Shown piece by piece: positions 1 through 64,000 of a stretch of 64,000 nt of DNA. The translations under genes were made by a program, and so were the position numbers. Numbering within the stretch: position 1 is the first letter of the stretch; every line of letters starts with the position of its first letter. The DNA is from an uncultured Nocardioidaceae bacterium (lineage in GTDB: Bacteria; Actinomycetota; Actinomycetes; Propionibacteriales; Nocardioidaceae), in assembly GCA_902805845.1 (NCBI GenBank), contig CADCUI010000014.1:62001-126000 (forward strand). Reading direction: 5' to 3'. The notes under the pieces were generated by a model. The model made no database searches. It was given only the letters and a program-made list of their open reading frames with translations, and was not told the origin of the DNA.

Positions 1-459
1 CGCGATGGGCGCCCAGGCCGCCTCGACGTCGGAGTTGGCGTTGGAGAGCAGCTCGCCGGTCGGGTGCCGCTGGTGCCAGGACAGCGGCAGCCGCAGGTAC
101 TGGCGGGTGACCTCGCGCCGGTCGTGGGCCTGCATCCGGTACTGCATGATGCCGGCGCCCCACCTGCGGGCCACGATGCTGACCCCGCGGACGATGGCGA
201 CGCCGACGAAGAGCGCCACGACCGTCACCAGTCCGCCCACCGGGGCGACCCCGGTGTCGAACGCGGGGAGGATGACGTTGTCCGCCGCCCAGCCCAGGAC
301 CCACGCATCGGCGACGGTCAGGGCCCCGAACACGACCGCCCCGATCGTCGACACCACGAACACCCATGGCTCCCGACGGATGGCGACGCCGAGCACCGCG
401 AAGCCGTCGCCGAGGGTGCTCCGGGTCGCGGCGACGCGGCCGGAGGCTGCTGCCGTCAC
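1..459 (-). CDS. ABC exporter, N-terminal transmembrane part (partial)
   Basis: This is the 5' part of a gene that leaves the window at its left edge; 153 codons are visible. The protein opens with a short basic stretch and two hydrophobic segments at about residues 30-56 and 76-98. A cytoplasmic loop follows (YRMQAHDRREVTRQYLRLPL, then WHQRHPTGELLSNANSDVE), which is typical of the coupling helix region of type I ABC exporter membrane domains. The ATPase domain would lie outside the window. The GTG start at 459 has a GAGGGAG ribosome site just upstream. A TAGGCT -10 box at 514-509 would give a leader of roughly 40 nt. The gene is divergent from the next one. The substrate cannot be predicted from this fragment. 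The family assignment rests on pattern recognition of the N-terminal region only. Confidence 0.8.
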   Translation of the reverse strand, partial: MTAAASGRVAATRSTLGDGFAVLGVAIRREPWVFVVSTIGAVVFGALTVADAWVLGWAADNVILPAFDTGVAPVGGLVTVVALFVGVAIVRGVSIVARRWGAGIMQYRMQAHDRREVTRQYLRLPLSWHQRHPTGELLSNANSDVEAAWAPIA

Positions 460-567
460 GTCACTCCCTCATCCCTCGCACCGGACGTCCCGGAGGAGCG
501 TCCGAGTCAGCCTACGGGAGCCGATCCACCGGACCGGAGCCCCGCAGGGCGTCCGTAGGATCGGCCG

Positions 568-1200
568 GTGACCTCGATCGCCGCCTCGGAGCGGGCACTC
601 CTCTGCGCACTGGCCGAGGAGGTGGGTCCGGGCGCGCCGACCTTGTGCGCGGGCTGGACCGTCCGGGACCTGGTCGTGCACCTCCTGGTGCGTGAGGGAC
701 ATCCGGCCGGGCTGGCCACGGCGCTGCCTCCGCTCACCCGGCTCCTCCGCCGCACGACGGCCAAGCTCTCCGAGCGCGACTTCGGGTCGTTGGTGCAGCG
801 GCTGCGACACGGCCCACCGCGCTACTCGCCGCTCGCTCTGCCGGGGGCCGACGCGATGGTCAACCTCCTGGAGCTCTACGTGCACCACGAGGACATCCGC
901 CGAGCACAGCCGGACTGGGCCCCTCGCCCGCTCCCCGCCCGCACCGAGAACGGAATCTGGCGCACCGTCACCCGCACCGGACGTGCCCTGACGGTGAGGA
1001 GCACGGTGGGCGTCGTGGCGGAGCGGTCCGACACCGGCGAACGCGCGACCTGGAAGGGCGGCGAGGACGCGGTCGTGCTCCGCGGGCAGCCGTCGGAGCT
1101 CGCGCTGTACGCCTTCGGACGACAGGCGCAGGCCGTGGTCGAGACGGAGGGTGACCCGGCCGACGTCGCTGCGCTGGACCGGGCGTCCCTCGGCATCTGA
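568..1200 (+). CDS. TIGR03085-like metal-binding protein (mycothiol/DinB superfamily)
   Basis: The 210-residue protein has the four-helix DinB/mycothiol-dependent maleylpyruvate isomerase N-terminal pattern. It contains the motif LCAGWTVRDLVVHLLVREGHP early and LLELYVHHEDIRRAQP near residue 105. The histidines in VVHLLVREGH and VHHED are the probable metal ligands. This matches the actinobacterial family TIGR03085, whose biochemical role is not established. The GTG start at 568 is preceded by TAGGAT at 556-561 with a 6-nt gap, so the mRNA is probably leaderless. The gene converges on hisF with a 31-bp gap. The family assignment is good, but no substrate can be proposed. Confidence 0.8.
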   Translation: MTSIAASERALLCALAEEVGPGAPTLCAGWTVRDLVVHLLVREGHPAGLATALPPLTRLLRRTTAKLSERDFGSLVQRLRHGPPRYSPLALPGADAMVNLLELYVHHEDIRRAQPDWAPRPLPARTENGIWRTVTRTGRALTVRSTVGVVAERSDTGERATWKGGEDAVVLRGQPSELALYAFGRQAQAVVETEGDPADVAALDRASLGI

Positions 1201-1231
1201 CCTGCCACTCCTCCGTCGGTCCTGGTGACCG

Positions 1232-1993
1232 TCACCGGACAGGGTGACCGGCCTGCGCCAGCGACTGCTTCACGTCGGCGACCCGGAGCCTGCCGAAGTG
1301 GAAGACCGTGGCGGCGAGCACCGCGTCGGCCCCTGCCGCCACCGCAGGTGGGAAGTGCTCCACCGCCCCGGCGCCGCCGCTGGCGATGACGGGCACCGAC
1401 ACCGCGTCCCGGACCAGCCGCAGCAGCTCGAGGTCGAAGCCGTCCTCGGTGCCGTCGGCGTCCATCGCGTTGAGGAGGATCTCCCCGGCGCCGAGCTCCG
1501 CCCCGCGGGAGGCCCACGCAACCGCGTCGAGCCCGGCACTGCGCCGTCCCCCGTGGGTGGTGACCTCGAAGCCGCTCGCGCTGTCCGGGGACCGGCGGGC
1601 GTCGACCGAGAGCACCAGCACCTGGCTGCCGAACCGGTCGGCGATCTCGGCGAGCAGCTGGGGCCTCCGGATCCCGGCGGTGTTGACCGAGACCTTGTCC
1701 GCTCCGGCACGCAGGAGCTTGTCGACGTCCTCGACGGCCCCGATGCCCCCGCCGACGGTCAACGGGATGAAGACCTGCTCCGCGGTCCTGGCGACGATCT
1801 CGAGCGTGGTCGCGCGCCCCTCGTGCGATGCCGAGATGTCGAGGAACGTCAGCTCGTCGGCCCCCTCCGCGTCGTACAGCTGGGCGAGCTCGACGGGGTC
1901 GCCGGCATCGCGGAGCTCACGGAAGTTGACGCCCTTGACCACCCTGCCGCCCTCGACGTCGAGACACGGGATGACACGGACCGCGAGTGTCAC
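1232..1993 (-). CDS. hisF: Imidazole glycerol phosphate synthase cyclase subunit
   Basis: HisF uses ammonia from HisH to convert PRFAR into imidazole glycerol phosphate plus AICAR, in cytosolic histidine synthesis. The 253-residue (beta/alpha)8 protein has both catalytic aspartates: Asp12 in IPCLD and Asp131 in LSVDARRS. It also has the conserved VVKGVNF, FLDISAS and LTVGGGI segments. Length is normal for the family. The GTG start at 1993 overlaps the hisA stop as GTGA, and [12 protein letters not shown] matches the usual N-terminus. A longer upstream reading in the same frame is antisense overlap and was discarded. It is the last gene of the hisA-hisF unit. Confidence 0.97.
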
Positions 1994-2739
1994 GACCCGT
2001 CCCCGACCGCCTGCTGCCGGGTGAGCGCCAGTGCGTCCTCCAACGAGAACCTTCCCTCGTAGAGGGCGGTGCCCACGATCGCCCCCTCGACGCCGATGTC
2101 CAGCAGCCCCTGCAGGGCCGCGAGATCCTCCAGCGCAGTGATCCCGCCCGACGCCACCACCGGGCGGTCGGTCACCGCACACACCTCCCGCAGCAGGGCG
2201 AGGTTGGGACCCTGCAGCATGCCGTCCTTCTTGACGTCGGTCACGACGTAGCGGGCGCAGCCGTCCGCATCGAGCCGCGCCAACACCTCGAAGAGGTCAC
2301 CGCCCTCGCGGGTCCAGCCCCGTGCCGCCAGCGTGCGGCCACGGACGTCGAGGCCGACCGCGACCCGGTCGCCGTGCTGGGCGATGATCCGGGCGCACCA
2401 GCCCGGCTGCTCCAGCGCCGCCGTGCCGACGTTGACCCGTCGGCAACCCGTGGCGAGAGCGGCGTCCAGCGATTCGTCGTCGCGGATGCCGCCGCTCATC
2501 TCGACGTCGATGTCAAGGCGCCCGACGATCTCGGCGAGCAGCCGGCGGTTGTCGCCCCGACCGAAGGCGGCGTCGAGGTCGACGAGGTGGATCCACTCCG
2601 CACCCCGGCGCTGCCAGTCGAGGGCGGCCTCGACCGGGTCGCCGAAGGTCTTCTCCGACCCGGCCACGCCCTGCACCAGCTGGACCGCCCGTCCGCCCTG
2701 CACGTCGACGGCCGGCAGCAGCTGGAGGTAGGCGGACAT
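1990..2739 (-). CDS. priA: Phosphoribosyl isomerase A, HisA/TrpF bifunctional type
   Basis: The 249-residue (beta/alpha)8 enzyme isomerises ProFAR to PRFAR. In actinobacteria the same enzyme (PriA) usually also does the TrpF step of tryptophan synthesis. Asp12 lies in [15 protein letters not shown] and Asp131 in [17 protein letters not shown] is near residues 168-174, and the loop ARGWTREGG is characteristic of PriA rather than HisA of enterobacteria. Dual specificity is family knowledge, not proven here; no trpF is present in the window. The ATG at 2739 has a TAGATT box at 2752-2747 with a 7-nt gap. This indicates its own leaderless promoter inside the end of the hemerythrin gene. Confidence 0.93.
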
Positions 2740-2749
2740 GGTGGAAAAT

Positions 2750-3385
2750 CTATGGCACCCGCCAGACCGGCGCGATGGAGCGGTGGTAGCCGGCGCCCAG
2801 CACCCGGCTCAGCAGGAGCAGCACCGGTCGGGGCATCATCGAGCGGACGAAGGAGTCCGCCTCACGGTCCGACCCGTCGAGCAGCCACGCGAACATCTCC
2901 CCGCCCGCCTTGGGGGACCCGCCGCGGAGCTGCTTCTCCACGGTCTTCCACTCCTCGGTTTCCCGGTGCCTGGTGACCTCCGGCTCGAGCTCGTGCTCCT
3001 CGTGCTGCAGGTGCCGCTCGACGACCACCCGGGTCGCGACGACGGACTCCGCGGCAGCCTCGGCATCGGCTGCCGACGCGGTGGCCACGAGCCGCTGCAT
3101 CGCGCCATCGGTCCCGCGCAGCGCCGCGGCCATCTGCTCGTGCTCGTGCTCCATCTCCTGCAGGAGCACCGGGTCGACCCCCAGCCCGAGCATCGCCGGC
3201 CAGATCAGCTCGTCCTCCTGCCGGTGGTGGTGGGTGAGCTGGCGGTCCAGGTGGCCCCATGCCCGCGCCAGGTGGGCGACCCGGGCCCGGTCGCCGTCCT
3301 CGACCCTCCTCAACGCCCGCTCCAGGCGGTCGAGGTCCCGGCGGACGGCGGCGTGGATCGCGCGGTTCATCGTCATCTCGGTCAC
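2750..3385 (-). CDS. Hemerythrin HHE cation-binding domain protein
   Basis: The 211-residue protein has the helical-bundle metal-ligand pattern of HHE/hemerythrin domains. His11 lies in the first helix, followed by HHHRQEDE at about 52-58, EHEHEQM near 80, and [11 protein letters not shown] near 125. Such domains bind a di-iron centre and are linked to oxygen, NO or iron sensing. The role of this one is unknown. The C-terminal third ends in a hydrophobic stretch ([10 protein letters not shown]). The GTG start at 3385 has TAGCGT at 3398-3393 with a 7-nt gap, suggesting a leaderless transcript. It sits between hisH and hisA but is unlikely to act in histidine synthesis. Confidence 0.87.
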
Positions 3386-3461
3386 GTCGGCGACGCTAAC
3401 CCTCGCAAGGCCCGGACGGGGAGGGCCGAAGCGCCCTTCGGTGGCCGCGCGGGAGGTGCCG

Positions 3462-3806
3462 TCAGCGCCGGGCGACGAGAAGGAGCCGCAGCGACGGGTA
3501 GGCCAGCGCGGCCACGACGACGACGCCCAGCCGCGCCGGCCAGTCGGGGCGCACCGCCCACACGAGCACCACGGCGCAGAGCAGGCCGGCGACGAGCATC
3601 GACGTACGGATGCGCCGTCGACGGGCCAGCGTTCCGGTGGGCCGCCCGACCGTCGTCAGCCTCACCCTGTCGGTGGTCGCGGCACGGAACGCCCGGCCGC
3701 GGGCGGCCCGCCTCTCGCGCCGCTCACGCTCCGCGGCACGGGCGGCCCTGCGGAGGGCGGCGTCGTGCTCACGGGCAGCCCGACGCCGAGCGCGCTCCTT
3801 GTTCAT
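3462..3806 (-). CDS. Small basic two-helix membrane protein of unknown function
   Basis: The product is 114 residues. The first half is very rich in Arg, Ala and Glu (repeated RRAAR and RAAERERRERR) and probably forms a charged helix. It is followed by two hydrophobic segments at about 70-86 and 92-110 with few charges. I do not recognise a family. It lies 22 bp downstream of hisH in the same direction, so it is probably co-transcribed with the his genes. The ATG at 3806 is the only sensible start. The reading frame keeps the high third-position GC of its neighbours, which supports it as a real gene. Confidence 0.65.
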   Translation of the reverse strand: MNKERARRRAAREHDAALRRAARAAERERRERRAARGRAFRAATTDRVRLTTVGRPTGTLARRRRIRTSMLVAGLLCAVVLVWAVRPDWPARLGVVVVAALAYPSLRLLLVARR

Positions 3807-3828
3807 CCGCCGCTCCGCGCAGGCGTGG

Positions 3829-4485
3829 TCACAGCGACGCCACCCAGTTGCGCAGCAGCGCCGCGCCTGCTTCGCCCGACTTCTCGGGGTGGAACTGGGT
3901 GGCGCTCAGGGGGCCGTTCTCGACCGCGGCCACGAACCGGTCACCGGCGTACTCGGCCCACGTCACCCGCGGCGGCTGGGTCCGACCCTTGGTCTCCAGG
4001 AGCCACCGCCGGACGCCGTAGGAGTGCACGAAGTAGAACCGCTCCTGCTCCACCCCGCGGAACAGGACGGACCCGTCGGGCACGTCGACGGTGTTCCACC
4101 CCATGTGCGGTACGACGGGCGCCTCGAGCCGTTCGACGACGCCGGGCCACTCACCGAGACCCTCGGAGTCCACGCCGTTCTCGACCCCGTGCTCGAAGAG
4201 CACCTGCAGTCCCACGCAGATGCCCAGCACCGGCCTGCCGCCGGCCAGCCGCCGGCCGATCACCTCGTGGCCGCGGACCGACCGGATGCCCTCCACGCAC
4301 GACTGGAACGCACCCACGCCGGGGACCACGAGACCGTCGCAGTCGCAGGCACGCGTCCGGTCGGCGGTCAGCTCCACCTGCGCGCCGGCGCGCTCGAGGG
4401 CACGCACCGCCGACCGCACGTTCCCGAACCCGTAGTCGAGGACCACGACGTGGGGAGCGGACGGACTCGTCCCGTTCGACGTCAC
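3829..4485 (-). CDS. hisH: Imidazole glycerol phosphate synthase glutaminase subunit
   Basis: HisH is the class I glutamine amidotransferase that feeds ammonia to HisF. The 218-residue protein has the nucleophile Cys90 in LGICVGLQ and the His199/Glu201 pair in QFHPEKS, completing the triad. PGVGAF forms the oxyanion region, and [11 protein letters not shown] is the usual N-terminal strand. The GTG start at 4485 overlaps the hisB stop as GTGA, so the two are translationally coupled. Although hisF is about 2 kb downstream, both subunits are in the same locus and orientation. Confidence 0.97.
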
Positions 4486-5093
4486 AGGCTCCCCTTCGTG
4501 GAGGGCACCCCGGTCTCCCGGGGGTCGAACGCGACGGCCTCGCGCAGTGCCCGTGCCACCGCCTTGAACTGCGCCTCGACGATGTGGTGCGGGTCCCGTC
4601 CTGACAGGACCCGCACGTGCAGCGCGATCTGTGCGCGCGAGGCCAGCGTCTCGAACACGTGGCGGGTCAGTGAACCGAGGTACGCGTCGCCGATCCGCAC
4701 GTACTGCTGTCCCTCCGGCTCACCGGTGTGGACGCAGTAGGGCCTGCCCGACACGTCGACCACCGCATGCACCAGGGTCTCGTCGAGCGGGACGGTCGCG
4801 TCACCGAACCGGCGGATGCCCTGCTTGTCGCCCAGCGCCTCGAGCAGGGCGTCACCGAGCACGATCGCGGTGTCCTCGACGGTGTGGTGGGCGTCGATGT
4901 GGGTGTCACCGTCGGTGTGGACGGTGAGGTCGACGAGCGAGTGCCGGGCCAGCGACCCGAGCATGTGGTCGTAGAAGCCGACACCGGTGCTGACGTCGGC
5001 ACGGCCGGTGCCGTCGAGGTCGATCTCGACCAGCACCTTCGACTCCTTGGTCACCCGCTCCAGGCGTGCGGTGCGTGATCCACGGTCGCTCAT
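4482..5093 (-). CDS. hisB: Imidazoleglycerol-phosphate dehydratase
   Basis: HisB dehydrates imidazole glycerol phosphate to imidazole acetol phosphate using two manganese ions. The 203-residue monofunctional protein carries both metal-binding motifs, DAHHTVED near residues 69-76 and DPHHIVE near 169-175. It also has GVGFYDHML and [10 protein letters not shown]. There is no HisB-N phosphatase domain. The ATG at 5093 overlaps the hisC stop as ATGA. A longer upstream reading in this frame lies inside hisC and is discarded. Order and overlaps place it third in the hisDCBH unit. Confidence 0.97.
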
Positions 5094-6265
5094 CTCGGTT
5101 CCTCCCCCTGGGCCTGCGCCCGGACGTCCACGAGGGCGGACCGGAACGCCGCCATCTCCGAGCGCGTGCCGATCGACACCCGCAGCCACCCCTCGGGACC
5201 AGTCTCCCGGATCAGCACCCCGCGTTCCACCAGGCCCCGCCAGACCCGGTGCCGGTCCTCGAAGCTCCCGAAGAGGCAGAAGTTCGCGTCGCTGTCCGCC
5301 ACCTGGAGGCCGAGGCTCCGCAGCCACGCCACCGTGCGGTCCCGCTCGGCGCGCAGGTCGTCGACGCGCGCGAGCAGCTCGTCGGCGTGCCGCAGCGCCG
5401 CCAGCGCGACGGCCTGGGTGACCGCGGAGAGGTGGTAGGGCAGCCGGACGACGCGGAGCGCGTCGCAGACCTCCGGCTGGGCCGCGAGGTAGCCGATCCG
5501 GGCGCCGGCGAGCGCGAACGCCTTGCTCATGGTGCGGGTGACGACGAGGTTCGGGTGGTCGTCGAGCAGCGCCAACGCGCTGGGGGTCCCGGCCCGCCGG
5601 AACTCGGCGTACGCCTCGTCGACCACCACCACACCCGGGACCTCGTTGGCGGCCGCCGCCTCGCAGAGCTGGGCCGCGGTGTCGAGCGGCAACGCGGTGC
5701 CGGTGGGGTTGTTCGGGGAGGTCAGCAGCACGACGCTCGGCTGCACCTCCTTGACCAGCGCGACTGCCCGGGCGGCGTCGATCCCGAAGTCGTCCTCACG
5801 CTTGCCCGTCACCCAGGCGGTGAGGGTGTCGCGGGCGTACTCGGGATACATCGAGTAGGTCGGGGCGAAGGACAGCGCGGTGCGGCCGGGACCGCCGAAC
5901 GCCTGCAGGAGGTGCAGCATCACCTCGTTGGACCCGTTGGCCGCCCACACCTGCTCCGGACCCACGCCGTGCCCGAGGTAGCCGGCCAGTGCCTCGCGCA
6001 GCAGCCCGAAGTCCCGGTCGGGATAGCGGTTCAGCCGTCCAGCGACGTCGGTGACGGCGGCCGCCAGGTCAGCCACCACCGCGGGCGAGGGTGGATAGGG
6101 GTTCTCGTTGACGTTGAGGGTGACCGGCACGTCGAGCTGGGGGGCGCCGTACGGCGAGATGCCGCGGAGCTCCTCCCGCAGTGGCAGGCGGAGGGGCAGG
6201 CGGAGGGGCAGGCGAGGGGACGGCCTCGGGGTCGGGTCCGGGGCCGTCGTCGCGTCCTGGGGCAT
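5090..6265 (-). CDS. hisC: Histidinol-phosphate aminotransferase
   Basis: HisC is a PLP-dependent fold-type I aminotransferase that makes histidinol phosphate from imidazole acetol phosphate and glutamate. The 391-residue protein has [11 protein letters not shown] (substrate-end loop), LTSPNNPTG (cofactor region), VVDEAYAEF, and the PLP lysine in [15 protein letters not shown]. An unusual N-terminal extension of about 28 residues contains the repeat [13 protein letters not shown], encoded by a 12-bp DNA repeat. The ATG at 6265 shares its first base with the hisD stop (TGATG). A start inside the repeat cannot be excluded, so the extension may not be translated. Confidence 0.95.
6181..6220 (+). 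repeat. 12-bp tandem repeat in the hisC 5' coding region
   Basis: Three near-identical copies of the 12-mer GGGGCAGGCGGA (plus-strand reading) lie head to tail. Read on the minus strand they give the protein repeat RLPL. Because the unit is a multiple of three, copy-number change would keep the hisC frame. Confidence 0.85.
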
Positions 6266-7581
6266 CAGGCGCCCTCGGTGCGCACCCGGACCGCCGCCCC
6301 GTGACCCGGCAGGTCCTCGGCCTCGGCGAGCGCGACGACATGTCCGGCGACCTCGTCGAGCGCTGACCGCGAGTACTCCACGACGTGCATGGCCTTGCGA
6401 AAGGCGCGCACGGAGAGGCCGGAGGAGTGGCAGGCGCAGCCGGCCGTGGGCAGCACGTGGTTGGACCCTGCGGCGTAGTCGCCCAGCGACACCGGCGTGA
6501 ACGCCCCCACGAAGACCGCTCCTGCGTTGCGGACCCGGGCCGCCCAGGCGGCGGCATCCCGGGTCTGGATCTCCAGGTGCTCCGCGGCGTAGGCGTTGAC
6601 GACCTCGAGCCCTTGGTCGAGGTCGTCGACCAGCACGATGCCCGACTGGCGTCCGGTGAGCGCGGTGCGCACGCGCTCGGCGTGCCTGGTCACCGAGACC
6701 TGCTTGTCCAGCTCTGCGGTCACGTCGTCGGCCAGCGTCTCGCTCGGGGTCACCAGGACCGAGGCAGCCAGCGGGTCGTGCTCGGCCTGGCTGACGAGGT
6801 CGGCCGCCACGTACGCCGGGTCCGCGGTCTCGTCGGCGAGGACGGCGATCTCGGTGGGACCGGCCTCGGAGTCGATGCCGACCACGCCCTTGACGAGGCG
6901 TTTCGCGCTGACCGTGTAGATGTTGCCCGGACCGGTGACCAGGTCGACCGGCCGGCAGGGGCCTGCTCCGTAGGCGAACATCGCGATGGCCTGCGCACCG
7001 CCCACCGCGTAGACCTCCTCCACGCCGAGCAGCGCGCACGCCGCCAGGATCGTGGGGTGCGGCAGCCCTCCGTGCCCGGCCTGCGGCGACGAGGTCAGCG
7101 CCAGCGAGCCGACGCCGGCCACCTGCGCCGGCACCACGTTCATGACGACGCTCGACACCAGCGGCGCCAGCCCGCCGGGGACGTAGAGGCCGACCCGTTC
7201 GACGGGGACCATCCGCTGGGTGACACGGCCACCGGGCACCACGTCGGTGACGACGTCGTGCTCGAGCTCTGCCTCACAGGTGGCGCGCAGCCTCCGGATC
7301 GACTCCTCGAGGCCGGCACGCACAGCAGGCTCGAGCTCGTCGAGAGCCTTGGTCAGCGCACTCCGCGGCACCTCGATGTCCTGCTGCTCGACGCCGTCGA
7401 ACCGCAGCGAGTAGGTGCGGATCGCCTCGACCCCGCGACGGCGGACGTCCTCGACGATCGGCCGGACCACCTCGAGCGTCCCGGCCACGTCGATGTCCGC
7501 CCGCGGCACCAGGGTCCGGTAGTCGGCCGGCCCGTCCCCATGGACGGCGGCCTGGCTCCGGAGGTCGATGCGGCGGATCAC
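6265..7581 (-). CDS. hisD: Histidinol dehydrogenase
   Basis: HisD oxidises histidinol to histidine in two NAD-dependent steps, the last reactions of the pathway. The 438-residue protein has [17 protein letters not shown], the nucleotide-binding-region motif [21 protein letters not shown], and the catalytic Glu-His pair in [19 protein letters not shown] and the C-terminal [15 protein letters not shown] are also present. The GTG start at 7581 lies 6 nt after TAGAAT (7593-7588), so transcription would start on or next to the start codon. It is the first gene of the operon. hisG, hisE and hisI are not in the window. Confidence 0.97.
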
Positions 7582-7587
7582 GGCACC

Positions 7588-7593
7588 ATTCTA
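7588..7593 (-). promoter_or_regulatory. Probable -10 box of the leaderless his operon promoter
   Basis: TAGAAT on the minus strand ends 6 nt before the hisD GTG. No clear -35 hexamer is seen. No His-rich leader peptide or attenuator fits in the 58-bp gap to the divergent Lon-N gene. Confidence 0.55.
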
Positions 7594-7639
7594 GGTGCGG
7601 GCAGCGGAGGGGCTCGCCGCCCGTGAGTACGTTGGGACG

Positions 7640-8317
7640 GTGTCCGACCAGCTGCCCATCTTCCCGCTGAACGTCGTGGCCTTCCCGGGGATGACCGTGC
7701 CGCTGCACGTGTTCGAGGAGCGTTACCGGGCCATGGTCCGTCACCTGCTGACCGTCCCGGTGCGCCGTGAGCGGCTCTTCGGGATCGTGGCGATCCGGGA
7801 GGGCTACGAGGTCGGGAACCACGAGGCCCGGTCGATGTACCGCACCGGGTGCGTGATGCAGCTGACGACGGTCGAGGAGTACGACGACGGACGCTTCGAC
7901 ATCGCCGTGGTGGGCCGTCACCGGATGCGCGTGCTGTCCACCGACGCAGCCGGTCCCTTCCTCCAGGCCGAGGTCGAGCACCTCCCTGTGGAGGGGGAGA
8001 CCACCGGGCCGGCCACCGCCCACGAGGCCGCGCGGACCCTGGCCGCCTTCGAGTCCTACCGAGGGCTCGTCGAGGCCCTCACCAACGAGGACGTGGCGGT
8101 GGGCAAGCTGCCTCGCGACCCGGAGCTGCTCTCCTACGCGATGGCCGCGACCAGCCCGCTGCCCCTTCCCGACCGGCAACGGCTCCTGGAGTCGGCGACC
8201 ACGGAGGAGCGGCTGCGGTTGCTGCGACTGCTGATGGAGGAGGAGGCCCGGGTCATGCGGGTGGTGCCGTCGCTGCCGGCCACCGAGGTCGCCCGCACCA
8301 CGTGGAACCCGAACTGA
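7640..8317 (+). CDS. Lon N-terminal (substrate-binding) domain protein
   Basis: The 225-residue protein is a stand-alone Lon-N/PUA-like domain with no ATPase or protease domain. It starts with LPIFPLNVVAFPGMTVPLHVFEERYRAM, the hallmark of the family. It continues with a GCVMQLTTVEEYDDGRFDIAVVGRHRMRV strand pair and a helical C-terminal half. Stand-alone Lon-N proteins have no firmly known function. I chose the GTG at 7640 because TACGTT at 7628-7633 lies 6 nt upstream, giving a leaderless mRNA, and because the conserved domain begins immediately. A start at 7595 would overlap this promoter. The gene is divergent from hisD. Confidence 0.85.
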   Translation: MSDQLPIFPLNVVAFPGMTVPLHVFEERYRAMVRHLLTVPVRRERLFGIVAIREGYEVGNHEARSMYRTGCVMQLTTVEEYDDGRFDIAVVGRHRMRVLSTDAAGPFLQAEVEHLPVEGETTGPATAHEAARTLAAFESYRGLVEALTNEDVAVGKLPRDPELLSYAMAATSPLPLPDRQRLLESATTEERLRLLRLLMEEEARVMRVVPSLPATEVARTTWNPN

Positions 8318-8349
8318 CCCCGACCTCCTCCGACCGCGTCAGTCGGTGC

Positions 8350-8856
8350 TCAGCCGCGGTCGAGCGGACGCCACAGGACGACCAGGGCGCCGGCGACGGC
8401 GGCGGTCGGCCACACCAGGTAGGCCGCCGAGGCATCCACCCGTACCTGTTCGGGAGCCGTCACGCCCATCGCGCCCCGAGCCAGGATGCGCTCGGGGTCC
8501 TCGGGGCCCGCCCACGTCCCGATGGCCGCCGAGACCCATGCCGCGAGGCATGCCGCTGCCGCGACCAGCAGGACCGTCACGACCTCGTGGGTCCGCCGCC
8601 ACGCCGTGAGCCCGATGCCCAGGACCAGCCCGGCCGCAGCCGCCAGCACTGCGTACCAGGCGTCGTTGTCGAAGCGCTGCGCCAGCTCGGCCTCCCCGAT
8701 GACGGTCCCGGCCTCGGTGCGGGTGACGGTCACGGGATCGACGAGCTGAGGCCAGAGCAGGCCGACCGCGACGGCCGCGAGGAGGAAGCTGCCGAGCACC
8801 ACCGCGGTGTCGACCAGGAGGGAGCTCCGCCTCACGCCGGTGGCGGTCGAGCTCAT
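8350..8856 (-). CDS. Four-helix membrane protein, possibly DUF2567-like
   Basis: The 168-residue protein has hydrophobic segments at about 14-35, 66-84, 92-111 and 145-162. A roughly 30-residue polar loop between the first two contains PVTVTRTEAGTVIGEAEL. The layout resembles actinobacterial DUF2567 membrane proteins, but this is a weak assignment. The ATG at 8856 overlaps the dnaE stop as ATGA, so it is translated with dnaE. It converges on the Lon-N gene. Its function is unknown. Confidence 0.75.
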   Translation of the reverse strand: MSSTATGVRRSSLLVDTAVVLGSFLLAAVAVGLLWPQLVDPVTVTRTEAGTVIGEAELAQRFDNDAWYAVLAAAAGLVLGIGLTAWRRTHEVVTVLLVAAAACLAAWVSAAIGTWAGPEDPERILARGAMGVTAPEQVRVDASAAYLVWPTAAVAGALVVLWRPLDRG

Positions 8857-11800
8857 GCGCCGGTCAGGCAGTGGGGCCCGAGCAGCGCCTTGAGGTCGGC
8901 GAAGAGCGCCGGAGAGGCCGACACCCGGAGCCGGTCGTCCAGCCGCATCACGGTCGTGGCGCTGCGGGTCAGGAGGCGCAGCCGCACCTCCGTCACGCCG
9001 GGGTGGGTGCCGAGGACGTCCTTGAGCTGGTCCACCACCGGAGGCGTGCACCGGGTCGACGGCAGGGAGATCACCACCGGTCCTCCGGTGCCCCGCGACA
9101 CGTCGGGGACGCTGACCTCCTGGCCGTGCAGCTCCGGCTGCTCCTTCTGCCGGGACAGCCGCCCCTTGACCGTGATGATCGTGTCCTCGGTCAGCAGGGT
9201 GCTGGCCAGCTGGTAGGCACTGGGGAACAGCAGCACGTCGATCGCGCCCTCGAGGTCCTCGACGGTGACCATGGCCCAGGAGTCGCCGCGCTTGGTGATC
9301 TTGCGCTGCACGGACGTGACCAGCCCCGAGATGGTGACGGTGGCGTTGTCGGGGCGCTCCTCGTCGACGAGCAGCTGACCGATCGTGCAGTCCGAGCAGT
9401 TGGACAGGATGTGCTCGAGCCCCATGAGCGGGTGGTCGGAGACGTAGAGGCCGAGCATGTCGCGCTCGTGGGCGAGAAGGGTCTGCTTGTCCCACTCCGC
9501 GATGTCAGGGATCGCGAGGCTGACCCCCCAGCCGGCGCCGAAGCCGGCGGGGCCTTGGTCGTCGTCGTCGTCGAGCCCGCCGAAGAGCGAGTCCTGGCCG
9601 ATCGCCTCGTTGCGCTTGATCTCGACGTACTGGTCGACCGCCGACTCGTGCATCGCCACCAGCGCACGCCGCCGGTGGTTGAGGGAGTCGAAGGCGCCCG
9701 CCTTCACCAGGGACTCGATGACCCGCTTGTTGCACACCACCGGCTCCACCTTCGCCAGGAAGTCGCCGAAGTCGGTGTAGCGGCCCTTCTCCCGGCGGGC
9801 AGCCACCACGGAGTCGACCACGTTGCCGCCGACGTTGCGGATCGCGGTGAGCCCGAAGCGGATGTCGGTGCCGATGGGAGTGAAGTTCGCCTCGGACTCG
9901 TTGACGTCGGGCGGCAGCACCTTGATGCCCATCCGACGGCACTCGTTGAGGTAGATCGCCATCTTGTCCTTGTCGTCCTTGACGGACGTGAGGAGGGCCG
10001 CCATGTACTCGGCGGGGTAGTTCGCCTTCAGGTGGGCGGTCCAGTAGGAGACCAGCCCGTAGCCGGCGGTGTGCGACTTGTTGAAGCCGTAGTCGCAGAA
10101 CGGCAGCAGCGTGCCCCACAGCGCGTCGATGGCGTCCTGGGTGAAGCCGTTGCTGCGCATCCCGGAGGTGAAGTTCTCCAGCTGCGCGTCCAGCTCTGCC
10201 TTCTTCTTCTTCCCCATCGCCCGACGCAGCAGGTCTGCCTGGCCGAGGGTGTAGCCGGCGACCTTGCGAGCGATGGCCTGCACCTGCTCCTGGTAGACCA
10301 CCAGCCCGTAGGTCTCGCCGAGGATCTCGGCCAGCGGCTCGCTGAGCTCGGGATGGATCGCCTCGATCGGCTTGCGGTTGTTCTTGCGGTCGGCGTAGTC
10401 GATGTGCGCATTGGCGGCCATCGGACCCGGGCGGTAGAGCGCGAGCACCGCGGAGATGTCCTCGAACGACGTGGGGGCCATCTGCCGCAGCAGCGACCGC
10501 ATCGGTCCACCGTCGAGCTGGAAGACCCCCAGCGTGTCACCACGCGCCAGCAGCTCGTAGGTGGCGCGGTCCTCGAAGCCGAGCTCCTCGATGACGAGCT
10601 TCTCGGAACGGTTGATCTCGATGTTGGCCACCGCGTCGTCGATCACGGTCAGGTTGCGAAGGCCCAGGAAGTCCATCTTCAGCAGGCCGAGCGACTCGCA
10701 GGTCGGATAGTCGAACTGCGTGATGACGGCGCCGTCCTGCTCGCGACGCATGATCGGGATGTTGTCGAGCAGTGGCTCGCTCGACATGATCACGGCACAC
10801 GCGTGCACGCCCCACTGCCGCTTGAGCCCCTCCAGCCCCCGCGCGGTGTCGACGACCCGCTTCACGTCAGGCTCCGCCTCGCAGAGTCCGCGGAACTCCC
10901 CGCCGTCGTGGTAGCGGCTGTGGGAGGGGTCGAAGATCTTGACCAGCGGCACGTCCTTGCCCATGACCGCCGGCGGCATCGCCTTGGTGATCCGGTCGCC
11001 CATCGCGAAGGGGTAGCCCATGATCCGGGAGGCGTCCTTGACCGCCTGCTTGGCCTTGATGGTGCCGTAGGTCACCACCTGGGCGACGCGGTCCTCGCCG
11101 TACTTCTGGTTGACGTAGCGGATGACCTCGCCCCGGCGCCGCTCGTCGAAGTCGATGTCGATGTCCGGCATGGTGACGCGGTCGGGGTTGAGGAAGCGCT
11201 CGAAGAGAAGCTTGTGCTCCAGCGGGTCGAGCTCGGTGATGCCGAGCGCGTAGGCGACCAGAGACCCCGTGGCCGACCCCCGCCCTGGACCGACCCGGAT
11301 GCCCTGGTCGCGGGCCCAGCCGATCAGGTCGGCGGTCACCAGGAAGTAGCCGGGGAAGCCCATCCGGAGGATCAGCTCCACCTCGTAGTCCGCGCGCGTG
11401 CGGACCTCCGCGGGTATCCCCTGGGGATAGCGGCGGAGCAGCCCCCGCTCGACCTCCTTGACGAACCACGACCGCTCGTCCTCGCCCTGGGGGACGTCGA
11501 AGCGAGGCATGAGGTTGGCCGACTCGTTGAACTGGACGTCACAGCGCTCCGCGATGAGCAGCGTGTTGTCGCAGGCCTCGGGCAGTCCGTTGCGATCGGC
11601 CCAGAGCTCGCGCATCTCCGCAGGCGACTTGACGTAGTAGCCGTCGCCGTCGAACTTGAACCTCTTGGGGTCCGACATGGTGCTGCCGGAGGACACGCAG
11701 AGCAGGTGCTCGTGCGACGCCGCGTCCTCCTTGCGCACGTAGTGGGAGTCGTTCGTCGCGATCATCGGCAGCCCGAGGTCCCGCGCAAGCCGCAGCAGTC

Positions 11801-12416
11801 CGTCCCGGACCCGGGTCTCGATCGCGAGCCCGTGGTCCATGAGCTCGAGGAAGTAGCTGTCCTTGCCGAGGATGTCGCGGAAGTCGGCGGCGGCCTGGCG
11901 CGCCTTGTCGTACTTGCCGATGCGCAGCCACGTCTGGACCTCGCCCGAGGGGCAGCCCGTGGTGCCGATGAGCCCCTGGGCGTACTCGGTCAACAGCTCA
12001 CGGTCGGCCCGCGGCTTGTAGAACTGCCCCTCGAGACTGGCCCGGCTGCTGAGCCGGAAGAGGTTGTGCATGCCGGCGGTGCTCTCGGCGAGCAGCGTCA
12101 TGTGCGTGTAGGCGCCGCCTCCGGACACGTCGTCGTCCCCGCCGTCGTTCCAACGGACCCGACGTCGCTCGAAGCGCGAGGTGTTCGGGGTGAAGTAGGC
12201 CTCCATGCCGATGATCGGCTTGACGCCGTGCGCCTTGGCCTTGGCCCAGAACTCATAGGCACCGAAGACGTTGCCGTGGTCGGTCATGGCGATCGAGTCC
12301 ATGCCGAGCTCGGCGGTGCGCGCGAACAGGTCGTCGAGCCGCGCGGCGCCGTCGAGCATGGAGTACTCGGTGTGGACGTGCAGGTGCACGAACGAGTCCT
12401 GCGACCCACCTGCCAT
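8853..12416 (-). CDS. dnaE: DNA polymerase III alpha subunit, replicative DnaE1
   Basis: This is the main chromosomal replicase catalytic subunit, 1187 residues, the normal length for DnaE1. The PHP domain starts at residue 10 with HLHVHTEYSMLDG and continues with TDHGNVFG and a GTTGCPSGE loop. PHP proofreading is family knowledge for actinobacterial DnaE1. The polymerase aspartates are in MPDIDIDFDERRR (about residue 420) and LKMDFLGLRN. GPGRGSATGSLVAY and YGFNKSHTAGYG mark the palm and fingers. The C-terminus has the OB fold (VTISGLVTSVQRKITKRGD). The start at 12416 has a GGAAG ribosome site 5 nt upstream. The gene is distinct from dnaE2 at 49684-53502. Confidence 0.97.
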   Translation of the reverse strand: MAGGSQDSFVHLHVHTEYSMLDGAARLDDLFARTAELGMDSIAMTDHGNVFGAYEFWAKAKAHGVKPIIGMEAYFTPNTSRFERRRVRWNDGGDDDVSGGGAYTHMTLLAESTAGMHNLFRLSSRASLEGQFYKPRADRELLTEYAQGLIGTTGCPSGEVQTWLRIGKYDKARQAAADFRDILGKDSYFLELMDHGLAIETRVRDGLLRLARDLGLPMIATNDSHYVRKEDAASHEHLLCVSSGSTMSDPKRFKFDGDGYYVKSPAEMRELWADRNGLPEACDNTLLIAERCDVQFNESANLMPRFDVPQGEDERSWFVKEVERGLLRRYPQGIPAEVRTRADYEVELILRMGFPGYFLVTADLIGWARDQGIRVGPGRGSATGSLVAYALGITELDPLEHKLLFERFLNPDRVTMPDIDIDFDERRRGEVIRYVNQKYGEDRVAQVVTYGTIKAKQAVKDASRIMGYPFAMGDRITKAMPPAVMGKDVPLVKIFDPSHSRYHDGGEFRGLCEAEPDVKRVVDTARGLEGLKRQWGVHACAVIMSSEPLLDNIPIMRREQDGAVITQFDYPTCESLGLLKMDFLGLRNLTVIDDAVANIEINRSEKLVIEELGFEDRATYELLARGDTLGVFQLDGGPMRSLLRQMAPTSFEDISAVLALYRPGPMAANAHIDYADRKNNRKPIEAIHPELSEPLAEILGETYGLVVYQEQVQAIARKVAGYTLGQADLLRRAMGKKKKAELDAQLENFTSGMRSNGFTQDAIDALWGTLLPFCDYGFNKSHTAGYGLVSYWTAHLKANYPAEYMAALLTSVKDDKDKMAIYLNECRRMGIKVLPPDVNESEANFTPIGTDIRFGLTAIRNVGGNVVDSVVAARREKGRYTDFGDFLAKVEPVVCNKRVIESLVKAGAFDSLNHRRRALVAMHESAVDQYVEIKRNEAIGQDSLFGGLDDDDDQGPAGFGAGWGVSLAIPDIAEWDKQTLLAHERDMLGLYVSDHPLMGLEHILSNCSDCTIGQLLVDEERPDNATVTISGLVTSVQRKITKRGDSWAMVTVEDLEGAIDVLLFPSAYQLASTLLTEDTIITVKGRLSRQKEQPELHGQEVSVPDVSRGTGGPVVISLPSTRCTPPVVDQLKDVLGTHPGVTEVRLRLLTRSATTVMRLDDRLRVSASPALFADLKALLGPHCLTGA

Positions 12417-12497
12417 CAGACTTCCCGGCTCCTCTCGGCGAACACCTCGACACGCGTCCGGGCACAGCTGACCGGACCAGGCCGAGCGGCTGCTCGA

Positions 12498-12510
12498 CCC
12501 TCACTGAGGG
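12498..12510. repeat. Short inverted repeat upstream of dnaE
   Basis: CCCTCA-C-TGAGGG lies in the 154-bp gap between the flavoprotein stop and dnaE. A palindromic CGATGCATCG sits nearby at 12530-12539. Either could be an operator or a weak terminator; nothing else supports a role. Confidence 0.3.
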
Positions 12511-12570
12511 GGAAGGGACTCAGCGTATGCGATGCATCGTGACACCGGCCGCCGACACTCTGCGCCGGCC

Positions 12571-13947
12571 TCACAGCGTGCGGACGTCGGCCTCCACCGC
12601 TTCGAGGGCCTTGCGGGCCGCGATGAGCACGGGGTCCCAGACCGGCGAGAAGGGCGGGGCGTAGGAGAGGTCGAGGGAGAGGATCTCGTCGACGCTCATC
12701 TCGTTCCAGATGCAGACGGCCAAGGCGTCGATCCGCTTGGCGGCGGCCTGCCGCCCCACGATCTGGGCGCCGAGCAGACGGCCGCTGCGCCGCTCGGCCA
12801 GCATCTTGAGCCGGATGGGCTGGGCACCGGGGAAGTATCCCGCCCTGGTCGTGGAGTCGACGGAGGCGGTGACGAACGAGTACCCCGCCCCTTCGGCCTC
12901 CTCGGTGGAGAGCCCGGTGCGCGCCACCTCGAGGTCGCAGACCTTGGTGACCTGGGTGCCGATGACGCCGGGGAAGGTGGCGTAGCCACCGGCGATGTTG
13001 ATGCCGGCGACCCGTCCCTGCTTGTTGGCGTGCGTTCCCAGCGCGACCACGACTCGATCTCCCGAGAGCCGGTGCCGTGACTCGACGCAGTCGCCGGCGG
13101 CCCACACGCCCTCGGCCTGTGTCCGCATCCTGGCGTCGACCGCGATGCCGCCGGAGGCGCCCAGCGGGATGCCCGCTTCCTGCGCCAGCCGCACGTTCGG
13201 CCGCACGCCGAGGCCCAGCACCACGAGATCGGCGGCCAGCTCCCGGCCACTGGCGGTGACCACGGCACGGGCCCGGCCGTCGGCGCCGACCTCGATGGCC
13301 ACGACCTCGTCGGACAGCACGAGGTCGATGCCCTCGCAGCGGACCGCCTCGGCGATGAACTCCCCGATGTCGGGGTCGAAGGTGCCGACCGGGGTCGCGG
13401 AGCGGTCCACGACGGTGACGGCCAGGCCGCGCACCCGGCAGGCCTCGGCCAGCTCCAGCCCGATGTAGCCACCGCCGATCACGACGACCCTGCTGACCTC
13501 ACCCGACTCGAGCTCGGCGCGGAGCGCTGCCCCGTCGTCGAGGACCTGGACGCCGTACACACCGGCGGCGTCGATGCCCGGCACCGGCGGCCGCATGGGC
13601 ACGCTGCCGGTCGCGTAGACGAGGTCGTCGAAGGGCTCGTTCCCCTCGACACCGCTCTCGAGCTCGCGCCAGCGCACCTCCCGGCGGTCGAGGTCGATCG
13701 CCGTCACCTCGGTACGCATCCGTACGTCGATCCCGGCGGCTCGGTGCTCCTCAGGCGTGCGGGCCACCAAGGCCGCCTCGGTCTCGACCGCTCCCCCGAT
13801 CCAGTACGGGATGCCGCACGCCGAGTACGAGGTGGCGCGGCCACGCTCGAAGGCGACCACCTGGAGGTCCGGCCGCCGCTTCTTGGCCTGTGAGGCCGCA
13901 CTCATCCCTGCGGCATCGCCGCCCACCACCACGAGCCGCTGCACCAT
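12571..13947 (-). CDS. CoA-disulfide reductase-like NAD(P)/FAD oxidoreductase
   Basis: The 458-residue flavoprotein begins with the FAD-binding VVVGGDAAGMSAASQAKK. Next comes the single redox cysteine in YSACGIPYWIGG near residue 43, typical of the CoADR/NADH oxidase/peroxidase group that cycles a Cys-SSCoA or sulfenate. A second Rossmann motif, VVIGGGYIGLELAEA, binds NAD(P)H. GVWAAGDC is the third family motif, and the C-terminal dimerisation domain is complete. The actual substrate (CoA disulfide, mycothiol-related disulfide, sulfur or oxygen) is not decided by sequence. TAGGCT at 13960-13955 lies 7 nt before the ATG at 13947, so a leaderless start was chosen over one 45 nt further upstream. 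Confidence 0.88.
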   Translation of the reverse strand: MVQRLVVVGGDAAGMSAASQAKKRRPDLQVVAFERGRATSYSACGIPYWIGGAVETEAALVARTPEEHRAAGIDVRMRTEVTAIDLDRREVRWRELESGVEGNEPFDDLVYATGSVPMRPPVPGIDAAGVYGVQVLDDGAALRAELESGEVSRVVVIGGGYIGLELAEACRVRGLAVTVVDRSATPVGTFDPDIGEFIAEAVRCEGIDLVLSDEVVAIEVGADGRARAVVTASGRELAADLVVLGLGVRPNVRLAQEAGIPLGASGGIAVDARMRTQAEGVWAAGDCVESRHRLSGDRVVVALGTHANKQGRVAGINIAGGYATFPGVIGTQVTKVCDLEVARTGLSTEEAEGAGYSFVTASVDSTTRAGYFPGAQPIRLKMLAERRSGRLLGAQIVGRQAAAKRIDALAVCIWNEMSVDEILSLDLSYAPPFSPVWDPVLIAARKALEAVEADVRTL

Positions 13948-13999
13948 GGCCGGAAGCCTAGGCCCCGCTTGGCTCTTCCTGTCGGCAGGCACGCGGTGC

Positions 14000-14020
14000 T
14001 ATAATCGAACACATGTTCGA
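14000..14020 (+). promoter_or_regulatory. SOS (LexA) box over a leaderless promoter
   Basis: TATAAT at 14000-14005 is a perfect -10 hexamer, with TTCCTG at 13976-13981 as a possible -35. It shares its last base with TCGAAC-ACAT-GTTCGA at 14005-14020, a perfect match to the actinobacterial LexA box. The ATG of the DUF222 gene (14013) is inside the box. LexA bound here would cover the transcription start. Confidence 0.88.
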
Positions 14021-15587
14021 TAGAACGCGGATCGATGGGCTCAGCAGCGTGGCCTGTGCCGACGCGCTCGTCGCCTCCGTGGTCGCCCAACGCCGGCTGG
14101 GCGCGGAGCGGCTCGCGCTGGCCGCCCACTGGGCAGACCTGCATGCCCCCGTCGACGAGACGGAGGTCGGGGACGACTGGACGGTGCACCGGACGCGGAC
14201 GCAGACCCGCTACTTGCCTGGCGGCTCCGACGGCACGCCGGAGATCTCAGAGTTCGCCGGCGACGAGCTCGGGGCGCTGCTCCAGCTCACCACGGGAAGC
14301 GCCAACCGGCTGCTCCGGGACACGCTCGACCTCCGTCACCGCCACCCGAGGCTGTGGGCAGCCGTCATGACCGGCCAGGTGGACGACTGGAAGGCCAGGA
14401 GGGTCTCCAGCGCCACTGCGTCCGCCGGACTGACCCGAGAACAGGCCCTCGACGTCGACCGCCGTACCGCGGCGGCCCTGGTCGGCCTGCCTTTCTCGCG
14501 GGCGATGGACGCGGTCGCCGCTGAGGTCATCAACGCCGACCCCGAGGGCTATGAGAGGCGGCGCGACGGGGAGGGCCAGCGGAGGTACGTCGGCACTGGC
14601 CGCCGCTCCAACAACCACGGCTTGCGCACGTTGATCGCCCAGACGACCGCCGGTGACGTGGCTCGTCTGGACGCGATGATCACCCACGTGGCGCAGCTGC
14701 TTCTGCGGGCGGGGGACAGCGCCAGCGTCGACCACCGTCGGGCCACGGCGCTGGGGCTCCTGGCCAACCCTGCGCTGGCCTGTCTCTTCATCGCTCAGAG
14801 CGCGGTGCAGGCCGACACACCCCACGTGGCCGATGAGCCGGAGCCGAAACCCGAGACAGGCGAGCAGGCCGCCGAGCACGAGGCGGCTCCTCCGACCGCG
14901 CCGCAGCTGGCAGCCGCGTTCGGAAGGGTGCTGGCCCGGCTCGGCGCCAAGGCGCTGGACGGGTTGCGACCTCGGGCCGTCCTCTACCTGCACCTCGCGG
15001 AGGAAGCGCTCCAAGGTGGCCCTGGATGCCACGTCGTCCGTGCCGAGGACCACGGACCTCTGAGCGTCCGTCAGCTCCGTGAATGGCTCTCCACGACGTG
15101 GGGGACCGACCACGTGGAGGTCAGACCGGTTCTCGACCCCGGGGGCATCACTCCCCTCGACGGCTACGAAGTCCCCTCACGGCTACGGGAAGCGCTGCAG
15201 CTGGCCAGCCCCTTCGAGGTGTTCCCCTACGGCACGTTGGCCTCCCGGCACGCCGACCTCGACCACACCGTTCCCTACGCCGGGCTCCGCGCCCGTCCAC
15301 CTGATGATCATCCGCCACCGGGACAGACCCGGCTCGAGAACCTGGGCCCGCTCGGACGAGGTCATCACCGCGCGAAGACGATGGGTGGCTTCACGCTGCA
15401 CCAGCCGTTGCCGGGCATGTACCTCTGGCGGACGCCGACGGGGCACTGGTTCCACGTCGACAACCAAGGCACCCGTCCGCTCGGGCGGCGCACCCCCGCA
15501 GTCCTGGAGCAGCTCCGTGGCCGCGCCAGCACGGTCACCGCCTCCCGGCTGGACACCGCCTTCGCCGAGCTCGTGCTCGCCGCCTGA
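14013..15587 (+). CDS. DUF222 / HNH endonuclease domain protein (13E12 family)
   Basis: The 524-residue protein has the DUF222 helical region in the first 300 residues (RLGAERLALAAHWADLH, DVDRRTAAALVG). The C-terminal HNH-type zinc/nuclease module follows, with HADLDHTVPY, LENLGPLGRGHHRAKTMGGF and HWFHVDNQGTR. The family is multi-copy in many actinobacteria (13E12 REP proteins of Mycobacterium). Some mycobacterial members are LexA-controlled. The biological role is unknown; DNA nicking is only inferred from the HNH motif. A perfect SOS box spans the start codon, and the -10 box is 7 nt upstream, so the mRNA is predicted leaderless. No flanking repeats or inverted ends suggest a mobile element. 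Confidence 0.88.
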   Translation: MFDRTRIDGLSSVACADALVASVVAQRRLGAERLALAAHWADLHAPVDETEVGDDWTVHRTRTQTRYLPGGSDGTPEISEFAGDELGALLQLTTGSANRLLRDTLDLRHRHPRLWAAVMTGQVDDWKARRVSSATASAGLTREQALDVDRRTAAALVGLPFSRAMDAVAAEVINADPEGYERRRDGEGQRRYVGTGRRSNNHGLRTLIAQTTAGDVARLDAMITHVAQLLLRAGDSASVDHRRATALGLLANPALACLFIAQSAVQADTPHVADEPEPKPETGEQAAEHEAAPPTAPQLAAAFGRVLARLGAKALDGLRPRAVLYLHLAEEALQGGPGCHVVRAEDHGPLSVRQLREWLSTTWGTDHVEVRPVLDPGGITPLDGYEVPSRLREALQLASPFEVFPYGTLASRHADLDHTVPYAGLRARPPDDHPPPGQTRLENLGPLGRGHHRAKTMGGFTLHQPLPGMYLWRTPTGHWFHVDNQGTRPLGRRTPAVLEQLRGRASTVTASRLDTAFAELVLAA

Positions 15588-15626
15588 ACCGACAGTCAGT
15601 CGCCGGTCGGCCCTCGACCCCGTCGG

Positions 15627-16349
15627 TCAGTCTTCGACCGCCGCGTCGAGGCTGACGCTGATCACCTCGTGCATGATGCGCCGAAGCCCCGGCTCGCCCA
15701 GACCCGGCGCGTGCTGGGCCATCCGTCGCACGATCTCCGCCTCCCGGTCGGCATCACGTCCGGCGTGGCCAGGGACCTCCTTGACCGACTGGACCGCGGC
15801 CGTGAGGGCCGCTCGGCGGGCGAGCACCACCGCGAGGTCGTCGTCCACCTGGTCGATCTGACGGCGGAAGTACCCCACGGGGTCGACGCCCGGCCAGGCC
15901 ATGCGGAGGTCGGGCGCCCTCTCCTCGTTGCTGCTGCCGTCGGTGTGCTCGAGCTCCACCAGGCCGTGCCTGCCGTAGAAGCGACGTGCCCCGGTGTTGG
16001 TCTCGAACACCCACAGGGCGAACCCGGAGGGTCGAAGCGACTTCGCCAGGTCCAGCAGGGCGCTCCCGATGCCCCGTCCCGTGAGGCCCGGCGCGACGTA
16101 GAGGTCGTCGAGCCAGTCCGGTGTCAGTCTCAGGTAGCCGGCGAGCCCCGTCGCGTCCCCCTCGGCGACCCACACCTCGTCGCCCTCGCGGAGCCGGCCG
16201 GCCATCCACGCGCGGACGTCGTCGTCGTCGTGGACAGATGCGGGCATGGCGGGCACTGCCGCGCGCCGGGCCGCCAGGTGCAGGTCGGCCACCGCGACCG
16301 CATCCTCCACGGTGGCCGGGCGCACCAGCGTGTCCTCAGTCGAGCTCAC
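15627..16349 (-). CDS. GNAT acetyltransferase fused to chorismate mutase domain
   Basis: The 240-residue protein has two parts. Residues 1-150 form a GNAT fold with DLYVAPGLTGRGIGSALLDLA (acetyl-CoA loop V-x-P-x-x-x-G-x-G-x-G) and NTGARRFYGRHGL. Residues 155-240 match an AroQ-type chorismate mutase: YFRRQIDQVDDDLAVVLARRAAL in helix 1, VKEVPGHAGRDADREAEIVRRM in the loop and helix 2, and LRRIMHEVISVSL in helix 3. Chorismate mutase makes prephenate, the precursor of Phe and Tyr. The GNAT substrate is unknown. The GTG start at 16349 overlaps the rluD end by 14 nt. The domain split is clear by eye. I infer that both activities may exist, but loss of one cannot be excluded. Confidence 0.82.
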   Translation of the reverse strand: MSSTEDTLVRPATVEDAVAVADLHLAARRAAVPAMPASVHDDDDVRAWMAGRLREGDEVWVAEGDATGLAGYLRLTPDWLDDLYVAPGLTGRGIGSALLDLAKSLRPSGFALWVFETNTGARRFYGRHGLVELEHTDGSSNEERAPDLRMAWPGVDPVGYFRRQIDQVDDDLAVVLARRAALTAAVQSVKEVPGHAGRDADREAEIVRRMAQHAPGLGEPGLRRIMHEVISVSLDAAVED

Positions 16350-17268
16350 GGATCACGTCCAGGGAGTGCTGCAGGTCCGGAGGGTAGTCCGACTCGTACT
16401 CGACGTACGCCTCGCTCTCGGGGTGCTCGAAGCCGAGGCGCACGGCGTGCAGCCACTGCCGGCCGAGGCCGATCCGTGCAGCCAGCACCGGGTCCCCGCC
16501 GTAGAGCGGGTCGCCCACGCAGGGGTGCTTGAGCGCCTGCATGTGGACCCGGATCTGGTGGGTGCGTCCGGTCTCCAGCTGCAGCTCGAGGAGGCTGGCG
16601 AAGCGGTGGGCCTCGAGCGTGTCGTAGTGCGTGACGCTGTGCTTGCCTCCCGCCATCACCGCGAACTTGTGGTCGTACTTCGGGTTGCGCGCGATCGGCG
16701 CGTCGATCGTGCCGCGCAACGGGTCCGGATGCCCCTGGACCAACGCGTGGTAGGTCTTGTCCACCGCGCGTCGCCGGAAGGCGTTCTTGAGCACGGAGTA
16801 GCCGTACTCCGACTTCGCGATCACCATGACGCCCGAGGTGCCGACGTCCAGTCGCTGCACGATCCCCTGCCGTTCCGGTGCGCCACTCGTCGCGATCCGG
16901 AACCCTGCCGCGGCCAGGTGGCCGACCACCGTCGGCCCGGACCAGCCGGGGCTGGGATGGACCGCGACCCCGACCGGCTTGTCGATCACCACCAGGGCGT
17001 CGTCGTCGTGGACGATCTTGATGCCCTCGACGATCTCCGGCACCACGGCCACCGGGTCGACCGCGGCCGGGATCTCGACCTCGAGCAGACCGCCCCCCGA
17101 CACCCGGTCGGACTTGCTGACCAGCCCCCCGTCGAGGTGGACGAGGTCACGGGCCACGAGGTCGGCGGCCCGGCTCCGGGACAGGCCGAACATGCGCGCG
17201 ATCGCCGCGTCCACTCGTTCCCCGGCCAGTCCTTCGGGCACCGAGACGGTGCGCCGTTCCACGCTCAC
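16336..17268 (-). CDS. rluD: RluA/RluD-family 23S rRNA pseudouridine synthase
   Basis: The enzyme isomerises uridines in rRNA helix 69 or similar targets. The 310-residue protein has an S4 RNA-binding domain (about residues 15-75) and the RluA catalytic motif QRLDVGTSGVMVIAKS, with the catalytic Asp near residue 149. LETGRTHQIRVHM follows and is typical of RluD-like members. Target specificity within the family cannot be fixed by sequence alone. The start is the GTG at 17268, which overlaps the lspA stop as GTGA. A second GTG two codons later has better spacing from GGAGGG and is possible. The order lspA-rluD is conserved in actinobacteria and many other bacteria. Confidence 0.93.
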   Translation of the reverse strand: MSVERRTVSVPEGLAGERVDAAIARMFGLSRSRAADLVARDLVHLDGGLVSKSDRVSGGGLLEVEIPAAVDPVAVVPEIVEGIKIVHDDDALVVIDKPVGVAVHPSPGWSGPTVVGHLAAAGFRIATSGAPERQGIVQRLDVGTSGVMVIAKSEYGYSVLKNAFRRRAVDKTYHALVQGHPDPLRGTIDAPIARNPKYDHKFAVMAGGKHSVTHYDTLEAHRFASLLELQLETGRTHQIRVHMQALKHPCVGDPLYGGDPVLAARIGLGRQWLHAVRLGFEHPESEAYVEYESDYPPDLQHSLDVIRELD

Positions 17269-17825
17269 CGACCCTCCGCCGGGTCGGTCGGCCTCGTCCT
17301 CTCGCCGGTGTAGGCGACGCCGCGGACCGCCTGCAGGATGATCACGCCTGCCGCCACGTTGATGCCGATGTCGGCGACGTTGAAGACCGGCCAGTTCGGC
17401 AGCGCGAGGAAGTCCACGACGTGCCCGCGGAGCACGCCCGGCTGGCGGAAGATCCGATCGGTCAGGTTGCCGAGCACGCCACCGAGCAGGCAGCCGAGTC
17501 CCAGCGCCCACAACGGGCTGCCGAGCCGGCGGGCCAGCAGCAGCACGACGACTGTCGCGGCCACGGCGACGAGAGACAGCACGAACGTGTACGACGTACC
17601 GGTGCTGAACGCCGCTCCCGGGTTGCGGACCAGCGTCAGCTGGAGGAGGTCACCGACCACCGGCACCGGCGGCCGGCCCTCCAGACGGTCGACTGCCAGC
17701 GCCTTGCTGCCCTGGTCGAGAAGGAGAACGACCAGCGCGACGCCGAAGAAGATGCCGAGGGGTCGCCGGGGAGCGTGGTGATCCGGGTCGCTGGAGCTCA
17801 GCGACGCTCCTCGCGCTGCTTGCAT
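17265..17825 (-). CDS. lspA: Lipoprotein signal peptidase II
   Basis: LspA cleaves the signal peptide of diacylglyceryl-modified prolipoproteins in the inner membrane. The 186-residue protein has four hydrophobic segments (about 25-43, 78-96, 101-119, 152-172). The two catalytic aspartates are in GNLTDRIF and FNVADIGIN. LDQGSKALA and VRNPGAAFS complete the family motifs. The N-terminus before the first helix is slightly long and polar. The ATG at 17825 overlaps the 3' end of the dksA/traR-like gene by 28 nt, which implies coupling. Confidence 0.95.
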   Translation of the reverse strand: MQAARGASLSSSDPDHHAPRRPLGIFFGVALVVLLLDQGSKALAVDRLEGRPPVPVVGDLLQLTLVRNPGAAFSTGTSYTFVLSLVAVAATVVVLLLARRLGSPLWALGLGCLLGGVLGNLTDRIFRQPGVLRGHVVDFLALPNWPVFNVADIGINVAAGVIILQAVRGVAYTGERTRPTDPAEGR

Positions 17826-18565
17826 GTCAGGCACAGTGTCGCACGCGGAAAAGCCATCAACCGGTTCTTGCCGATCGGCTGACCGCAGCTCTCGCACACC
17901 CCGTAGCTGCCGTCCTCGATGCGCTCCAGCGCGTGCCGGGTCTGCACGAGCATGTCGCGGGCGTTGTTGGCCAGGCTCATCTCGTGGTCGCGCTCGAAGG
18001 TGGTGGAGCCGACGTCGGCCTGGTCGTGCCCCGCCCCGTCGCCGGCGTCGCGCATGAGGCCGTCGAGCTCGCGGCCCGCCAGGTCGAGCTCGTCCTGGAG
18101 TCGGCGTACGTCGTCCCCGAGCTCGGCCTTGACCGCGTCGAGCTCCTTGGCGGTCCACGGCGACTCGTCGGCCTTGACCGCGAGCCCGCCTGGCCCCTTG
18201 GCCCGACCGGTGGCCGGTGGCCGGGTGGACGGCGTGGAGGTGGCTCCCTTCTTGGTGGCCGCCGCCTTCACCGGGCTCTTCGTGGCGGTCTTCTTCGCCG
18301 GAGGAGCCTTCTTGGTAGCGGGCGCAGCCTTCTGGGCAGCCGAGGCGGTCTTCTTCACGGTGGGCGCGGCCTTCTTGGTAGCGGGCGTCGCCCTCTTCGC
18401 AGTCGGAGCGGCCTTCTTCGTCGCGGAGGCTTTCTTGGCCGCCGCCGGCTTCGCCGGTGGGGTGGGCTCGGCCGCGGGAACCGCCTTCTTCGCCCCGGTG
18501 GCAGTCATCCGCTTGGCCGCTGCAGCGGTCTTGCTCGCCAGCTTGCCGGCCGTCGTACGAGACAT
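17798..18565 (-). CDS. DksA/TraR-family zinc-finger protein with a Lys/Ala-rich tail
   Basis: The 255-residue protein has two parts. The first 120 residues are repetitive and very rich in Lys, Ala, Pro and Thr (AAPTAKRATPATKKAAPTVKK and similar), like histone H1 or HupB tails. The last 110 residues are a DksA/TraR domain with a coiled-coil (DDVRRLQDELDLAGREL), HEMSLANNARDML, and the zinc motif CESCGQPIG-x-x-RL...CLTCKQ. Domains of this family can bind the RNA polymerase secondary channel. The tail may bind nucleic acid, but this is inference. The start at 18565 has GGGAGG 7 nt upstream. The same gene sits between ileS and lspA in other actinobacteria. Confidence 0.9.
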   Translation of the reverse strand: MSRTTAGKLASKTAAAAKRMTATGAKKAVPAAEPTPPAKPAAAKKASATKKAAPTAKRATPATKKAAPTVKKTASAAQKAAPATKKAPPAKKTATKSPVKAAATKKGATSTPSTRPPATGRAKGPGGLAVKADESPWTAKELDAVKAELGDDVRRLQDELDLAGRELDGLMRDAGDGAGHDQADVGSTTFERDHEMSLANNARDMLVQTRHALERIEDGSYGVCESCGQPIGKNRLMAFPRATLCLTCKQREERR

Positions 18566-18794
18566 AGCGAGCCCTCCCTTGAAGCCCTCGTCTGGACTCT
18601 CCGGAGGTCCTGAGCCATCGAACAACCGGACGAATCGTGCCCTCGGCGGCGCGAAACGTGCGGTGAGGATATGCCTCGGGCCAGCAGCAGACAACAGGCC
18701 ACGCCCCGGAGCGGCGTCCATATCCGGTGGGCGCGCTCCGAAGGCTCTGGCAGACTGGGCACACCGCACGGTGACGACGGGACGAGTAGCTCCG

Positions 18795-19081
18795 GCACAG
18801 CCGACAGCGACCTGGGGACGGTGTGAGCCCAGGGGTGCTGTCCGGAGCGAAGATCACCCCCGAGCCGCCGGAAGAGCGCAGTGCCGTGAGGCATCGCGGG
18901 TAGAACCGGCAGCGGTGCAGCAACGGAGTGGGTGGACCGGCCGTCATGGACGGGTCACCAAGGAGGGTGGTACCGCGGGGCCCGAGCCGATCGGCGCCTC
19001 GTCCCTTCGGGTTTCGACAGGCTCGACCGACCGGACGCCCGGCCGGTGGAGCCCCGAGATGCGAGGGAGACCGCGGACCCG
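18795..19081 (+). promoter_or_regulatory. T-box riboswitch leader of ileS
   Basis: The leader has the T-box sequence AGGGTGGTACCGCGG at 18964-18978. The UGGUACCGCG core pairs with the uncharged tRNA acceptor end. A candidate isoleucine specifier AUC lies in GCGAAGATCACC at 18853-18855, consistent with the ileS leaders of actinobacteria. The region between the T-box and the ATG (19082) has no poly-U terminator. Instead CCGCGGACC at 19071-19079, next to a GAGGGAG ribosome site, can pair with the T-box segment. Control is therefore probably at translation initiation. The limits are approximate. The rest of the 516-bp gap (18566-18794) should hold the divergent promoters; I found no gene in it. 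Confidence 0.88.
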
Positions 19082-22000
19082 ATGACCGAGTACACCCCCG
19101 TCCCCCCACAGGTGGACCTCCCGGCGCTCGAGCGGGAGGTGCTCGCGTGGTGGCGCGAGAACGACACCTTCGCCGCGTCGCTGGAGAAGAACCAGCCACC
19201 GGACGCGGACCGCCCCGCGGGTTCGGACCGCGCTCCGGACCCCGACGGCCTCACGCAACCACTGGCAATCACGCCAGCTCCCCGCTGGACGTTTTACGAG
19301 GGACCCCCGACCGCCAACGGCAGACCGGGCACCCACCACGTCGAGGCGCGGGTGTTCAAGGACCTCTTCCCGCGGTTCCGGACCATGCAGGGCTACATCG
19401 TCGAGCGCAAGGCGGGTTGGGACTGCCACGGCCTGCCGGTCGAGCTCGCCGTGGAGAAGGAGCTGGGGTTCTCCGGCAAGCGGGACATCGAGGCCTACGG
19501 CGTGGCCGAGTTCAACGCCAAGTGCCGGGAGTCGGTGCTGCGCAACGTCGACCAGTTCGAGGAGATGACCCAACGGATGGGTTACTGGGTCGACCTCGCC
19601 GAGCCCTACACCACGATGTCCTCCAGCTACGTCGAGTCGGTGTGGTGGGCGCTGCAGCAGATCCACGCCAAGGGGCTGCTGGTCGAGGACTACCGCGTCG
19701 CGCCGTACTGCCCTCGTTGCGGCACCGGACTCTCCGACCACGAGCTCGCCCAGGGCTACGAGACCGTGACCGACCCGAGCGTCTACGTGCGCTTCCCGCT
19801 CACCAGCGGGCCGTACGCCGGCAACGGCTCGGGGCCCGGCGCCGCGCTGCTGGTCTGGACGACCACGCCGTGGACGCTGGTGTCGAACACCGCGGTGGCG
19901 GCCAACCCCGACGTCGAGTACGTCGTCGCGACGGACGGTCACGAGACGCTGATCGTCGCCGAGCCGCTCTTCGCGTCGGTCCTGGGCGAGGCCTGGGAGG
20001 TCGTGGGCCGGGTCACCGGCACGGAGATGGAGCGGTGGGAGTACCAGCGTCCGTTCGAGCTCGTGGACTTCCCGGTGGCCGACACCGGGCAGGAGGACGG
20101 CCGCTCCCACTTCGTGGTGCTCGGCAGCTACGTCACCACCGAGGACGGCACCGGCCTCGTGCACCAGTCCCCCGCCTTCGGGGAGGAGGACATGGCGGTT
20201 GGCCGCCGCTACGGCCTGCCCGTGGTGAACCCGGTCAAGCCCGACGGGCACTTCACCGACGACCTCCCCCTCGTCGGCGGCCAGTTCTTCAAGCACGCCG
20301 ACGCCGACCTGGTGCGGGACCTGGAGGCCCGTGGTGTGCTGTTCCGCCACGTGGCGTTCGAGCACGCCTACCCGCACTGCTGGCGCTGCCACACCGCGCT
20401 GCTCTACTACGCGCAGCCCTCGTGGTACGTGCGCACCACCCAGCGCAAGAGCGAGCTGCTGCGCGAGAACGAGCGGACCCGCTGGCACCCCGACAACGTC
20501 AAGTGGGGCCGCTACGGCGACTGGCTCCGCAACAACATCGACTGGGCGCTGTCGCGACGGCGCTACTGGGGCACGCCGCTGCCCATCTGGCGCTGCGACG
20601 ACGACCACCAGGTGTGCGTCGGCTCGCTGGCCGAGCTGTCTGAGCTGACCGGCTCGGACCAGTCGCAGCTGGACCCGCACCGCCCCTACGTGGACGAGGT
20701 CTCGTTCCCCTGTCCTGACGACCTTGGTGGCGTGGCAGACGGTCCGTGCGGCCTCCCGTCGCGCCGGGTCCCCGACGTGATCGACGCGTGGTTCGACAGT
20801 GGCTCGATGCCCTTCGCCCAGTGGGGGTACCCTCACGTCCCGGGGTCGAAGGACCGGTTCGAGGAGGCCTTCCCCGCCGACTTCATCTGCGAGGCGATCG
20901 ACCAGACGCGTGGCTGGTTCTACACGCTGATGGCCGTGAGCACGCTCGTCTTCGACCAGAACAGCTACCGCGACGTCGTGTGCCTGGGCCACATCCTGGC
21001 CGAGGACGGACGCAAGATGTCCAAGCACCTCGGCAACATCCTGGAGCCGATCTCGCTGATGGACGAGCACGGCGCCGACGCGGTCCGCTGGTTCATGGCC
21101 GCCTCCGGCTCGCCCTGGGTCGCCCGCCGGGTGGGACACGCCTCGATCCAGGAGACGGTCCGCAAGGTGCTGCTCACCTACTGGAACACCGTGGCCTTCC
21201 AGGTGCTCTACGGCCGGACGGCCCGCTGGCAGCCTCACGTCACGCCGGCCCCGCCGCTCGAGGAGCGACCCGTCCTCGACAGGTGGGCGCTCTCCGAGGC
21301 CCACCGCCTCGCCGCCGACGTCACGTCGGCGCTCGAGGAGTTCGACACCCAGCGCTACGGCGCCCGGATCTCCGCCTACGTCGACGCGCTGTCGAACTGG
21401 TACGTGCGGCGCTCGCGGCGCCGGTTCTGGGACGGCGACCCGGCCGCGCTGGCGACGCTGCACGAGTGCCTGTACGTCGTGACGCTGCTGATGGCACCGC
21501 TCACGCCGTTCATCACCGAGCGCGTGTGGCGCGATGTGTTCGGCTCGACGTCCGACGAGCTGCCGGAGTCGGTCCACCTGGCCTCGTGGCCGAAGGTCGA
21601 CGAGTCGCTGGTCGACGACGACCTCGCCGACCAGGTGGCGGTGGCGCGGCGGCTGGTCGAGCTCGGTCGGGCGGCCCGCGCCGACGCCAAGGTGCGGACC
21701 CGGCAGCCGTTGCGCCGGGCTCTCGTGCCGACAGCCGCCTGGGAGCGGCTAGGGGCCGAGCTGAGGGCGGAGGTCGCGGACGAGCTCAATGTCGGCGCCG
21801 TGGAGCCGCTCTCCGCAGCCGGCGACCTGGTCGAGCGCAGCATCAAGGCGAACTTCCGGGCCCTGGGCAAGCGTTTCGGACAGCGGACCCCGCACGTCGC
21901 GCGGGCGATCGCCTCCGCGGACCCGGAGGCCATGGCGGCGGCGCTGGCGCAGGACGGCCAGGCGGCGGTCCCGGTCGACGGCGAGGACGTGCTCGTCCTC

Positions 22001-22351
22001 AGCGAGGAGGCCGTCGTCTCCGAACGGCCCCGCGAGGGTTGGTCGGTGGTCAACGAGCAGGGCGAGACCGTCGCCCTGGACCTGGAGCTCACCCCCGAGC
22101 TGGTGCGCGCCGGCCGGGCCCGGGAGGTCGTCAGGCTGGTGCAGGAGGCCCGGAAGGCCAGCGGCTTCGACGTCTCGGACCGCATCGAGCTGGTGTGGCA
22201 GGCCGAGGGTGACCTGGTCGGGGCGGTCGAGGAGCACGCCGAGGCGGTGGCAGCTGAGGTGCTCGCGACGCAGATGACGCGGGGCGAGCCGGCCGGCGAG
22301 GTCTTCGGGGACGAGGAGCTGGGGCTGCGGTTCTCCGTGGCCCGCCTCTGA
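19082..22351 (+). CDS. ileS: Isoleucyl-tRNA synthetase
   Basis: IleS charges tRNA-Ile. The 1089-residue class I synthetase has the signature PPTANGRPGTHH near residue 75 (HIGH equivalent) and GRKMSKHLGN (KMSKS loop) near 645. The CP1 editing domain lies between them (LLVWTTTPWTL), followed by the anticodon-binding domain. The length and motif form fit the longer, eukaryote-like bacterial IleS class. That class is often insensitive to mupirocin, but this is family inference only. The ATG at 19082 was chosen because the upstream in-frame sequence is the T-box leader. A perfect 36-bp palindrome follows the stop. Confidence 0.97.
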   Translation: MTEYTPVPPQVDLPALEREVLAWWRENDTFAASLEKNQPPDADRPAGSDRAPDPDGLTQPLAITPAPRWTFYEGPPTANGRPGTHHVEARVFKDLFPRFRTMQGYIVERKAGWDCHGLPVELAVEKELGFSGKRDIEAYGVAEFNAKCRESVLRNVDQFEEMTQRMGYWVDLAEPYTTMSSSYVESVWWALQQIHAKGLLVEDYRVAPYCPRCGTGLSDHELAQGYETVTDPSVYVRFPLTSGPYAGNGSGPGAALLVWTTTPWTLVSNTAVAANPDVEYVVATDGHETLIVAEPLFASVLGEAWEVVGRVTGTEMERWEYQRPFELVDFPVADTGQEDGRSHFVVLGSYVTTEDGTGLVHQSPAFGEEDMAVGRRYGLPVVNPVKPDGHFTDDLPLVGGQFFKHADADLVRDLEARGVLFRHVAFEHAYPHCWRCHTALLYYAQPSWYVRTTQRKSELLRENERTRWHPDNVKWGRYGDWLRNNIDWALSRRRYWGTPLPIWRCDDDHQVCVGSLAELSELTGSDQSQLDPHRPYVDEVSFPCPDDLGGVADGPCGLPSRRVPDVIDAWFDSGSMPFAQWGYPHVPGSKDRFEEAFPADFICEAIDQTRGWFYTLMAVSTLVFDQNSYRDVVCLGHILAEDGRKMSKHLGNILEPISLMDEHGADAVRWFMAASGSPWVARRVGHASIQETVRKVLLTYWNTVAFQVLYGRTARWQPHVTPAPPLEERPVLDRWALSEAHRLAADVTSALEEFDTQRYGARISAYVDALSNWYVRRSRRRFWDGDPAALATLHECLYVVTLLMAPLTPFITERVWRDVFGSTSDELPESVHLASWPKVDESLVDDDLADQVAVARRLVELGRAARADAKVRTRQPLRRALVPTAAWERLGAELRAEVADELNVGAVEPLSAAGDLVERSIKANFRALGKRFGQRTPHVARAIASADPEAMAAALAQDGQAAVPVDGEDVLVLSEEAVVSERPREGWSVVNEQGETVALDLELTPELVRAGRAREVVRLVQEARKASGFDVSDRIELVWQAEGDLVGAVEEHAEAVAAEVLATQMTRGEPAGEVFGDEELGLRFSVARL

Positions 22352-22355
22352 CCCC

Positions 22356-22391
22356 GAGTCGGCGCTTGTGCACGTGCACAAGCGCCGACTC
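22356..22391. terminator. Perfect 36-bp palindrome between ileS and divIVA
   Basis: GAGTCGGCGCTTGTGCAC is followed directly by its exact reverse complement. RNA from either strand could form an 18-bp hairpin (less a few loop bases). It begins 5 bp after the ileS stop in a convergent junction, so a bidirectional terminator is the simplest reading. There is no poly-U tract. Confidence 0.7.
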
Positions 22392-22431
22392 GGCAGGGTT
22401 TGGCCGTGCACAAGCGCCGACTCGGCAGGGT
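22374..22431. repeat. 26-bp direct repeat, two copies
   Basis: Copies at 22374-22399 and 22406-22431 are identical and separated by 6 bp. The first copy begins with the right arm of the 36-bp palindrome. The second copy overlaps the divIVA stop codon by one base. The duplication of a palindrome arm suggests a dispersed intergenic element. Confidence 0.85.
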
Positions 22432-23429
22432 CAGCTGCCGTCCTCGCGGAGGACCGACTGCAGCGGGGAACCGTGCGGGTTGTCAGGGTTCCCGGTGCTG
22501 TCGGAGTTCTCGGTGCTGTCGGAGTTCTCGGTGCTGTCGGAGCTGTTGGGGTTGTTGGAGCTGTTGCGGTTGTCGGAGTCCGACTGCTGCTCCGGAGCGG
22601 TGGCCGGCGTACCCGCCGAGTCTGTGTCGTCGCCCGGGTCCCCGAGGGCCTCCGAGCGCGCCAGCATGCCACCGGCGCCGTGGCCCTCGAGCGCCGCGAG
22701 CTGCTCCTCGAAGTAGGTGCGGAGCTCGGCGCGGTACTCACGCTCGAAGGTCCGCAGCCCCTCGATCTCGTTGTCGAGCCTGGCCTTCTCCTGGTCGATG
22801 TCGGCGAACAGCGTGCGGCGGCGCTCGGTGGTCGCCGACTCCAGGGCCTCTGCCTGTCCGCGCGCCTCCTCGACGATCTCCTCGGCCTTGAGCTCCGCCT
22901 CCGAGACGAGCTGGTCGGCGCTGCGTCCGGCGAGCTCGAGCAGCCGCGTCGCGGCGGCCGACGCCTCCGCGGTCGTGGTGACCTCGAGCCGCTCCACGGG
23001 CACAGCCGCGGAGGCAGTCGGAGCCGTCGCAGCCGGCCCCTCCGCGACAGCGGCCGCGGAAGGGGCCGAGCTCGACCCCCCGGACAGCGGCGCGCGGTCG
23101 TCGGTCCCCAGGGCCACGGTGTCGGGCTCCACGGTGCCCGCCTCGCCGGTGCCCGAGCCGCGGGCGTCGCCCGCAGTGCCCGACGTGGTCGATGTGCCTG
23201 ACGTGCTCGACGAGCTCGACCCTGAGGTGTCGCTCCCGGCGGAGGCCGGCGCCGGCTCACCCGTCAGCGCCTGGAGCTTGGAGCGGAGCTCGTCGCCCTC
23301 GCCGCCCAGCCGGCGCAGCTCGGCCTCGACCTCGTCGAGGAACTGGTCGACCTCGCCCATGTCGTAGCCCTCGCGGAGGCGCACCGTCGTGAAGCGCTTG
23401 GCGCGCACGTCCTCAGCCGTCAGCGGCAT
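22431..23429 (-). CDS. divIVA: DivIVA/Wag31-family polar growth and septum protein
   Basis: DivIVA recognises curved membrane and organises polar growth and septation in actinobacteria. The 332-residue protein has the conserved N-terminal domain (LTAEDVRAKRF, YDMGEVDQFLDEVEAEL), which holds the membrane-binding part and first coiled coil. A low-complexity linker rich in Ser, Thr, Gly and Ala covers about 60-150. A second coiled coil spans about 155-265 (SEAELKAEEIVEEARGQAEAL). The tail is rich in Ser, Asp and Asn, with three near copies of NSDSTE. The start at 23429 has AGAGGTGA 5 nt upstream. It closes the dcw block next to yggT, as usual. Confidence 0.95.
   Translation of the reverse strand: MPLTAEDVRAKRFTTVRLREGYDMGEVDQFLDEVEAELRRLGGEGDELRSKLQALTGEPAPASAGSDTSGSSSSSTSGTSTTSGTAGDARGSGTGEAGTVEPDTVALGTDDRAPLSGGSSSAPSAAAVAEGPAATAPTASAAVPVERLEVTTTAEASAAATRLLELAGRSADQLVSEAELKAEEIVEEARGQAEALESATTERRRTLFADIDQEKARLDNEIEGLRTFEREYRAELRTYFEEQLAALEGHGAGGMLARSEALGDPGDDTDSAGTPATAPEQQSDSDNRNSSNNPNSSDSTENSDSTENSDSTGNPDNPHGSPLQSVLREDGS
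22493..22546 (+). repeat. 18-bp tandem repeat in the divIVA 3' coding region
   Basis: About three copies of CGGTGCTGTCGGAGTTCT in a row encode the repeated Asp-Ser-Thr-Glu-Asn-Ser tail. Copy number can vary without shifting the frame. Confidence 0.85.
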
Positions 23430-23529
23430 GTCGTCACCTCTGCTCGTCGGAAGTCGGTTCGCGGCCACCCGGCCGCGTCGGGTCACCGTATCCTGCCGGC
23501 GGGCCGCACCCGCCCGCCTGCTCACGCGC

Positions 23530-23820
23530 TCAGAAGAAGATCATCCGGTTGAGGGTGAGCAGCAGGTACACGGCGACGAGCACGATGATGAAGCTGGTGT
23601 CGAGGGCGATGGCGCCCAGGCGCAGTGGCGGCACGAACCGCCGGATGAACAGGATCGGGGGGTCGGTGACGCTGTAGATGATCTCCAGCAGCACCAGCAC
23701 GAACCCCTGGGGCGACCAGGACTTGGCGAAGACCTGCACCCAGTCGACGACGAAGCGTGCGAAGAGCAGGTAGAGGAACAGCGTCAGCACCAGGTCGATG
23801 ACACTGCCGACGATCGTCAC
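23530..23820 (-). CDS. yggT: YggT-family membrane protein
   Basis: The 96-residue protein has two YggT transmembrane segments (about 5-27 and 68-92). Between them lies the conserved amphipathic SVTDPPILFIRRFVPPLRLG. YggT proteins are found beside sepF and divIVA in Gram-positive bacteria and affect division or osmotic tolerance, with no defined mechanism. The GTG start at 23820 lies 6 nt after TACACT (23832-23827), so it may be transcribed without a leader in addition to read-through from sepF. Confidence 0.9.
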   Translation of the reverse strand: MTIVGSVIDLVLTLFLYLLFARFVVDWVQVFAKSWSPQGFVLVLLEIIYSVTDPPILFIRRFVPPLRLGAIALDTSFIIVLVAVYLLLTLNRMIFF

Positions 23821-23865
23821 CTGGAAAGTGTAGGTAGGCCGTGGGTGCCGAGGACGACGACCCGC

Positions 23866-24390
23866 TCAGCTCTGGTTGAAGAAGCCGCCCTGGGCGATCC
23901 GCTGCTTGTCCTCCGCGGTCACGGCGACGTTCGGGGGCGAGAGCAGGAACACCTTGTTCGTGACCCGCTCGATCGTGCCGTGCACCGCGAAGACGAGTCC
24001 GGCGGCGAAGTCGACCAGCCGCTTCGCGTCGCCGTCGTCCATCTCCGACAGGTTCATGATGACCGGGATGCCCTCGCGGAAGTTCTCCCCGATGACCCGC
24101 GCCTCGTTGTACGTCGTCGGGTGCAGCGTCGTGATCCGGGAGAGCTCGGCCACCCGGGGGCCCGGCACTGTCCCAGCCGTAGGGCCGGCAGAGCCGGCCG
24201 TCGCGCCAGTCGCGGCCGGCCGGCGACGCTCGGCGAGCTGCGCGACGGTGGCGCCGAGCCGCTCGGCCTGGCGGGCGCGGGGATCCTGCCCGGTGTCCTG
24301 GTCGCCCGGCTCGAGGTAGTCCTCGTCGTAGCGATCGGTGTCCTCGAGCAGACCCAGGTAGACACCCATCTTGCGCATCGCGCCGCTCAT
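23866..24390 (-). CDS. sepF: Cell division protein SepF
   Basis: SepF anchors FtsZ filaments to the membrane and is the main FtsZ anchor in actinobacteria, which lack FtsA. The 174-residue protein has the N-terminal membrane-binding helix [18 protein letters not shown] charged, then Ala/Thr/Gly-rich linker follows (about 20-78). The SepF core covers about 80-165 ([48 protein letters not shown]). The ATG at 24390 has GGAGG upstream and gives the usual N-terminus. It lies between yggS and yggT. Confidence 0.96.
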
Positions 24391-24494
24391 GACTCTCGCC
24401 TCCGCCGCATCTGTCCCACCGTCTGAGTAACGTTCCTGCACCGTCTCGGCCCGCTGTCGTCGCACCGATGGTCTCCAGCACCGTCCCGCCGAGG

Positions 24495-25217
24495 CTATAC
24501 GCGCCCGGGCCGGTTTCCGAGGACCGCGGTGCCGACGCGCACGTGTGTCGCACCGACCCTGATTGCCTGTTCCAGGTCGCCGCTCATGCCCGCGGACAGC
24601 CATGTCGCCGATGGCACCTCGGCCCGGACCTGCGCGCCCGCCGCGGCCAGTCGCGCGAAGGCGGCGGCAGGGTCGCCGCCCATCGGGGCCACGCCCATCA
24701 CCCCGCGCAGCCGGAGGCCGGACGCGGCGGCCACCTCGGCGGCGAGCGAGGGCACCTGGTCGGGGACGGCGCCGCTGCGGTCGCCGGCTGCACCACGCCG
24801 GTCCTCGTCCAGGCTGACCTGCACCAGCACGTCGAGCGGCCGTCCGCGCTCGTCCGCGGCCCGGGACAGCGGCGCCAGCAGCCGCACCCGGTCGACCGAC
24901 TGGACGACGTCCGCCCAGCCGCCCACGGCGGCGGCCTTGTTGCTCTGCAGCTGGCCGATGAAGTGCCACGCCAGGTCGAGGTCGCGGCACTCCTCGCGCT
25001 TGACCGATGCCTCCTGGTGGCGGTTCTCTCCGACGTGCCGCACCCCGAGCTCGGCGAGGAGCCGCACGTCGGAGGCGGGGAAGAACTTCGTGACCACGAC
25101 AAGCGTCACGCCGTCGGGCGGCCGGCCCACCGAGGAGCAAGCGGCGTCGATGCGCGTGTGCAGCGTGTGCAGCGCGGTGGCGAGCTGCTCGCGACGTGAG
25201 GGGCCGGTGACGGTCAC
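24495..25217 (-). CDS. yggS: YggS/PROSC-family PLP homeostasis protein
   Basis: This single-domain alanine-racemase-like protein binds PLP without known catalysis and helps balance vitamin B6 and amino acid pools. The 240-residue product has the PLP lysine in [13 protein letters not shown], the conserved GENRHQE, and [39 protein letters not shown] completes the phosphate-binding end. The GTG start at 25217 overlaps the pgeF stop as GTGA. The position between pgeF and sepF is standard for actinobacterial dcw clusters. Confidence 0.94.
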
Positions 25218-25996
25218 GCACGCACCCAGATCAGCCCACCATGGCGGCCCGACGCGCTGCCCTGTCTTCTGTAGGAGTAGAAGTCCCGGTCCTCGATCGT
25301 GCACCGGCCGACGTCCACGACCTCCGCCGCCACCCCGTCGAGCTGAGCCGCGACCCCGGCGGCGATGTCGACCGCGGGGGTGCCCCACGACGTCTCGGAC
25401 CAGGACGCCGGAACCGCCGCGGCGACCTGGTCACGGAGGGCCGCCGGCACCTCGTAGCAACGACCGCAGGCGCGGGGGCCGAGCCACGCCGTCAGCCGGA
25501 CGGCGCCGAGGTCGTGCATGGCAGCCACCGCGCGGGGCACCACGCCGGCCACCAGTCCGGCGCGACCGGCATGGACGGCCGCCACGACGCCTCGATCGGT
25601 GTCCGCGAGCAGGACCGGGATGCAGTCGGCGCCCCGGGCCATCAGGGCCCAGCCCGGTGTGGCCGAGACGAGGGCGTCGGCCTCCGGGTCGGCCTCGAGG
25701 ACGTCGTCGCCGACGACCGCGACGTCTGCCCCGTGCACCTGCCGCATCGCCACCACCCCCCGCACGGCACCCCCTGCCTCGGTCGGCGAGTCGAGTCCGG
25801 TCGTCGAGCCCGGCGGGGCACCACGCTCCATCGCGGCGGCGACGAGGCCGAGGTTCGACCGCACCGTGTCGGCGTCCTCGCCCTCGCCGCCGCGGGTCGA
25901 CAGGTTGAGCTCGGCGTACGGCCCCGTGCTCAACCCTCCGAAGCGGTCGGTGAAGGCGACCTCCACCGCCGAGCGCTGGTCCTGGAAGGCGAACAC
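25214..25996 (-). CDS. pgeF: Peptidoglycan editing factor (laccase-fold, YfiH family)
   Basis: Members of this family have been annotated as polyphenol oxidases. In E. coli the protein (PgeF) removes wrong residues from peptidoglycan precursors. The 260-residue protein has the conserved metal-site segments [25 protein letters not shown] and [11 protein letters not shown]. These hold the two His and one Cys that bind zinc in family structures. The GTG at 25996 starts 28 bp after the ftsZ stop in the same direction. The location within the cell-wall cluster fits the editing role. The exact substrate here is inferred. Confidence 0.93.
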
Positions 25997-26024
25997 GGGG
26001 CCGGCCGATCTCGCCGCGGGCCGG

Positions 26025-27275
26025 TTACTTGAGGAAGTCGGGCACGTCGAGGTCCTCGTCGACCGACGTGGTCGGACGCGTCCCCCGGCTGCTCGCCGGC
26101 TGGCCGAACGGCTGCGCGGTCGGGGTGCGCTGGGCCTCGGCGGCCCTAGCCGGTGCGGCTCCGGGCTGTCCGAGACCGCCCTGGCCCACGCCGGCGTACG
26201 CCGGTCGCGGCGCGGACGTTGCTGTCCCGGGCGCTGGACGCAGCCCGGCCGCCGCCCTGGTCTCGGCCTGCGACTGGGCAGGGAGCGGCTCCCGCCGCGG
26301 CTGGGAGGCGCTGTCGCGGCGCTTGGGCATGCCGCCGTCGAAGCCGGCCGCGATGACCGTCACCCGCACCTCGTCACCGAGCGCGTCGTCGATCACGGCA
26401 CCGAAGATGATGTTGGCCTCCGCGTGCGCGGACTGAGCCACCAGGGCAGCGGCCTCGTTGATCTCGAAGAGCCCGAGGTCCGAGCCGCCGGCGATCGACA
26501 GCAGCACCCCGTAGGCGCCCTCGATGGACGCCTCGAGCAGGGGGCTGGAGACCGCCATCTCGGCGGCGGCCACGGCGCGGTCCTCCCCGCGTGCGGAGCC
26601 GATGCCCATGAGCGCGGAGCCCGCATTGGACATCACGGACTTGACGTCGGCGAAGTCGAGGTTGATCAGGCCGGGGGTCGTGATGAGGTCGGTGATCCCG
26701 GAGACGCCCTGGAGCAGCACCTGGTCGGCCTGCTTGAACGCGTCGAGGACCGAGACGTTGCGGTCGCTGATCGACAGCAGTCGGTCGTTGGGGATGACGA
26801 TGAGCGTGTCGACCTCGTCGCGAAGGGCCGCGATGCCCTCCTCGGCCTGGTTGGCCCGGCGGCGTCCCTCGAAGGCGAAGGGCCGGGTCACCACACCGAT
26901 GGTGAGCGCGCCGAGCGACCGCGCGATCCGGGCGACGACGGGTGCCCCGCCGGTGCCGGTGCCGCCGCCCTCACCGGCGGTGACGAAGACCATGTCGGCG
27001 CCCTTGAGCACCTCCTCGATCTCCTCGGCGTGGTCCTCGGCCGCCTTGCCTCCGACGTCGGGGTTCGCGCCCGCTCCGAGCCCGCGGGTGAGCTCGCGAC
27101 CGATGTCGAGCTTGACGTCGGCGTCGCTCATCAGGAGCGCCTGGGCGTCGGTGTTGATGGCGATGAACTCGACGCCCTTGAGACCGACCTCGATCATGCG
27201 GTTCACGGCGTTCACACCACCGCCACCGATCCCGACGACCTTGATGACGGCCAGGTAGTTCTGCGGTGCTGCCAC
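26025..27275 (-). CDS. ftsZ: Cell division GTPase FtsZ
   Basis: FtsZ forms the Z-ring. The 416-residue protein has the G-box [12 protein letters not shown] near residues 103-114, the GTP-site segment [14 protein letters not shown], and the T7 catalytic loop [12 protein letters not shown] Pro/Ala/Gln-rich linker of about 85 residues follows the core. The C-terminal peptide [11 protein letters not shown] binds SepF, FtsW or other partners. The GTG at 27275 is preceded by AAGGAAGGG. The 226-bp gap to ftsQ carries an inverted repeat and a GC hairpin, so ftsZ has its own control region besides read-through. Confidence 0.98.
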
Positions 27276-27298
27276 GGCAGGGACCCTTCCTTAGTGGT

Positions 27299-27316
27299 GC
27301 CCCGGGAGCCCGGGGC
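27299..27316. repeat. GC-rich hairpin in the ftsZ leader
   Basis: GCCCCGG-GAGC-CCGGGGC forms a 7-bp stem with a 4-nt loop. It starts 23 nt upstream of the ftsZ start codon and is separated from it by the AAGGAAGGG ribosome site. It could affect ftsZ translation or stability. Confidence 0.6.
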
Positions 27317-27377
27317 GGCTGGTTGTGTGCTGATCGGCGGGGAAGTGGCCTCCGGTGTGTCCGCAACTCTAACCCTG

Positions 27378-27395
27378 AACTATAAGGTTATAGTT
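27378..27395. promoter_or_regulatory. AT-rich inverted repeat at the ftsZ promoter region
   Basis: AACTATAA-GG-TTATAGTT is a perfect 8-bp-arm inverted repeat in an otherwise very GC-rich genome. Read on the minus strand it is preceded by TTGACA (27404-27399) and includes TATAGT. It therefore looks like promoter and operator together, although the -35/-10 spacing is not canonical (12 nt). Confidence 0.6.
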
Positions 27396-27501
27396 ATGTC
27401 AACCTCGTGCCTGCGCAAGAACTTAGGCGAGCCCGTGGCCGGAACCGCGGACGACACGCAGGCGTGTCGGGATTCCGCGTGCGACGTGCGCAGGAGGCCG
27501 G

Positions 27502-28260
27502 TCAGCGGCTGATCGTGGGCCGCCCGGGTGCGGTCACGTCGTAGACCTCGGCGGGCTGCCGCAGCAGGACCTCGAGCACGGCGGCCTTGTCCGTCGACTG
27601 GTCGGCGCTCCCCCACCGGACCCGGGCGCCGTTGCGGAGCAGCAGCGTGATGTCGTCGATGGATCCCACCTCGACGTACTGCACCCGCCTCAGCAGCGTC
27701 GTCGGCAACGACCCGACGATCGCCGCGGACTCGGCGAGCGCCTCGACCGGCGTGGTGGAGCGCACGCGGACCTGCGGCATGTCGGTCGGCATCCTGTCGT
27801 AGTCACGGAAGAGCACGCCGGCCTCGTCGAAGCCGCGCCAGCCCCCGTTCCAGGCCACGAACGCGAGCGCCGTCCGCTCGGTGACGTCGATGCGGACCTG
27901 GTCCGGCCACGAGCGGGACACCTCCGCTGACCGGACCGGCGCCAGGTCCTCGACCCGCGCGCGGATCGCCTCCAGGTCGACGGTGGCGAGGGGAACGCCC
28001 TCGGGCACCTGGGCGGCTGTCCTCACCTCCTGCTCGCCGAGGACGCTCACCCCGCGGACGTCGGCTCCCGTGACGGCGAGCACCGACGAGAAGAACACCA
28101 GCCAGAGCACGCCCAGCACCACGGCCAGCGCGGCCACGGCGATCAGCAGACGACGGACGAGCCTCCGGCGACGTGCCCGACGATGGCGGTGGAAGACCTC
28201 GTTGCCACCCGCGGCCTCGCGCTGCGGCACCGCAGTCGCGGAGCGCGCACGGACCTTCAT
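27502..28260 (-). CDS. ftsQ: Cell division protein FtsQ
   Basis: FtsQ is a single-pass divisome scaffold that bridges early and late division proteins. The 252-residue protein has a basic cytoplasmic tail (RHRRARRRRLVRR) and a transmembrane helix at about 38-60. A POTRA domain covers 63-132 (VTGADVRGVSVLGEQEV, RSWPDQVRIDVTER), followed by the FtsQ beta domain. The ATG at 28260 overlaps the murC stop as ATGA. The protein is short compared with E. coli, as is usual in actinobacteria. Confidence 0.95.
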   Translation of the reverse strand: MKVRARSATAVPQREAAGGNEVFHRHRRARRRRLVRRLLIAVAALAVVLGVLWLVFFSSVLAVTGADVRGVSVLGEQEVRTAAQVPEGVPLATVDLEAIRARVEDLAPVRSAEVSRSWPDQVRIDVTERTALAFVAWNGGWRGFDEAGVLFRDYDRMPTDMPQVRVRSTTPVEALAESAAIVGSLPTTLLRRVQYVEVGSIDDITLLLRNGARVRWGSADQSTDKAAVLEVLLRQPAEVYDVTAPGRPTISR

Positions 28261-29732
28261 GACGGTGTCATCCCCCTGTCGTCCTCCCCCGCCGGGCGGT
28301 CCCCGGCGGGCGGACCGGCCGGGTCTGCCGCGACGAGGTCGAGCACCTGCGGACCCACCACGGTGACGTCCCCGGCGCCGAGGGTGAGCACGAGGTCACC
28401 CGCCCTCGCCAGCTCCGCCAGCGCCCGGGCCACGTCGTGCAGCGAGGGTACGACGTGAACAGCTCCGTCCGGCAGTGGCACATGTCCCGCGACGAGCTGC
28501 GCGTCCACGCCCTCCTCAGGGTCCTCCCGGGCCACGTAGACATCGGTGACGACCACCTCGTCCGCCGCTCCCAGCGCCTCGCCCATGGCTGCGCCGAACC
28601 GCTTGGTGCGGGAGACCAGGTGCGGCTGGAAGGCGACCACGACCCTGCCCGAGCCGGCGAGCGCCCGTGCCGCCTGCAGGTCCCCGGCGATCTCGTTGGG
28701 GTGATGGGCATAGCTGTCGTAGACCCGGACCCCGGCCACCTCGCCCTTGCGCTCCATCCGCCGTCGGGTGCCGGTGAACGCCTGCAGGCCCTCGCGGAGC
28801 TCCTCGAAGCCGAAGCCGAGCCGGAGGCCGGCGGCCAGGGCGGCCAGGGCGTCGAGCACGTAGTGGCGCCCGGGGATCAGCAGCGTCACCCTGCCCAGCA
28901 CCCGGTCGTCCGCAACGACGGTGAAGGAGGACGTCGAGCCGGCGAAGGTCAGGTCCCGGGCCCGCAGCGTGGCGGCGGGCGACTCGCCGACGCCGACCAC
29001 GGCGAGCCCCCGCGCGGTGGCCTCGGCCGCCAGCGCGGCCGCACCGGGGTCGTCGACGCACGCGACGAGGAATCCGGCCGGGTCGATGCGGTCGAGGAAC
29101 GCGGTGAACGCGGCGTGGTAGGCCTCCTCGGTGCCGTAGTTGTCGAGGTGGTCGGCCTCGACGTTGGTGACCACCGCACCGAACGGCGCGTAGACGAGGA
29201 AGGCGCCGTCGCTCTCGTCGGCCTCCGCGACGAAGAGGCCGCCGGTGCCCTGCGCCGCGTTGACCCCGGTCGCGGTCAGGTCACCGCCGATCGCGTACGA
29301 CGGGTCGGCACCACACCGCTGCAGCGCCACCGTGAGCAGGGAGGTGGTGGTGGTCTTGCCGTGGGTGCCCGCGACCGCGACGACCCGGTGCCCGGCCATG
29401 ACCGCGTGCAGCGCCGCCGACCGTGGCAGCAGCCGCAGCCCCTGCCGCCGTGCCTCGACGACCTCCGGGTTGTCCTCCCGGACCGCGGTCGACACCACGA
29501 CGGTGTCGACGTCGTGCACCTGCTCGGCGCGGTGTCCGACGTCGGTCCGGGCGCCGAGCTCGTGCAGCGCCTGCAGCGTCGCGGAGTCGGCCGCGTCGCT
29601 GCCGCTCACCGGGATGCCGCGCGCCAGCATGATGCGGGCGATCCCGGAGAGCCCGGCGCCGCCGATGCCGACGAAGTGCACACGCCCCAGCTGGTCGGCC
29701 GGCAGCAGCCGCCGTGGCACCGGCACGATCAC
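28257..29732 (-). CDS. murC: UDP-N-acetylmuramate--L-alanine ligase
   Basis: MurC adds the first L-Ala to UDP-MurNAc using ATP. The 491-residue protein has the N-terminal nucleotide site [14 protein letters not shown], the P-loop [10 protein letters not shown] near residue 120, and the EADESDG segment. The Mur ligase C-terminal domain contains [14 protein letters not shown]-terminal extension rich in Pro, Ala and Asp follows. The GTG start at 29732 overlaps the murG stop as GTGA, and VHFVGIGG follows at the expected distance. It feeds the murD/E/F steps encoded upstream. Confidence 0.96.
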
Positions 29733-30814
29733 CGGCCGCTCCTGGCTGCGTCCAGGACCATGCGCGCCAGGCTCTCGTCGGCGTCTCGCGGGATCAGCCC
29801 CGCCGCCGCCGCGGACATGGCGGCCAGCCGGTCGGGGTCGGCCAGCAGGTCCGGCACGGTGGCCGACAGCCACTGCGGCGTCAGCGCGGCGTCCGCCACG
29901 AGCAGCCCGCCCCCGGCCTCGACGACCGGCCGGGCGTTGAGGGCCTGCTCGCCGTTGCCGATCGGCAGCGGCACGAAGACGGCGGGGAGCCCGACCGCGG
30001 CCACCTCCGTCACGGTGTTGGCGCCGGCCCGGCAGACGACCAGGTCGGCCGCCGCGTAGGCGAGGTCCATGCGGTCCACGTAGGGCACCACGACGTACGG
30101 CGGCTCCCCCGGGGCGGCCGCGGCGGTGACGTCCCCGCGGGGCCCCGCGACGTGGAGGACCTGCACGCCGCCGGCCGCGAGGGCGGGACGGGCCGCGGCG
30201 ACCGCGTCGTTGAGGCGCCGGGCGCCCTGCGAGCCACCGGTGACGAGCAGGGTGGGGCGGTCGGTGTCGAGCCCGAAGGCGGCCCGTGCCGCCGCCCGGG
30301 ACGCCGGCCGGTCCAGCGTGGAGATCATCCGCCGGATCGGCAGGCCGACGTACTCCGCGCCGCGCAGCGGCGTGCCGGGGAAGCTGGTGGCCACGTGCGA
30401 GGTCAGCCGGGCGCCGAGCCGGTTCGCGATCCCGGCGAGCGCGTTGCCCTCGTGGACCACCAGCGGCACCCGTCGCCTCCGCGCCGCGAGGTACGCCGGC
30501 ACCGAGACGTAGCCTCCGAAGCCGACGACCACGTCGGGCTCCAGCCGGTCGAGGACGTCGAGCGTCACGCTCAGCGCCTGCCGCAGCCGGCCGGGCACCC
30601 GGAGCAGGTCAGCCGAGAGCCGACGCGGCAGCGGCACCGGCGGCACCAGCTCGAGGGGGTAGCCCGCCTCGGGGACGACCCGCACCTCCAGCCCGCGAGG
30701 CGTGCCGAGCGCGGTCACCTCGGCCTCCGGCGCGAGGCGCGTCAGCGCGTCTGCGGTCGCCAGCAGCGGGGAGGTGTGGCCCGCCGTGCCGCCGCCGGCC
30801 ATGAGTATCTTCAT
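29729..30814 (-). CDS. murG: Lipid II synthase MurG (GlcNAc transferase)
   Basis: MurG transfers GlcNAc from UDP-GlcNAc to lipid I at the inner face of the membrane. The 361-residue GT-B enzyme begins [19 protein letters not shown], the conserved donor/lipid loop. [42 protein letters not shown] and [25 protein letters not shown], with the GNGEQALNA sugar-donor loop, follow. The ATG at 30814 lies 36 bp after the ftsW stop. The stop overlaps murC. A much longer upstream reading is antisense-type noise over ftsW. Confidence 0.97.
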
Positions 30815-30849
30815 CGCGCGTCCACCGGACCCGTCACGGGAGCAGCCTG

Positions 30850-32154
30850 TCAGGCACGTGAGCGCCGCGAGACGCCACCCGCGGTCACCGCCGGAGTCGC
30901 GCGTCCGCGCCGCCGGGCGACGAGCGCCGCCTGGGCCCCCGGCTCGTGACGGGCGAAGGAGAGCAGCAGTCCCACGGCGACGAGCGAGGGCACCAGTCCG
31001 GAGCCGCCGTAGGAGACCAGCGGGAGCGGGATGCCGATGACCGGCAGGAGTGCGAGCACCATCCCCACGTTGATCATCATCTGCACGGTGATCCACACGG
31101 TGATGCCTGCGGCCATGTAGCGGGCGAAGGGGTCGGTGGCGCGCTGCGCCACCCGGAGACCGGCGAACGCGATCGTGAGGAAGAGCCCGAGCACCAGCAG
31201 CGTGCCCACGAGCCCCAGCTCCTCCCCGAGGACGGCGAAGATGAAGTCGGTGTGCGCGGCGGGCAACCCGCCCCACTTCTGCTGGCTGGCGCCGATGCCC
31301 TTGCCGGTCAGGCCCCCGCTGGACATCGCGAAGATGCCGTGGGCCGCCTGCCAGCCGGCTCCCTGGAAGGAGGCGAAGGGGTCGGCGAAGCTGGTGAGCC
31401 GCTGCATCCGCTCCTCCGACGACGCCGCGAGGGCCAGGGAGGCGGCTCCGGCGACCAGCAGCGAGCCGACGAACATCCGGGCGGGCGCCCCCACGACCCA
31501 CAGCAGCCCGAGGACGATCCCCAGGAGGACGAGCGCCGTGCCGAGGTCGTGGCCGGCGACGACCAGCCCGATGACCAGGGCCATCACCGGCACCACCGGG
31601 ATCAGCGTGTGCCGCCAGTCGTCGAGGAGCCGCTCCTTCTTCGCGTAGACGTGTGAGCACCACAGGATCACCGCCAGCTTGGCGAGCTCGGCCGGCTGGA
31701 TCTGCACGGGGCCCAGCGCCAGCCAGTTGCGGTTGCCGTTGACCGTGACGCCCATGCTCGTCTGGGTGAGCGCCAGCAGCACCACCGAGACCAGCAGCGC
31801 CGGCCACGACAGCATCCGCAGCACCCGGTGGGGCAGCCGCACCGCTACCCAGACGAACGGGACGGCCAGCACGACCCACGTCAGCTGCTTGAGGAAGACC
31901 GCGTAGCTGTTCTGGTCGAGCTGCCGGTAGGACCAGACGCTCGAGGAGCTGAGCACCATCACGAGCCCGAGCACGAGCAGCAGCCCCGCCGCCCCCACCA
32001 GCAGGTAGTACGACGCCAACGGGCGGTCGAGGGTCTCGCGGACGGCGTCGCGGAGGGCCGCGAGGCGTCCCGGCGCCCGGGGAGGGGACAGGGGACGGGA
32101 CTGGGGACGCCCGGGCCGTGGGTGCTGGCGCTGCTGGTCCGCGGTCGTGGTCAC
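30850..32154 (-). CDS. ftsW: SEDS peptidoglycan polymerase FtsW
   Basis: FtsW polymerises lipid II at the septum together with its class B PBP partner FtsI. The 434-residue protein has about ten hydrophobic segments after a 45-residue Pro/Arg-rich cytoplasmic tail. The SEDS motifs are visible: [21 protein letters not shown], the conserved [11 protein letters not shown] with the Asp needed for polymerisation in family members, [13 protein letters not shown], and [10 protein letters not shown]. The GTG start at 32154 has GAGGA 8 nt upstream and was preferred over an in-frame start inside murD. Confidence 0.96.
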
Positions 32155-32195
32155 AGCGGCGTCCTCACCGGCCCTTCCGTTCCGCGGCCGGTCAC

Positions 32196-33665
32196 TCAGC
32201 GCCGGCCGAGTCGGTGCACCGCCTCGGCGAACGCGTCGCCCCTGGCGCCGTAGTTCGCGAACATGTCCATGGAGGCGCAACCGGGAGCGAGGAGGACCGT
32301 GTCTCCCGGCTGGGCCAGGTCGGCGGCGCTCCGGACCACCCGGTCCATGGCCTCGTGACCGTCAGTCTCCGTCCCGGTCACCTCGATCACGGGGACCTCG
32401 GGCGCGTGTCGCCCGAGGGCATCGGCGATGACCGACCGGTCACGGCCCAGCAGGACCACCGCGCGCAGCCGGTCGCGGACGGCGGTGACGAGGCCGTCGA
32501 AGGCGGCCCCCTTGGCCAGCCCTCCGGCCACCCACACCACGGGCCGGTAGCCCTGCAGCGACGCTGCGGCGGCGTGCGGGTTGGTGGCCTTGGAGTCGTC
32601 GACGTAGGTCACCCCGTCGAGGACCGCGACCTCGGTGATCCGGTGGCCGCCGGGTCGGAACGCGCGCAGCGCGTCGCGGACCGCGACCGGAGCCACGCCG
32701 TGGGACCGCGCCAGCGCCGCGGCGGCGAGCGCGTTGGCCACGAAGTGCGGCGCCGGCGACGCCAGGTCCGCCACCGTGCACAGCTCGGCCGCCGAGTGAC
32801 GGCGCTCCTCGACGAAGGCGCGGTCGGCCAGGATGTCGTCGACGACGCCGACCATGCCGATGTCGGGGATGCCGAGGGTGAAGCCGATCGCCCGGGCTCC
32901 CTCGACGACGTCGGCCTCCCGGACGAGCTCCTCGGTGGCCGGGTCGGCGACGTTGTAGACGCAGGCGCGCTCGACGCCTTGGTAGATCCGGCCCTTGTCC
33001 GCGGCGTACGCCTCGAGGGAGGGGTACCAGTCGAGGTGGTCCTCGGCGACGTTCAGGACCGCGGCGGACTCGCAGGTCACCGACTCCGCGTAGTGCAGCT
33101 GGAAGCTGGACAGCTCGACCGCGAGCACGTCGTACGGCGTGGGGTCCATGACCGCCTCCACGAGCGGCAGCCCCACGTTGCCGCAGGCCACCGACCGCAG
33201 GCCGCCCTCCCGGAGCATGGCCTCGAGCATCTGCACCGTGGTCGTCTTGCCGTTGGTGCCGGTGACCGCCAGCCACGGCGCCGGGTGCTCGGGGTCGCGG
33301 AGCCGCCAGGCGAGCTCGACCTCCCCCCACACCGGTACGCCGCGAGCGGCCGCCTGGGCCAGCAGGGGCGCATCGGGACGCCAGCCCGGGGACGTGACCA
33401 CCACGTCGACCTCGTCCGGCAGCGTGCGCGTGGAGCCGCTGCCCAGCCGCATCGTCGCGCCCAGGATCTCCAGCAGGGTGGCCCGCTCGGACCGGTCGCC
33501 GGCGTCGGACTCGTCGAGCACCGTGACGGTGGCGCCGAGGTGCGTGAGGTTGTCCGCGGCCGCGAACCCCGAGACGCCGAGGCCGGCGACGACCGCTCGC
33601 ACCCCGTGCCAGGAGTCGTGCCGCCCGAGCGAGGCAGGGTCAGGTCGGCGATCGGGTCGGTTCAT
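32196..33665 (-). CDS. murD: UDP-MurNAc-L-Ala--D-glutamate ligase
   Basis: MurD adds D-Glu to UDP-MurNAc-L-Ala. The 489-residue protein has an N-terminal Rossmann part ([18 protein letters not shown]), the P-loop [14 protein letters not shown], and VAEDHLDWY. The C-terminal ligase domain has [12 protein letters not shown] and [12 protein letters not shown]. The first 20 residues are polar and extend the usual N-terminus slightly. The ATG at 33665 overlaps the mraY stop as ATGA. The following 41-bp gap to ftsW holds only the ftsW ribosome site. Confidence 0.97.
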
Positions 33666-34726
33666 GCCCCGCCCACCCACTCGGCGTAGAACACCCCGAG
33701 GCCGGCCGCCACGCAGAGCCCGGTGATGATCCAGAACCGGATGACGACGGTGATCTCGTCCCAGCCCACGAGCTCGAAGTGGTGGTGCAGGGGCGCCATG
33801 CGGAACAGCCTCCTGCCCCCGGTCAGCTTGAAGAACCCGACCTGCAGCATCACCGAGAGCGCCTGGGCCACGAGGAGCCCTCCGAGCACCACGAGCAGCA
33901 GCTCGGTCCTGGTGTAGATCGCCATGCCGGCCAGCGCGCCACCCAGCGCCAGGGAGCCGGTGTCTCCCATGAAGATCTTGGCCGGTGAGGCGTTCCACCA
34001 CAGGAAGCCGAAGCAGGCCCCGGTGAGGGCCGCCGCCAGCACGGCGAGGTCGAGCGGGTCGCGGACCTCGTAGCAGGCCGGGCCGGGGGTCAGCTCGCAG
34101 GACTGGTTGTTCTGCCAGATGTTCATCACCGTGTAGGCGCCGAAGATCATCGTCGAGGCCCCGGTCGCCAGTCCGTCGAGCCCGTCGGTCAGGTTCACCG
34201 CGTTGGACGTCGCGGCGATCATGAGCAGGATCAGCAGCACCACGACGACGGTCGGCATCGCCCACCGCTCCCAGTCCCGGGTGAAGGAGAGGTGCCGGGA
34301 GGCGGGGCTCTCTCCGCGCTCGTCGGGGAACCGCAGCGACAGCACCCCGAAGACGACCGCGACCAGCACCTGGCCGGTCATCTTCGCGCGGCTGCGCAGC
34401 CCGAGGCTGCGCTGCTTGACGATCTTGATGTAGTCGTCGACGAAGCCGACGGCTCCGAGGCCGAGGAAGAGCAGGAGCAGCAGCAGACCGGAGGCGGTGG
34501 GCCGGTGGGAGGTCCCGAACGTGCCCATGAGGTATCCCAGGACTGCCGAGCCGATGATGACGGTGCCGCCCATGGTGGGCGTGCCGCGCTTGGTGTGGTG
34601 GGTGGTGGGACCGTCGTCGCGGATGAGCTGCCCGTAGCCCCAGGCGGTGAGCACCGGGATCGCGACGCGGGTCCCGAGCAGGCTCAGGACGAGGGCCAGC
34701 CCGCCGGAGAGCAGGATCGCTCTCAC
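33662..34726 (-). CDS. mraY: Phospho-MurNAc-pentapeptide transferase (lipid I synthase)
   Basis: MraY moves phospho-MurNAc-pentapeptide onto undecaprenyl phosphate, making lipid I. The 354-residue polytopic enzyme has the motif [20 protein letters not shown] (Asp pair for magnesium), [28 protein letters not shown]-like [21 protein letters not shown], and the LHHHFEL histidine motif near residue 300. The GTG start at 34726 overlaps the murF stop as GTGA. All catalytic Asp and His residues are in place. Confidence 0.98.
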
Positions 34727-36165
34727 GACGTGGCTCCGGATTCATCGGTGCTGCTGCTCAGCAGGGCGTCGGCGACCACGTCGAGGGAGGCCCCGCGGGA
34801 GGCCTTCACCAGGACGGCGTCGCCGGGGCGCACGTGTGCGGCCAACCAGGCGATCGCCGCGTCGCTGTCCGCCACGAACACCGGCTCCTCTCCCTGGTGG
34901 TCCGGGTCCGCCCCGGGCCGGCCGCGCTCCGCACGCGCCCCCAGGTGCACCGCACGAGCCGCCTCCCCGACGGCCACGACGTGCTGGATCCCGAGATGCA
35001 CCGCCAGTCTGCCCACCTCGGCGTGCTCGGCGTCGCTCGACTCGCCCAGCTCCCGCATCTCCCCCACCACCGCGATGGTGCGGCCACCGGCCGCGTTCGC
35101 CCTCCGGGCCATCGCGGCCAGCGCCCGCAGGGCCGCCGCTGTCGAGTCGGGGTTGGCGTTGTAGGCGTCGTTGACGACCGTGACGCCGTCGGGACGGGTG
35201 CGCACCTCCATGCGCCACCGGGAGAGCGACTCCACCTGCGCCAGCGATCGGCACGCGTCCGCGAGCGGGATGCCGACCGCGAGCGCGGTCGCCGCAGCGG
35301 CGGCGGCGTTGACGGCCTGGTGCTCGCCGACCAGCCGCATCGCGAGCGGGACCGACCGACCGTCGGCGACCAGCAGGCAGCGGGGCCTGCCCCGGTCGTC
35401 GAGCTCCACCTCCGCCAGCCGGACGTCCGCGGCCTCCCCGGTGCCGAAGCTGACCACTCGCCCCGACGTACGACGTGCCATCGCGGAGACGAGCGGGTCG
35501 TCGGCGTTGAGCACGGCCACCCCCTCGGCCCCGAGCGCCTCGACGATCTCGCCCTTCGCCTCGGCGATCGCTGCCTGCGAGCCGAACTCCCCGAGGTGCG
35601 CCTTGCCGACGTTGAGGACCAACGAGACGTCGGGGGGTGCGACCTGGCAGAGCGCCCTCAGGTGCCCGGCTCCGCGAGCGCCCATCTCCAGCAGCAGGAA
35701 GCGTGTCGTCTCGTCCGCACGCAGGACCGTCAGCGGCAGCCCCAGCTCGTTGTTGAAGCTCCCGCGGGTGGCCACGGTCGCCGCCGAGTCCGCCAGCACC
35801 GCCGCAAGCAGGTCCTTGGTCGAGGTCTTGCCCTGCGAGCCGGTCACCGCGACGACGCGCACGTCCGGCAGCCGGTCGAGCAGGTGCCGGGCGAGCCGCG
35901 CCAGCGCCTCGCCCGGGTCGGGGACGACGACCGCGGGCACTCCGACCGGTCGCCCGGCCAGCACCGCGGCGGCACCGGACGCCACGGCGGCTGCGGCGTG
36001 GTCGTGGCCGTCGGCGCGCTCGCCGATGAACGCCACGAACAGCCCGCCGGGCTCCACGACGCGGCTGTCGAGGAAAGCCGGTCCGGTGACCGTGAGCTCC
36101 GCCGGGCCGTCGTGCACGGCCCCGTCCACCGCGGCGGCGATCTCGGCGAGGGTGAGCGGGATCAC
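34723..36165 (-). CDS. murF: UDP-MurNAc-tripeptide--D-Ala-D-Ala ligase
   Basis: MurF completes the pentapeptide precursor by adding D-Ala-D-Ala. The 480-residue protein has [18 protein letters not shown] (P-loop), [39 protein letters not shown], and the ligase-domain [12 protein letters not shown]. The GTG start at 36165 overlaps the murE stop as GTGA, and the stop overlaps mraY. The C-terminus has a short acidic and Ser-rich end. Confidence 0.97.
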
Positions 36166-37742
36166 CGGCGGGCCCTCGAGCCGTTGCCCTGTCGGCCCCC
36201 GTGGGAGCTGTCGGACCTGTCGACGCCGCCGGCGCTGTCGGCGCTGTCGGCCAACGCCGCACCCAGCTCGAGGCGGTCGTCGAACGGCGTCACGACGCCG
36301 CCTGCCTCCTGCCCGGTCTCGTGGCCCTTCCCCGCGACGAGCACGCAGTCGCCCTCGGCGGCCATCGACACGGCGAGCCGGATCGCCTCCCGGCGGTCGC
36401 CGACCTCGTGCACCGACGCGCTCCCACCCCTCGTGCCGGCCAGGACCTCGGCGCGGATGGCGGCGGGGTCCTCGCCGCGCGGGTTGTCGTCGGTGACGAC
36501 GACGACGTCGGCGAGCCCGGCGGCCACCTCCCCCATGAGGGGTCGCTTCCCCCGGTCCCGGTCGCCGCCGGCCCCGATGACGAGAATCACCTGTCCCGAG
36601 GTGCGGTCGCGCAGGCTGCGCAGCACCGCGGCGACCGCGTCCGGCTTGTGCGCGTAGTCCACCACCGCCAGGAAGCGCTGTCCCGCATCCACCGGCTCGA
36701 GGCGGCCCGGCACACCGGTGACCCGGGAGAGCCCGGCGGCCACGACCGCCGGGTCGAAGCCCGCCTCCGCCAGGCCGGCCAGCGCGCAGAGCGCGTTGGC
36801 GACGTTGAAGTCGCCAGGCAGGCGCACCTCGACCAGCTGCTCGCCCCGCGGGCCTCGGGCCACGAACGCGGAGCCCGTGCCCGACGGACGCACGTCCACG
36901 GCTCGCCAGTCGGCAGCCGCGCCGCGGGCGGAGAAGGTCCGGACCGGCACGGTCGCCAGCTCGGCGAGCCGCCGGCCGTAGGCGTCGTCGACGTTCACCA
37001 GGGCGCTGCGAGCGCGCTCGGAGGTGAACAGCGCCGCCTTGGCGGCGAAGTAGTCCTCCATGTCCGCGTGGAAGTCCAAGTGGTCGCGGCCCAGGTTCGT
37101 GAACGCCGCGACGTCGAAGACCACCCCGTCGACCCGGCCCATGACCAGCGCGTGGCTGGACACCTCCATGGCGCAGGCAGCCACCCCCCGCTCCCGCATC
37201 ACGGCGAAGAGCGCGTGCAGCTCGGCGGCCTCGGGGGTGGTGAGGGCCGACGGCACGTCCACGCCGTCGACCCGGGTGCCCACGGTGCCCACGACCGCGG
37301 CCCGGGTCCCGCCGGCCAGGAGGGCGGACTCGGCGAGCCGGGTCGTCGTGGTCTTGCCCTGCGTGCCGGTGACCCCGAGGAGCCGGAGCGCGGCTGCCGG
37401 CTCACCGTAGACGCGGGCCGCGAGGCCTCCGACCACCGCCCGCGGGCGCGGCACCACCAGCACCGGGGCCGTGACCCCCGCGGCGAGGCAGAGCTCGGCG
37501 CCCTCGGGGTCGGTCAGGACGGCCACCGCCCCGGCCGCGACGGCCTCGGGGGCGAACCTCGCCCCGTGCGTCGTCGACCCGGCGGGCGCGACGTACACGT
37601 CACCGGGGACGACGGACCGGCTGCTGGAGGTGATCCCGGTGACGGGCACCTCGGCGCGACCCTCCGGGGCCGGCTGCCCGAGCCAGGTCGCCACCTCGCC
37701 CAGCGGCGTGCGGGGCGGATGCGCCGGCCGAGTCGCGGTCAC
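36162..37742 (-). CDS. murE: UDP-MurNAc-dipeptide--diaminopimelate ligase
   Basis: MurE adds the third residue of the stem peptide. The 526-residue protein has the P-loop GVTGTQGKTTTTRLAE, VSSHAL and TNLGRDHLDFH. The motif DNPRGEDP near residue 433 marks diaminopimelate as substrate rather than lysine. Nocardioides-type walls contain LL-DAP, and the motif does not separate LL- from meso-DAP. A low-complexity C-terminal tail (ADSADSAGGVDRSDSS) is not part of the fold. The GTG start at 37742 is 87 bp after the ftsI stop. Confidence 0.97.
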   Translation of the reverse strand: MTATRPAHPPRTPLGEVATWLGQPAPEGRAEVPVTGITSSSRSVVPGDVYVAPAGSTTHGARFAPEAVAAGAVAVLTDPEGAELCLAAGVTAPVLVVPRPRAVVGGLAARVYGEPAAALRLLGVTGTQGKTTTTRLAESALLAGGTRAAVVGTVGTRVDGVDVPSALTTPEAAELHALFAVMRERGVAACAMEVSSHALVMGRVDGVVFDVAAFTNLGRDHLDFHADMEDYFAAKAALFTSERARSALVNVDDAYGRRLAELATVPVRTFSARGAAADWRAVDVRPSGTGSAFVARGPRGEQLVEVRLPGDFNVANALCALAGLAEAGFDPAVVAAGLSRVTGVPGRLEPVDAGQRFLAVVDYAHKPDAVAAVLRSLRDRTSGQVILVIGAGGDRDRGKRPLMGEVAAGLADVVVVTDDNPRGEDPAAIRAEVLAGTRGGSASVHEVGDRREAIRLAVSMAAEGDCVLVAGKGHETGQEAGGVVTPFDDRLELGAALADSADSAGGVDRSDSSHGGRQGNGSRARR

Positions 37743-37829
37743 GTCGGGAATCTACTCGCGGCCGGGGGCACCGCCGGACGGCGGGCCGTGCGTCGCGGCC
37801 CCCGGGTCGACAGCCTTCCCAGCACGTGC

Positions 37830-39653
37830 TCAGTCGACCTTGCCGTGCACCGGCGTCCACTTCACCGGCAGGTCGGGACGGTCACTGCCCGACGGCGGGA
37901 CGGCGTAGCGCTGCAGCAGGTAGCTCATGATCTTGCGGAAGGCCGGACCTCCGGTCATGCCGCCGCCCGCCCGGTTCGTGGGCTTGTGGACGACCACGTA
38001 GACGGTGAACCGGGGGTCGTCGGCGGGGGCGAAGCCCGCGAAGGACACCGTGAAGTACGTGCCGTCGTAGCACTGGCACTCCGGGTTGACCATCTGCGCG
38101 GTGCCGGTCTTGCCGGCGACGCGGTAGCCGTTGATCGCGGCCAGCGGCGCGGTGCCCTCCTCCGGGTCGGTGACCACCTCCATCATGTCGCGCGTCGCGT
38201 CGGCAGCCTCGGTGCTCACGACGCGGCGCTCGGTGGCGAGGTCGGAGCCGGTCTCGATGCCGTCGTAGGTGGTGGCCGAGCCCTTGACGAGGCTGGGCTG
38301 CACGTAGACACCCCCGTTGGCGATGGTGTTCACCGCCGCCGCCATCTGCACAGCGGTGACCGCGAGCCCCTGTCCGAAGGCGATGTTGTCGCGCTCGATG
38401 TCGATCCACGCCGAGGGCCGCGACAGCATGCCGGCCGACTCGCCGTACCCGGGAATGCCGGTGGGTGACCCGAGTCCGAAGGCACGCAGGTAGCGGTAGA
38501 ACCGCTGGCTGGCCATCTCGCGGGCGGCCATCACCGTGCCGATGTTGGAGGACTTCGCGATGACGCCGGTCATCGTGAGCCGGAGAGTGCCGTGGTCGAA
38601 GTAGTCGTGGATCGTGCGGTCCGAGCTCGCCAGCGTCTCGGGCACGGTGAACTTCGTGAGCGGGTCGACGAGTCCGGCGTCGAGGAGCGATGCGACAGTA
38701 AGCACCTTCTCCACCGACCCCGGCTCGTAGGGGGCCGTGAACGCACGGGAAGCGAGCTTGCTGACGTCGCGCTGCACCGTGGCGTTCGGGTCGTACGTCG
38801 GGTCGTCGGCAAGCGCCAGCAGCTCACCCGTGCGGCTGTCGAGGACCACGGCGGTCCCCGACTCCGCTCCGGCGTCCTCGACGGTCTGACGGAGCACCCG
38901 CTGGGTGTACCACTGGAGGTCGCGGTCGACCGTCAGCGTGAGGTCGTGGCCATTCACCGGCTCGGTGACGCTGTTGTCGCCGAGCGGGATCCGGTGCCCG
39001 TCGCCGATGTCGTAGGTCGCCGAGCCGTCCTTGCCACTGAGCAGGGTGTCGAAGGTCTCCTCGGCGCCGCCGGCGGCCTCGCCCATGGCGTTGACGTAGC
39101 CCACGACGTTGGCCGCGACGTCTCCGGCGGGGTAGCTGCGCACCGGGTCACGGCGGATGTCCAGCCCCTTGTGGCCGGCGTCGGTGAGGTCCTGCACGAC
39201 CTGGGTGGCCTGGGTGGTGGGGACGCGTCGGGCGATGTAGCGGAACCGGGTGTCCGGCCACTGCAGGTTCTTCACCGTCTTGATGTAGTCCAGGCCCAGG
39301 CGGTCGGCGAGGACCGAGGCGATCGCCGCGGCGTCGTCGTCGGTCTTGGTCGGGTCAGCGACGATCATCGAGCCGTCGAGCGACTCGGCGAGCGGGGTGC
39401 CGTTGCGGTCGACGATGGAGCCGCGAGTGGCGGGCAGGACCTCTTGCACCGCGCCGACGGCGCGCGCCTGCGCGGCGTAGGTCTGGGCATCGAGCCCCTG
39501 CAGCTGGAAGAGCCGGACGGCGAACACCGACACGACCATGGCGATGACGACGAAGCCGAACCGCAGCCGTGTCAGCGACGCCGACCGGATGGTCGCCAGC
39601 GAGCTCCGGCCCCGGCGCGTCGCCCCGGCCGGTGCCCGACGCTGCTTCGCCAT
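37830..39653 (-). CDS. ftsI: Septal class B penicillin-binding protein (FtsI/PBP3)
   Basis: FtsI crosslinks septal peptidoglycan and works with FtsW. The 607-residue protein has a basic cytoplasmic tail, a transmembrane helix at about 32-52, and a dimerisation domain (ATRGSIVDRNGTPLA). The transpeptidase domain carries YEPGSVEKVLT (SxxK serine), SSN (SxN motif) in VIAKSSNIGTV, and VAGKTGTAQ (KTG). There are no PASTA repeats at the C-terminus. The ATG at 39653 is in the expected place 33 bp after the ftsL stop. Confidence 0.97.
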   Translation of the reverse strand: MAKQRRAPAGATRRGRSSLATIRSASLTRLRFGFVVIAMVVSVFAVRLFQLQGLDAQTYAAQARAVGAVQEVLPATRGSIVDRNGTPLAESLDGSMIVADPTKTDDDAAAIASVLADRLGLDYIKTVKNLQWPDTRFRYIARRVPTTQATQVVQDLTDAGHKGLDIRRDPVRSYPAGDVAANVVGYVNAMGEAAGGAEETFDTLLSGKDGSATYDIGDGHRIPLGDNSVTEPVNGHDLTLTVDRDLQWYTQRVLRQTVEDAGAESGTAVVLDSRTGELLALADDPTYDPNATVQRDVSKLASRAFTAPYEPGSVEKVLTVASLLDAGLVDPLTKFTVPETLASSDRTIHDYFDHGTLRLTMTGVIAKSSNIGTVMAAREMASQRFYRYLRAFGLGSPTGIPGYGESAGMLSRPSAWIDIERDNIAFGQGLAVTAVQMAAAVNTIANGGVYVQPSLVKGSATTYDGIETGSDLATERRVVSTEAADATRDMMEVVTDPEEGTAPLAAINGYRVAGKTGTAQMVNPECQCYDGTYFTVSFAGFAPADDPRFTVYVVVHKPTNRAGGGMTGGPAFRKIMSYLLQRYAVPPSGSDRPDLPVKWTPVHGKVD

Positions 39654-39686
39654 GGGCGCGGCTCCTCGTGTGGTCGTCAGCGCCGG

Positions 39687-40262
39687 TCAGCGCCCGTCGT
39701 CCGTTGTACCGGTCCGCGGCCCCGTGGTGTCCGAGGGCACGCCGTCGCGACCGGTATCGGGAGTGGCACTGAGGACGACGCGCACCGGTGTCGGGTGCAG
39801 CGACGGGGGCTTGCGCGCCGGCAGCGGCTCGAGCCGCTGGGCGTCCTCGACCTTCGCGGGCACCGGGTCGCCGAGGATCTCGCCGTCCGGGAGCCGCAGG
39901 AACGCCGGGCTGACCATCGGCACCATGCCCAGTGCCCGGGCCCGGGTCGCCACCTTCTGGGGGTCCCGCAGCTGGTCGAGCTCCATGAGGAGGGACTGCT
40001 CCACGGCGTGCAGCCGAGCCGCCTCGGCCTCGAGCGCGGTCGCCCGGAAGGAGGCCTGCTGCATGGAGGTGTTGAAGAGCAGCAGCCCGACCACGCCGCC
40101 GAGCAGGACGACCGCGACCAGGATGAAGAAGGGCACTCGCGGCGCGGCTGTCCGGCGCCGCGGCACGACCGTCAGCCGGGCTCGCTCGACGGCGTGCTCG
40201 GCGAACCGTGGCAGCCGCATCGGCGTCCTCGCCCGACCGGCCTGTCCTGACCAGGCGCTCAT
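39687..40262 (-). CDS. ftsL: FtsL-like bitopic division protein
   Basis: The 191-residue protein has a basic cytoplasmic tail of about 42 residues and one transmembrane helix at 44-64 (FFILVAVVLLGGVVGLLLF). A short coiled coil follows (FRATALEAEAARLHAVEQSLLMELDQLRDP). It has a Pro/Thr-rich periplasmic tail. Topology and position between rsmH and ftsI define it as FtsL. Sequence conservation in this family is low. The ATG at 40262 has GGGGAG upstream and overlaps the stop of a 23-codon mini-ORF as ATGA. Confidence 0.88.
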   Translation of the reverse strand: MSAWSGQAGRARTPMRLPRFAEHAVERARLTVVPRRRTAAPRVPFFILVAVVLLGGVVGLLLFNTSMQQASFRATALEAEAARLHAVEQSLLMELDQLRDPQKVATRARALGMVPMVSPAFLRLPDGEILGDPVPAKVEDAQRLEPLPARKPPSLHPTPVRVVLSATPDTGRDGVPSDTTGPRTGTTDDGR

Positions 40263-40330
40263 CGGCTCCCCGTCCCCTCGTCGTGCGGCAAGACCCGTCG
40301 ATCCGGCGGGTGCCCGGCCGATCCGCTCAT
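40259..40330 (-). CDS. Possible 23-residue coupled mini-ORF between rsmH and ftsL
   Basis: The ATG at 40330 overlaps the rsmH stop as ATGA, and the TGA at 40259 overlaps the ftsL start as ATGA. The product would be a short polar peptide ([12 protein letters not shown] followed by [11 protein letters not shown]) with no recognisable fold. Ribosomes finishing rsmH could pass through it to ftsL, so its role may be translational coupling rather than a functional peptide. It could also be chance in a GC-rich gap. Confidence 0.35.
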
Positions 40331-41286
40331 GCGACCGCCCCTTCCTTGACCCGCTCCGCGGCACGCAGCCGCACCGACCGTGCCCGGGGGTTGCCCTCGA
40401 CCTCGGCCTCGGACGCCTTCTCCGCACCGCGCGTCAGGAGCCGCAGTGGCGGCCGGTGCGACTCCGGCACGACCGGGAGGTCGGCAGGCACGTCGCTGCG
40501 GGTGTAGCGGGCGAAGGTCTGCTTGACGAGCCGGTCCTCGAGCGAGTGGTAAGCCATCACCACGACCCGCCCGCGGACACCGAGGGCGTCGACCGACGCC
40601 GGCAGCGCCCTGCGCAGGACCGCCAGCTCGTCGTTGACCTCGATGCGCAGTGCCTGGAAGGTCCGCTTCGCCGGGTGACCGCCGGTGCGACGGGTGGCAG
40701 CCGGGATTGCCGACCGCACCACCTCGACCAGCCGGGCGGACCGGTCGAACGGCTCGCGGGTCCGCTCCCGGACGATCCGGTCGGCGATGCGCCGGGCGAA
40801 CCGCTCCTCGCCGTACTCCCTCAGCACCCGGGCGAGCTCCTCGACCGGGTAGCTGTTGACCACGTCGGCGGCGGTGCGTTCGGCAGTGTCGTCCATCCGC
40901 ATGTCGAGCGGGGCGTCCTCGGCGTAGGAGAACCCGCGGTCGCGGAGGTCGAGCTGCATGCTGGAGACGCCCAGGTCGAACAGCACTCCGTCGACGCTCT
41001 CGAGGCGCAGCTCGTCCAGCACGGCGCGGAGCCGGTCGTAGACGGCGTGGACGAACGTGACGCGCTCGCCGTAGGGCTGCAGCCGCTCGCGGCTGCGGTC
41101 CAGCGCCCGGGGGTCGCGGTCGATGCCCACCACCCGGGCCTCCGGGCACCGCTCCAGGACCGCTTCGGCGTGGCCGCCGAGGCCGAGGGTGGTGTCGACG
41201 AGCACCGACCCCGGGCGCTGGAGCGCAGGGGCGAGCAGCGCGACGACCCGGTCGAGAAGCACCGGGACGTGGGCGGGGTTCGTCAT
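40327..41286 (-). CDS. rsmH: 16S rRNA (cytosine1402-N4)-methyltransferase
   Basis: RsmH (MraW) methylates N4 of C1402 in 16S rRNA using SAM. The 319-residue protein has [13 protein letters not shown] at the N-terminus, the SAM motif [16 protein letters not shown], and [43 protein letters not shown] and [17 protein letters not shown] follow. All are diagnostic for the family. The ATG at 41286 lies 13 bp after the upstream small membrane gene. It is the usual second conserved gene of the dcw cluster after mraZ. Confidence 0.98.
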
Positions 41287-41299
41287 CGTCGGGGGAACC

Positions 41300-41470
41300 T
41301 CAGCCGACCCGGGTGACGACGACGGTGAGGATGACGGCGATGCCCGTGGAGGCGCCGGCGGAGAAGGCGGCGACCGCGAGCGCGTCGCGGGCCTCCTGGC
41401 GCACCCGCCGCCGCGGGGCCCGGGCAGCCCGCTGCGGAGACGGGTGGGTGTCGCTGACCGCGACGCTCAT
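41300..41470 (-). CDS. Small single-pass membrane protein of the dcw cluster
   Basis: The 56-residue product has a basic N-terminal half ([16 protein letters not shown]) and one hydrophobic segment at about 32-53 ([22 protein letters not shown]). I do not recognise a family. The ATG at 41470 has GAGGGG about 10 nt upstream, and the stop is 13 bp before rsmH. Its position in a division operon and its one-helix topology suggest a small membrane accessory, but this is a guess. Confidence 0.6.
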
Positions 41471-41673
41471 GGTTCTCGACCCCTCATGCAGTTCGGCCGG
41501 CTTCGTCGGACCAGGTCCCCGTCCGCTCGCGTGGCTTCTGGCACCGGGGAAGGTGCGCCAGAGGACCAAGGGAGCGGACGCGAGACCTCGTCCGACGACG
41601 CCGGCTCTTGAGTTGTGTGTGGTGCTGGTGCTGGGTGCTTCTGTGGTCCTGACCTGCGGGTGGAGCTCGACAT
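41467..41673 (-). CDS. Possible 68-residue coupled ORF after mraZ
   Basis: The ATG at 41673 shares a base with the mraZ stop (TGATG). The TGA at 41467 overlaps the next start as ATGA. The peptide is polar and rich in Pro, Ser and Arg, with no hydrophobic segment or recognised motif. Third-position GC is clearly lower than in neighbours, which argues against a conserved protein. The tight overlaps at both ends argue that ribosomes at least traverse it. Protein-level function is doubtful. Confidence 0.3.
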   Translation of the reverse strand: MSSSTRRSGPQKHPAPAPHTTQEPASSDEVSRPLPWSSGAPSPVPEATRADGDLVRRSRPNCMRGREP

Positions 41674-42101
41674 CAGATGCCGGGGAAGACCTCCTCGGAG
41701 AGCTCCGCGAACGACTCCTCCTGCGCTGCCGAGTACGCCGTCCAGGCGGCCTCGTCCCAGATCTCGAGCCGGTTCATCGCTCCGATCACGACGACGTCCT
41801 TGGTGAGCGCCGCCCACTCCCGGAGCGCCGGCGGGATCGTGATCCGGCCCTGCTTGTCAGGCGTCTCGTCCGACGAGGCGGAGGAGAACATCCGGACGTA
41901 GTCACGGGTCGCCTTGTTCGACACCGGCGCCTCGCGGAGCCGCTCGGTGATCCGGTCGATCTCGGCCTGGGGCCACACGTAGAGGCAGTGCTCCTGACCT
42001 CTGGTGACCATGAGCCCTCCCGCCAGCTGGTCCCGGAACTTCGCCGGGAGGATCAGCCGCCCCTTGTCGTCCACCTTGGGTGTGTAGGTGCCGAAGAACA
42101 T
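41673..42101 (-). CDS. mraZ: Transcriptional regulator MraZ
   Basis: MraZ is a SpoVT-AbrB-fold DNA-binding protein that controls the dcw operon. The 142-residue protein has the two tandem half-domains: [18 protein letters not shown] near residues 9-26 and [18 protein letters not shown] near 81-98. Each contains the conserved DxxGR element. The ATG at 42101 has AGGTGA nearby. Four direct operator repeats lie in its promoter (42141-42176), so autoregulation is expected. It is the first gene of the cluster. Confidence 0.97.
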
Positions 42102-42140
42102 CGGTCACCTCCCCACGTCGGTGGAAAAGAGCTCCCTTTC

Positions 42141-42182
42141 CTCCACTGCCCCCCACTCTACTCCACTTCCCCCCACCGTCAA
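42141..42182 (-). promoter_or_regulatory. dcw promoter with four MraZ-box repeats
   Basis: On the minus strand, GTGG(G/A)G occurs four times at exact 10-bp steps (42176-42171, 42166-42161, 42156-42151, 42146-42141). TTGACG (42182-42177) and TAGAGT (42160-42155) form a promoter with a 16-bp spacer. Two repeats fill the spacer and one overlaps the -10. Bound MraZ would block RNA polymerase. Confidence 0.85.
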
Positions 42183-42283
42183 CGACGTTCGCGCGAGAAA
42201 CCTGGCGCCGTCGGCGCTCGCGCTGACTTGGGCGGTGAGGTTGACTGGAGCAGCAACGGAATCGGCGCAGAACGGGAGGACGC

Positions 42284-43327
42284 GTGACCGGCGAGCAGCT
42301 GCGCCCCGAGAACGGCCTCGACGGCGCCGACCCCGGTGACCTCGAGGAGATCGCCCGCGTCACCCGGGCGGTCGGCGACGCGGTCAGCAGCGTCATCGAG
42401 GGGAAGTCCGACGTCATCCGCACGACGCTGGTCGTGCTGCTGGCCGAGGGTCACCTGCTCATCGAGGACGTGCCCGGAGTCGGCAAGACGATGCTGAGCA
42501 AGGCGCTCGCCCGCAGCATCGACTGCACCGTCCGGAGGATCCAGTTCACCCCGGACCTGCTGCCCAGCGACGTCACCGGTGTCTCGATCTTCAACCAGGA
42601 CACCCGGGAGTTCGAGTTCCGCCCAGGCGGGGTCTTCGCCAACATCGTCGTCGGCGACGAGATCAACCGCGCCTCTCCCAAGACCCAGTCCGCCCTCCTC
42701 GAGTGCATGGAGGAGCGCCAGGTCACCGTCGACGGCTCGACGTACCTGCTCGACGCGCCCTTCATGGTCGTCGCGACGCAGAACCCGATCGAGATGGAAG
42801 GCACCTACGCACTGCCGGAGGCCCAGCGCGACCGGTTCATGGCCCGGGTGTCCATGGGCTACCCCGTCGAGGCCGCCGAGATCGCCATGCTCGGCTCCCA
42901 CACCCGGACCAACCCGCTCGACGAGCTCGAGCCGGTCACCGACGCGGCCGCGGTGGCCAAGCTCGTCGACATCGTGACGCGCGTGCACGTCGCCGAGCCG
43001 GTCCAGCGCTACGCGGTCGCGCTCACCACCGCCACCCGCCGCTCCCCCGAGCTGCTCCTCGGCGCCTCACCGCGGGCCACCCTCCACCTGGTGCGGGCAG
43101 CCAAGGCGGTTGCCGCCATCGACGGGCGCGACTTCGTGGTGCCCGACGACGTCCGCGACCTCGCGCACCCGGTGCTGGCCCACCGGCTGCTGCCGACGGT
43201 CGAGGCCGCCATGTCCGGGCGGACGGCGTCCGAGACGCTCGAGGCGGTTGTGACCTCCCTCCCGATGCCGGCGGGCGACGAGCGGTCGACGACCCGGCCC
43301 CGCACCGCCACGGCGCCACGGCGATGA
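42284..43327 (+). CDS. MoxR-family AAA+ ATPase
   Basis: MoxR ATPases act as chaperones that mature metalloenzymes or complexes, often with DUF58 and von Willebrand partners. The 347-residue protein has Walker A in EDVPGVGKTMLSKALA, Walker B in IVVGDEINRASPKTQSALLE, and sensor 1 in VVATQNPIEMEGTYALPEAQ. Arginine fingers (EAQRDRFMAR) and the lid domain are also present. The GTG at 42284 has GGGAGG 5 nt upstream. It is divergent from mraZ and leads a three-gene operon with a DUF58 and a transglutaminase protein (overlap ATGA). The client is unknown. Confidence 0.93.
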   Translation: MTGEQLRPENGLDGADPGDLEEIARVTRAVGDAVSSVIEGKSDVIRTTLVVLLAEGHLLIEDVPGVGKTMLSKALARSIDCTVRRIQFTPDLLPSDVTGVSIFNQDTREFEFRPGGVFANIVVGDEINRASPKTQSALLECMEERQVTVDGSTYLLDAPFMVVATQNPIEMEGTYALPEAQRDRFMARVSMGYPVEAAEIAMLGSHTRTNPLDELEPVTDAAAVAKLVDIVTRVHVAEPVQRYAVALTTATRRSPELLLGASPRATLHLVRAAKAVAAIDGRDFVVPDDVRDLAHPVLAHRLLPTVEAAMSGRTASETLEAVVTSLPMPAGDERSTTRPRTATAPRR

Positions 43328-44637
43328 GGGCGCTCGTCAGCGCGCTGACCACCCGCGGGCGTGCCTTCGTCTCGGCGGGGGTGACCGCCCTCCTGTGTGC
43401 GCTCGCCGTCGGCCTCGACGACCTCGTCCGGGTCGGGGTGCTGCTGCTGAGCCTTCCGCTGGTCTCCGCCGCGCTCACCACGCGCGGCCGCCACCAGCTG
43501 GGCCTGAGCCGCACGGTGACCCCGCCCCGCATCGAGGTCGGCCAGGCCGCGCAGGTGCGGCTGGCGCTGAGCAACGAGGGCCGGACGCCCACCGGCCTGC
43601 TGCTGCTCGAGGAGGAGGTGCCGGCGTCGCTCGGCGCCCGCCCCCGCTTCGTGGTGGACCGGATGGGATCGAGGTGGCACCGCACCGTCACCTACGACGT
43701 GACGTCGGAGCTCCGCGGGCGCTACCAGCTGGGGCCCGTGCGGGTCCGCGTCGACGACCCCATGGGCCTGGTCCGCCTCGACCGCGCGTTCCACTCCACC
43801 ACCAACCTCGTGGTGACGCCGCAGGTGGTGACGCTTCCACCGATCCCGCTGGTCGGCGCGACGTCGGGCTCCGGTGACAACCGGCCACGCGACTTCGTCG
43901 GCGGCAGCCCGGAGGACGTCACCGTGCGGGAGTACCGCCACGGCGACGACCTGCGCCGGGTGCACTGGCGTTCCAGCGCCCACGCCGGCGACCTCATGGT
44001 GCGACGGGAGGAGCAGCCGTGGCAGGCCCGGGCCACCCTCTTCCTCGACAACCGGACGCCGGCGCACCGCGGCTCCGGCCCGCAGTCGTCACTGGAGTAC
44101 GCCGTGTCCGCCGCCGCCTCGGTTGCGGTCCACCTGACGCGGCGCGGCTTCCACGTCCGACTGGTCACCGCGGCGGGAAGCACCGACGCCCAGCTGCACG
44201 AGCACGGTGCGGTCAGCGCCGACGCCGGCGCCCTGCTCGAGTCGTTGGCGGTGCTGCAGCCGGCGACGCGGGTGGACATCGACACCTCCTGGATCGGCGA
44301 GGCCGCCCAGGGTGGCCTGTTCGTCGCGATCCTGGGCGAGACCTTCCCCCGCGACCGGGTCGCCCTGACCCGCATGCGTCACGGCGTGGGCACCCCGCTG
44401 GCGATCAGCCTCGACGTCCCCACCTGGGCGGACCGGCGTCGCGAGGCGGCGGCCCCGGCCGCGACGAGTGGCGCACCGGCGCCCTCGGTCGTGCTGCTGA
44501 CCTCCCTCGGGTGGCGCGCGGTGTCTGCCACCCCCGAGGACTCGGTCGCGACGGCGTGGCAGCGGCTCGGGCTCACCGTGCGCCGCGGTCGTGACGTCGG
44601 CGCCGAGCCGCTGACCGCCTCAGGAGCGCGCCCGTGA
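43324..44637 (+). CDS. DUF58 membrane protein
   Basis: The 437-residue protein has two hydrophobic segments near the N-terminus (about 14-48). A beta-rich region (residues 70-180) precedes the DUF58 motif REYRHGDDLRRVHWRSSAHAGDLMVRREEQ. A VWA-like C-terminal part follows (ARATLFLDNR). DUF58 proteins are standard partners of MoxR ATPases. The ATG at 43324 overlaps the moxR stop as ATGA, and its own stop overlaps the next gene as GTGA. Its function is unknown. Confidence 0.9.
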   Translation: MRALVSALTTRGRAFVSAGVTALLCALAVGLDDLVRVGVLLLSLPLVSAALTTRGRHQLGLSRTVTPPRIEVGQAAQVRLALSNEGRTPTGLLLLEEEVPASLGARPRFVVDRMGSRWHRTVTYDVTSELRGRYQLGPVRVRVDDPMGLVRLDRAFHSTTNLVVTPQVVTLPPIPLVGATSGSGDNRPRDFVGGSPEDVTVREYRHGDDLRRVHWRSSAHAGDLMVRREEQPWQARATLFLDNRTPAHRGSGPQSSLEYAVSAAASVAVHLTRRGFHVRLVTAAGSTDAQLHEHGAVSADAGALLESLAVLQPATRVDIDTSWIGEAAQGGLFVAILGETFPRDRVALTRMRHGVGTPLAISLDVPTWADRRREAAAPAATSGAPAPSVVLLTSLGWRAVSATPEDSVATAWQRLGLTVRRGRDVGAEPLTASGARP

Positions 44638-47036
44638 GCCGCCGTGCCCAGCCGACCCCAGCGCTGGCAGCGGCGAGCGTCCTGGCGGCGCTGACCTCCT
44701 TCTTCACGCTCCTGTCCTGGGACGGCCTTGCCGACCACGCCAGCTTCTTCCTGGTCCCGCTCTTCTGGGTCTGCGCCGGCACCGCGGCACTGGGACTGGG
44801 GCTGCGGTACGTCGGGATCCCACGGCTGCTCGTGCCCCTCCTGCAGCTGCTCGCGCTGGGTGTGGTCCTCCTGCACATGTGGGCCCCCGACGCGCCACTG
44901 GGTGGGTGGGTGCCGACTCCCAGCGCGTTCGCGTCGGCCGGTGAGGTGCTGCGGAGCGCCTTGGAGCAGAGCAGCCAGTACGCCGCACCGGTGCCGGAGC
45001 GGGCGACGGACTTCCCCGCGCTGCTCCTGGGCGCCGGCTCGCTCCTCGTGGTCGCCGTGGACCTCCTCGCGTGCACGCTGCGCCGGCCACCGCTCGCCGG
45101 CCTGCCGCTGCTGGTGGCGTTCACGGTGCCGGTCGCGCTGCTCGGAGGAGTCTCCTGGCTGATCTTCGCGCTGGCCGCCCTCGGTTTCGTCCTCCTGCTC
45201 ACCGCCGACCATGCCGACCGGCTCAGCGGGTGGGGCACCGAGGGCGGCGAGCACCCGTCGAGGGTCGACGACAACCAGCCGCACGAGGTGCACCTGAGCA
45301 GCCTGTGGCCGGGGGCCACCCGGGTCGGCCTCGCCGGTGTGGGCCTCGCGGTGCTGGCGCCGACGCTGCTTCCGGCGGGCCAGAACTTCCTGCAGCGCTC
45401 CGACGGGCTCGGGTCCGGTGACGGGGAGGGCGGCATGGGCCTGACCAACCCGTTCGTCGACATGAAGCGGGACCTGACCCGCGGCGATGACGTCGACCTC
45501 GTGCGGGTCCGGACCGAGGACCCCTCGCCGGCGTATCTCAGGCTCGTGGTGCTGGACCAGTTCGACGGCACCGCATGGCGCCCTGGTCCTCGCTCGATCC
45601 CACCGGGCAACCAGGCCCGAGGACGACTGCCGGCGGCCCCGGGGCTGAGCACGGGGACGCCGCGCACCGAGCAGCGCACGACCGTGACGGTCGCACCCAC
45701 CTTCGAGACCCAGTGGCTGCCCTCGCCGTACCCCGCCTCGGAGCTGCGGGTCGACGGCGACTGGCGTTTCGACCGCGACACCCTCGACCTGCTGAGCGCC
45801 GACGACGACCTGACGGGAGCGGGGCTCAGCTACGAGGTCACCGCGCTCGACCTGACCCCCGGCGCCGCACAGCTGGTCTCGGCCGGGCCGGCACCCCGGA
45901 GCCTCTACGACGCCAACACGACGCTGCCGAGCACCACACCACCGTGGCTCGAGGAGCTTGCCGTCGAGGTCACCGACGGCGCGCGGAGCACCTTCGAGCG
46001 AGCCGTGCAGCTGCAGAGCTGGTTCCGCCGCACCGGCGGGTTCGAGTACACCCTCGACCACGCGACCGGTAACGGGTTGCAGTCGCTCCAGGTGTTCCTC
46101 GGCACCGGCCCGGACAGCCGACGCGGCTACTGCGAGCAGTTCGCGTCGGCGATGGCCATGATGGCGCGCAGCGTGGGCATCCCGGCACGCGTCGCCGTCG
46201 GCTTCCTCCGCCCGGATGCGCAGCCGGACGGCAGCTGGGTCTACAGCGCCCACGACGCGCACGCCTGGCCCGAGCTGTACTTCGAGGGTGCCGGGTGGGT
46301 GCGGTTCGAGCCGACCCCGTCGGCCCGCACCGCCGACCCACCGGGGTACACCAGCGGGACCGTGCCCGCCCCGCCGAGCCTCGACGACGTGACGGCATCG
46401 CCCTCGGTCGACGAGGTCATCCGCCCCGACCAGACCCAGCGGGACCAGGCGACCAGCGAGGTCACCTCCTCCGGCGGCGGCACGAGCTGGTGGCTGGCGG
46501 CGGTCGCCGCGCCACTCCTGCTGGTCGCGCTCGGCGCAGCACCCCGCCTGCTCCGCGCGTTCGTCAGGCGCCGCAGGTACGCCGCGGTCGCGCCGCCGGC
46601 TCTCGCCGAGGGCTGCTGGGCAGAGGTGAGGGACACCGCCGTCGACCTGGGCCGCAGCTGGGACGAGGGCGCCACCCTGCGGCGCCGGGCGCGTGACCTG
46701 GTGCCGGCGCTGGTCCCGGCCCAGGGAGCGCCGCGGGACGCCGCGGCCGAGGACCAGCTCTCGCCGGTCGCGGCGCTGGAGCGGCTGGTGCTGCTCGTGG
46801 AGCGGTCCCGCTACTCGCGGACCGGACTCACGGCGGCGGACACCGGGACACTGAGGACGATGACGGGGACGGTCACCGAGGCGCTGGCCGCGAGTGCCAG
46901 GCCGAGCCGGAGGCGCCAGGCGACCTGGCTGCCCCGGTCCCTGTGGGCGACGGGGCGCGCGGCGATCGGGCGGCGGACAGGTCGCGGGACCGCGAAGGTG
47001 GCGCAGGGCGCCCCGCTCGAGCAGATGTCCGTCTGA
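44634..47036 (+). CDS. Transglutaminase-like membrane protein (TgpA type)
   Basis: The 800-residue protein has about six hydrophobic segments in the first 200 residues. A long extracellular part follows, with a transglutaminase core around 470-570. The catalytic triad is visible as Cys in RRGYCEQFASAMA, His in YSAHDAHAWPELYF, and Asp/Glu in GWVRFEPTPSAR. A final helix (about 620-640, WWLAAVAAPLLLVALG) and a cytoplasmic C-terminal domain follow. The layout matches TgpA-like proteins found with MoxR and DUF58. A role at the cell surface, perhaps protein crosslinking or hydrolysis, is inferred. The GTG at 44634 overlaps the DUF58 stop. Confidence 0.9.
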   Translation: MSRRAQPTPALAAASVLAALTSFFTLLSWDGLADHASFFLVPLFWVCAGTAALGLGLRYVGIPRLLVPLLQLLALGVVLLHMWAPDAPLGGWVPTPSAFASAGEVLRSALEQSSQYAAPVPERATDFPALLLGAGSLLVVAVDLLACTLRRPPLAGLPLLVAFTVPVALLGGVSWLIFALAALGFVLLLTADHADRLSGWGTEGGEHPSRVDDNQPHEVHLSSLWPGATRVGLAGVGLAVLAPTLLPAGQNFLQRSDGLGSGDGEGGMGLTNPFVDMKRDLTRGDDVDLVRVRTEDPSPAYLRLVVLDQFDGTAWRPGPRSIPPGNQARGRLPAAPGLSTGTPRTEQRTTVTVAPTFETQWLPSPYPASELRVDGDWRFDRDTLDLLSADDDLTGAGLSYEVTALDLTPGAAQLVSAGPAPRSLYDANTTLPSTTPPWLEELAVEVTDGARSTFERAVQLQSWFRRTGGFEYTLDHATGNGLQSLQVFLGTGPDSRRGYCEQFASAMAMMARSVGIPARVAVGFLRPDAQPDGSWVYSAHDAHAWPELYFEGAGWVRFEPTPSARTADPPGYTSGTVPAPPSLDDVTASPSVDEVIRPDQTQRDQATSEVTSSGGGTSWWLAAVAAPLLLVALGAAPRLLRAFVRRRRYAAVAPPALAEGCWAEVRDTAVDLGRSWDEGATLRRRARDLVPALVPAQGAPRDAAAEDQLSPVAALERLVLLVERSRYSRTGLTAADTGTLRTMTGTVTEALAASARPSRRRQATWLPRSLWATGRAAIGRRTGRGTAKVAQGAPLEQMSV

Positions 47037-47081
47037 GGGTCGGGCCGACTCGGCGTCGCGAGACGGCAGGTGGACGCCAGG

Positions 47082-47102
47082 TAAAACACCGCCATAGCGG
47101 TT
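47082..47102 (-). terminator. Intrinsic terminator of the DUF3040 gene
   Basis: On the minus strand ACCGC-TATG-GCGGT forms a short stem (47101-47088) followed by GTTTTA. It lies 3 nt after the DUF3040 stop, between convergent genes. The stem is only 5 bp. Confidence 0.6.
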
Positions 47103-47104
47103 GG

Positions 47105-47566
47105 TCAGAAGCCGCCGTTCTGGTCCCGCCGCCGCCGCCAGCGCTCCTCGAACCGCTGCATCATCGAACCTTGCGGCTTGGGGGGACGGGGGCTGCGGGT
47201 CCGGCCCTTCTTGCCACCGGACACCACACGCAGGCCAGGAGCCTCGCCGGCCGTGGTCGTCTCGTCGGCAGCGAAGGCACCACCACCACCTCCCACGGTG
47301 CGGGCGCGCCATGCGGTGAGGGTGAAGTAGGCGGAGACGAGCATGACGACGAAGCCGAGCACGCCCAGGGGAACCATGCGCAGCACCGCGCCGGACATCA
47401 GCAGCGCGACACCGCCGAGGAACACCAGGCCGCCTGCGATCACCTGGCGGCGAGCTTTCTGCCTGAGCTTGGTCCCGCGCAGCGTGGAGGCGAACTTCGG
47501 GTCTTCCGCGACGAGCGCACGCTCCATCTGCTCGAGCAGACGCAGCTCCTCTTCTGAGAGCGGCAC
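47105..47566 (-). CDS. DUF3040 two-helix membrane protein
   Basis: The 153-residue protein begins MPLSEEELRLLEQMERALVAEDPKFASTL, the hallmark of actinobacterial DUF3040. It then has a basic stretch and two transmembrane segments at about 43-61 and 66-86. The C-terminal tail is basic and disordered (KKGRTRSPRPPKPQ, RWRRRRDQ). The function of the family is unknown. The GTG at 47566 has GGAGGA 5 nt upstream, and TAGACT (47607-47602) is a likely -10 box. It lies between the transglutaminase operon (convergent) and dinB. Confidence 0.9.
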   Translation of the reverse strand: MPLSEEELRLLEQMERALVAEDPKFASTLRGTKLRQKARRQVIAGGLVFLGGVALLMSGAVLRMVPLGVLGFVVMLVSAYFTLTAWRARTVGGGGGAFAADETTTAGEAPGLRVVSGGKKGRTRSPRPPKPQGSMMQRFEERWRRRRDQNGGF

Positions 47567-47645
47567 GGTTTCCTCCAGCGGGACTGGTTCCTGTCCAGAG
47601 TCTAGGCATGCCCGTCAGGGCTCGGTAGGCGCGGGCCCAAATTCC

Positions 47646-48848
47646 TCAAGCGGACAGATCCAAGGTCCTGCTACGCAGGAGGGAGGCGGGCTGGACAGCG
47701 GCGGCCCCGAACCGCAACACCGCTCGGTCCACGGCCTGGTCCGCGTCGGCCCATCCCTGGTCACGCGCTCCCAGCTCCAGCTGGCGGTAGGTGCCCGCCC
47801 GTGGCTGCAGCCCCTCGACCCGGACACCCACCAGCCGGATCCTGGCTCGTTGCAGGCCGAGCGCCGCGAAGAGCCCGGCGGCGGTCTCGTAGATCTCCCT
47901 GGTCACGTCGGTCGCCTCGGCGCGGGTGCGGGACCGGGTGATCGTGGTGAAGTCGGCGAACCTGACCTTCACCGTGACGGTCCGGCCCGCCAGCTTCGCA
48001 GCGCGTATCCGAGCGCCCACCTTGGCCGACAGCCGCAGCAGCTCCCGGAGCACCACCTCGGGATCGTCGATGTCCCGGCCGAAGGTCTCGTCGGCGCCGG
48101 TGCTCTTGTCCGGGTCCTCCTCGACTCCGCGGCGGCTGGCCACCATGCGCTGGTCGTCCCCCCAGGCGAGCCGGTGCAGCTGGCCGCCCATGACGGTGCC
48201 CAGCGCTCGTTGCAGCGTGGTCACCGGGGTGTGCGCGACATCGCCGACGGTGCGCAGGCCGAGCCGGTGAAGCTGGGCGGCGGTCCGCTCCCCCACCCCC
48301 CACAGCTCCTCCACCGCGAGCGGGTGCAGGAAGGCGGTGGTCTCGGCGGGTGGCACCACGACGATGCCGTCGGGCTTGGCGCGCCGGCTGGCCAGCTTGG
48401 CCACACCGACGGTCGCGGCGGCACCGACCGAGCAGGTGATGCCCTGCTCGTCCGCGACCCGCGCCCTAATCAGCTCGGCGATGTCGACCGGGGAGCCCAG
48501 CCGGCGCGTCGCCCCGCTGATGTCGAGGAACGCCTCGTCGAGCGACAGCGTCTCCACCCGGGGGGTGACCTGCCGAAAGATCTCCATCACCGAGGTGGAC
48601 ACTGTGGAGAACACCTCGTAGTCGGGGGCGACCACCGTCGCGTGCGGGCACAGCCGACGGGCGCGGGTCATCGGCATCCCGGAGCGCACGCCGCTGCTGC
48701 GGGCCGGGTAGCTCGCCGACAGCACGACCCCCCGGTGTCCTCCACCGACGATGACCGGGCAGCCGGCCAGGTCGGGCCGGTCCCGCGTCATCACCGAGGC
48801 GTAGAACGCATCCATGTCGACGTGCAGCACCGGGCACTCGCCGGTCAT
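47646..48848 (-). CDS. dinB: Y-family DNA polymerase IV
   Basis: DinB copies past damaged template bases. The 400-residue protein has the catalytic motifs intact: HVDMDAFYASV near residue 10, and SLDEAFLDISG near 105 with both metal-binding acidic residues. The steric-gate region DAFYASV is also present. GVAKLASRRAKPDG and ELWGVGERTAAQL (helix-hairpin-helix) follow, and a little-finger domain ends the protein. The intact active site argues that this is a working polymerase and not ImuB, which lacks these residues. No beta-clamp motif was scored. I prefer the ATG at 48848; a GTG 18 nt upstream is possible. It lies 39 bp after the methyltransferase gene. Confidence 0.93.
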   Translation of the reverse strand: MTGECPVLHVDMDAFYASVMTRDRPDLAGCPVIVGGGHRGVVLSASYPARSSGVRSGMPMTRARRLCPHATVVAPDYEVFSTVSTSVMEIFRQVTPRVETLSLDEAFLDISGATRRLGSPVDIAELIRARVADEQGITCSVGAAATVGVAKLASRRAKPDGIVVVPPAETTAFLHPLAVEELWGVGERTAAQLHRLGLRTVGDVAHTPVTTLQRALGTVMGGQLHRLAWGDDQRMVASRRGVEEDPDKSTGADETFGRDIDDPEVVLRELLRLSAKVGARIRAAKLAGRTVTVKVRFADFTTITRSRTRAEATDVTREIYETAAGLFAALGLQRARIRLVGVRVEGLQPRAGTYRQLELGARDQGWADADQAVDRAVLRFGAAAVQPASLLRSRTLDLSA

Positions 48849-48887
48849 GCCGACCACCCGTCGCACTCGGAGGACCGGCGCCCCGCC

Positions 48888-49628
48888 TCAGGGGCGACGG
48901 GTGGCCAGGGCGTGGATCTGGGCAGCGAGGGTGAGGTACTCCGGACGCTCGGAGACCGCTCGCTCCAGGTCGGCCAGTGCCGTGGCGGCACGTGGCTCGC
49001 CGTCCACGAGGGAGCTGGGAACCAGGTCACTGAAGACCCGGACGGCGTGCAACGTGGCGTCGACGAACCCTGCCTCGGTGAGCAGCGCCGAGGTCTCCTC
49101 GGCCGTGAAGCGGCGGGGCGACCCCTCGGGCCGGTGTCCCTCCAGCAGGTCGCGGGCCTGGTCGAGGTGCCCGGCCATCGCCCGGACCACCACCGCCGCA
49201 TGGCGCTGGGCGACCAGCAGGCTGAGCGTCCCCTCCGGACGCAGCACCTCGGTGACGGCGGCGAGGGCGGCCGCGGGGTCGTCGACGACCTCGAGCACCC
49301 CGTGGCACAGCACCACGTCGACCGCACCCGATCCGACGAGTCCCGGCATCGTGGCGATGTCTCCCTGCATGCCGGTGACGCGGTCGGCGACCCCGGTCTC
49401 CTCCGACCGCCGGTCGAGGATCGCCAGGGCGTCGGGACTGGGCTCCACCACCGTGACCCGGTGGCCGAGCTCGGCGACCCGGACGGCGAAGCCACCCGTG
49501 CCACCCCCGACGTCGAGGACCCGCAGCTCCGTCGCGCGACCTCGGGACTGGACTTGCAGGAGCCGGTGCAGCGCCTCCCAGACCACGGCGGTGCGAGCAG
49601 CGCTGGGGCTGCGTCCCGGAGCCGACAT
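48888..49628 (-). CDS. Class I SAM-dependent methyltransferase
   Basis: The 246-residue protein has the SAM motif I LRVLDVGGGTGGFAVRVAELG, the acidic end of motif II (VTVVEPSPDAL), and motif post-II with DIATMPG. VDVVLCHGVLEVVDDPAAAL (motif IV region) and LRPEGTLSLLVAQRHA follow. The substrate is unknown. The ATG at 49628 is supported by TAGGGT (49641-49636) placed 7 nt upstream, a leaderless promoter. A start at 49649 would place this box inside the gene. It lies between dnaE2 and dinB in the same direction. Whether it belongs to the damage response is not shown by the sequence. Confidence 0.88.
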   Translation of the reverse strand: MSAPGRSPSAARTAVVWEALHRLLQVQSRGRATELRVLDVGGGTGGFAVRVAELGHRVTVVEPSPDALAILDRRSEETGVADRVTGMQGDIATMPGLVGSGAVDVVLCHGVLEVVDDPAAALAAVTEVLRPEGTLSLLVAQRHAAVVVRAMAGHLDQARDLLEGHRPEGSPRRFTAEETSALLTEAGFVDATLHAVRVFSDLVPSSLVDGEPRAATALADLERAVSERPEYLTLAAQIHALATRRP

Positions 49629-49683
49629 GCCGCCCACCCTAGTGGCCACCCTGGTCGTCCTGTGTGTCCTGGGGAGCGCGCGG

Positions 49684-52600
49684 TCATGGCCCCGAGCTCC
49701 CCGGTGAGGAGTGCCAGAGCTTGCGAGGAGCGGTCTCCCCGGCAGGCTTGATGTCGGCGTACGGCGACAGCTTGAACCCCGTCGAGTGCACCAGGACCCG
49801 GCGTGCTCCCGGACCGGTCTCCTCCTCCACAGGGGCCACCGGCGGCGGCGCCGGCGCGATCAGGTCGTGCACCGCCGCCACCCCTCCCGACCGCCAGGCA
49901 TCGTGCAGGACGGGCAGCTCCCAACAGCCGGTCGCCCGCAACGACACCCCGCGTCGACCCGTGCGCCGGAGCTCGCCTCTGACGACCAGCAGCCAGGAGT
50001 GGAAGACCGTGGTGGCGCAGGAGCCCAGCACGTCCTCGAAGAAGGTCGCGTCCACCGGCCCGGTCGCGTCGTCGAGGGTGAGGAAGACGACCCGACGGCC
50101 GGAGCGGATCGGGGGTGTCTGGGTGGCCACCTTGACCCCGGCCACCAGCATCTCCCCCTTGTTGCGCTGGTCGAGGAGCTGCGAGGAGCGGACCGTCCCG
50201 AGCGCGTCGAGGAACGGCGCGTAGGCATCCATGACGTGTCTGCTGGCATCGATGCCGAGCACCTCGAGCTCGGCCCGGACCCGTTCGTCGGCGCTCATCT
50301 CGGGCAGCCCGCTGACCTCCCCGGTGTGCAGCGCGTCGGCGGGTGCGTCGCCGAGGTCGAGCGTCAGCTGGACCGACGACACCGGTTCCGGGGTCCGCGG
50401 GGCCCGGGACTGCGACCGTGCCCGACCCCAGACCCCGTCGGGGGAAGGGGGCTGTTCCGGGTGCTGGGCCGGATGCTGGGCCGGCTGCTTTTCCGGCTGC
50501 TGGGCCGGGTGCTGGGCCGGGTTGCTGCTGTTCCGGTCGACCGCGGCCGCCAGCCGGGCAGTGGCTGCCCGGGGTGGACGGACACCGGAGAGGCCACGGC
50601 TGCGGGTCGCCCCTGCCCGGTCGAGGTTCCGGGCGAAGCGGTCGAGGTCGGCGATCTGGAGGAGCAGGTCACGGCGGGTGACAGTCCCCCGACGCGACAC
50701 CTGACCGGACTCACCGATGCCGTAGATGCTGTCGAACCCGCCGGCGACCACCAGCCGCTCCACGGTCGGCCGGGTCACTGCGGCGCGGTGCCAGAAGTCG
50801 GTGAGCGACTGGTAGGGCCGCGCCGCCACGATCCGGCCCACCTCGGCCTCCGAGATGCCTCGGACCTCCGCGAGGGCGAGCCGGATGCCGTGCCGGTGCT
50901 CGGTCCCCGGATCGAGGTTGTCGAGCCGTTCGACGGTGTAGTCCTTGTCGCTGGCGTTGACGTCCAGGCCGAGCACCGTGATGCCGAACTGGCGGGCGTC
51001 GTCGAGGATCAGGCGCTTGGGATACATCCCCGGGTCGTGGGTCAGGACACCGGCCAGGAAGTGGGCCGGGTAGTGGGTCTTCAGCCAGGCCGACTGGTAG
51101 GTCGGGAGGGCGAACGCGGCGGCATGGGCCTTGCAGAACCCGAAGGAGCCGAAGGCCTCCAGCACCTTCCAGACCGCCTCGACGACCCGGCGGGAGTACC
51201 CCTGCCCCATGGCCCGGGGCAGGAACCACAGCTTCACCTCCGCCATGCCCCGGGAGTCCCCCAGCGCGCGCCGCGCCTCGTCGGCCTCGGCCAGCGTGCA
51301 GCCGGCGAACAGCGCGATCATCTCGATCACCTGCTCGTGGAAGACCACGACGCCGCGGGTCTCGCCGAGGATCGGCCGGAGGTGCTCGTGGAGGTAGACC
51401 GGCATCCGCCAGCCCTGCTTGGCCTCGAGGTACGGCGTGATCATGTCGCTCTTCACCGGACCGGGCCGGAACAGCGAGATGTCGGTGACGATGTCGGTGA
51501 AGCAGTCGATCCCGGACTTGCCGACCAGCTCGCGCTGACCCGGTGACTCGATCTGGAAGCAGCCGAGCGTCCTCGACGAGCTGATCAGGTCGTAGGTCGG
51601 CTCGTCGTCGAACGGGACCTGGGCCTCGTCGTCGAGGTCGACGCTCACCCCGTCCACCCGCTGGACCTCGGCCACCGCGTGCGCCATCGCCGACTGCATC
51701 CGGATGCCGAGCACGTCCAGCTTGAGGAGCCCGAGGTCCTCCACGTCGTCCTTGTCGAACTGGCTCATCGGGAAGCCGGCGAAGCTGGCCTCGACCGGGG
51801 TGCGGTCGAGCAGGGTGGCGTCGGAGAGGAGCACCCCGCAGGGGTGGAGGGCGATGTGCCGGGGCAGACCGTCGAGTCGTTCGGCCAGCTGGAACAGCAG
51901 CCCCAGCCGCTCGGCCCCGAGCCCGGAGGCCCGGAGCTCCGGCAGCTCACGGAGGGCCATCCGGGCGTCCCGGGCCCGGATGTGCGGGAAGGCCTTGGCG
52001 ATCGCGTCGATCTCGCCGGGTGGCATGCCGAGCGCGGCGCCGACGTCGCGGATCGCGTGCCGGACCCGGTAGGTGTCCATCATCGACACCGAGACGCACC
52101 GCTCCCCGCCGTACCGGTCCAGGATCGCCTCGTAGATCTCCAGCCGGCGAGCCGACTCCACGTCGATGTCGATGTCGGGCAGCGCCCGCCGGAGCGGGGA
52201 GAGGAAGCGCTCCATCAGCAGCCCGTGCCGCAGCGGGTCGACCCCGGAGATGCCGAGCAGGTAGGTGACGAGGCTGCCGGCACCCGACCCCCGGGCCGCC
52301 GAGCGGATGCCCTTCTCGCGGATCATGTCGCACACGTCGGTGACGGTCAGGAAGTAGGAGGCATAGCCGAGCTCGCCGATCAGCTGCAGCTCGTCGTCGA
52401 GCCGCTTCCAGATGCGCTGCCGGGGACCGTTGCCGTAGCGCCGGCCGATGCCCGCCTCGCACCGGCCACGCAGGACCGCGTCGGCCGTCCCGCTCGCCCT
52501 TTCGTTCGGTGACCCGCTCGACGCCCCCGTCGAGATCTCCAGCTCGGGGAAGTGCACCTCCCCCAGGCCGAGGTCGAGCCGCGGGTCGAGCGCGCACCGG

Positions 52601-53502
52601 TCGGCGACGACCCGCGTGTGGGCCAGCAGGTCCTGAGCGGCCCGGCCCCCCAGGCCGGCCATCGTGCACACCTCCTCCGCGACCGCGGCCATCTCCTTGC
52701 CGGACTTCAAGAACCCCTCCGCGTTGCCCCGGTCGACGTGACGCAGGTCGAGCGGCACCAGCCGGCGGGCGGCGTCGAGCACGTCGACGACGACCGCGTC
52801 GGCCCGGTCGGCGTAGCGCACCGCGTTGCTCAGCACCATCCCGGTGGCGGTCGACCGAGCGAGCCCCGCCATCCGGGCGGCGTGACCGGCGGAGCCCGGT
52901 CCTCGACCGGGCAGCCGGTGGTCGACCACCTCCACGAGGAGGTCGACGGCGTCGAACATCTCCCGCCACCGGCGGAGCACCGCCCCGCCGAGATCGTCAC
53001 GGTGCAGCGTCGCGGCGGCCCCGATCTCCGAGGCCGGACCGAGCAGGGCGAGCACGTCCCGGCCGGCGGCGTGCTCGGCGACCAGGTCGAGGGTGCACAC
53101 CGGCTCGCCGCGCTCGCCGGACAGGTGCGTGGCCGACACCAGCCGGCACACCGCGGCCCAGCCCTGCCGGCTGGCCGCCAGGAACGTGACCCGTGGCAGT
53201 CGCCGGTCCCGGAAGGGCCCACCCCGGGCGGGGGTCCGCCGTGGGGACCGAGGACTGTCCCAGGGCCCGGGCACCAGGCCGGTGGGCGCGAAGGCGAGAT
53301 CCACACCGAGGACGGGTCGGATGCCGTGCGCCTGGCAGGACTTGGCGAACCGCACCGCTCCGTAGGTGCCGTCCCGGTCGGTCAGGGCGAGCACGTCCAT
53401 CTCGTGCTCGACGGCCCGCTCCACCAGGGTCTGGGGTTGCGAGGCGCCGTACTGCAGGGAGTAGCCGGACGCGACGTGGAGATGGACGAACGGGTCGGAC
53501 AC
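49684..53502 (-). CDS. dnaE2: Error-prone DNA polymerase III alpha subunit DnaE2 (ImuC)
   Basis: DnaE2 extends past lesions during the SOS response. The 1272-residue protein is longer than the usual 1050-1100. It has an N-terminal PHP domain (FVHLHVASGYSLQYGA, where the first metal His pair is altered compared with DnaE1 HLHVHTEYS) and ARGSGAGSLVTYLLG. The catalytic aspartates are in LPDIDIDVES and LKLDVLGIRM. CFQIESPGQRELV and the fingers segment FGFCKAHAAAFA follow. The C-terminal OB domain (RRVVFLTLDDATGPVD) follows a low-complexity linker with PAQHPAQ repeats. The GTG at 53502 is 2 nt after the HEPN stop. It belongs to the SOS-box-controlled operon. Confidence 0.93.
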   Translation of the reverse strand: MSDPFVHLHVASGYSLQYGASQPQTLVERAVEHEMDVLALTDRDGTYGAVRFAKSCQAHGIRPVLGVDLAFAPTGLVPGPWDSPRSPRRTPARGGPFRDRRLPRVTFLAASRQGWAAVCRLVSATHLSGERGEPVCTLDLVAEHAAGRDVLALLGPASEIGAAATLHRDDLGGAVLRRWREMFDAVDLLVEVVDHRLPGRGPGSAGHAARMAGLARSTATGMVLSNAVRYADRADAVVVDVLDAARRLVPLDLRHVDRGNAEGFLKSGKEMAAVAEEVCTMAGLGGRAAQDLLAHTRVVADRCALDPRLDLGLGEVHFPELEISTGASSGSPNERASGTADAVLRGRCEAGIGRRYGNGPRQRIWKRLDDELQLIGELGYASYFLTVTDVCDMIREKGIRSAARGSGAGSLVTYLLGISGVDPLRHGLLMERFLSPLRRALPDIDIDVESARRLEIYEAILDRYGGERCVSVSMMDTYRVRHAIRDVGAALGMPPGEIDAIAKAFPHIRARDARMALRELPELRASGLGAERLGLLFQLAERLDGLPRHIALHPCGVLLSDATLLDRTPVEASFAGFPMSQFDKDDVEDLGLLKLDVLGIRMQSAMAHAVAEVQRVDGVSVDLDDEAQVPFDDEPTYDLISSSRTLGCFQIESPGQRELVGKSGIDCFTDIVTDISLFRPGPVKSDMITPYLEAKQGWRMPVYLHEHLRPILGETRGVVVFHEQVIEMIALFAGCTLAEADEARRALGDSRGMAEVKLWFLPRAMGQGYSRRVVEAVWKVLEAFGSFGFCKAHAAAFALPTYQSAWLKTHYPAHFLAGVLTHDPGMYPKRLILDDARQFGITVLGLDVNASDKDYTVERLDNLDPGTEHRHGIRLALAEVRGISEAEVGRIVAARPYQSLTDFWHRAAVTRPTVERLVVAGGFDSIYGIGESGQVSRRGTVTRRDLLLQIADLDRFARNLDRAGATRSRGLSGVRPPRAATARLAAAVDRNSSNPAQHPAQQPEKQPAQHPAQHPEQPPSPDGVWGRARSQSRAPRTPEPVSSVQLTLDLGDAPADALHTGEVSGLPEMSADERVRAELEVLGIDASRHVMDAYAPFLDALGTVRSSQLLDQRNKGEMLVAGVKVATQTPPIRSGRRVVFLTLDDATGPVDATFFEDVLGSCATTVFHSWLLVVRGELRRTGRRGVSLRATGCWELPVLHDAWRSGGVAAVHDLIAPAPPPVAPVEEETGPGARRVLVHSTGFKLSPYADIKPAGETAPRKLWHSSPGSSGP
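50455..50530 (+). repeat. Degenerate 12-bp repeats in the dnaE2 linker
   Basis: Repeated GCTGGGCCGG(A/G)T-like units encode a Pro/Ala/Gln/His-rich stretch between the helix-hairpin-helix region and the OB domain of DnaE2. Units are multiples of 3, so length can vary without loss of frame. Confidence 0.7.
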
Positions 53503-53504
53503 GC

Positions 53505-54023
53505 CTATCCCACCCTGCCCAGCGGCCGGTCCGACTGCTGGCCCGATCGCTGGCCCGATCGCTGGCCCGGTGGGGCAACCGACGAGAGGTGGGGCGCAAG
53601 CGGCAGGTGCCGAGTCAGCCCCAGCGACTCCTCCACCAGCGCCAGGAAGCGGTCGGCGTCCCGGACCAGGTCGTCGGCCTCCCGCTCGGTCACCGCCCTC
53701 CGCGAACCCGCCTCGGCAGCCGCCCGCTTGGCCGCACCCGCGGCGAAGAACCCCGCCCACTCGGCGAGCTCGGGGGCCACCTCGGCGAGCAGCACCCAGG
53801 CGTTGCGTTGCACCGGACGTCCCCTGCGGGGACCTCGCGCACTCGGCTGGGCACGAGCCGCCAGGAGGGCCGCGGTCGCCCGGAGCGCCGCCACATGGGC
53901 ATGGGCGTAGCGCATCCCCACGTCGGGGCTGGTGATCGCCTCCCGCAGGGAGGAGGCGGACCTCGCCAGGTAGGCGAAGCTCGCGGCCGGTACGTCGAAC
54001 GAGGTGCTCACCGGGCTCGTCAC
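53505..54023 (-). CDS. SAV_6107-type HEPN domain protein
   Basis: The 172-residue, mostly helical protein matches the actinobacterial SAV_6107 HEPN-domain family: ASFAYLARSASSLREA, GMRYAHAHVAALRATAALLAAR, NAWVLLAEVAPELAEWAGFFAAGAAKRAAAE, and EADDLVRDADRFLALVEE. I see no classical R-x4-6-H ribonuclease motif, so a non-catalytic HEPN is likely. The C-terminal tail has repeats of GQRSGQRSGQQS. The GTG at 54023 is 5 bp after the DUF6504 stop, and the stop is 2 bp before dnaE2, so the three form one operon. A later in-frame GTG at 54011 is possible. Confidence 0.83.
   Translation of the reverse strand: MTSPVSTSFDVPAASFAYLARSASSLREAITSPDVGMRYAHAHVAALRATAALLAARAQPSARGPRRGRPVQRNAWVLLAEVAPELAEWAGFFAAGAAKRAAAEAGSRRAVTEREADDLVRDADRFLALVEESLGLTRHLPLAPHLSSVAPPGQRSGQRSGQQSDRPLGRVG
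53531..53572 (+). repeat. 12-bp tandem repeat in the HEPN gene 3' end
   Basis: About three copies of GCTGGCCCGATC in a row encode the repeated Gly-Gln-Arg-Ser tail. The repeat is in frame. Confidence 0.8.
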
Positions 54024-54028
54024 CCGAC

Positions 54029-54409
54029 TCAGTCCGCGCACCGCGACAGCCGCCAGCTGCCGTGCGCCCAGTCGAAGATCAGGTCGAAGACGCCGGTGGT
54101 GCCGATCTGCCCACGGCCGGCCTCGACCCGCCACACCTCGCGCTCGGCGAGCAGGTCGTGGACGGACGCAGCAGTGGCCGGGTCGGCAGCAGCCTGGTCG
54201 GCAGCCCGGTCGGCGGCCTGGTCGGCACCGAGGACGGGAGCGACCTCACGGGACTGCCACCAGGGACCGGTCTCCACCCAGTGGGCCAGCACGGCGCTGA
54301 CCTTCCACAGCCACCCCTTCCAGAGGAACTGCTCAGGCCCCTCGACCGGTCCTCCCGCCCCGGGCACCCGCCCCTTCCGCACCTCGACGGGGTCGTCGTA
54401 ACGACGCAT
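54029..54409 (-). CDS. DUF6504 family protein of the dnaE2 cassette
   Basis: The 126-residue protein begins MRRYDDPVEV and has the family pattern FLWKGWLWKVSAVLAHWVETGPWW. Later come REVWRVEAGR and DLIFDWAHGSWRLSR. A loop between them is filled with ADQAADRAADQAAADPA, encoded by a short DNA repeat. DUF6504 proteins are found next to translesion polymerase genes in actinobacteria, but their function is unknown. The ATG at 54409 has a strong ribosome site (GGAGGT, 7 nt). A perfect SOS box and promoter lie about 165-220 bp upstream. It is the first gene of the operon with the HEPN protein and dnaE2. Confidence 0.85.
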   Translation of the reverse strand: MRRYDDPVEVRKGRVPGAGGPVEGPEQFLWKGWLWKVSAVLAHWVETGPWWQSREVAPVLGADQAADRAADQAAADPATAASVHDLLAEREVWRVEAGRGQIGTTGVFDLIFDWAHGSWRLSRCAD

Positions 54410-54572
54410 CTTTTACCTCCGACGGATCAGTCATCCACTCAGCAACGCACCGGACGTCTCGACCCCGTCCCGACCCCTGTCGCCCCGGCGATAGCCTGAG
54501 GCGGCGCTCTCCTGCTCTTCGGGGAGGAGGAGAGACCGGCGGGGTGGGGGTCGAGGTCACCCCGCCAGTCAT

Positions 54573-54627
54573 TCGAACACGTGTTCGAATGACCCCACGG
54601 TACACCCGCCCTCCGACCGCTCGTCAA
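54573..54627 (-). promoter_or_regulatory. SOS (LexA) box and promoter of the dnaE2 operon
   Basis: ATTCGAACACGTGTTCGAAT at 54571-54590 is a perfect 20-bp palindrome containing TCGAAC-ACGT-GTTCGA. On the minus strand it follows TTGACG (54627-54622) and TACCGT (54602-54597), spaced by 19 bp. The box then lies over the predicted transcription start. The leader to the DUF6504 ATG is about 165-180 nt. The box could also affect the divergent ybaK-like gene (start at 54663). Confidence 0.9.
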
Positions 54628-54662
54628 CCCCCGGAACCCACTGCTGGAGCAGAGCAGCCGCG

Positions 54663-55145
54663 ATGACCACCTCCCCCGCAGAGCACCCTGCGATCACCGA
54701 GTTCCGCGCTGCTCTGACCAGCGCCGGCGCGACCGGCCGAGTGGTGGTCCTTCCCGACTCGGTCCACACCGCCAAGCTCGCCGCGGAGGCGCTCGGCTGC
54801 CAGGTCGGCGCGATTGCGAACAGCCTGCTCTTCGACTGCGAGGGGCGGCCCGTGCTCATCCTCACCAGCGGCGCCCACCGGGTCGACACGGTCAAGGTCG
54901 CCGACGCCCTCGGGCTGGGGAGACTCCGGCGCGCCGGACCCGAGTTCGTCCGTGAGCACACCGGTCAGGTGATCGGCGGTGTGTCACCCCTCAACCATCC
55001 TCGCGCGATCCCGACGTACCTCGATGTCACGCTCCGCGACCACCCCGAGATCTGGGCCGCAGCAGGTCACCCGGCCGCGGTGTTCAGCACCACCTACGGA
55101 GAGCTGCTGACGCTCACCGGCGCCACCGAGCTCGAGGTGGAGTGA
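54663..55145 (+). CDS. YbaK/EbsC-type aminoacyl-tRNA deacylase
   Basis: Proteins of this family hydrolyse misacylated tRNAs such as Cys-tRNA-Pro or Ala-tRNA-Pro in trans. The 160-residue protein has VHTAKLAAEALGCQVGAIANSLLF, with the conserved lysine of ANSL(L/V)F neighbours. LILTSGAHRVDTVKVADALG and VREHTGQVIGGVSPLNHP, the GG-x-S-P substrate loop, follow. TYLDVTLRDHPEIWAAAGHPAAVF completes the domain. The catalytic Lys is probably in the HRVDTVKV segment. The ATG at 54663 fits the family start. The preferred substrate is not predictable. Confidence 0.9.
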   Translation: MTTSPAEHPAITEFRAALTSAGATGRVVVLPDSVHTAKLAAEALGCQVGAIANSLLFDCEGRPVLILTSGAHRVDTVKVADALGLGRLRRAGPEFVREHTGQVIGGVSPLNHPRAIPTYLDVTLRDHPEIWAAAGHPAAVFSTTYGELLTLTGATELEVE

Positions 55146-55217
55146 CGCCCCCATCCGGGCGGGGGGTCGTCGGCCCGACACAGGGTGCTGCCCAGGGGGC
55201 TGCCTAGGGTGCTGGTC

Positions 55218-56522
55218 ATGGCGCGCGTCGTGGTCATCGGGGGTGGGCTCGGCGGCTGCGCCAGTGCTGCCCGGCTCGCCAAGCTCGGTCACGACGTGAC
55301 GGTCGTCGAGTCGCTCCCCCGGCTCGGTGGCGTCGTGGGCAGCCTCGAGCAGGACGGCTTCCGGTGGGACACCGGTCCCGCCGCCACCGCGGTGCCGGCA
55401 GTCCTGCGAGACCTGTTCCGCAAGTCGGGCCGGCCGCTGGACAAGGAGACCGACCTGGTGCCGGTGGAGCCGATGCGCGAGCACCGGTTCCCCGACGGCA
55501 GCCGGCTGAGGCTGCCCTCGGGAAGCCGTGCCGACCAGCTGGCGGCTGTGGACGAGGGGCTCGGCCTCGGGCTCGGGCGGCAGTGGGTGGACTACGTGCA
55601 CACGTTCGCCGAACCGTGGGACCGGCTGCGCCGGGACTTCTTCGAGCGCCCGTACTCCCCGGCGGTCGCCTCGCCGGAGACGCGGGGCCTGCTGCGGAGC
55701 CGGACCATGATGCACAAGGCGGTCACCCGCCGCTTCAAGGACCCGCGGCTCCGGATGATGGCGCTGCACCACGTGGTCGCGGGCGGCCACGACCCCCGCA
55801 ACGTGCCGGCCTGGATGGGGCTCGTCGACTACCTGGAGCAGAACTTCGGGACCTGGACCATCCCGGGTGGCTTCGGTGTCCTGGCCGACCTCCTGACCAA
55901 GCGGCTGGCCGAGCGGCGGGTCACCGTCCTCACCGGCACCCGGGCCCGGGACATCGGGATGGGACCTGAGGGGCCGGCAGCCGTCCTCACCGACGCGGGC
56001 CCGGTCGTAGCCGACCGCGTGGTCGTGGCGGCCGACCCTCGACAGCTGCCCGCACTCGCGCGGCACGTACGGCGCACGAGGCCGGTTCCGCCCCCCACCG
56101 TCACCCACCTCGGCCTCTCGGCGGGGGTCCCGGTGCTGCCGCGCGAGGTCGTCGTCCACGGCGAGGGCGTCATCACCGTACTCACCGGCGGGCCGGCCCC
56201 CGACGGCAAGGCGGCCTGGACGCTGCTGGGAGGGGGCCGGACGTCGGAGGACCTCGTGCAGGCCCTGGCGCGCACAGGGATCGACGTGCGTGACGCCGTC
56301 GAGACCCGCATCGACCGGTCGCCGCGCGAGCTGGTCGAGCACTACTCCGGCTCGCCCGCAGGAGTGCTGTGGCAGGGACGGGCCACCGTCGGTGACCGGC
56401 TGAGCACCGCGACGCCGCTGCCGCACGTGTACGCCGCCGGCGCCCACACCGGTGGCGGTGGGTGGGTCCCGTTCGTGGGGCTGACCGCGGCCCTCGTGGC
56501 GGAGGCCGTCGGTCCTGCCTGA
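55218..56522 (+). CDS. NAD(P)/FAD-dependent amine-oxidase-like oxidoreductase
   Basis: The 434-residue protein starts with MARVVVIGGGLGGCASAARLAKLGHDVTVVE, a dinucleotide-binding fold. GGVVGSLEQDGFRWDTGP is typical of phytoene desaturase and protoporphyrinogen-oxidase-like enzymes. GGFGVLADLLTKRLAE and the C-terminal VYAAGAHTGGGGWVPFVGLTAALVAEAV complete the FAD site. It resembles CrtI-family members, but no phytoene synthase lies nearby, so a carotenoid role is not supported. The substrate is unknown. The ATG at 55218 lies 7 nt after TAGGGT (55205-55210), supporting this start and a leaderless mRNA. Confidence 0.87.
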   Translation: MARVVVIGGGLGGCASAARLAKLGHDVTVVESLPRLGGVVGSLEQDGFRWDTGPAATAVPAVLRDLFRKSGRPLDKETDLVPVEPMREHRFPDGSRLRLPSGSRADQLAAVDEGLGLGLGRQWVDYVHTFAEPWDRLRRDFFERPYSPAVASPETRGLLRSRTMMHKAVTRRFKDPRLRMMALHHVVAGGHDPRNVPAWMGLVDYLEQNFGTWTIPGGFGVLADLLTKRLAERRVTVLTGTRARDIGMGPEGPAAVLTDAGPVVADRVVVAADPRQLPALARHVRRTRPVPPPTVTHLGLSAGVPVLPREVVVHGEGVITVLTGGPAPDGKAAWTLLGGGRTSEDLVQALARTGIDVRDAVETRIDRSPRELVEHYSGSPAGVLWQGRATVGDRLSTATPLPHVYAAGAHTGGGGWVPFVGLTAALVAEAVGPA

Positions 56523-56534
56523 CCGCACCCCATC

Positions 56535-56601
56535 CGGCCGACCCGCCCCTCGTGTCCGGTCGACCCGCCCCTCATGTGCGGCCGACCCGCCCCTCATGTG
56601 T
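56535..56601. repeat. 22/23-bp tandem repeat, three copies, convergent gap
   Basis: The core GACCCGCCCCTC(A/G)TGT occurs three times with a 22-23-bp period at 56535, 56557 and 56580, just after the FAD oxidoreductase stop. The gap 56523-56931 holds no convincing gene. It contains this array, a hairpin at 56693-56715, and a second unrelated 22-bp array at 56861-56926. Confidence 0.85.
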
Positions 56602-56692
56602 CGGAATCGCGCACCGGTGCGTCATTGTTCGGTGTCCCGGACCGCTGGGGCCTGAATTCCGCGCACACGTGCTCGGCTTCATCGCCTACGGC

Positions 56693-56715
56693 GTGAGCAC
56701 CGAGGCTGTGCTCAC
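56693..56715. terminator. Hairpin in the convergent gap
   Basis: GTGAGCAC-CGAGGCT-GTGCTCAC forms a perfect 8-bp stem with a 7-nt loop. It lies between the FAD oxidoreductase and metF, which converge, so it may end transcripts from either side. No U-tract is visible. Confidence 0.5.
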
Positions 56716-56860
56716 CCGGTGACGAGGTCGCCCTGAACACGAAGGGGGCAGACCGACGCGCCGTCGAGGTCTCACGCGGTCACGATCAGGCTCATCACTA
56801 CCGATGAGCACTTCCCTGTGCGCCGGGGGCGCGGACGCCGTACCAACCCGTGCCCACCGG

Positions 56861-56926
56861 CATCCCGGGCGGCTCGGGCAGACATCCCGGGCGGCTCGGG
56901 CAGACATCCCGGGCGGGTGGGCTGGC
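56861..56926. repeat. 22-bp tandem repeat downstream of metF
   Basis: CATCCCGGGCGGCTCGGGCAGA occurs twice exactly (56861-56882, 56883-56904), followed by a partial third copy (56905-56926). It ends 5 bp before the metF stop side. It is unrelated to the array at 56535. Confidence 0.9.
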
Positions 56927-56931
56927 GGGGG

Positions 56932-57843
56932 TCAGCCGACCGGGAGGCTGAGGTTGGCGTAGATCTGCCGGGTGGCCGTCGACCGGTTGAGGGTGTAGAA
57001 GTGCAGTCCGGGTGCGCCTCCGTCGAGCAGCTGGTGACAGAGCTCGGAGGCCACCTCGATGCCGGCCGCACGCACGGCCTCGGGGTCTCCCTCGTGCCGA
57101 CTGACGCGCGCCACCACCTCCGCGGGCACCTCGCGCCCCGAGAGCTCGGCCATCCGGCGGACCTGACCGAGGCTGGTGATGGGCATGATGCCCGGGAGCA
57201 CGGGGATCTCGACCCCGCCTGCGCGTGCCCGGTCGAGGAGCGCGAAGTAGTCCGCGGCGCGGAAGAACATGTCGGTGATTGCGAACTCGGCGCCCGCGTC
57301 CTGCTTGCCCCGCAGGATGCGGACGTCCTCCTCGAGGCTGGCCGCCTCGCGGTGTCCCTCGGGGAACGCCGCCACTCCGACGCTGAAGTCGCCGAGGGAG
57401 TGCACCAGCGACACGAGGTCGCTGGCGTAGGAGAGCCCGTCGGGAGCGGGGGTCCACGGCGTGCCCGGGCCGTCCGGCGGGTCGCCGCGGAGCGCGAGCA
57501 CGTTGCGGATGCCTGCGGCGGCGTACGCGCCGACGACCGACCGCAGCTCGTCGCGCGTGTGTCCCACGCAGGTGAGGTGGGCCATCGGCACCATCGTCGT
57601 CTCACGTGCGATGCGATGGGTGATGTCGACCGTGCGGTCACGGGTCGACCCACCGGCGCCGTACGTCACCGAGACGAACGTCGGCTGCAGGGGCTCCAGC
57701 TCGCGGAGCGCCCGCCACAGCTGTTCGGCGCCGCGGTCGTCCTTGGGCGGGAAGAACTCGAAGGAGAACGATCGCTCGCCGCCCGACAGCAGCTCGCGGA
57801 TCACCCGGTCGGCGGGGCTTCGGAGCGGAGGACCGGCCGGCAT
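56932..57843 (-). CDS. metF: Methylenetetrahydrofolate reductase
   Basis: MetF reduces 5,10-methylene-THF to 5-methyl-THF for methionine synthesis, using FAD. The 303-residue (beta/alpha)8 protein has the catalytic Glu in SFEFFPPKDD and FVSVTYGAGGSTRDRT. AHLTCVGHTRDEL, NVLALRGDPP and LHFYTLNRS follow. All are family-diagnostic. The ATG at 57843 lies 6 nt after TATCCT (57855-57850), a leaderless arrangement. A start 45 nt upstream would cross this box. It is divergent from the polyprenyl synthase. Confidence 0.96.
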   Translation of the reverse strand: MPAGPPLRSPADRVIRELLSGGERSFSFEFFPPKDDRGAEQLWRALRELEPLQPTFVSVTYGAGGSTRDRTVDITHRIARETTMVPMAHLTCVGHTRDELRSVVGAYAAAGIRNVLALRGDPPDGPGTPWTPAPDGLSYASDLVSLVHSLGDFSVGVAAFPEGHREAASLEEDVRILRGKQDAGAEFAITDMFFRAADYFALLDRARAGGVEIPVLPGIMPITSLGQVRRMAELSGREVPAEVVARVSRHEGDPEAVRAAGIEVASELCHQLLDGGAPGLHFYTLNRSTATRQIYANLSLPVG

Positions 57844-57911
57844 GCCCCCAGGATAGGGGCGAAGGCCCGGCGCTCCCCGGCTGTCCACGCCGGGTCACAT
57901 AGGCTCGCGCG

Positions 57912-58991
57912 GTGACCTCCGCCTCCTCGTGGGACGCCGCCGAGTTCCGGGACCGGGTGCGCTCCGTCCTCGACGAGTTCGTCGACGAGCAGGCCGCCCG
58001 GCTGGGACCCCTCGGCCCGGACGGCTCCCGGCTGGTCGCGGCCAGCCGCGACGCCACCGCCGGCGGCAAGCGGTTCCGCGCGATGTTCTGCCACTGGGGC
58101 TTCCGGTCGGTCCGGACCTGCCGGGACGCCGCGGAGGAGGACCACCTGTTCCGCGCGGCGGCGTCCCTGGAGCTCCTGCACGCCTCGGCGCTGGTCCACG
58201 ACGACATCATGGACGCCTCGGACACCCGCCGTGGCCGGCCGGCCACCCATCGCAGGTTCGCTGCCGAGCACCGTCAGGCCGGGCACCGCGGCAACCCCGA
58301 GCAGTACGGCGCGGCGGCCGCGATCCTCCTGGGTGACCTCCTGCTCTGCTGGGCCGACGAGATGCTCCGCACCTGCGGGCTGCCCCACGAGGCGGTGCAC
58401 CCGGCGCTCCGGTGCTTCGACGCCATGCGCACCGAGGTGGTGCTCGGCCAGTTCCTCGACGTGTCGGTCCAGGCGCGCGGGGACGCCGACGTGGCGCAGT
58501 CCATGCAGGTGCTCCGCTACAAGTCGGCGAAGTACTCGGTGGAGCGGCCGCTCCTGGTCGGGGCGGCCCTCGCCGGCGGGCCAGACCGGACGAGCGCGGA
58601 GCTCTCGGCCTACGGGCTCCCGCTGGGCGAGGCGTTCCAGCTGCGCGACGACCTGCTGGGCGTCTTCGGCGACCCTGAGGTCACCGGGAAACCGGCCGGG
58701 GACGATCTCGCCGAGGGCAAGCGCACAGTGCTGGTGGCGCTGGCGCTGGAGGCGCTGCCGCCCGGCGAGGCGAAGGCGCTCGACGACTCCCTCGGCCGGC
58801 CGCTCAGCGACCGCGAGATCGTGGAGCTGCAACGGGTCATCGAGCGGTCAGGGGCACACGCCGAGGTCGAGCGCCGGATCGAGGCGCTGACGGCCCGCAG
58901 CCTCGCCGCCGTGGATGCGGCCGACCTGCCGCCTGAGGCGCGCGACACGCTGCGCGACCTCGCCGCGGCGGCGACCCAGCGGGTGGTGTGA
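57912..58991 (+). CDS. Polyprenyl (E-prenyl) diphosphate synthase
   Basis: The 359-residue protein makes linear prenyl diphosphates. It has the first aspartate-rich motif LVHDDIMDASDTRRGRPA near residues 92-109 and GKRFRAMF earlier. YKSAKYSVERPL carries the conserved Lys/Thr position, and the second motif is QLRDDLLGVFGDP near 246. The residues before DDIMD (LLHASALVHDD) include no clear bulky chain-length block, so the product length is uncertain (GGPP or longer). The GTG start at 57912 follows TAGGCT (57900-57905) by 6 nt, indicating a leaderless mRNA. A tandem 12-bp repeat begins at its stop codon. Confidence 0.92.
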   Translation: MTSASSWDAAEFRDRVRSVLDEFVDEQAARLGPLGPDGSRLVAASRDATAGGKRFRAMFCHWGFRSVRTCRDAAEEDHLFRAAASLELLHASALVHDDIMDASDTRRGRPATHRRFAAEHRQAGHRGNPEQYGAAAAILLGDLLLCWADEMLRTCGLPHEAVHPALRCFDAMRTEVVLGQFLDVSVQARGDADVAQSMQVLRYKSAKYSVERPLLVGAALAGGPDRTSAELSAYGLPLGEAFQLRDDLLGVFGDPEVTGKPAGDDLAEGKRTVLVALALEALPPGEAKALDDSLGRPLSDREIVELQRVIERSGAHAEVERRIEALTARSLAAVDAADLPPEARDTLRDLAAAATQRVV

Positions 58992-59057
58992 GGACCGGTA
59001 CGAGGCCCGGTGTGAGGACCGGTACGAGGCCCGGTGTGAGGCCCGGTGTGAGGCCTG
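58986..59057. repeat. 12-bp tandem repeat, six units
   Basis: Six contiguous 12-mers alternate between GTGTGAGGACCG, GTACGAGGCCCG and GTGTGAGGCC(C/T)G. The first unit overlaps the polyprenyl synthase stop codon. The array fills the 72-bp gap to the convergent barstar-like gene. Confidence 0.92.
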
Positions 59058-59063
59058 ACGCCC

Positions 59064-59501
59064 TCAGTGCTTGATCGGGAGCTCCTCGAGCTCGAGCTCG
59101 GGGCCCTCCCCGCGCAGGATCACCGCGAGCTTGCCGTGCGCCTGCGACTCCGCACGGTGCCGCAGGGCGCCCAGCACGGTCTCGAACGTCTCGTTGTCGC
59201 GGCGCGCCAGCGGGCTCCAGCCGTCCCACAGCAGGACCAGCCCGCGCTCGCGCACCTCGAGGGCGTCGAAGGCGTCGGCCAGCGACCCCAGACTCTCCCC
59301 GGCCGAGTCGGGGACCTCCAGGGCGGCGGCGGCGGCCTTGAGGAACGACTCCTGGTCCTCCACCGTCCAGCCGTCCAGGTAGCGGAACGCCCACCCCGCG
59401 TGCTGCACCGCGTGCGCGACGTCCGCTGCCGGCGCGGCGTTGTGCCACTGGTAGACGCCGGGAGGGTTGTGCTCCGCCAGGAGCGCTGCCAGTCCGCTCA
59501 T
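59064..59501 (-). CDS. Barstar-family protein
   Basis: The 145-residue protein matches the barstar (RNase inhibitor) fold family. GWAFRYLDGWTVEDQESFLKAAAAALEVPD is followed by SLGSLADAFDALEV and GLVLLWDGWSPLAR, which gives the three-helix, three-strand layout. Barstar inhibits secreted barnase-type RNases. No barnase or toxin gene is in the window, so the inhibitor may act on an enzyme encoded elsewhere or have another role. The ATG at 59501 has GAGG about 7 nt upstream. It converges on the polyprenyl synthase across a tandem repeat. Confidence 0.82.
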   Translation of the reverse strand: MSGLAALLAEHNPPGVYQWHNAAPAADVAHAVQHAGWAFRYLDGWTVEDQESFLKAAAAALEVPDSAGESLGSLADAFDALEVRERGLVLLWDGWSPLARRDNETFETVLGALRHRAESQAHGKLAVILRGEGPELELEELPIKH

Positions 59502-59598
59502 CGTGCCTCGTCTTCCGCTCGGTGTCGGCCGTCATGGACCGGACGTCCCTCCGGACAATAGACCCGTCGGAGACCCGGGGGGACCCCTCAGCGACCGA

Positions 59599-59997
59599 TC
59601 ACAGCGCCATCGCCTGAGCCCGCCTCTTGACCTCCGAACCCCGGTTGTCCCGGAGGGCGTCGATGGGCCTGCCGGGCAGTGACTCGTCCTCGCTGAACAG
59701 CCAGGTGAGGATCTCCCCGTCGTCGTAGCGGCCGTCGTGCAGCATCGTCAGCAGCCCGGGCACGCCCTTGACGATCGCCCCGTCCTGGATCAGTGCCGCG
59801 GGGATCCGCGGACCCGCCTCCCGGCTCGTGACAGCGCCGGCGAGCTGGTGCTCCTGGAGCAGCCGGCGCACCCGGCTGACGCTGACCCCGAGCGCGGCGG
59901 CACACTGCGCCCAGTCGAGCCACTCGCCCACCAGCGAGTCCAGAGGGTCGGTCGTCGGTTGGAAAGGAGGTTGGTGTGCCTGCGTTGTGTCGCCCAC
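59599..59997 (-). CDS. Rv2175c-family winged-helix DNA-binding protein
   Basis: The 132-residue protein has a predicted helix-turn-helix in DWAQCAAALGVSVSRVRRLLQEHQLAG (about 28-54), followed by AGPRIPAALIQDGAIVKGVPGLLTMLHDGRYDDGEILTWLF. This is diagnostic of the Rv2175c family. In M. tuberculosis the protein is phosphorylated on its N-terminal Thr by PknL, encoded next door. Here the Thr-rich N-terminus (VGDTTQAHQPPFQPTTDP) and the adjacent pknL keep that pairing. The GTG start at 59997 is the best fit; a longer frame upstream would run into the pknL promoter. Confidence 0.9.
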   Translation of the reverse strand: MGDTTQAHQPPFQPTTDPLDSLVGEWLDWAQCAAALGVSVSRVRRLLQEHQLAGAVTSREAGPRIPAALIQDGAIVKGVPGLLTMLHDGRYDDGEILTWLFSEDESLPGRPIDALRDNRGSEVKRRAQAMAL

Positions 59998-60017
59998 GGG
60001 ACAACTGTGCCACCGCC

Positions 60018-60023
60018 TAGAAT
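60018..60023 (+). promoter_or_regulatory. Possible -10 box of pknL
   Basis: TAGAAT lies in the 135-bp gap between divergent Rv2175c and pknL. A transcript from here would have a leader of about 100 nt before the GGGAGGA ribosome site and TTG start. No clear -35 was found. Confidence 0.4.
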
Positions 60024-60132
60024 CACGGCAACTCCGCCGGCTCCGGCCGGCGGCCATTCCGCTAGCTGGGCGCAGCTGGTTCACCACCGGGCAACCGCGG
60101 GGAGCCACTGGTCACAACGGGAGGACGCCGCC

Positions 60133-62280
60133 TTGGAACGAGGTGCCGACCCCCTCGTCGGGCGCGTCCTCGACGGCCGCTACCGGGTCACCCGGCGGGT
60201 GGCTCGCGGCGGGATGGCCACCGTCTACGAGGCGCACGACCTGCGGCTGAACCGGGACTGCGCGGTCAAGGTCATGCACAACGGGCTCGGGGACGACCAG
60301 ACCTTCGCCGCCCGCTTCGTCCGCGAGGCGCACTCCGCCGCCCGGCTCTCGCACCCCAACGTCGTCTCGGTCACCGACCAGGGCGACGACCACGGGCTGC
60401 TCTTCATCGTCATGGAGTATGTCTGCGGCCGGACGCTGCGCGACGTCATGCGTGAGCAGGCGCCGATGCCGCCGGCGCGAGCGCTGGCGCTCCTCGAGCC
60501 GGTCCTGCTCGCGCTCGCCGAGGCACACCGCTGCGGTCTCGTGCACCGGGACGTCAAGCCGGAGAACGTCCTCATCGCCGACGACGGCCGGATCAAGGTC
60601 GCCGACTTCGGGCTGGCGAGGGCGTTCGACGCCGACAGCACCCACACCGCCACCGGTGGGGTCCTCATGGGGACGGTGTCCTACCTGGCCCCCGAGGTCA
60701 TCGTCACCGGCAAGGCCGACCCGCGGTCGGACGTCTACGCCGTGGGAGTGCTCCTCGCCGAGATGCTCACCGGCCGCAAGCCCCACGAGGGCGAGAGCGC
60801 GATCCAGATCGCGTTCAAGCACGTGAACGAGGACGTTCCTTCGCCTTCCGAGCGGCTGCCCGACGCCGCCCGCATCCCGGCGTACGTCGACGCGCTGGTG
60901 CTCCGGGCGACCGCGCGCGAGCGGGAGCACCGACCTGCCGACGCGAAGGTCCTGCTGCACCAGGTGCGCCGGGTCCGGGCGGCCGTCGAGGCCTGCGTGG
61001 GAGATGACCCGGAGCTCACCGCAGACCTGCTTCCCCGGGTCCCGTCCGTGGCGGCCGACAGCATCGACTACGTCGAGGACTACACCGGCGCCGTCGACGC
61101 CGACCGCGAGCACACCACGGTGATCCGCTCGCGCTCGGAGGAGCTGCCCGACCAGGTGTCGCGCTCCGAGCCGCTCGTCGGCGTCGCGGCCGGCCGGGTC
61201 CAGGGCACGACGTCCGCCGGGGCGCCGGCGCCCCACGCACCGTGGGGGCAGGCGCCCCGGACGCCGGCCGAGCCCGCTCGGGTGCAGCCGGCAGGTCCCC
61301 TCCCTCCGAAGGGCACACCTCCGGGGGACTCAGCACCCGGCGACGCCCCGCGACCGACCGGCGCCACGGCCCATCCCCGGCCGGCTCCGCGGCGACGCGC
61401 CAGTCGCGGACCGCTGCTCCTGGTGCTGGTCCTGCTCCTGACCGCGCTGGCGTCGTACGGCGGGTGGTGGTTCGGCATCGGCCGCTACACCGCCTCGCCC
61501 GGGGTCATCAATCTCAGCGTCGGGGCTGCCGAGGCCAAGCTGGAGACCGCCGGGCTGGAGCTCGACGTCACCGCGCGGGAGTTCTCCGAGACCGTTCCCG
61601 CCGGGTCGGTCATCAGGACCCGCCCCGAGGCCGGTTCCCGCCTCGTGCAGGGTGCCACCGTCGAGGTCGTGGTCTCCCGTGGCCAGGAGCGCTACACCGT
61701 CCCCCAGCTCGGAGGACGCCGGCTGTCCGAGATCGAGGATCTCCTCGCCGAGAACTCCCTGACCCTCAGGACGGTGACCCGGGTCTGGAGCGAGACGGTG
61801 CCCCGCGGCGTGGTCGTCAGGGCGACTCCCTCGGTCGGCACCGAGCTGCCCCGCGCCAGCGTCGTCGACGTCAAGGTGAGCAAGGGCCGCGAGCCGATCG
61901 ACGTGCCCGACCTGACCGGTCGCCGGGCAGAGCGGGCCGAGCAACGGCTCACCCGGCTCGGCTTCGAGGTCGACCTGAGCGAGGAGAACAGCGCCACCGT
62001 CCCCGAGGGGCGTGTGATCGGCCAGGACCCCAGCAAGGGCACCGGGTTCCGCGGCGACCCGGTCGAGCTGGTCGTCTCGCTGGGTCCGGTCATGGTGCAG
62101 GTCCCGGACCTGCGGACCAAGAGCGTGGACGAGGCCACCGCCGAGCTCGAGGAGCTGGGTCTGGAGATCGCGGTCCGGCGCACCGACCTCTACATCGGCC
62201 TCGACACCGTCGTCCGCCAGGACACCGCCACGGACTCCTCCGTGCCCGAAGGCAGCACGGTCACCGTCTCGGTGGTCTGA
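60133..62280 (+). CDS. pknL: Serine/threonine protein kinase PknL with four PASTA domains
   Basis: The 715-residue receptor kinase senses cell-wall fragments through PASTA domains and phosphorylates targets such as Rv2175c. The kinase domain starts at about residue 15 (RYRVTRRVARGGMATVYEA, Gly-rich loop). It has the Lys in CAVKVM, VHRDVKPENV (catalytic loop), VADFGLARA (DFG) and GTVSYLAPE. A Pro-rich juxtamembrane linker precedes the helix LLLVLVLLLTALASYGGWWF near 435-454. Four PASTA domains follow. I chose the TTG at 60133 because GGGAGGA lies 7 nt upstream and no ATG or GTG precedes the kinase domain. The use of TTG is noteworthy. Confidence 0.93.
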   Translation: MERGADPLVGRVLDGRYRVTRRVARGGMATVYEAHDLRLNRDCAVKVMHNGLGDDQTFAARFVREAHSAARLSHPNVVSVTDQGDDHGLLFIVMEYVCGRTLRDVMREQAPMPPARALALLEPVLLALAEAHRCGLVHRDVKPENVLIADDGRIKVADFGLARAFDADSTHTATGGVLMGTVSYLAPEVIVTGKADPRSDVYAVGVLLAEMLTGRKPHEGESAIQIAFKHVNEDVPSPSERLPDAARIPAYVDALVLRATAREREHRPADAKVLLHQVRRVRAAVEACVGDDPELTADLLPRVPSVAADSIDYVEDYTGAVDADREHTTVIRSRSEELPDQVSRSEPLVGVAAGRVQGTTSAGAPAPHAPWGQAPRTPAEPARVQPAGPLPPKGTPPGDSAPGDAPRPTGATAHPRPAPRRRASRGPLLLVLVLLLTALASYGGWWFGIGRYTASPGVINLSVGAAEAKLETAGLELDVTAREFSETVPAGSVIRTRPEAGSRLVQGATVEVVVSRGQERYTVPQLGGRRLSEIEDLLAENSLTLRTVTRVWSETVPRGVVVRATPSVGTELPRASVVDVKVSKGREPIDVPDLTGRRAERAEQRLTRLGFEVDLSEENSATVPEGRVIGQDPSKGTGFRGDPVELVVSLGPVMVQVPDLRTKSVDEATAELEELGLEIAVRRTDLYIGLDTVVRQDTATDSSVPEGSTVTVSVV

Positions 62281-62303
62281 GCGCCCTCGTTAGCCTGGGC
62301 CCC

Positions 62304-63227
62304 ATGCCCTCCCCGGACGCGCTGCCGCCTGCCCTGGCACGCAGTCCCGTGGGGACCCACGTCAAGGTCGGCAGAGGCCTGGTGGAGGAGGCCGTGCCCC
62401 AGGCGCGCAGGCTCGGCGCCGAGGTGATGCAGATCTTCACCGGCAACCCCCGGGGCTGGGCACCGGCGAAGCCCGACCCCGCCAAGGACGCGGCGTTCCG
62501 GGCGGCGTGCGAGGAGTCCGGCCTCCGGGTCGTGGTGCACGCGCCGTACCTGGTCAACCTCGGCAGCCCCACGCCCACGACGTACGAGCGCTCGCTCGCC
62601 GCGGTGGCGCACAACCTGCTCCGTGCCGTGCAGACCGGAGCGGAGGCGGTCGTCGTGCACACCGGCTCCTGCGTCGACGAGGGGGGATTCGCCGCCGCGA
62701 TGCGACGGGTGCGGGAGGGACTGCTCCCGGTGCTCGACGCGCTCGGTGCGGACGGCCCGTCGCTGCTGCTGGAGTCGACGGCAGGCCAGGGCCGTTCCCT
62801 CTGCGCCACCGTCGCCGACCACGCGGCCTACCTCGACGCGCTGGACCGGCACCCCCGGGTCGGGATCTGCATGGACACCTGTCACCTGTTCGCCGCCGGC
62901 GAGCCGCTCGACGAGCCCGGCGGCACGACCGACACCCTCGACCGGCTGGTCTCCGTAGGAGGCGAGGGCCGGCTCCGGCTGGTGCACGTCAACGACTCGA
63001 TGGACGTCCGCGGTGCGGCCAAGGACCGGCACCAGAGGATCGGCGAGGGACACATCGGGGTGGACGCCTTTCGCGAGCTGGTGGCCCACCCCGCCACCGC
63101 GGGGGTGCCGCTGGTCCTGGAGTCGCCGGGGTCGCGCGACGAGGGCGACCCCCAGATCCCACTGCTCAAGCGGCTCCGTGACGAGGCGCTCACGGCCGAC
63201 CGCCGGCTGGGAGCGCGCAGCGCATGA
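62304..63227 (+). CDS. nfo: Endonuclease IV (AP endonuclease)
   Basis: Nfo cuts DNA at abasic sites in base excision repair. The 307-residue TIM-barrel enzyme has the three-zinc ligands: VGTHVKVGRG near the start, VVVHAPYLVNLGS, VVVHTGSCVDEGG, LLLESTAGQG, CMDTCHLFAAG, VHVNDSMDVRG, DRHQRIGEGHIG, and LVLESPGSRDEG. MQIFTGNPRGW is the DNA-binding loop. The ATG at 62304 follows TAGCCT (62291-62296) by 7 nt, so it is likely leaderless. It overlaps the next gene as ATGA. It is distinct from the SOS cassette, with no LexA box. Confidence 0.95.
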   Translation: MPSPDALPPALARSPVGTHVKVGRGLVEEAVPQARRLGAEVMQIFTGNPRGWAPAKPDPAKDAAFRAACEESGLRVVVHAPYLVNLGSPTPTTYERSLAAVAHNLLRAVQTGAEAVVVHTGSCVDEGGFAAAMRRVREGLLPVLDALGADGPSLLLESTAGQGRSLCATVADHAAYLDALDRHPRVGICMDTCHLFAAGEPLDEPGGTTDTLDRLVSVGGEGRLRLVHVNDSMDVRGAAKDRHQRIGEGHIGVDAFRELVAHPATAGVPLVLESPGSRDEGDPQIPLLKRLRDEALTADRRLGARSA

Positions 63228-64000
63228 GGGGACGGCACACCACCCTCCTCGCCACCCTCACCCTGGTGGCGGTCACGGCCTGCTGGGGCTCGACGTTCTT
63301 CCTCATCAAGGACCTGCTCGAGCGGATCCCCGTCCTGGACTTCCTCGCCGTCCGGTTCGCGGTGGCCACGGTGGCGATCGTCCTCATCTTTCCGCGCGCC
63401 GTCTCCCGGCTCGGGCCGGACGCGCGCAAGCAGTCGGTCGTCCTGGGGTTGCTGTACGGCGTCGCGCAGGTGCTGCAGACCGCCGGCCTCGAGCACACGC
63501 CGGCGAGCGTCTCGGGGTTCATCACCGGGATGTACGTCGTGTTCACGCCGCTGCTGGCCGCACCGATCCTCCGGGAGCGGATCGGCGGGCTGACCTGGGT
63601 CGCGGTCGCGGTCGCGGTGGTCGGGCTGGCGGTGCTGTCCCTCGACGGGTTCAGCGTCGGGTACGGCGAGGTGTTGATCCTGGTCGCGGCGGTCCTCTAC
63701 GCCCTCCACATCGTGGGCCTCGGCCGCTGGAGCACCGCCTCCGACGCGATCGGGATGACCGTCGTCCAGCTGGGCGTCGTCACGGTGATCTGCTTCGTCG
63801 TCACCGCCCCCGACGGCGTCGTGGTTCCCGACCGGCCCGGCGACTGGGCCAGCGTGCTGTACATGGCGGTGTTCGCCGCAGCCCTGGCCCTGGCCGGGCA
63901 GACGTGGGCGCAGGCGCATCTGCCGCCGACCCGCAGCGCGATCATCATGACGCTGGAGCCGGTGTTCGCGGCCGCCTTCGCGGTGGCGCTCGGCGGCGAG
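63224..64000 (+). CDS. EamA/DMT-superfamily transporter (partial)
   Basis: The gene runs off the right edge; 259 codons are visible. The protein has about eight hydrophobic segments, starting LLATLTLVAVTACWGSTFFLIKDLL, the typical first EamA repeat. The second repeat starts near residue 148 (YGEVLILVAAVLYALHIVGLGRW). RSAIIMTLEPVFAAAFAVALGGE is the conserved EamA end segment. Members export metabolites or amino acids; the substrate is unknown. The ATG at 63224 overlaps the nfo stop as ATGA, so the two are co-translated. Confidence 0.9.
   Translation, partial: MRGRHTTLLATLTLVAVTACWGSTFFLIKDLLERIPVLDFLAVRFAVATVAIVLIFPRAVSRLGPDARKQSVVLGLLYGVAQVLQTAGLEHTPASVSGFITGMYVVFTPLLAAPILRERIGGLTWVAVAVAVVGLAVLSLDGFSVGYGEVLILVAAVLYALHIVGLGRWSTASDAIGMTVVQLGVVTVICFVVTAPDGVVVPDRPGDWASVLYMAVFAAALALAGQTWAQAHLPPTRSAIIMTLEPVFAAAFAVALGGE

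Follow-up and report, generated by a model that had tools for sequence, protein, structure and literature searches.

How is a gene switched on whose promoter, operator, and start codon share the same few bases? This question is raised by positions 14000 to 14020 of the window, i.e., the complete 64-kb stretch of DNA analyzed here, in which a TATAAT hexamer, a LexA (SOS) box, and the ATG of a DUF222/13E12-type gene lie on top of each other. An earlier note on this DNA had proposed that LexA sits on the start of a leaderless mRNA and thus connects an HNH family to the DNA damage response. The current analysis indicates that the window gene is very probably a damage-inducible, LexA-repressed, leaderless DUF222/HNH gene.

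The stack of promoter, operator, and start codon

The stacked arrangement described in the earlier note is exact in the sequence, and its LexA box is perfect (Table 1). The box begins on the last T of TATAAT (14000-14005), which is directly preceded by TGC (13997-13999), resulting in an extended -10 element, and which represents the only TANNNT in the 64 bases 5' of the ATG. The ATG (14013-14015) lies partly inside the right half site of the box. Since this half site encodes the first codons, i.e., MFD in the window gene and MFD or MFE in the family, LexA control over the start would need few changes.

Table 1. Features of the DUF222/13E12 locus in the window
Feature	Position	Strand	Basis
Possible decayed PafBC half motif, CTGTCGGCA	13979..13987	+	N12 instead of N8 from the -10; inference
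Extended -10 promoter element, TGC-TATAAT	13997..14005	+	Direct sequence; TANNNT of relatives stands in the matching place
LexA (SOS) box, TCGAACACATGTTCGA	14005-14020	+	14-bp core at 14006-14019, both half sites perfect
Predicted transcription start, leaderless mRNA	14012..14013	+	7 nt between -10 and ATG; inferred
DUF222/13E12-type protein, 524 aa, start MFDRTRIDG	14013..15587	+	ORF translation; PF02720 six-frame match
HNH core, D417-H418, N443, H452	15261..15368	+	Conserved columns, alignment A3

Of 394 genomes of the class, 71 contain the pattern TANNNTCGAACNNATGTTCGA, which combines TANNNT, box, and ATG, and at least 121 sites with the stack, on at least 119 stretches, were retrieved from the GTDB genome collection. 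Among the matches listed, 88 of 121 sites open an ORF of ≥100 codons at that very ATG and 33 open no 100-codon ORF, 9 of the latter being cut at the locus end. Pfam assigned 50 of these 88 ORFs, again among the matches listed, to DUF222, 4 to UvrD, 2 to RmuC, and 1 to a DinB-type polymerase; three other families were SBP_bac_5, p450, and SocA_Panacea, and the remainder had only an HNH match or none of the families listed. When 30 sites from the class were examined, 23 opened such an ORF (17 DUF222 and 1 UvrD). The stack architecture thus marks damage genes, with DUF222 as its main user in the samples. The looser pattern CGAACNNATGTTCG, which dispenses with the -10, is present in 144 of 149 family genomes, and 2 of 30 examined sites head a long DUF222-like ORF (family assigned by eye, most sites from one genus). 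An ATG inside a LexA box is thus often incidental, and it is the stack with the -10 that predicts a start. A strict triple stack of PafBC motif, -10, and TCGANCATG was found in 9 of 394 genomes (control, 0).

Homologs of the window protein occur at an E value of ≤1e-20 in 75 of 149 family genomes. A set of 49 homologs, composed of 29 best-per-genome loci and 20 picked from the remaining list, was inspected for a LexA box (≤1 mismatch) and for the motif of the activator PafBC, TTGTCRGTG-N8-TANNNT (≤2 mismatches): 18 have the former, 26 the latter, 40 at least one, and 9 neither. The box over the start codon, which the earlier note had reported for the window gene, recurs on the ATG in the same register in eight homologs, namely without mismatch in L074, L081, L358, and L359 and with one mismatch in L054, L064, L355, and L362; L358 and L359 are two like copies in one genome. 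These eight include the nearest homologs, two genes of G004 whose tblastn alignments show 49% identity. In L081, L358, and L359, CTGTCGG is located at N8 (two mismatches in all), and the same -10 serves a PafBC-type motif and the box. The box lies over the start in two registers, exemplified by the window gene and by L047 with TCGAACATG; elsewhere it was found inside the spacer of the PafBC motif (L315) or immediately 5' of this motif (L268, L269, and L273).

A palindrome that arose by chance is hardly credible as an explanation for the box. Box-like sequences are common in the window, where the core CGAACRNNNGTTCG is exact at two sites (14006 and 54574) and has 92 matches versus 47 expected if two mismatches are allowed. 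However, the reversed stack pattern matched none of the 394 class genomes, and the box over the ATG is kept at ≤1 mismatch in 8 of the 49 homologs, with identities of 35 to 49%.

The transcription start of a bacterial promoter is located about 7 nt after the -10, and the mRNA of the window gene should therefore begin at or one base before its AUG. This spacing of 7 nt resembles that of 58 PafBC-type DUF222 promoters, in which the first in-frame start follows the -10 after 6 nt (25 promoters) or 7 nt (17 promoters), i.e., within 6 to 7 nt in 42 of 58; it lies elsewhere in the other 16. The leaderless geometry postulated for the window gene is thus borne out at the level of spacing, which suggests leaderless mRNAs for DUF222 genes as well. 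A different arrangement, with a real box that acts as a downstream roadblock for transcripts from an upstream start, so that the mRNA would not be leaderless, might be imagined in view of the divergent gene sharing the 65-bp gap and of the 16 of 58 relatives whose promoters lack the 6- to 7-nt spacing. It is nevertheless very unlikely, considering the extended -10 in place, its being the only TANNNT before the ATG, the recurrence of the spacing in relatives, and the window ATG, which is preceded by no Shine-Dalgarno-like run.

According to the leaderless reading, a LexA dimer on 14005-14020 would extend from the end of the -10 over the start point and the ATG in the undamaged cell, so that RNA polymerase could not open the promoter. 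After damage, RecA filaments would trigger LexA self-cleavage, transcription would set in at about 14012-14013, and ribosomes would start without a leader, given an mRNA with at most one base 5' of the AUG. The operator would at the same time fix the first codons (MFD). LexA binding, start point, induction, and nuclease activity are predicted for the window gene. Such a start-codon operator would represent a simple natural design for controlling leaderless genes.

The divergent gene encodes an FAD-dependent oxidoreductase-like protein (start near 13947) and is separated from the window gene by the 65-bp gap (13947-14012). Because this gap is so short, LexA on the box might also touch the promoter of the oxidoreductase-like gene. 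A search for this flanking gene at an E value of ≤1e-60 in 8 relatives, run without a positive control, gave no match, a result that says nothing about synteny. Control of the window gene by PafBC was considered and rejected: no PafBC-type motif was detected upstream within 3 mismatches, and the 9-base remnant stands at the wrong spacing.

LexA boxes and PafBC-type motifs at DUF222 genes

The source assembly (3.28 Mb, 91 contigs, 96% complete) contains exact CGAACRNNNGTTCG at ten places. They include lexA, recognized by its DNA-binding and S24 domains (Pfam) and followed by more box-like sequences after the core, as well as recA, ruvC, and uvrA, whose names are based on reading the proteins. 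The remaining sites are those of the window gene and of position 54574, one before a small gene, and three that are intragenic or without a clear target. Since lexA, recA, ruvC, and uvrA carry the core, the motif marks a regulon in the source organism, and features of the LexA regulon, i.e., the box TCGAAC-N4-GTTCGA at the window promoter and lexA in the genome, are present.

Five DUF222 matches were found in this genome, and the window copy alone among them has a LexA box. The other four copies are equipped with a PafBC-type motif, which has no mismatch in the paralog on contig 31 (C31) (G000:C31:26372-26393) and two mismatches in the other three. An in-frame ATG is located 6 nt after the -10 in all four, and the C31 paralog has an out-of-frame ATG that is nearer than the in-frame one. 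The background of this PafBC-plus-ATG rule amounts to 2 sites in 128,000 window positions, neither of them near the window gene. Exact PafBC motifs occur nine times in the source genome (reversed control, 0). In addition to that of C31, they precede genes which, judged by reading the proteins, represent dnaB, ssb, uvrB, and RecB-like, thymidylate-kinase-like, SprT-like, and exonuclease-like genes; the ninth motif is not followed by an ORF within the permitted distance. The genome also has two WYL genes that form a pafB-pafC-like pair.

The wiring of the relatives was assessed in 68 DUF222 genes with the same mismatch limits for the two motifs. These genes were hand-picked from the score-ranked matches listed, with at most four per genome and leaving out L046, whose 5' end is off the contig, and L301; they are not independent, since near-identical copies are included (e.g., two from G049). 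PafBC-type motifs were found in 46 of them, LexA boxes in 22, both in 12, and neither in 12. The control, which comprised positions inside the same DUF222 genes on the same strand rather than promoters of other genes, yielded one PafBC motif and no LexA box at 56,102 positions. The corresponding numbers for 30 DUF222 genes from across the class (one per genome) are 12 PafBC motifs, 13 LexA boxes, 3 genes with both, and 8 with neither, compared to one PafBC motif and no LexA box at 25,127 control positions. A stricter PafBC rule (core with ≤1 mismatch and an exact TANNNT) retains only 22 of 68 and 8 of 30 genes, and some of the two-mismatch PafBC matches may therefore be due to chance. Under this rule, all 30 matches in the 98 genes have the N8 spacer, and none was found at 24 other spacers (0 to 7 and 9 to 24). 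The PafBC motif is evidently real for the DUF222 family.

The sampled DUF222 members thus appear to be mostly wired to DNA damage, either through LexA or through the PafBC activator, and since most relatives have one of these two signatures, the family may act when DNA is broken. With respect to the earlier note, the LexA stack stands, but a second regulator, PafBC, had been missed, which is the one associated with the other four DUF222 genes of the source genome and with most of the 68 relatives.

The sequence TTGTCGGTGG, which is found beside boxes, had been considered a terminal inverted repeat; this idea was dropped, and the sequence corresponds to the PafBC promoter motif. It is mostly located on the coding strand and in 11 loci stands 15 to 30 bases before the first codon that follows the upstream in-frame stop.

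The gene product, its repeated relatives, and possible functions

The DUF222/HNH label of the window protein, as used in the earlier note, holds, though weakly. A six-frame search with PF02720 matched the locus with 31.1 bits (cut-off, 24.4; E value, 1.7e-7; positions 41 to 231 of 306), but hmmscan assigned the protein to no family of Pfam or NCBIfam, HNH families included, and this disagreement renders the DUF222 match marginal. The C31 paralog, which is clearly DUF222 (E value, 5.6e-13; above the cut-off), is 34 to 36% identical to the window protein over two pieces, and the DUF222 homology, which draws on this paralog and on the six-frame score, is weakly indicated. The residues of the HNH core are kept in alignment A3 (20 sequences, i.e., the window protein and 19 relatives), in which the window protein lacks the cysteines of its relatives at columns 402, 407, and 448. 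Such cysteines, which occur in most relatives, are not part of every HNH subfamily; with all three absent, the HNH site of the window protein might be modified or no longer active.

In the AlphaFold model (mean pLDDT, 74.5; pTM, 0.69), the N-terminal part is helical and predicted with high confidence; the C-terminal part is weaker, with block means of 59 to 88 over residues 401 to 460. Foldseek retrieved no match to the predicted structure in the PDB at an E value of ≤0.001, and a profile search of PDB sequences gave a single match, ZRANB3 (E value, 0.048), which is too weak to use. The gene probably codes for an HNH-type DNA endonuclease whose HNH part is preceded by a helical DUF222 domain, and the protein is best described as a putative divergent member of DUF222/13E12 that has retained an HNH core. 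Sequence and comparison are the basis for the stack, the regulon, the conservation, and the HNH core residues.

DUF222 genes reach up to 33 copies in one of 58 genomes, among the matches listed. For each of three genomes, one copy served as the reference for the others (ten copies in total in G049, eight in G181, and two in G247). The nine other copies of G049 share about 1.6 to 1.8 kb with the reference (81 to 95% identity), seven of G181 about 1.2 to 1.5 kb (89 to 91%), and the one of G247 1,546 bp (95%). The shared part consists of the ORF and some upstream DNA, and most of the flanks are unrelated, with only short matches beyond. In G181, it starts about 90 bp before the ORF and includes the LexA box in most copies (one mismatch in seven of eight boxes and two in the other); the aligned part of L392 starts inside the ORF, its LexA box being present, and L390 seems to have a broken ORF. 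The two copies of G247 have a box on the start codon, with 0 and 1 mismatches, and their shared part sets in 23 bp ahead of it. In G049, the shared upstream part is devoid of a LexA box at the promoter, and a PafBC match, with two mismatches, was detected in only 2 of 10 copies. These repeated units are compatible with a spread en bloc as well as with conversion among the copies.

Close variants of GTCAGAAAGTAGTGAC, or the sequence itself, were observed as a short inverted repeat near the left end of the repeated units of G181 (L389 to L396), several of which end at the stop codon; both features could mark the ends of these units.

What, then, is the function of DUF222/HNH genes? It is possible, if short of probable, that they are semi-selfish, homing-like cassettes with their own damage-inducible promoter, timed to the moment of broken DNA and RecA-dependent recombination, which would let the gene copy itself. 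The high copy numbers, the repeated units with mostly unrelated flanks in three genomes, the kept HNH core, and the LexA boxes (≤2 mismatches) that all eight copies of G181 and the two of G247 have before or at the start, within or adjacent to the shared part, are in line with this role. Gene conversion or old duplication would, however, look alike, and the G049 promoters deviate with their missing LexA box and rare, weak PafBC matches. Moreover, nothing closely similar to the window copy was found elsewhere in its genome, and the window protein matched only one record each, both partially, in a phage set (15% of the query; E value, 2e-6) and in a plasmid set (81% of the query; 29% identity; E value, 4e-20).

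About equal in rank is a role as a damage-response nuclease in repair or DNA processing, e.g., in a mismatch-repair-like path as proposed previously (PMC4181829), a reading that is likewise tentative. It accords with the LexA boxes common to the window gene, recA, ruvC, and uvrA, with the PafBC motif that the C31 paralog shares with uvrB, ssb, and dnaB, and with the use of the same stack by UvrD and DinB-type genes. The patchy distribution and variable copy number (75 of 149 family genomes at an E value of ≤1e-20) would nonetheless be unusual for core repair.

A damage-triggered suicide or DNA-degrading nuclease that is silenced by LexA ranks lower and is rather unlikely. The operator over the start would keep leakage low, and the HNH nuclease MSMEG_1275 of Mycobacterium smegmatis cuts chromosomal DNA and kills on overexpression, but according to the accessible text of the same report strong growth inhibition was seen with only one of five HNH proteins that were overexpressed (PMC9416677), and many copies per genome argue against lethality.

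A more general proposal, which is put forward with reserve and seems rather doubtful as a whole, regards DUF222/13E12 genes as actinobacterial damage-triggered cassettes composed of a short leaderless promoter and an HNH ORF that switch regulators within about 45 bp. Small changes would provide an upstream PafBC site, a LexA box that overlaps or adjoins the start codon, or the two together. If true, the DUF222 family would represent a homing-like element whose timing follows recombination, or else a dispersed arsenal of nucleases for the damage response. The damage signatures combined with starts directly after the -10 turn a family of "function unknown" into a testable question: what is the benefit of these HNH proteins to a cell with damaged DNA, or to a selfish gene?

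Known systems and other genes at LexA boxes

The 13E12-family HNH genes of Mycobacterium tuberculosis were reportedly placed in the LexA regulon by Davis in 2002. In the accessible parts of later papers, this regulon counts 13E12-family HNH genes with a proposed role in mismatch repair (PMC4181829), among them Rv0515, Rv1702c, Rv3074, and Rv3776 as probable members (PMC5005354). Rv3074 and Rv3776, for which HNH homology was noted, are induced 29-fold and 22-fold by moxifloxacin (PMC7911356), and five putative HNH endonucleases respond to mitomycin C in a RecA-dependent manner (PMC8151990). In view of these reports, the link between 13E12 and SOS was already known: the regulatory reading of the earlier note is very likely right, but it is not new, being in print for M. 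tuberculosis. The M. tuberculosis genes share with the window gene the 13E12-type HNH protein and the box TCGAAC-N4-GTTCGA, and the accessible text describes them as damage-induced and some as RecA-dependent. The refined motif MKWMTCGAAMRYWTGTTCGA given there (PMC4181829) fits a stack of -10, box, and WTG, which is the present reading and not that of the paper; a box on a leaderless start codon is not described in these parts of the literature. A further difference, drawn from the descriptions of the M. tuberculosis genes, is that the window protein lacks the cysteines and only just scores as DUF222.

The consensus TTGTCRGTG-N8-TANNNT is said to have been defined for the RecA-NDp promoter by Gamulin in 2004. 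At the other four DUF222 genes of the source genome, the arrangement is the same as in the PafBC/RecA-NDp regulon, with the motif and an ATG 6 nt after the -10, whereas the window gene has no motif at the right spacing and only a LexA box. The available portions of two papers give the RecA-independent damage promoter motif as TGTCGG-10N-TA-3N-T (PMC8151990) and report that this type of motif is bound by PafBC and that recA, uvrA, and uvrC are under dual LexA/PafBC control (PMC8223512). Among open-licence papers, none was found that joins 13E12 and PafBC.

A leaderless SOS gene, as predicted here, has a counterpart in lexA of M. tuberculosis, whose translation start coincides with the transcription start (PMC2897130), but in the accessible part of that report the box is not placed on the start codon. 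The aforementioned MSMEG_1275 is likewise an actinobacterial HNH nuclease that is up-regulated with damage genes and cuts DNA, and its likeness to the window protein is that of an HNH protein; in contrast to the window gene, it is regulated by an ArsR protein (PMC9416677, as far as accessible). What seems to be new is the broader pattern, which comprises two damage regulators, starts that directly follow the -10, copies split 4:1 in a single genome, and LexA boxes in or beside the repeated units of two genomes.

Start-codon operators are not limited to DUF222 genes, since UvrD-type helicases, assigned by inspection to L136, L148, L157, L200, and L232, also start at a TANNNT, LexA box, and ATG stack. 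In the window itself, the second perfect LexA box is part of the 24-bp palindrome TCATTCGAACACGTGTTCGAATGA (54569-54592). The minus-strand genes 3' of it encode, according to Pfam, a DUF6504 protein (54029-54409), a SAV_6107-like HEPN protein (53505-54134), and a DnaE2-like polymerase (49684-53760), which probably form an SOS-controlled mutagenesis operon; a plus-strand YbaK-like gene (54663) is located on the other side of the palindrome. Elsewhere in the source genome, a LexA box just precedes a gene for a 123-aa protein (PPGWP...WLLDICPPEYR) without a Pfam family (L021:1499-1905; G000:C42). Small proteins that appear similar by eye start at stacked LexA boxes in L166, L170, L178, L206, and L234, and the 123-aa protein is possibly an undescribed SOS protein.
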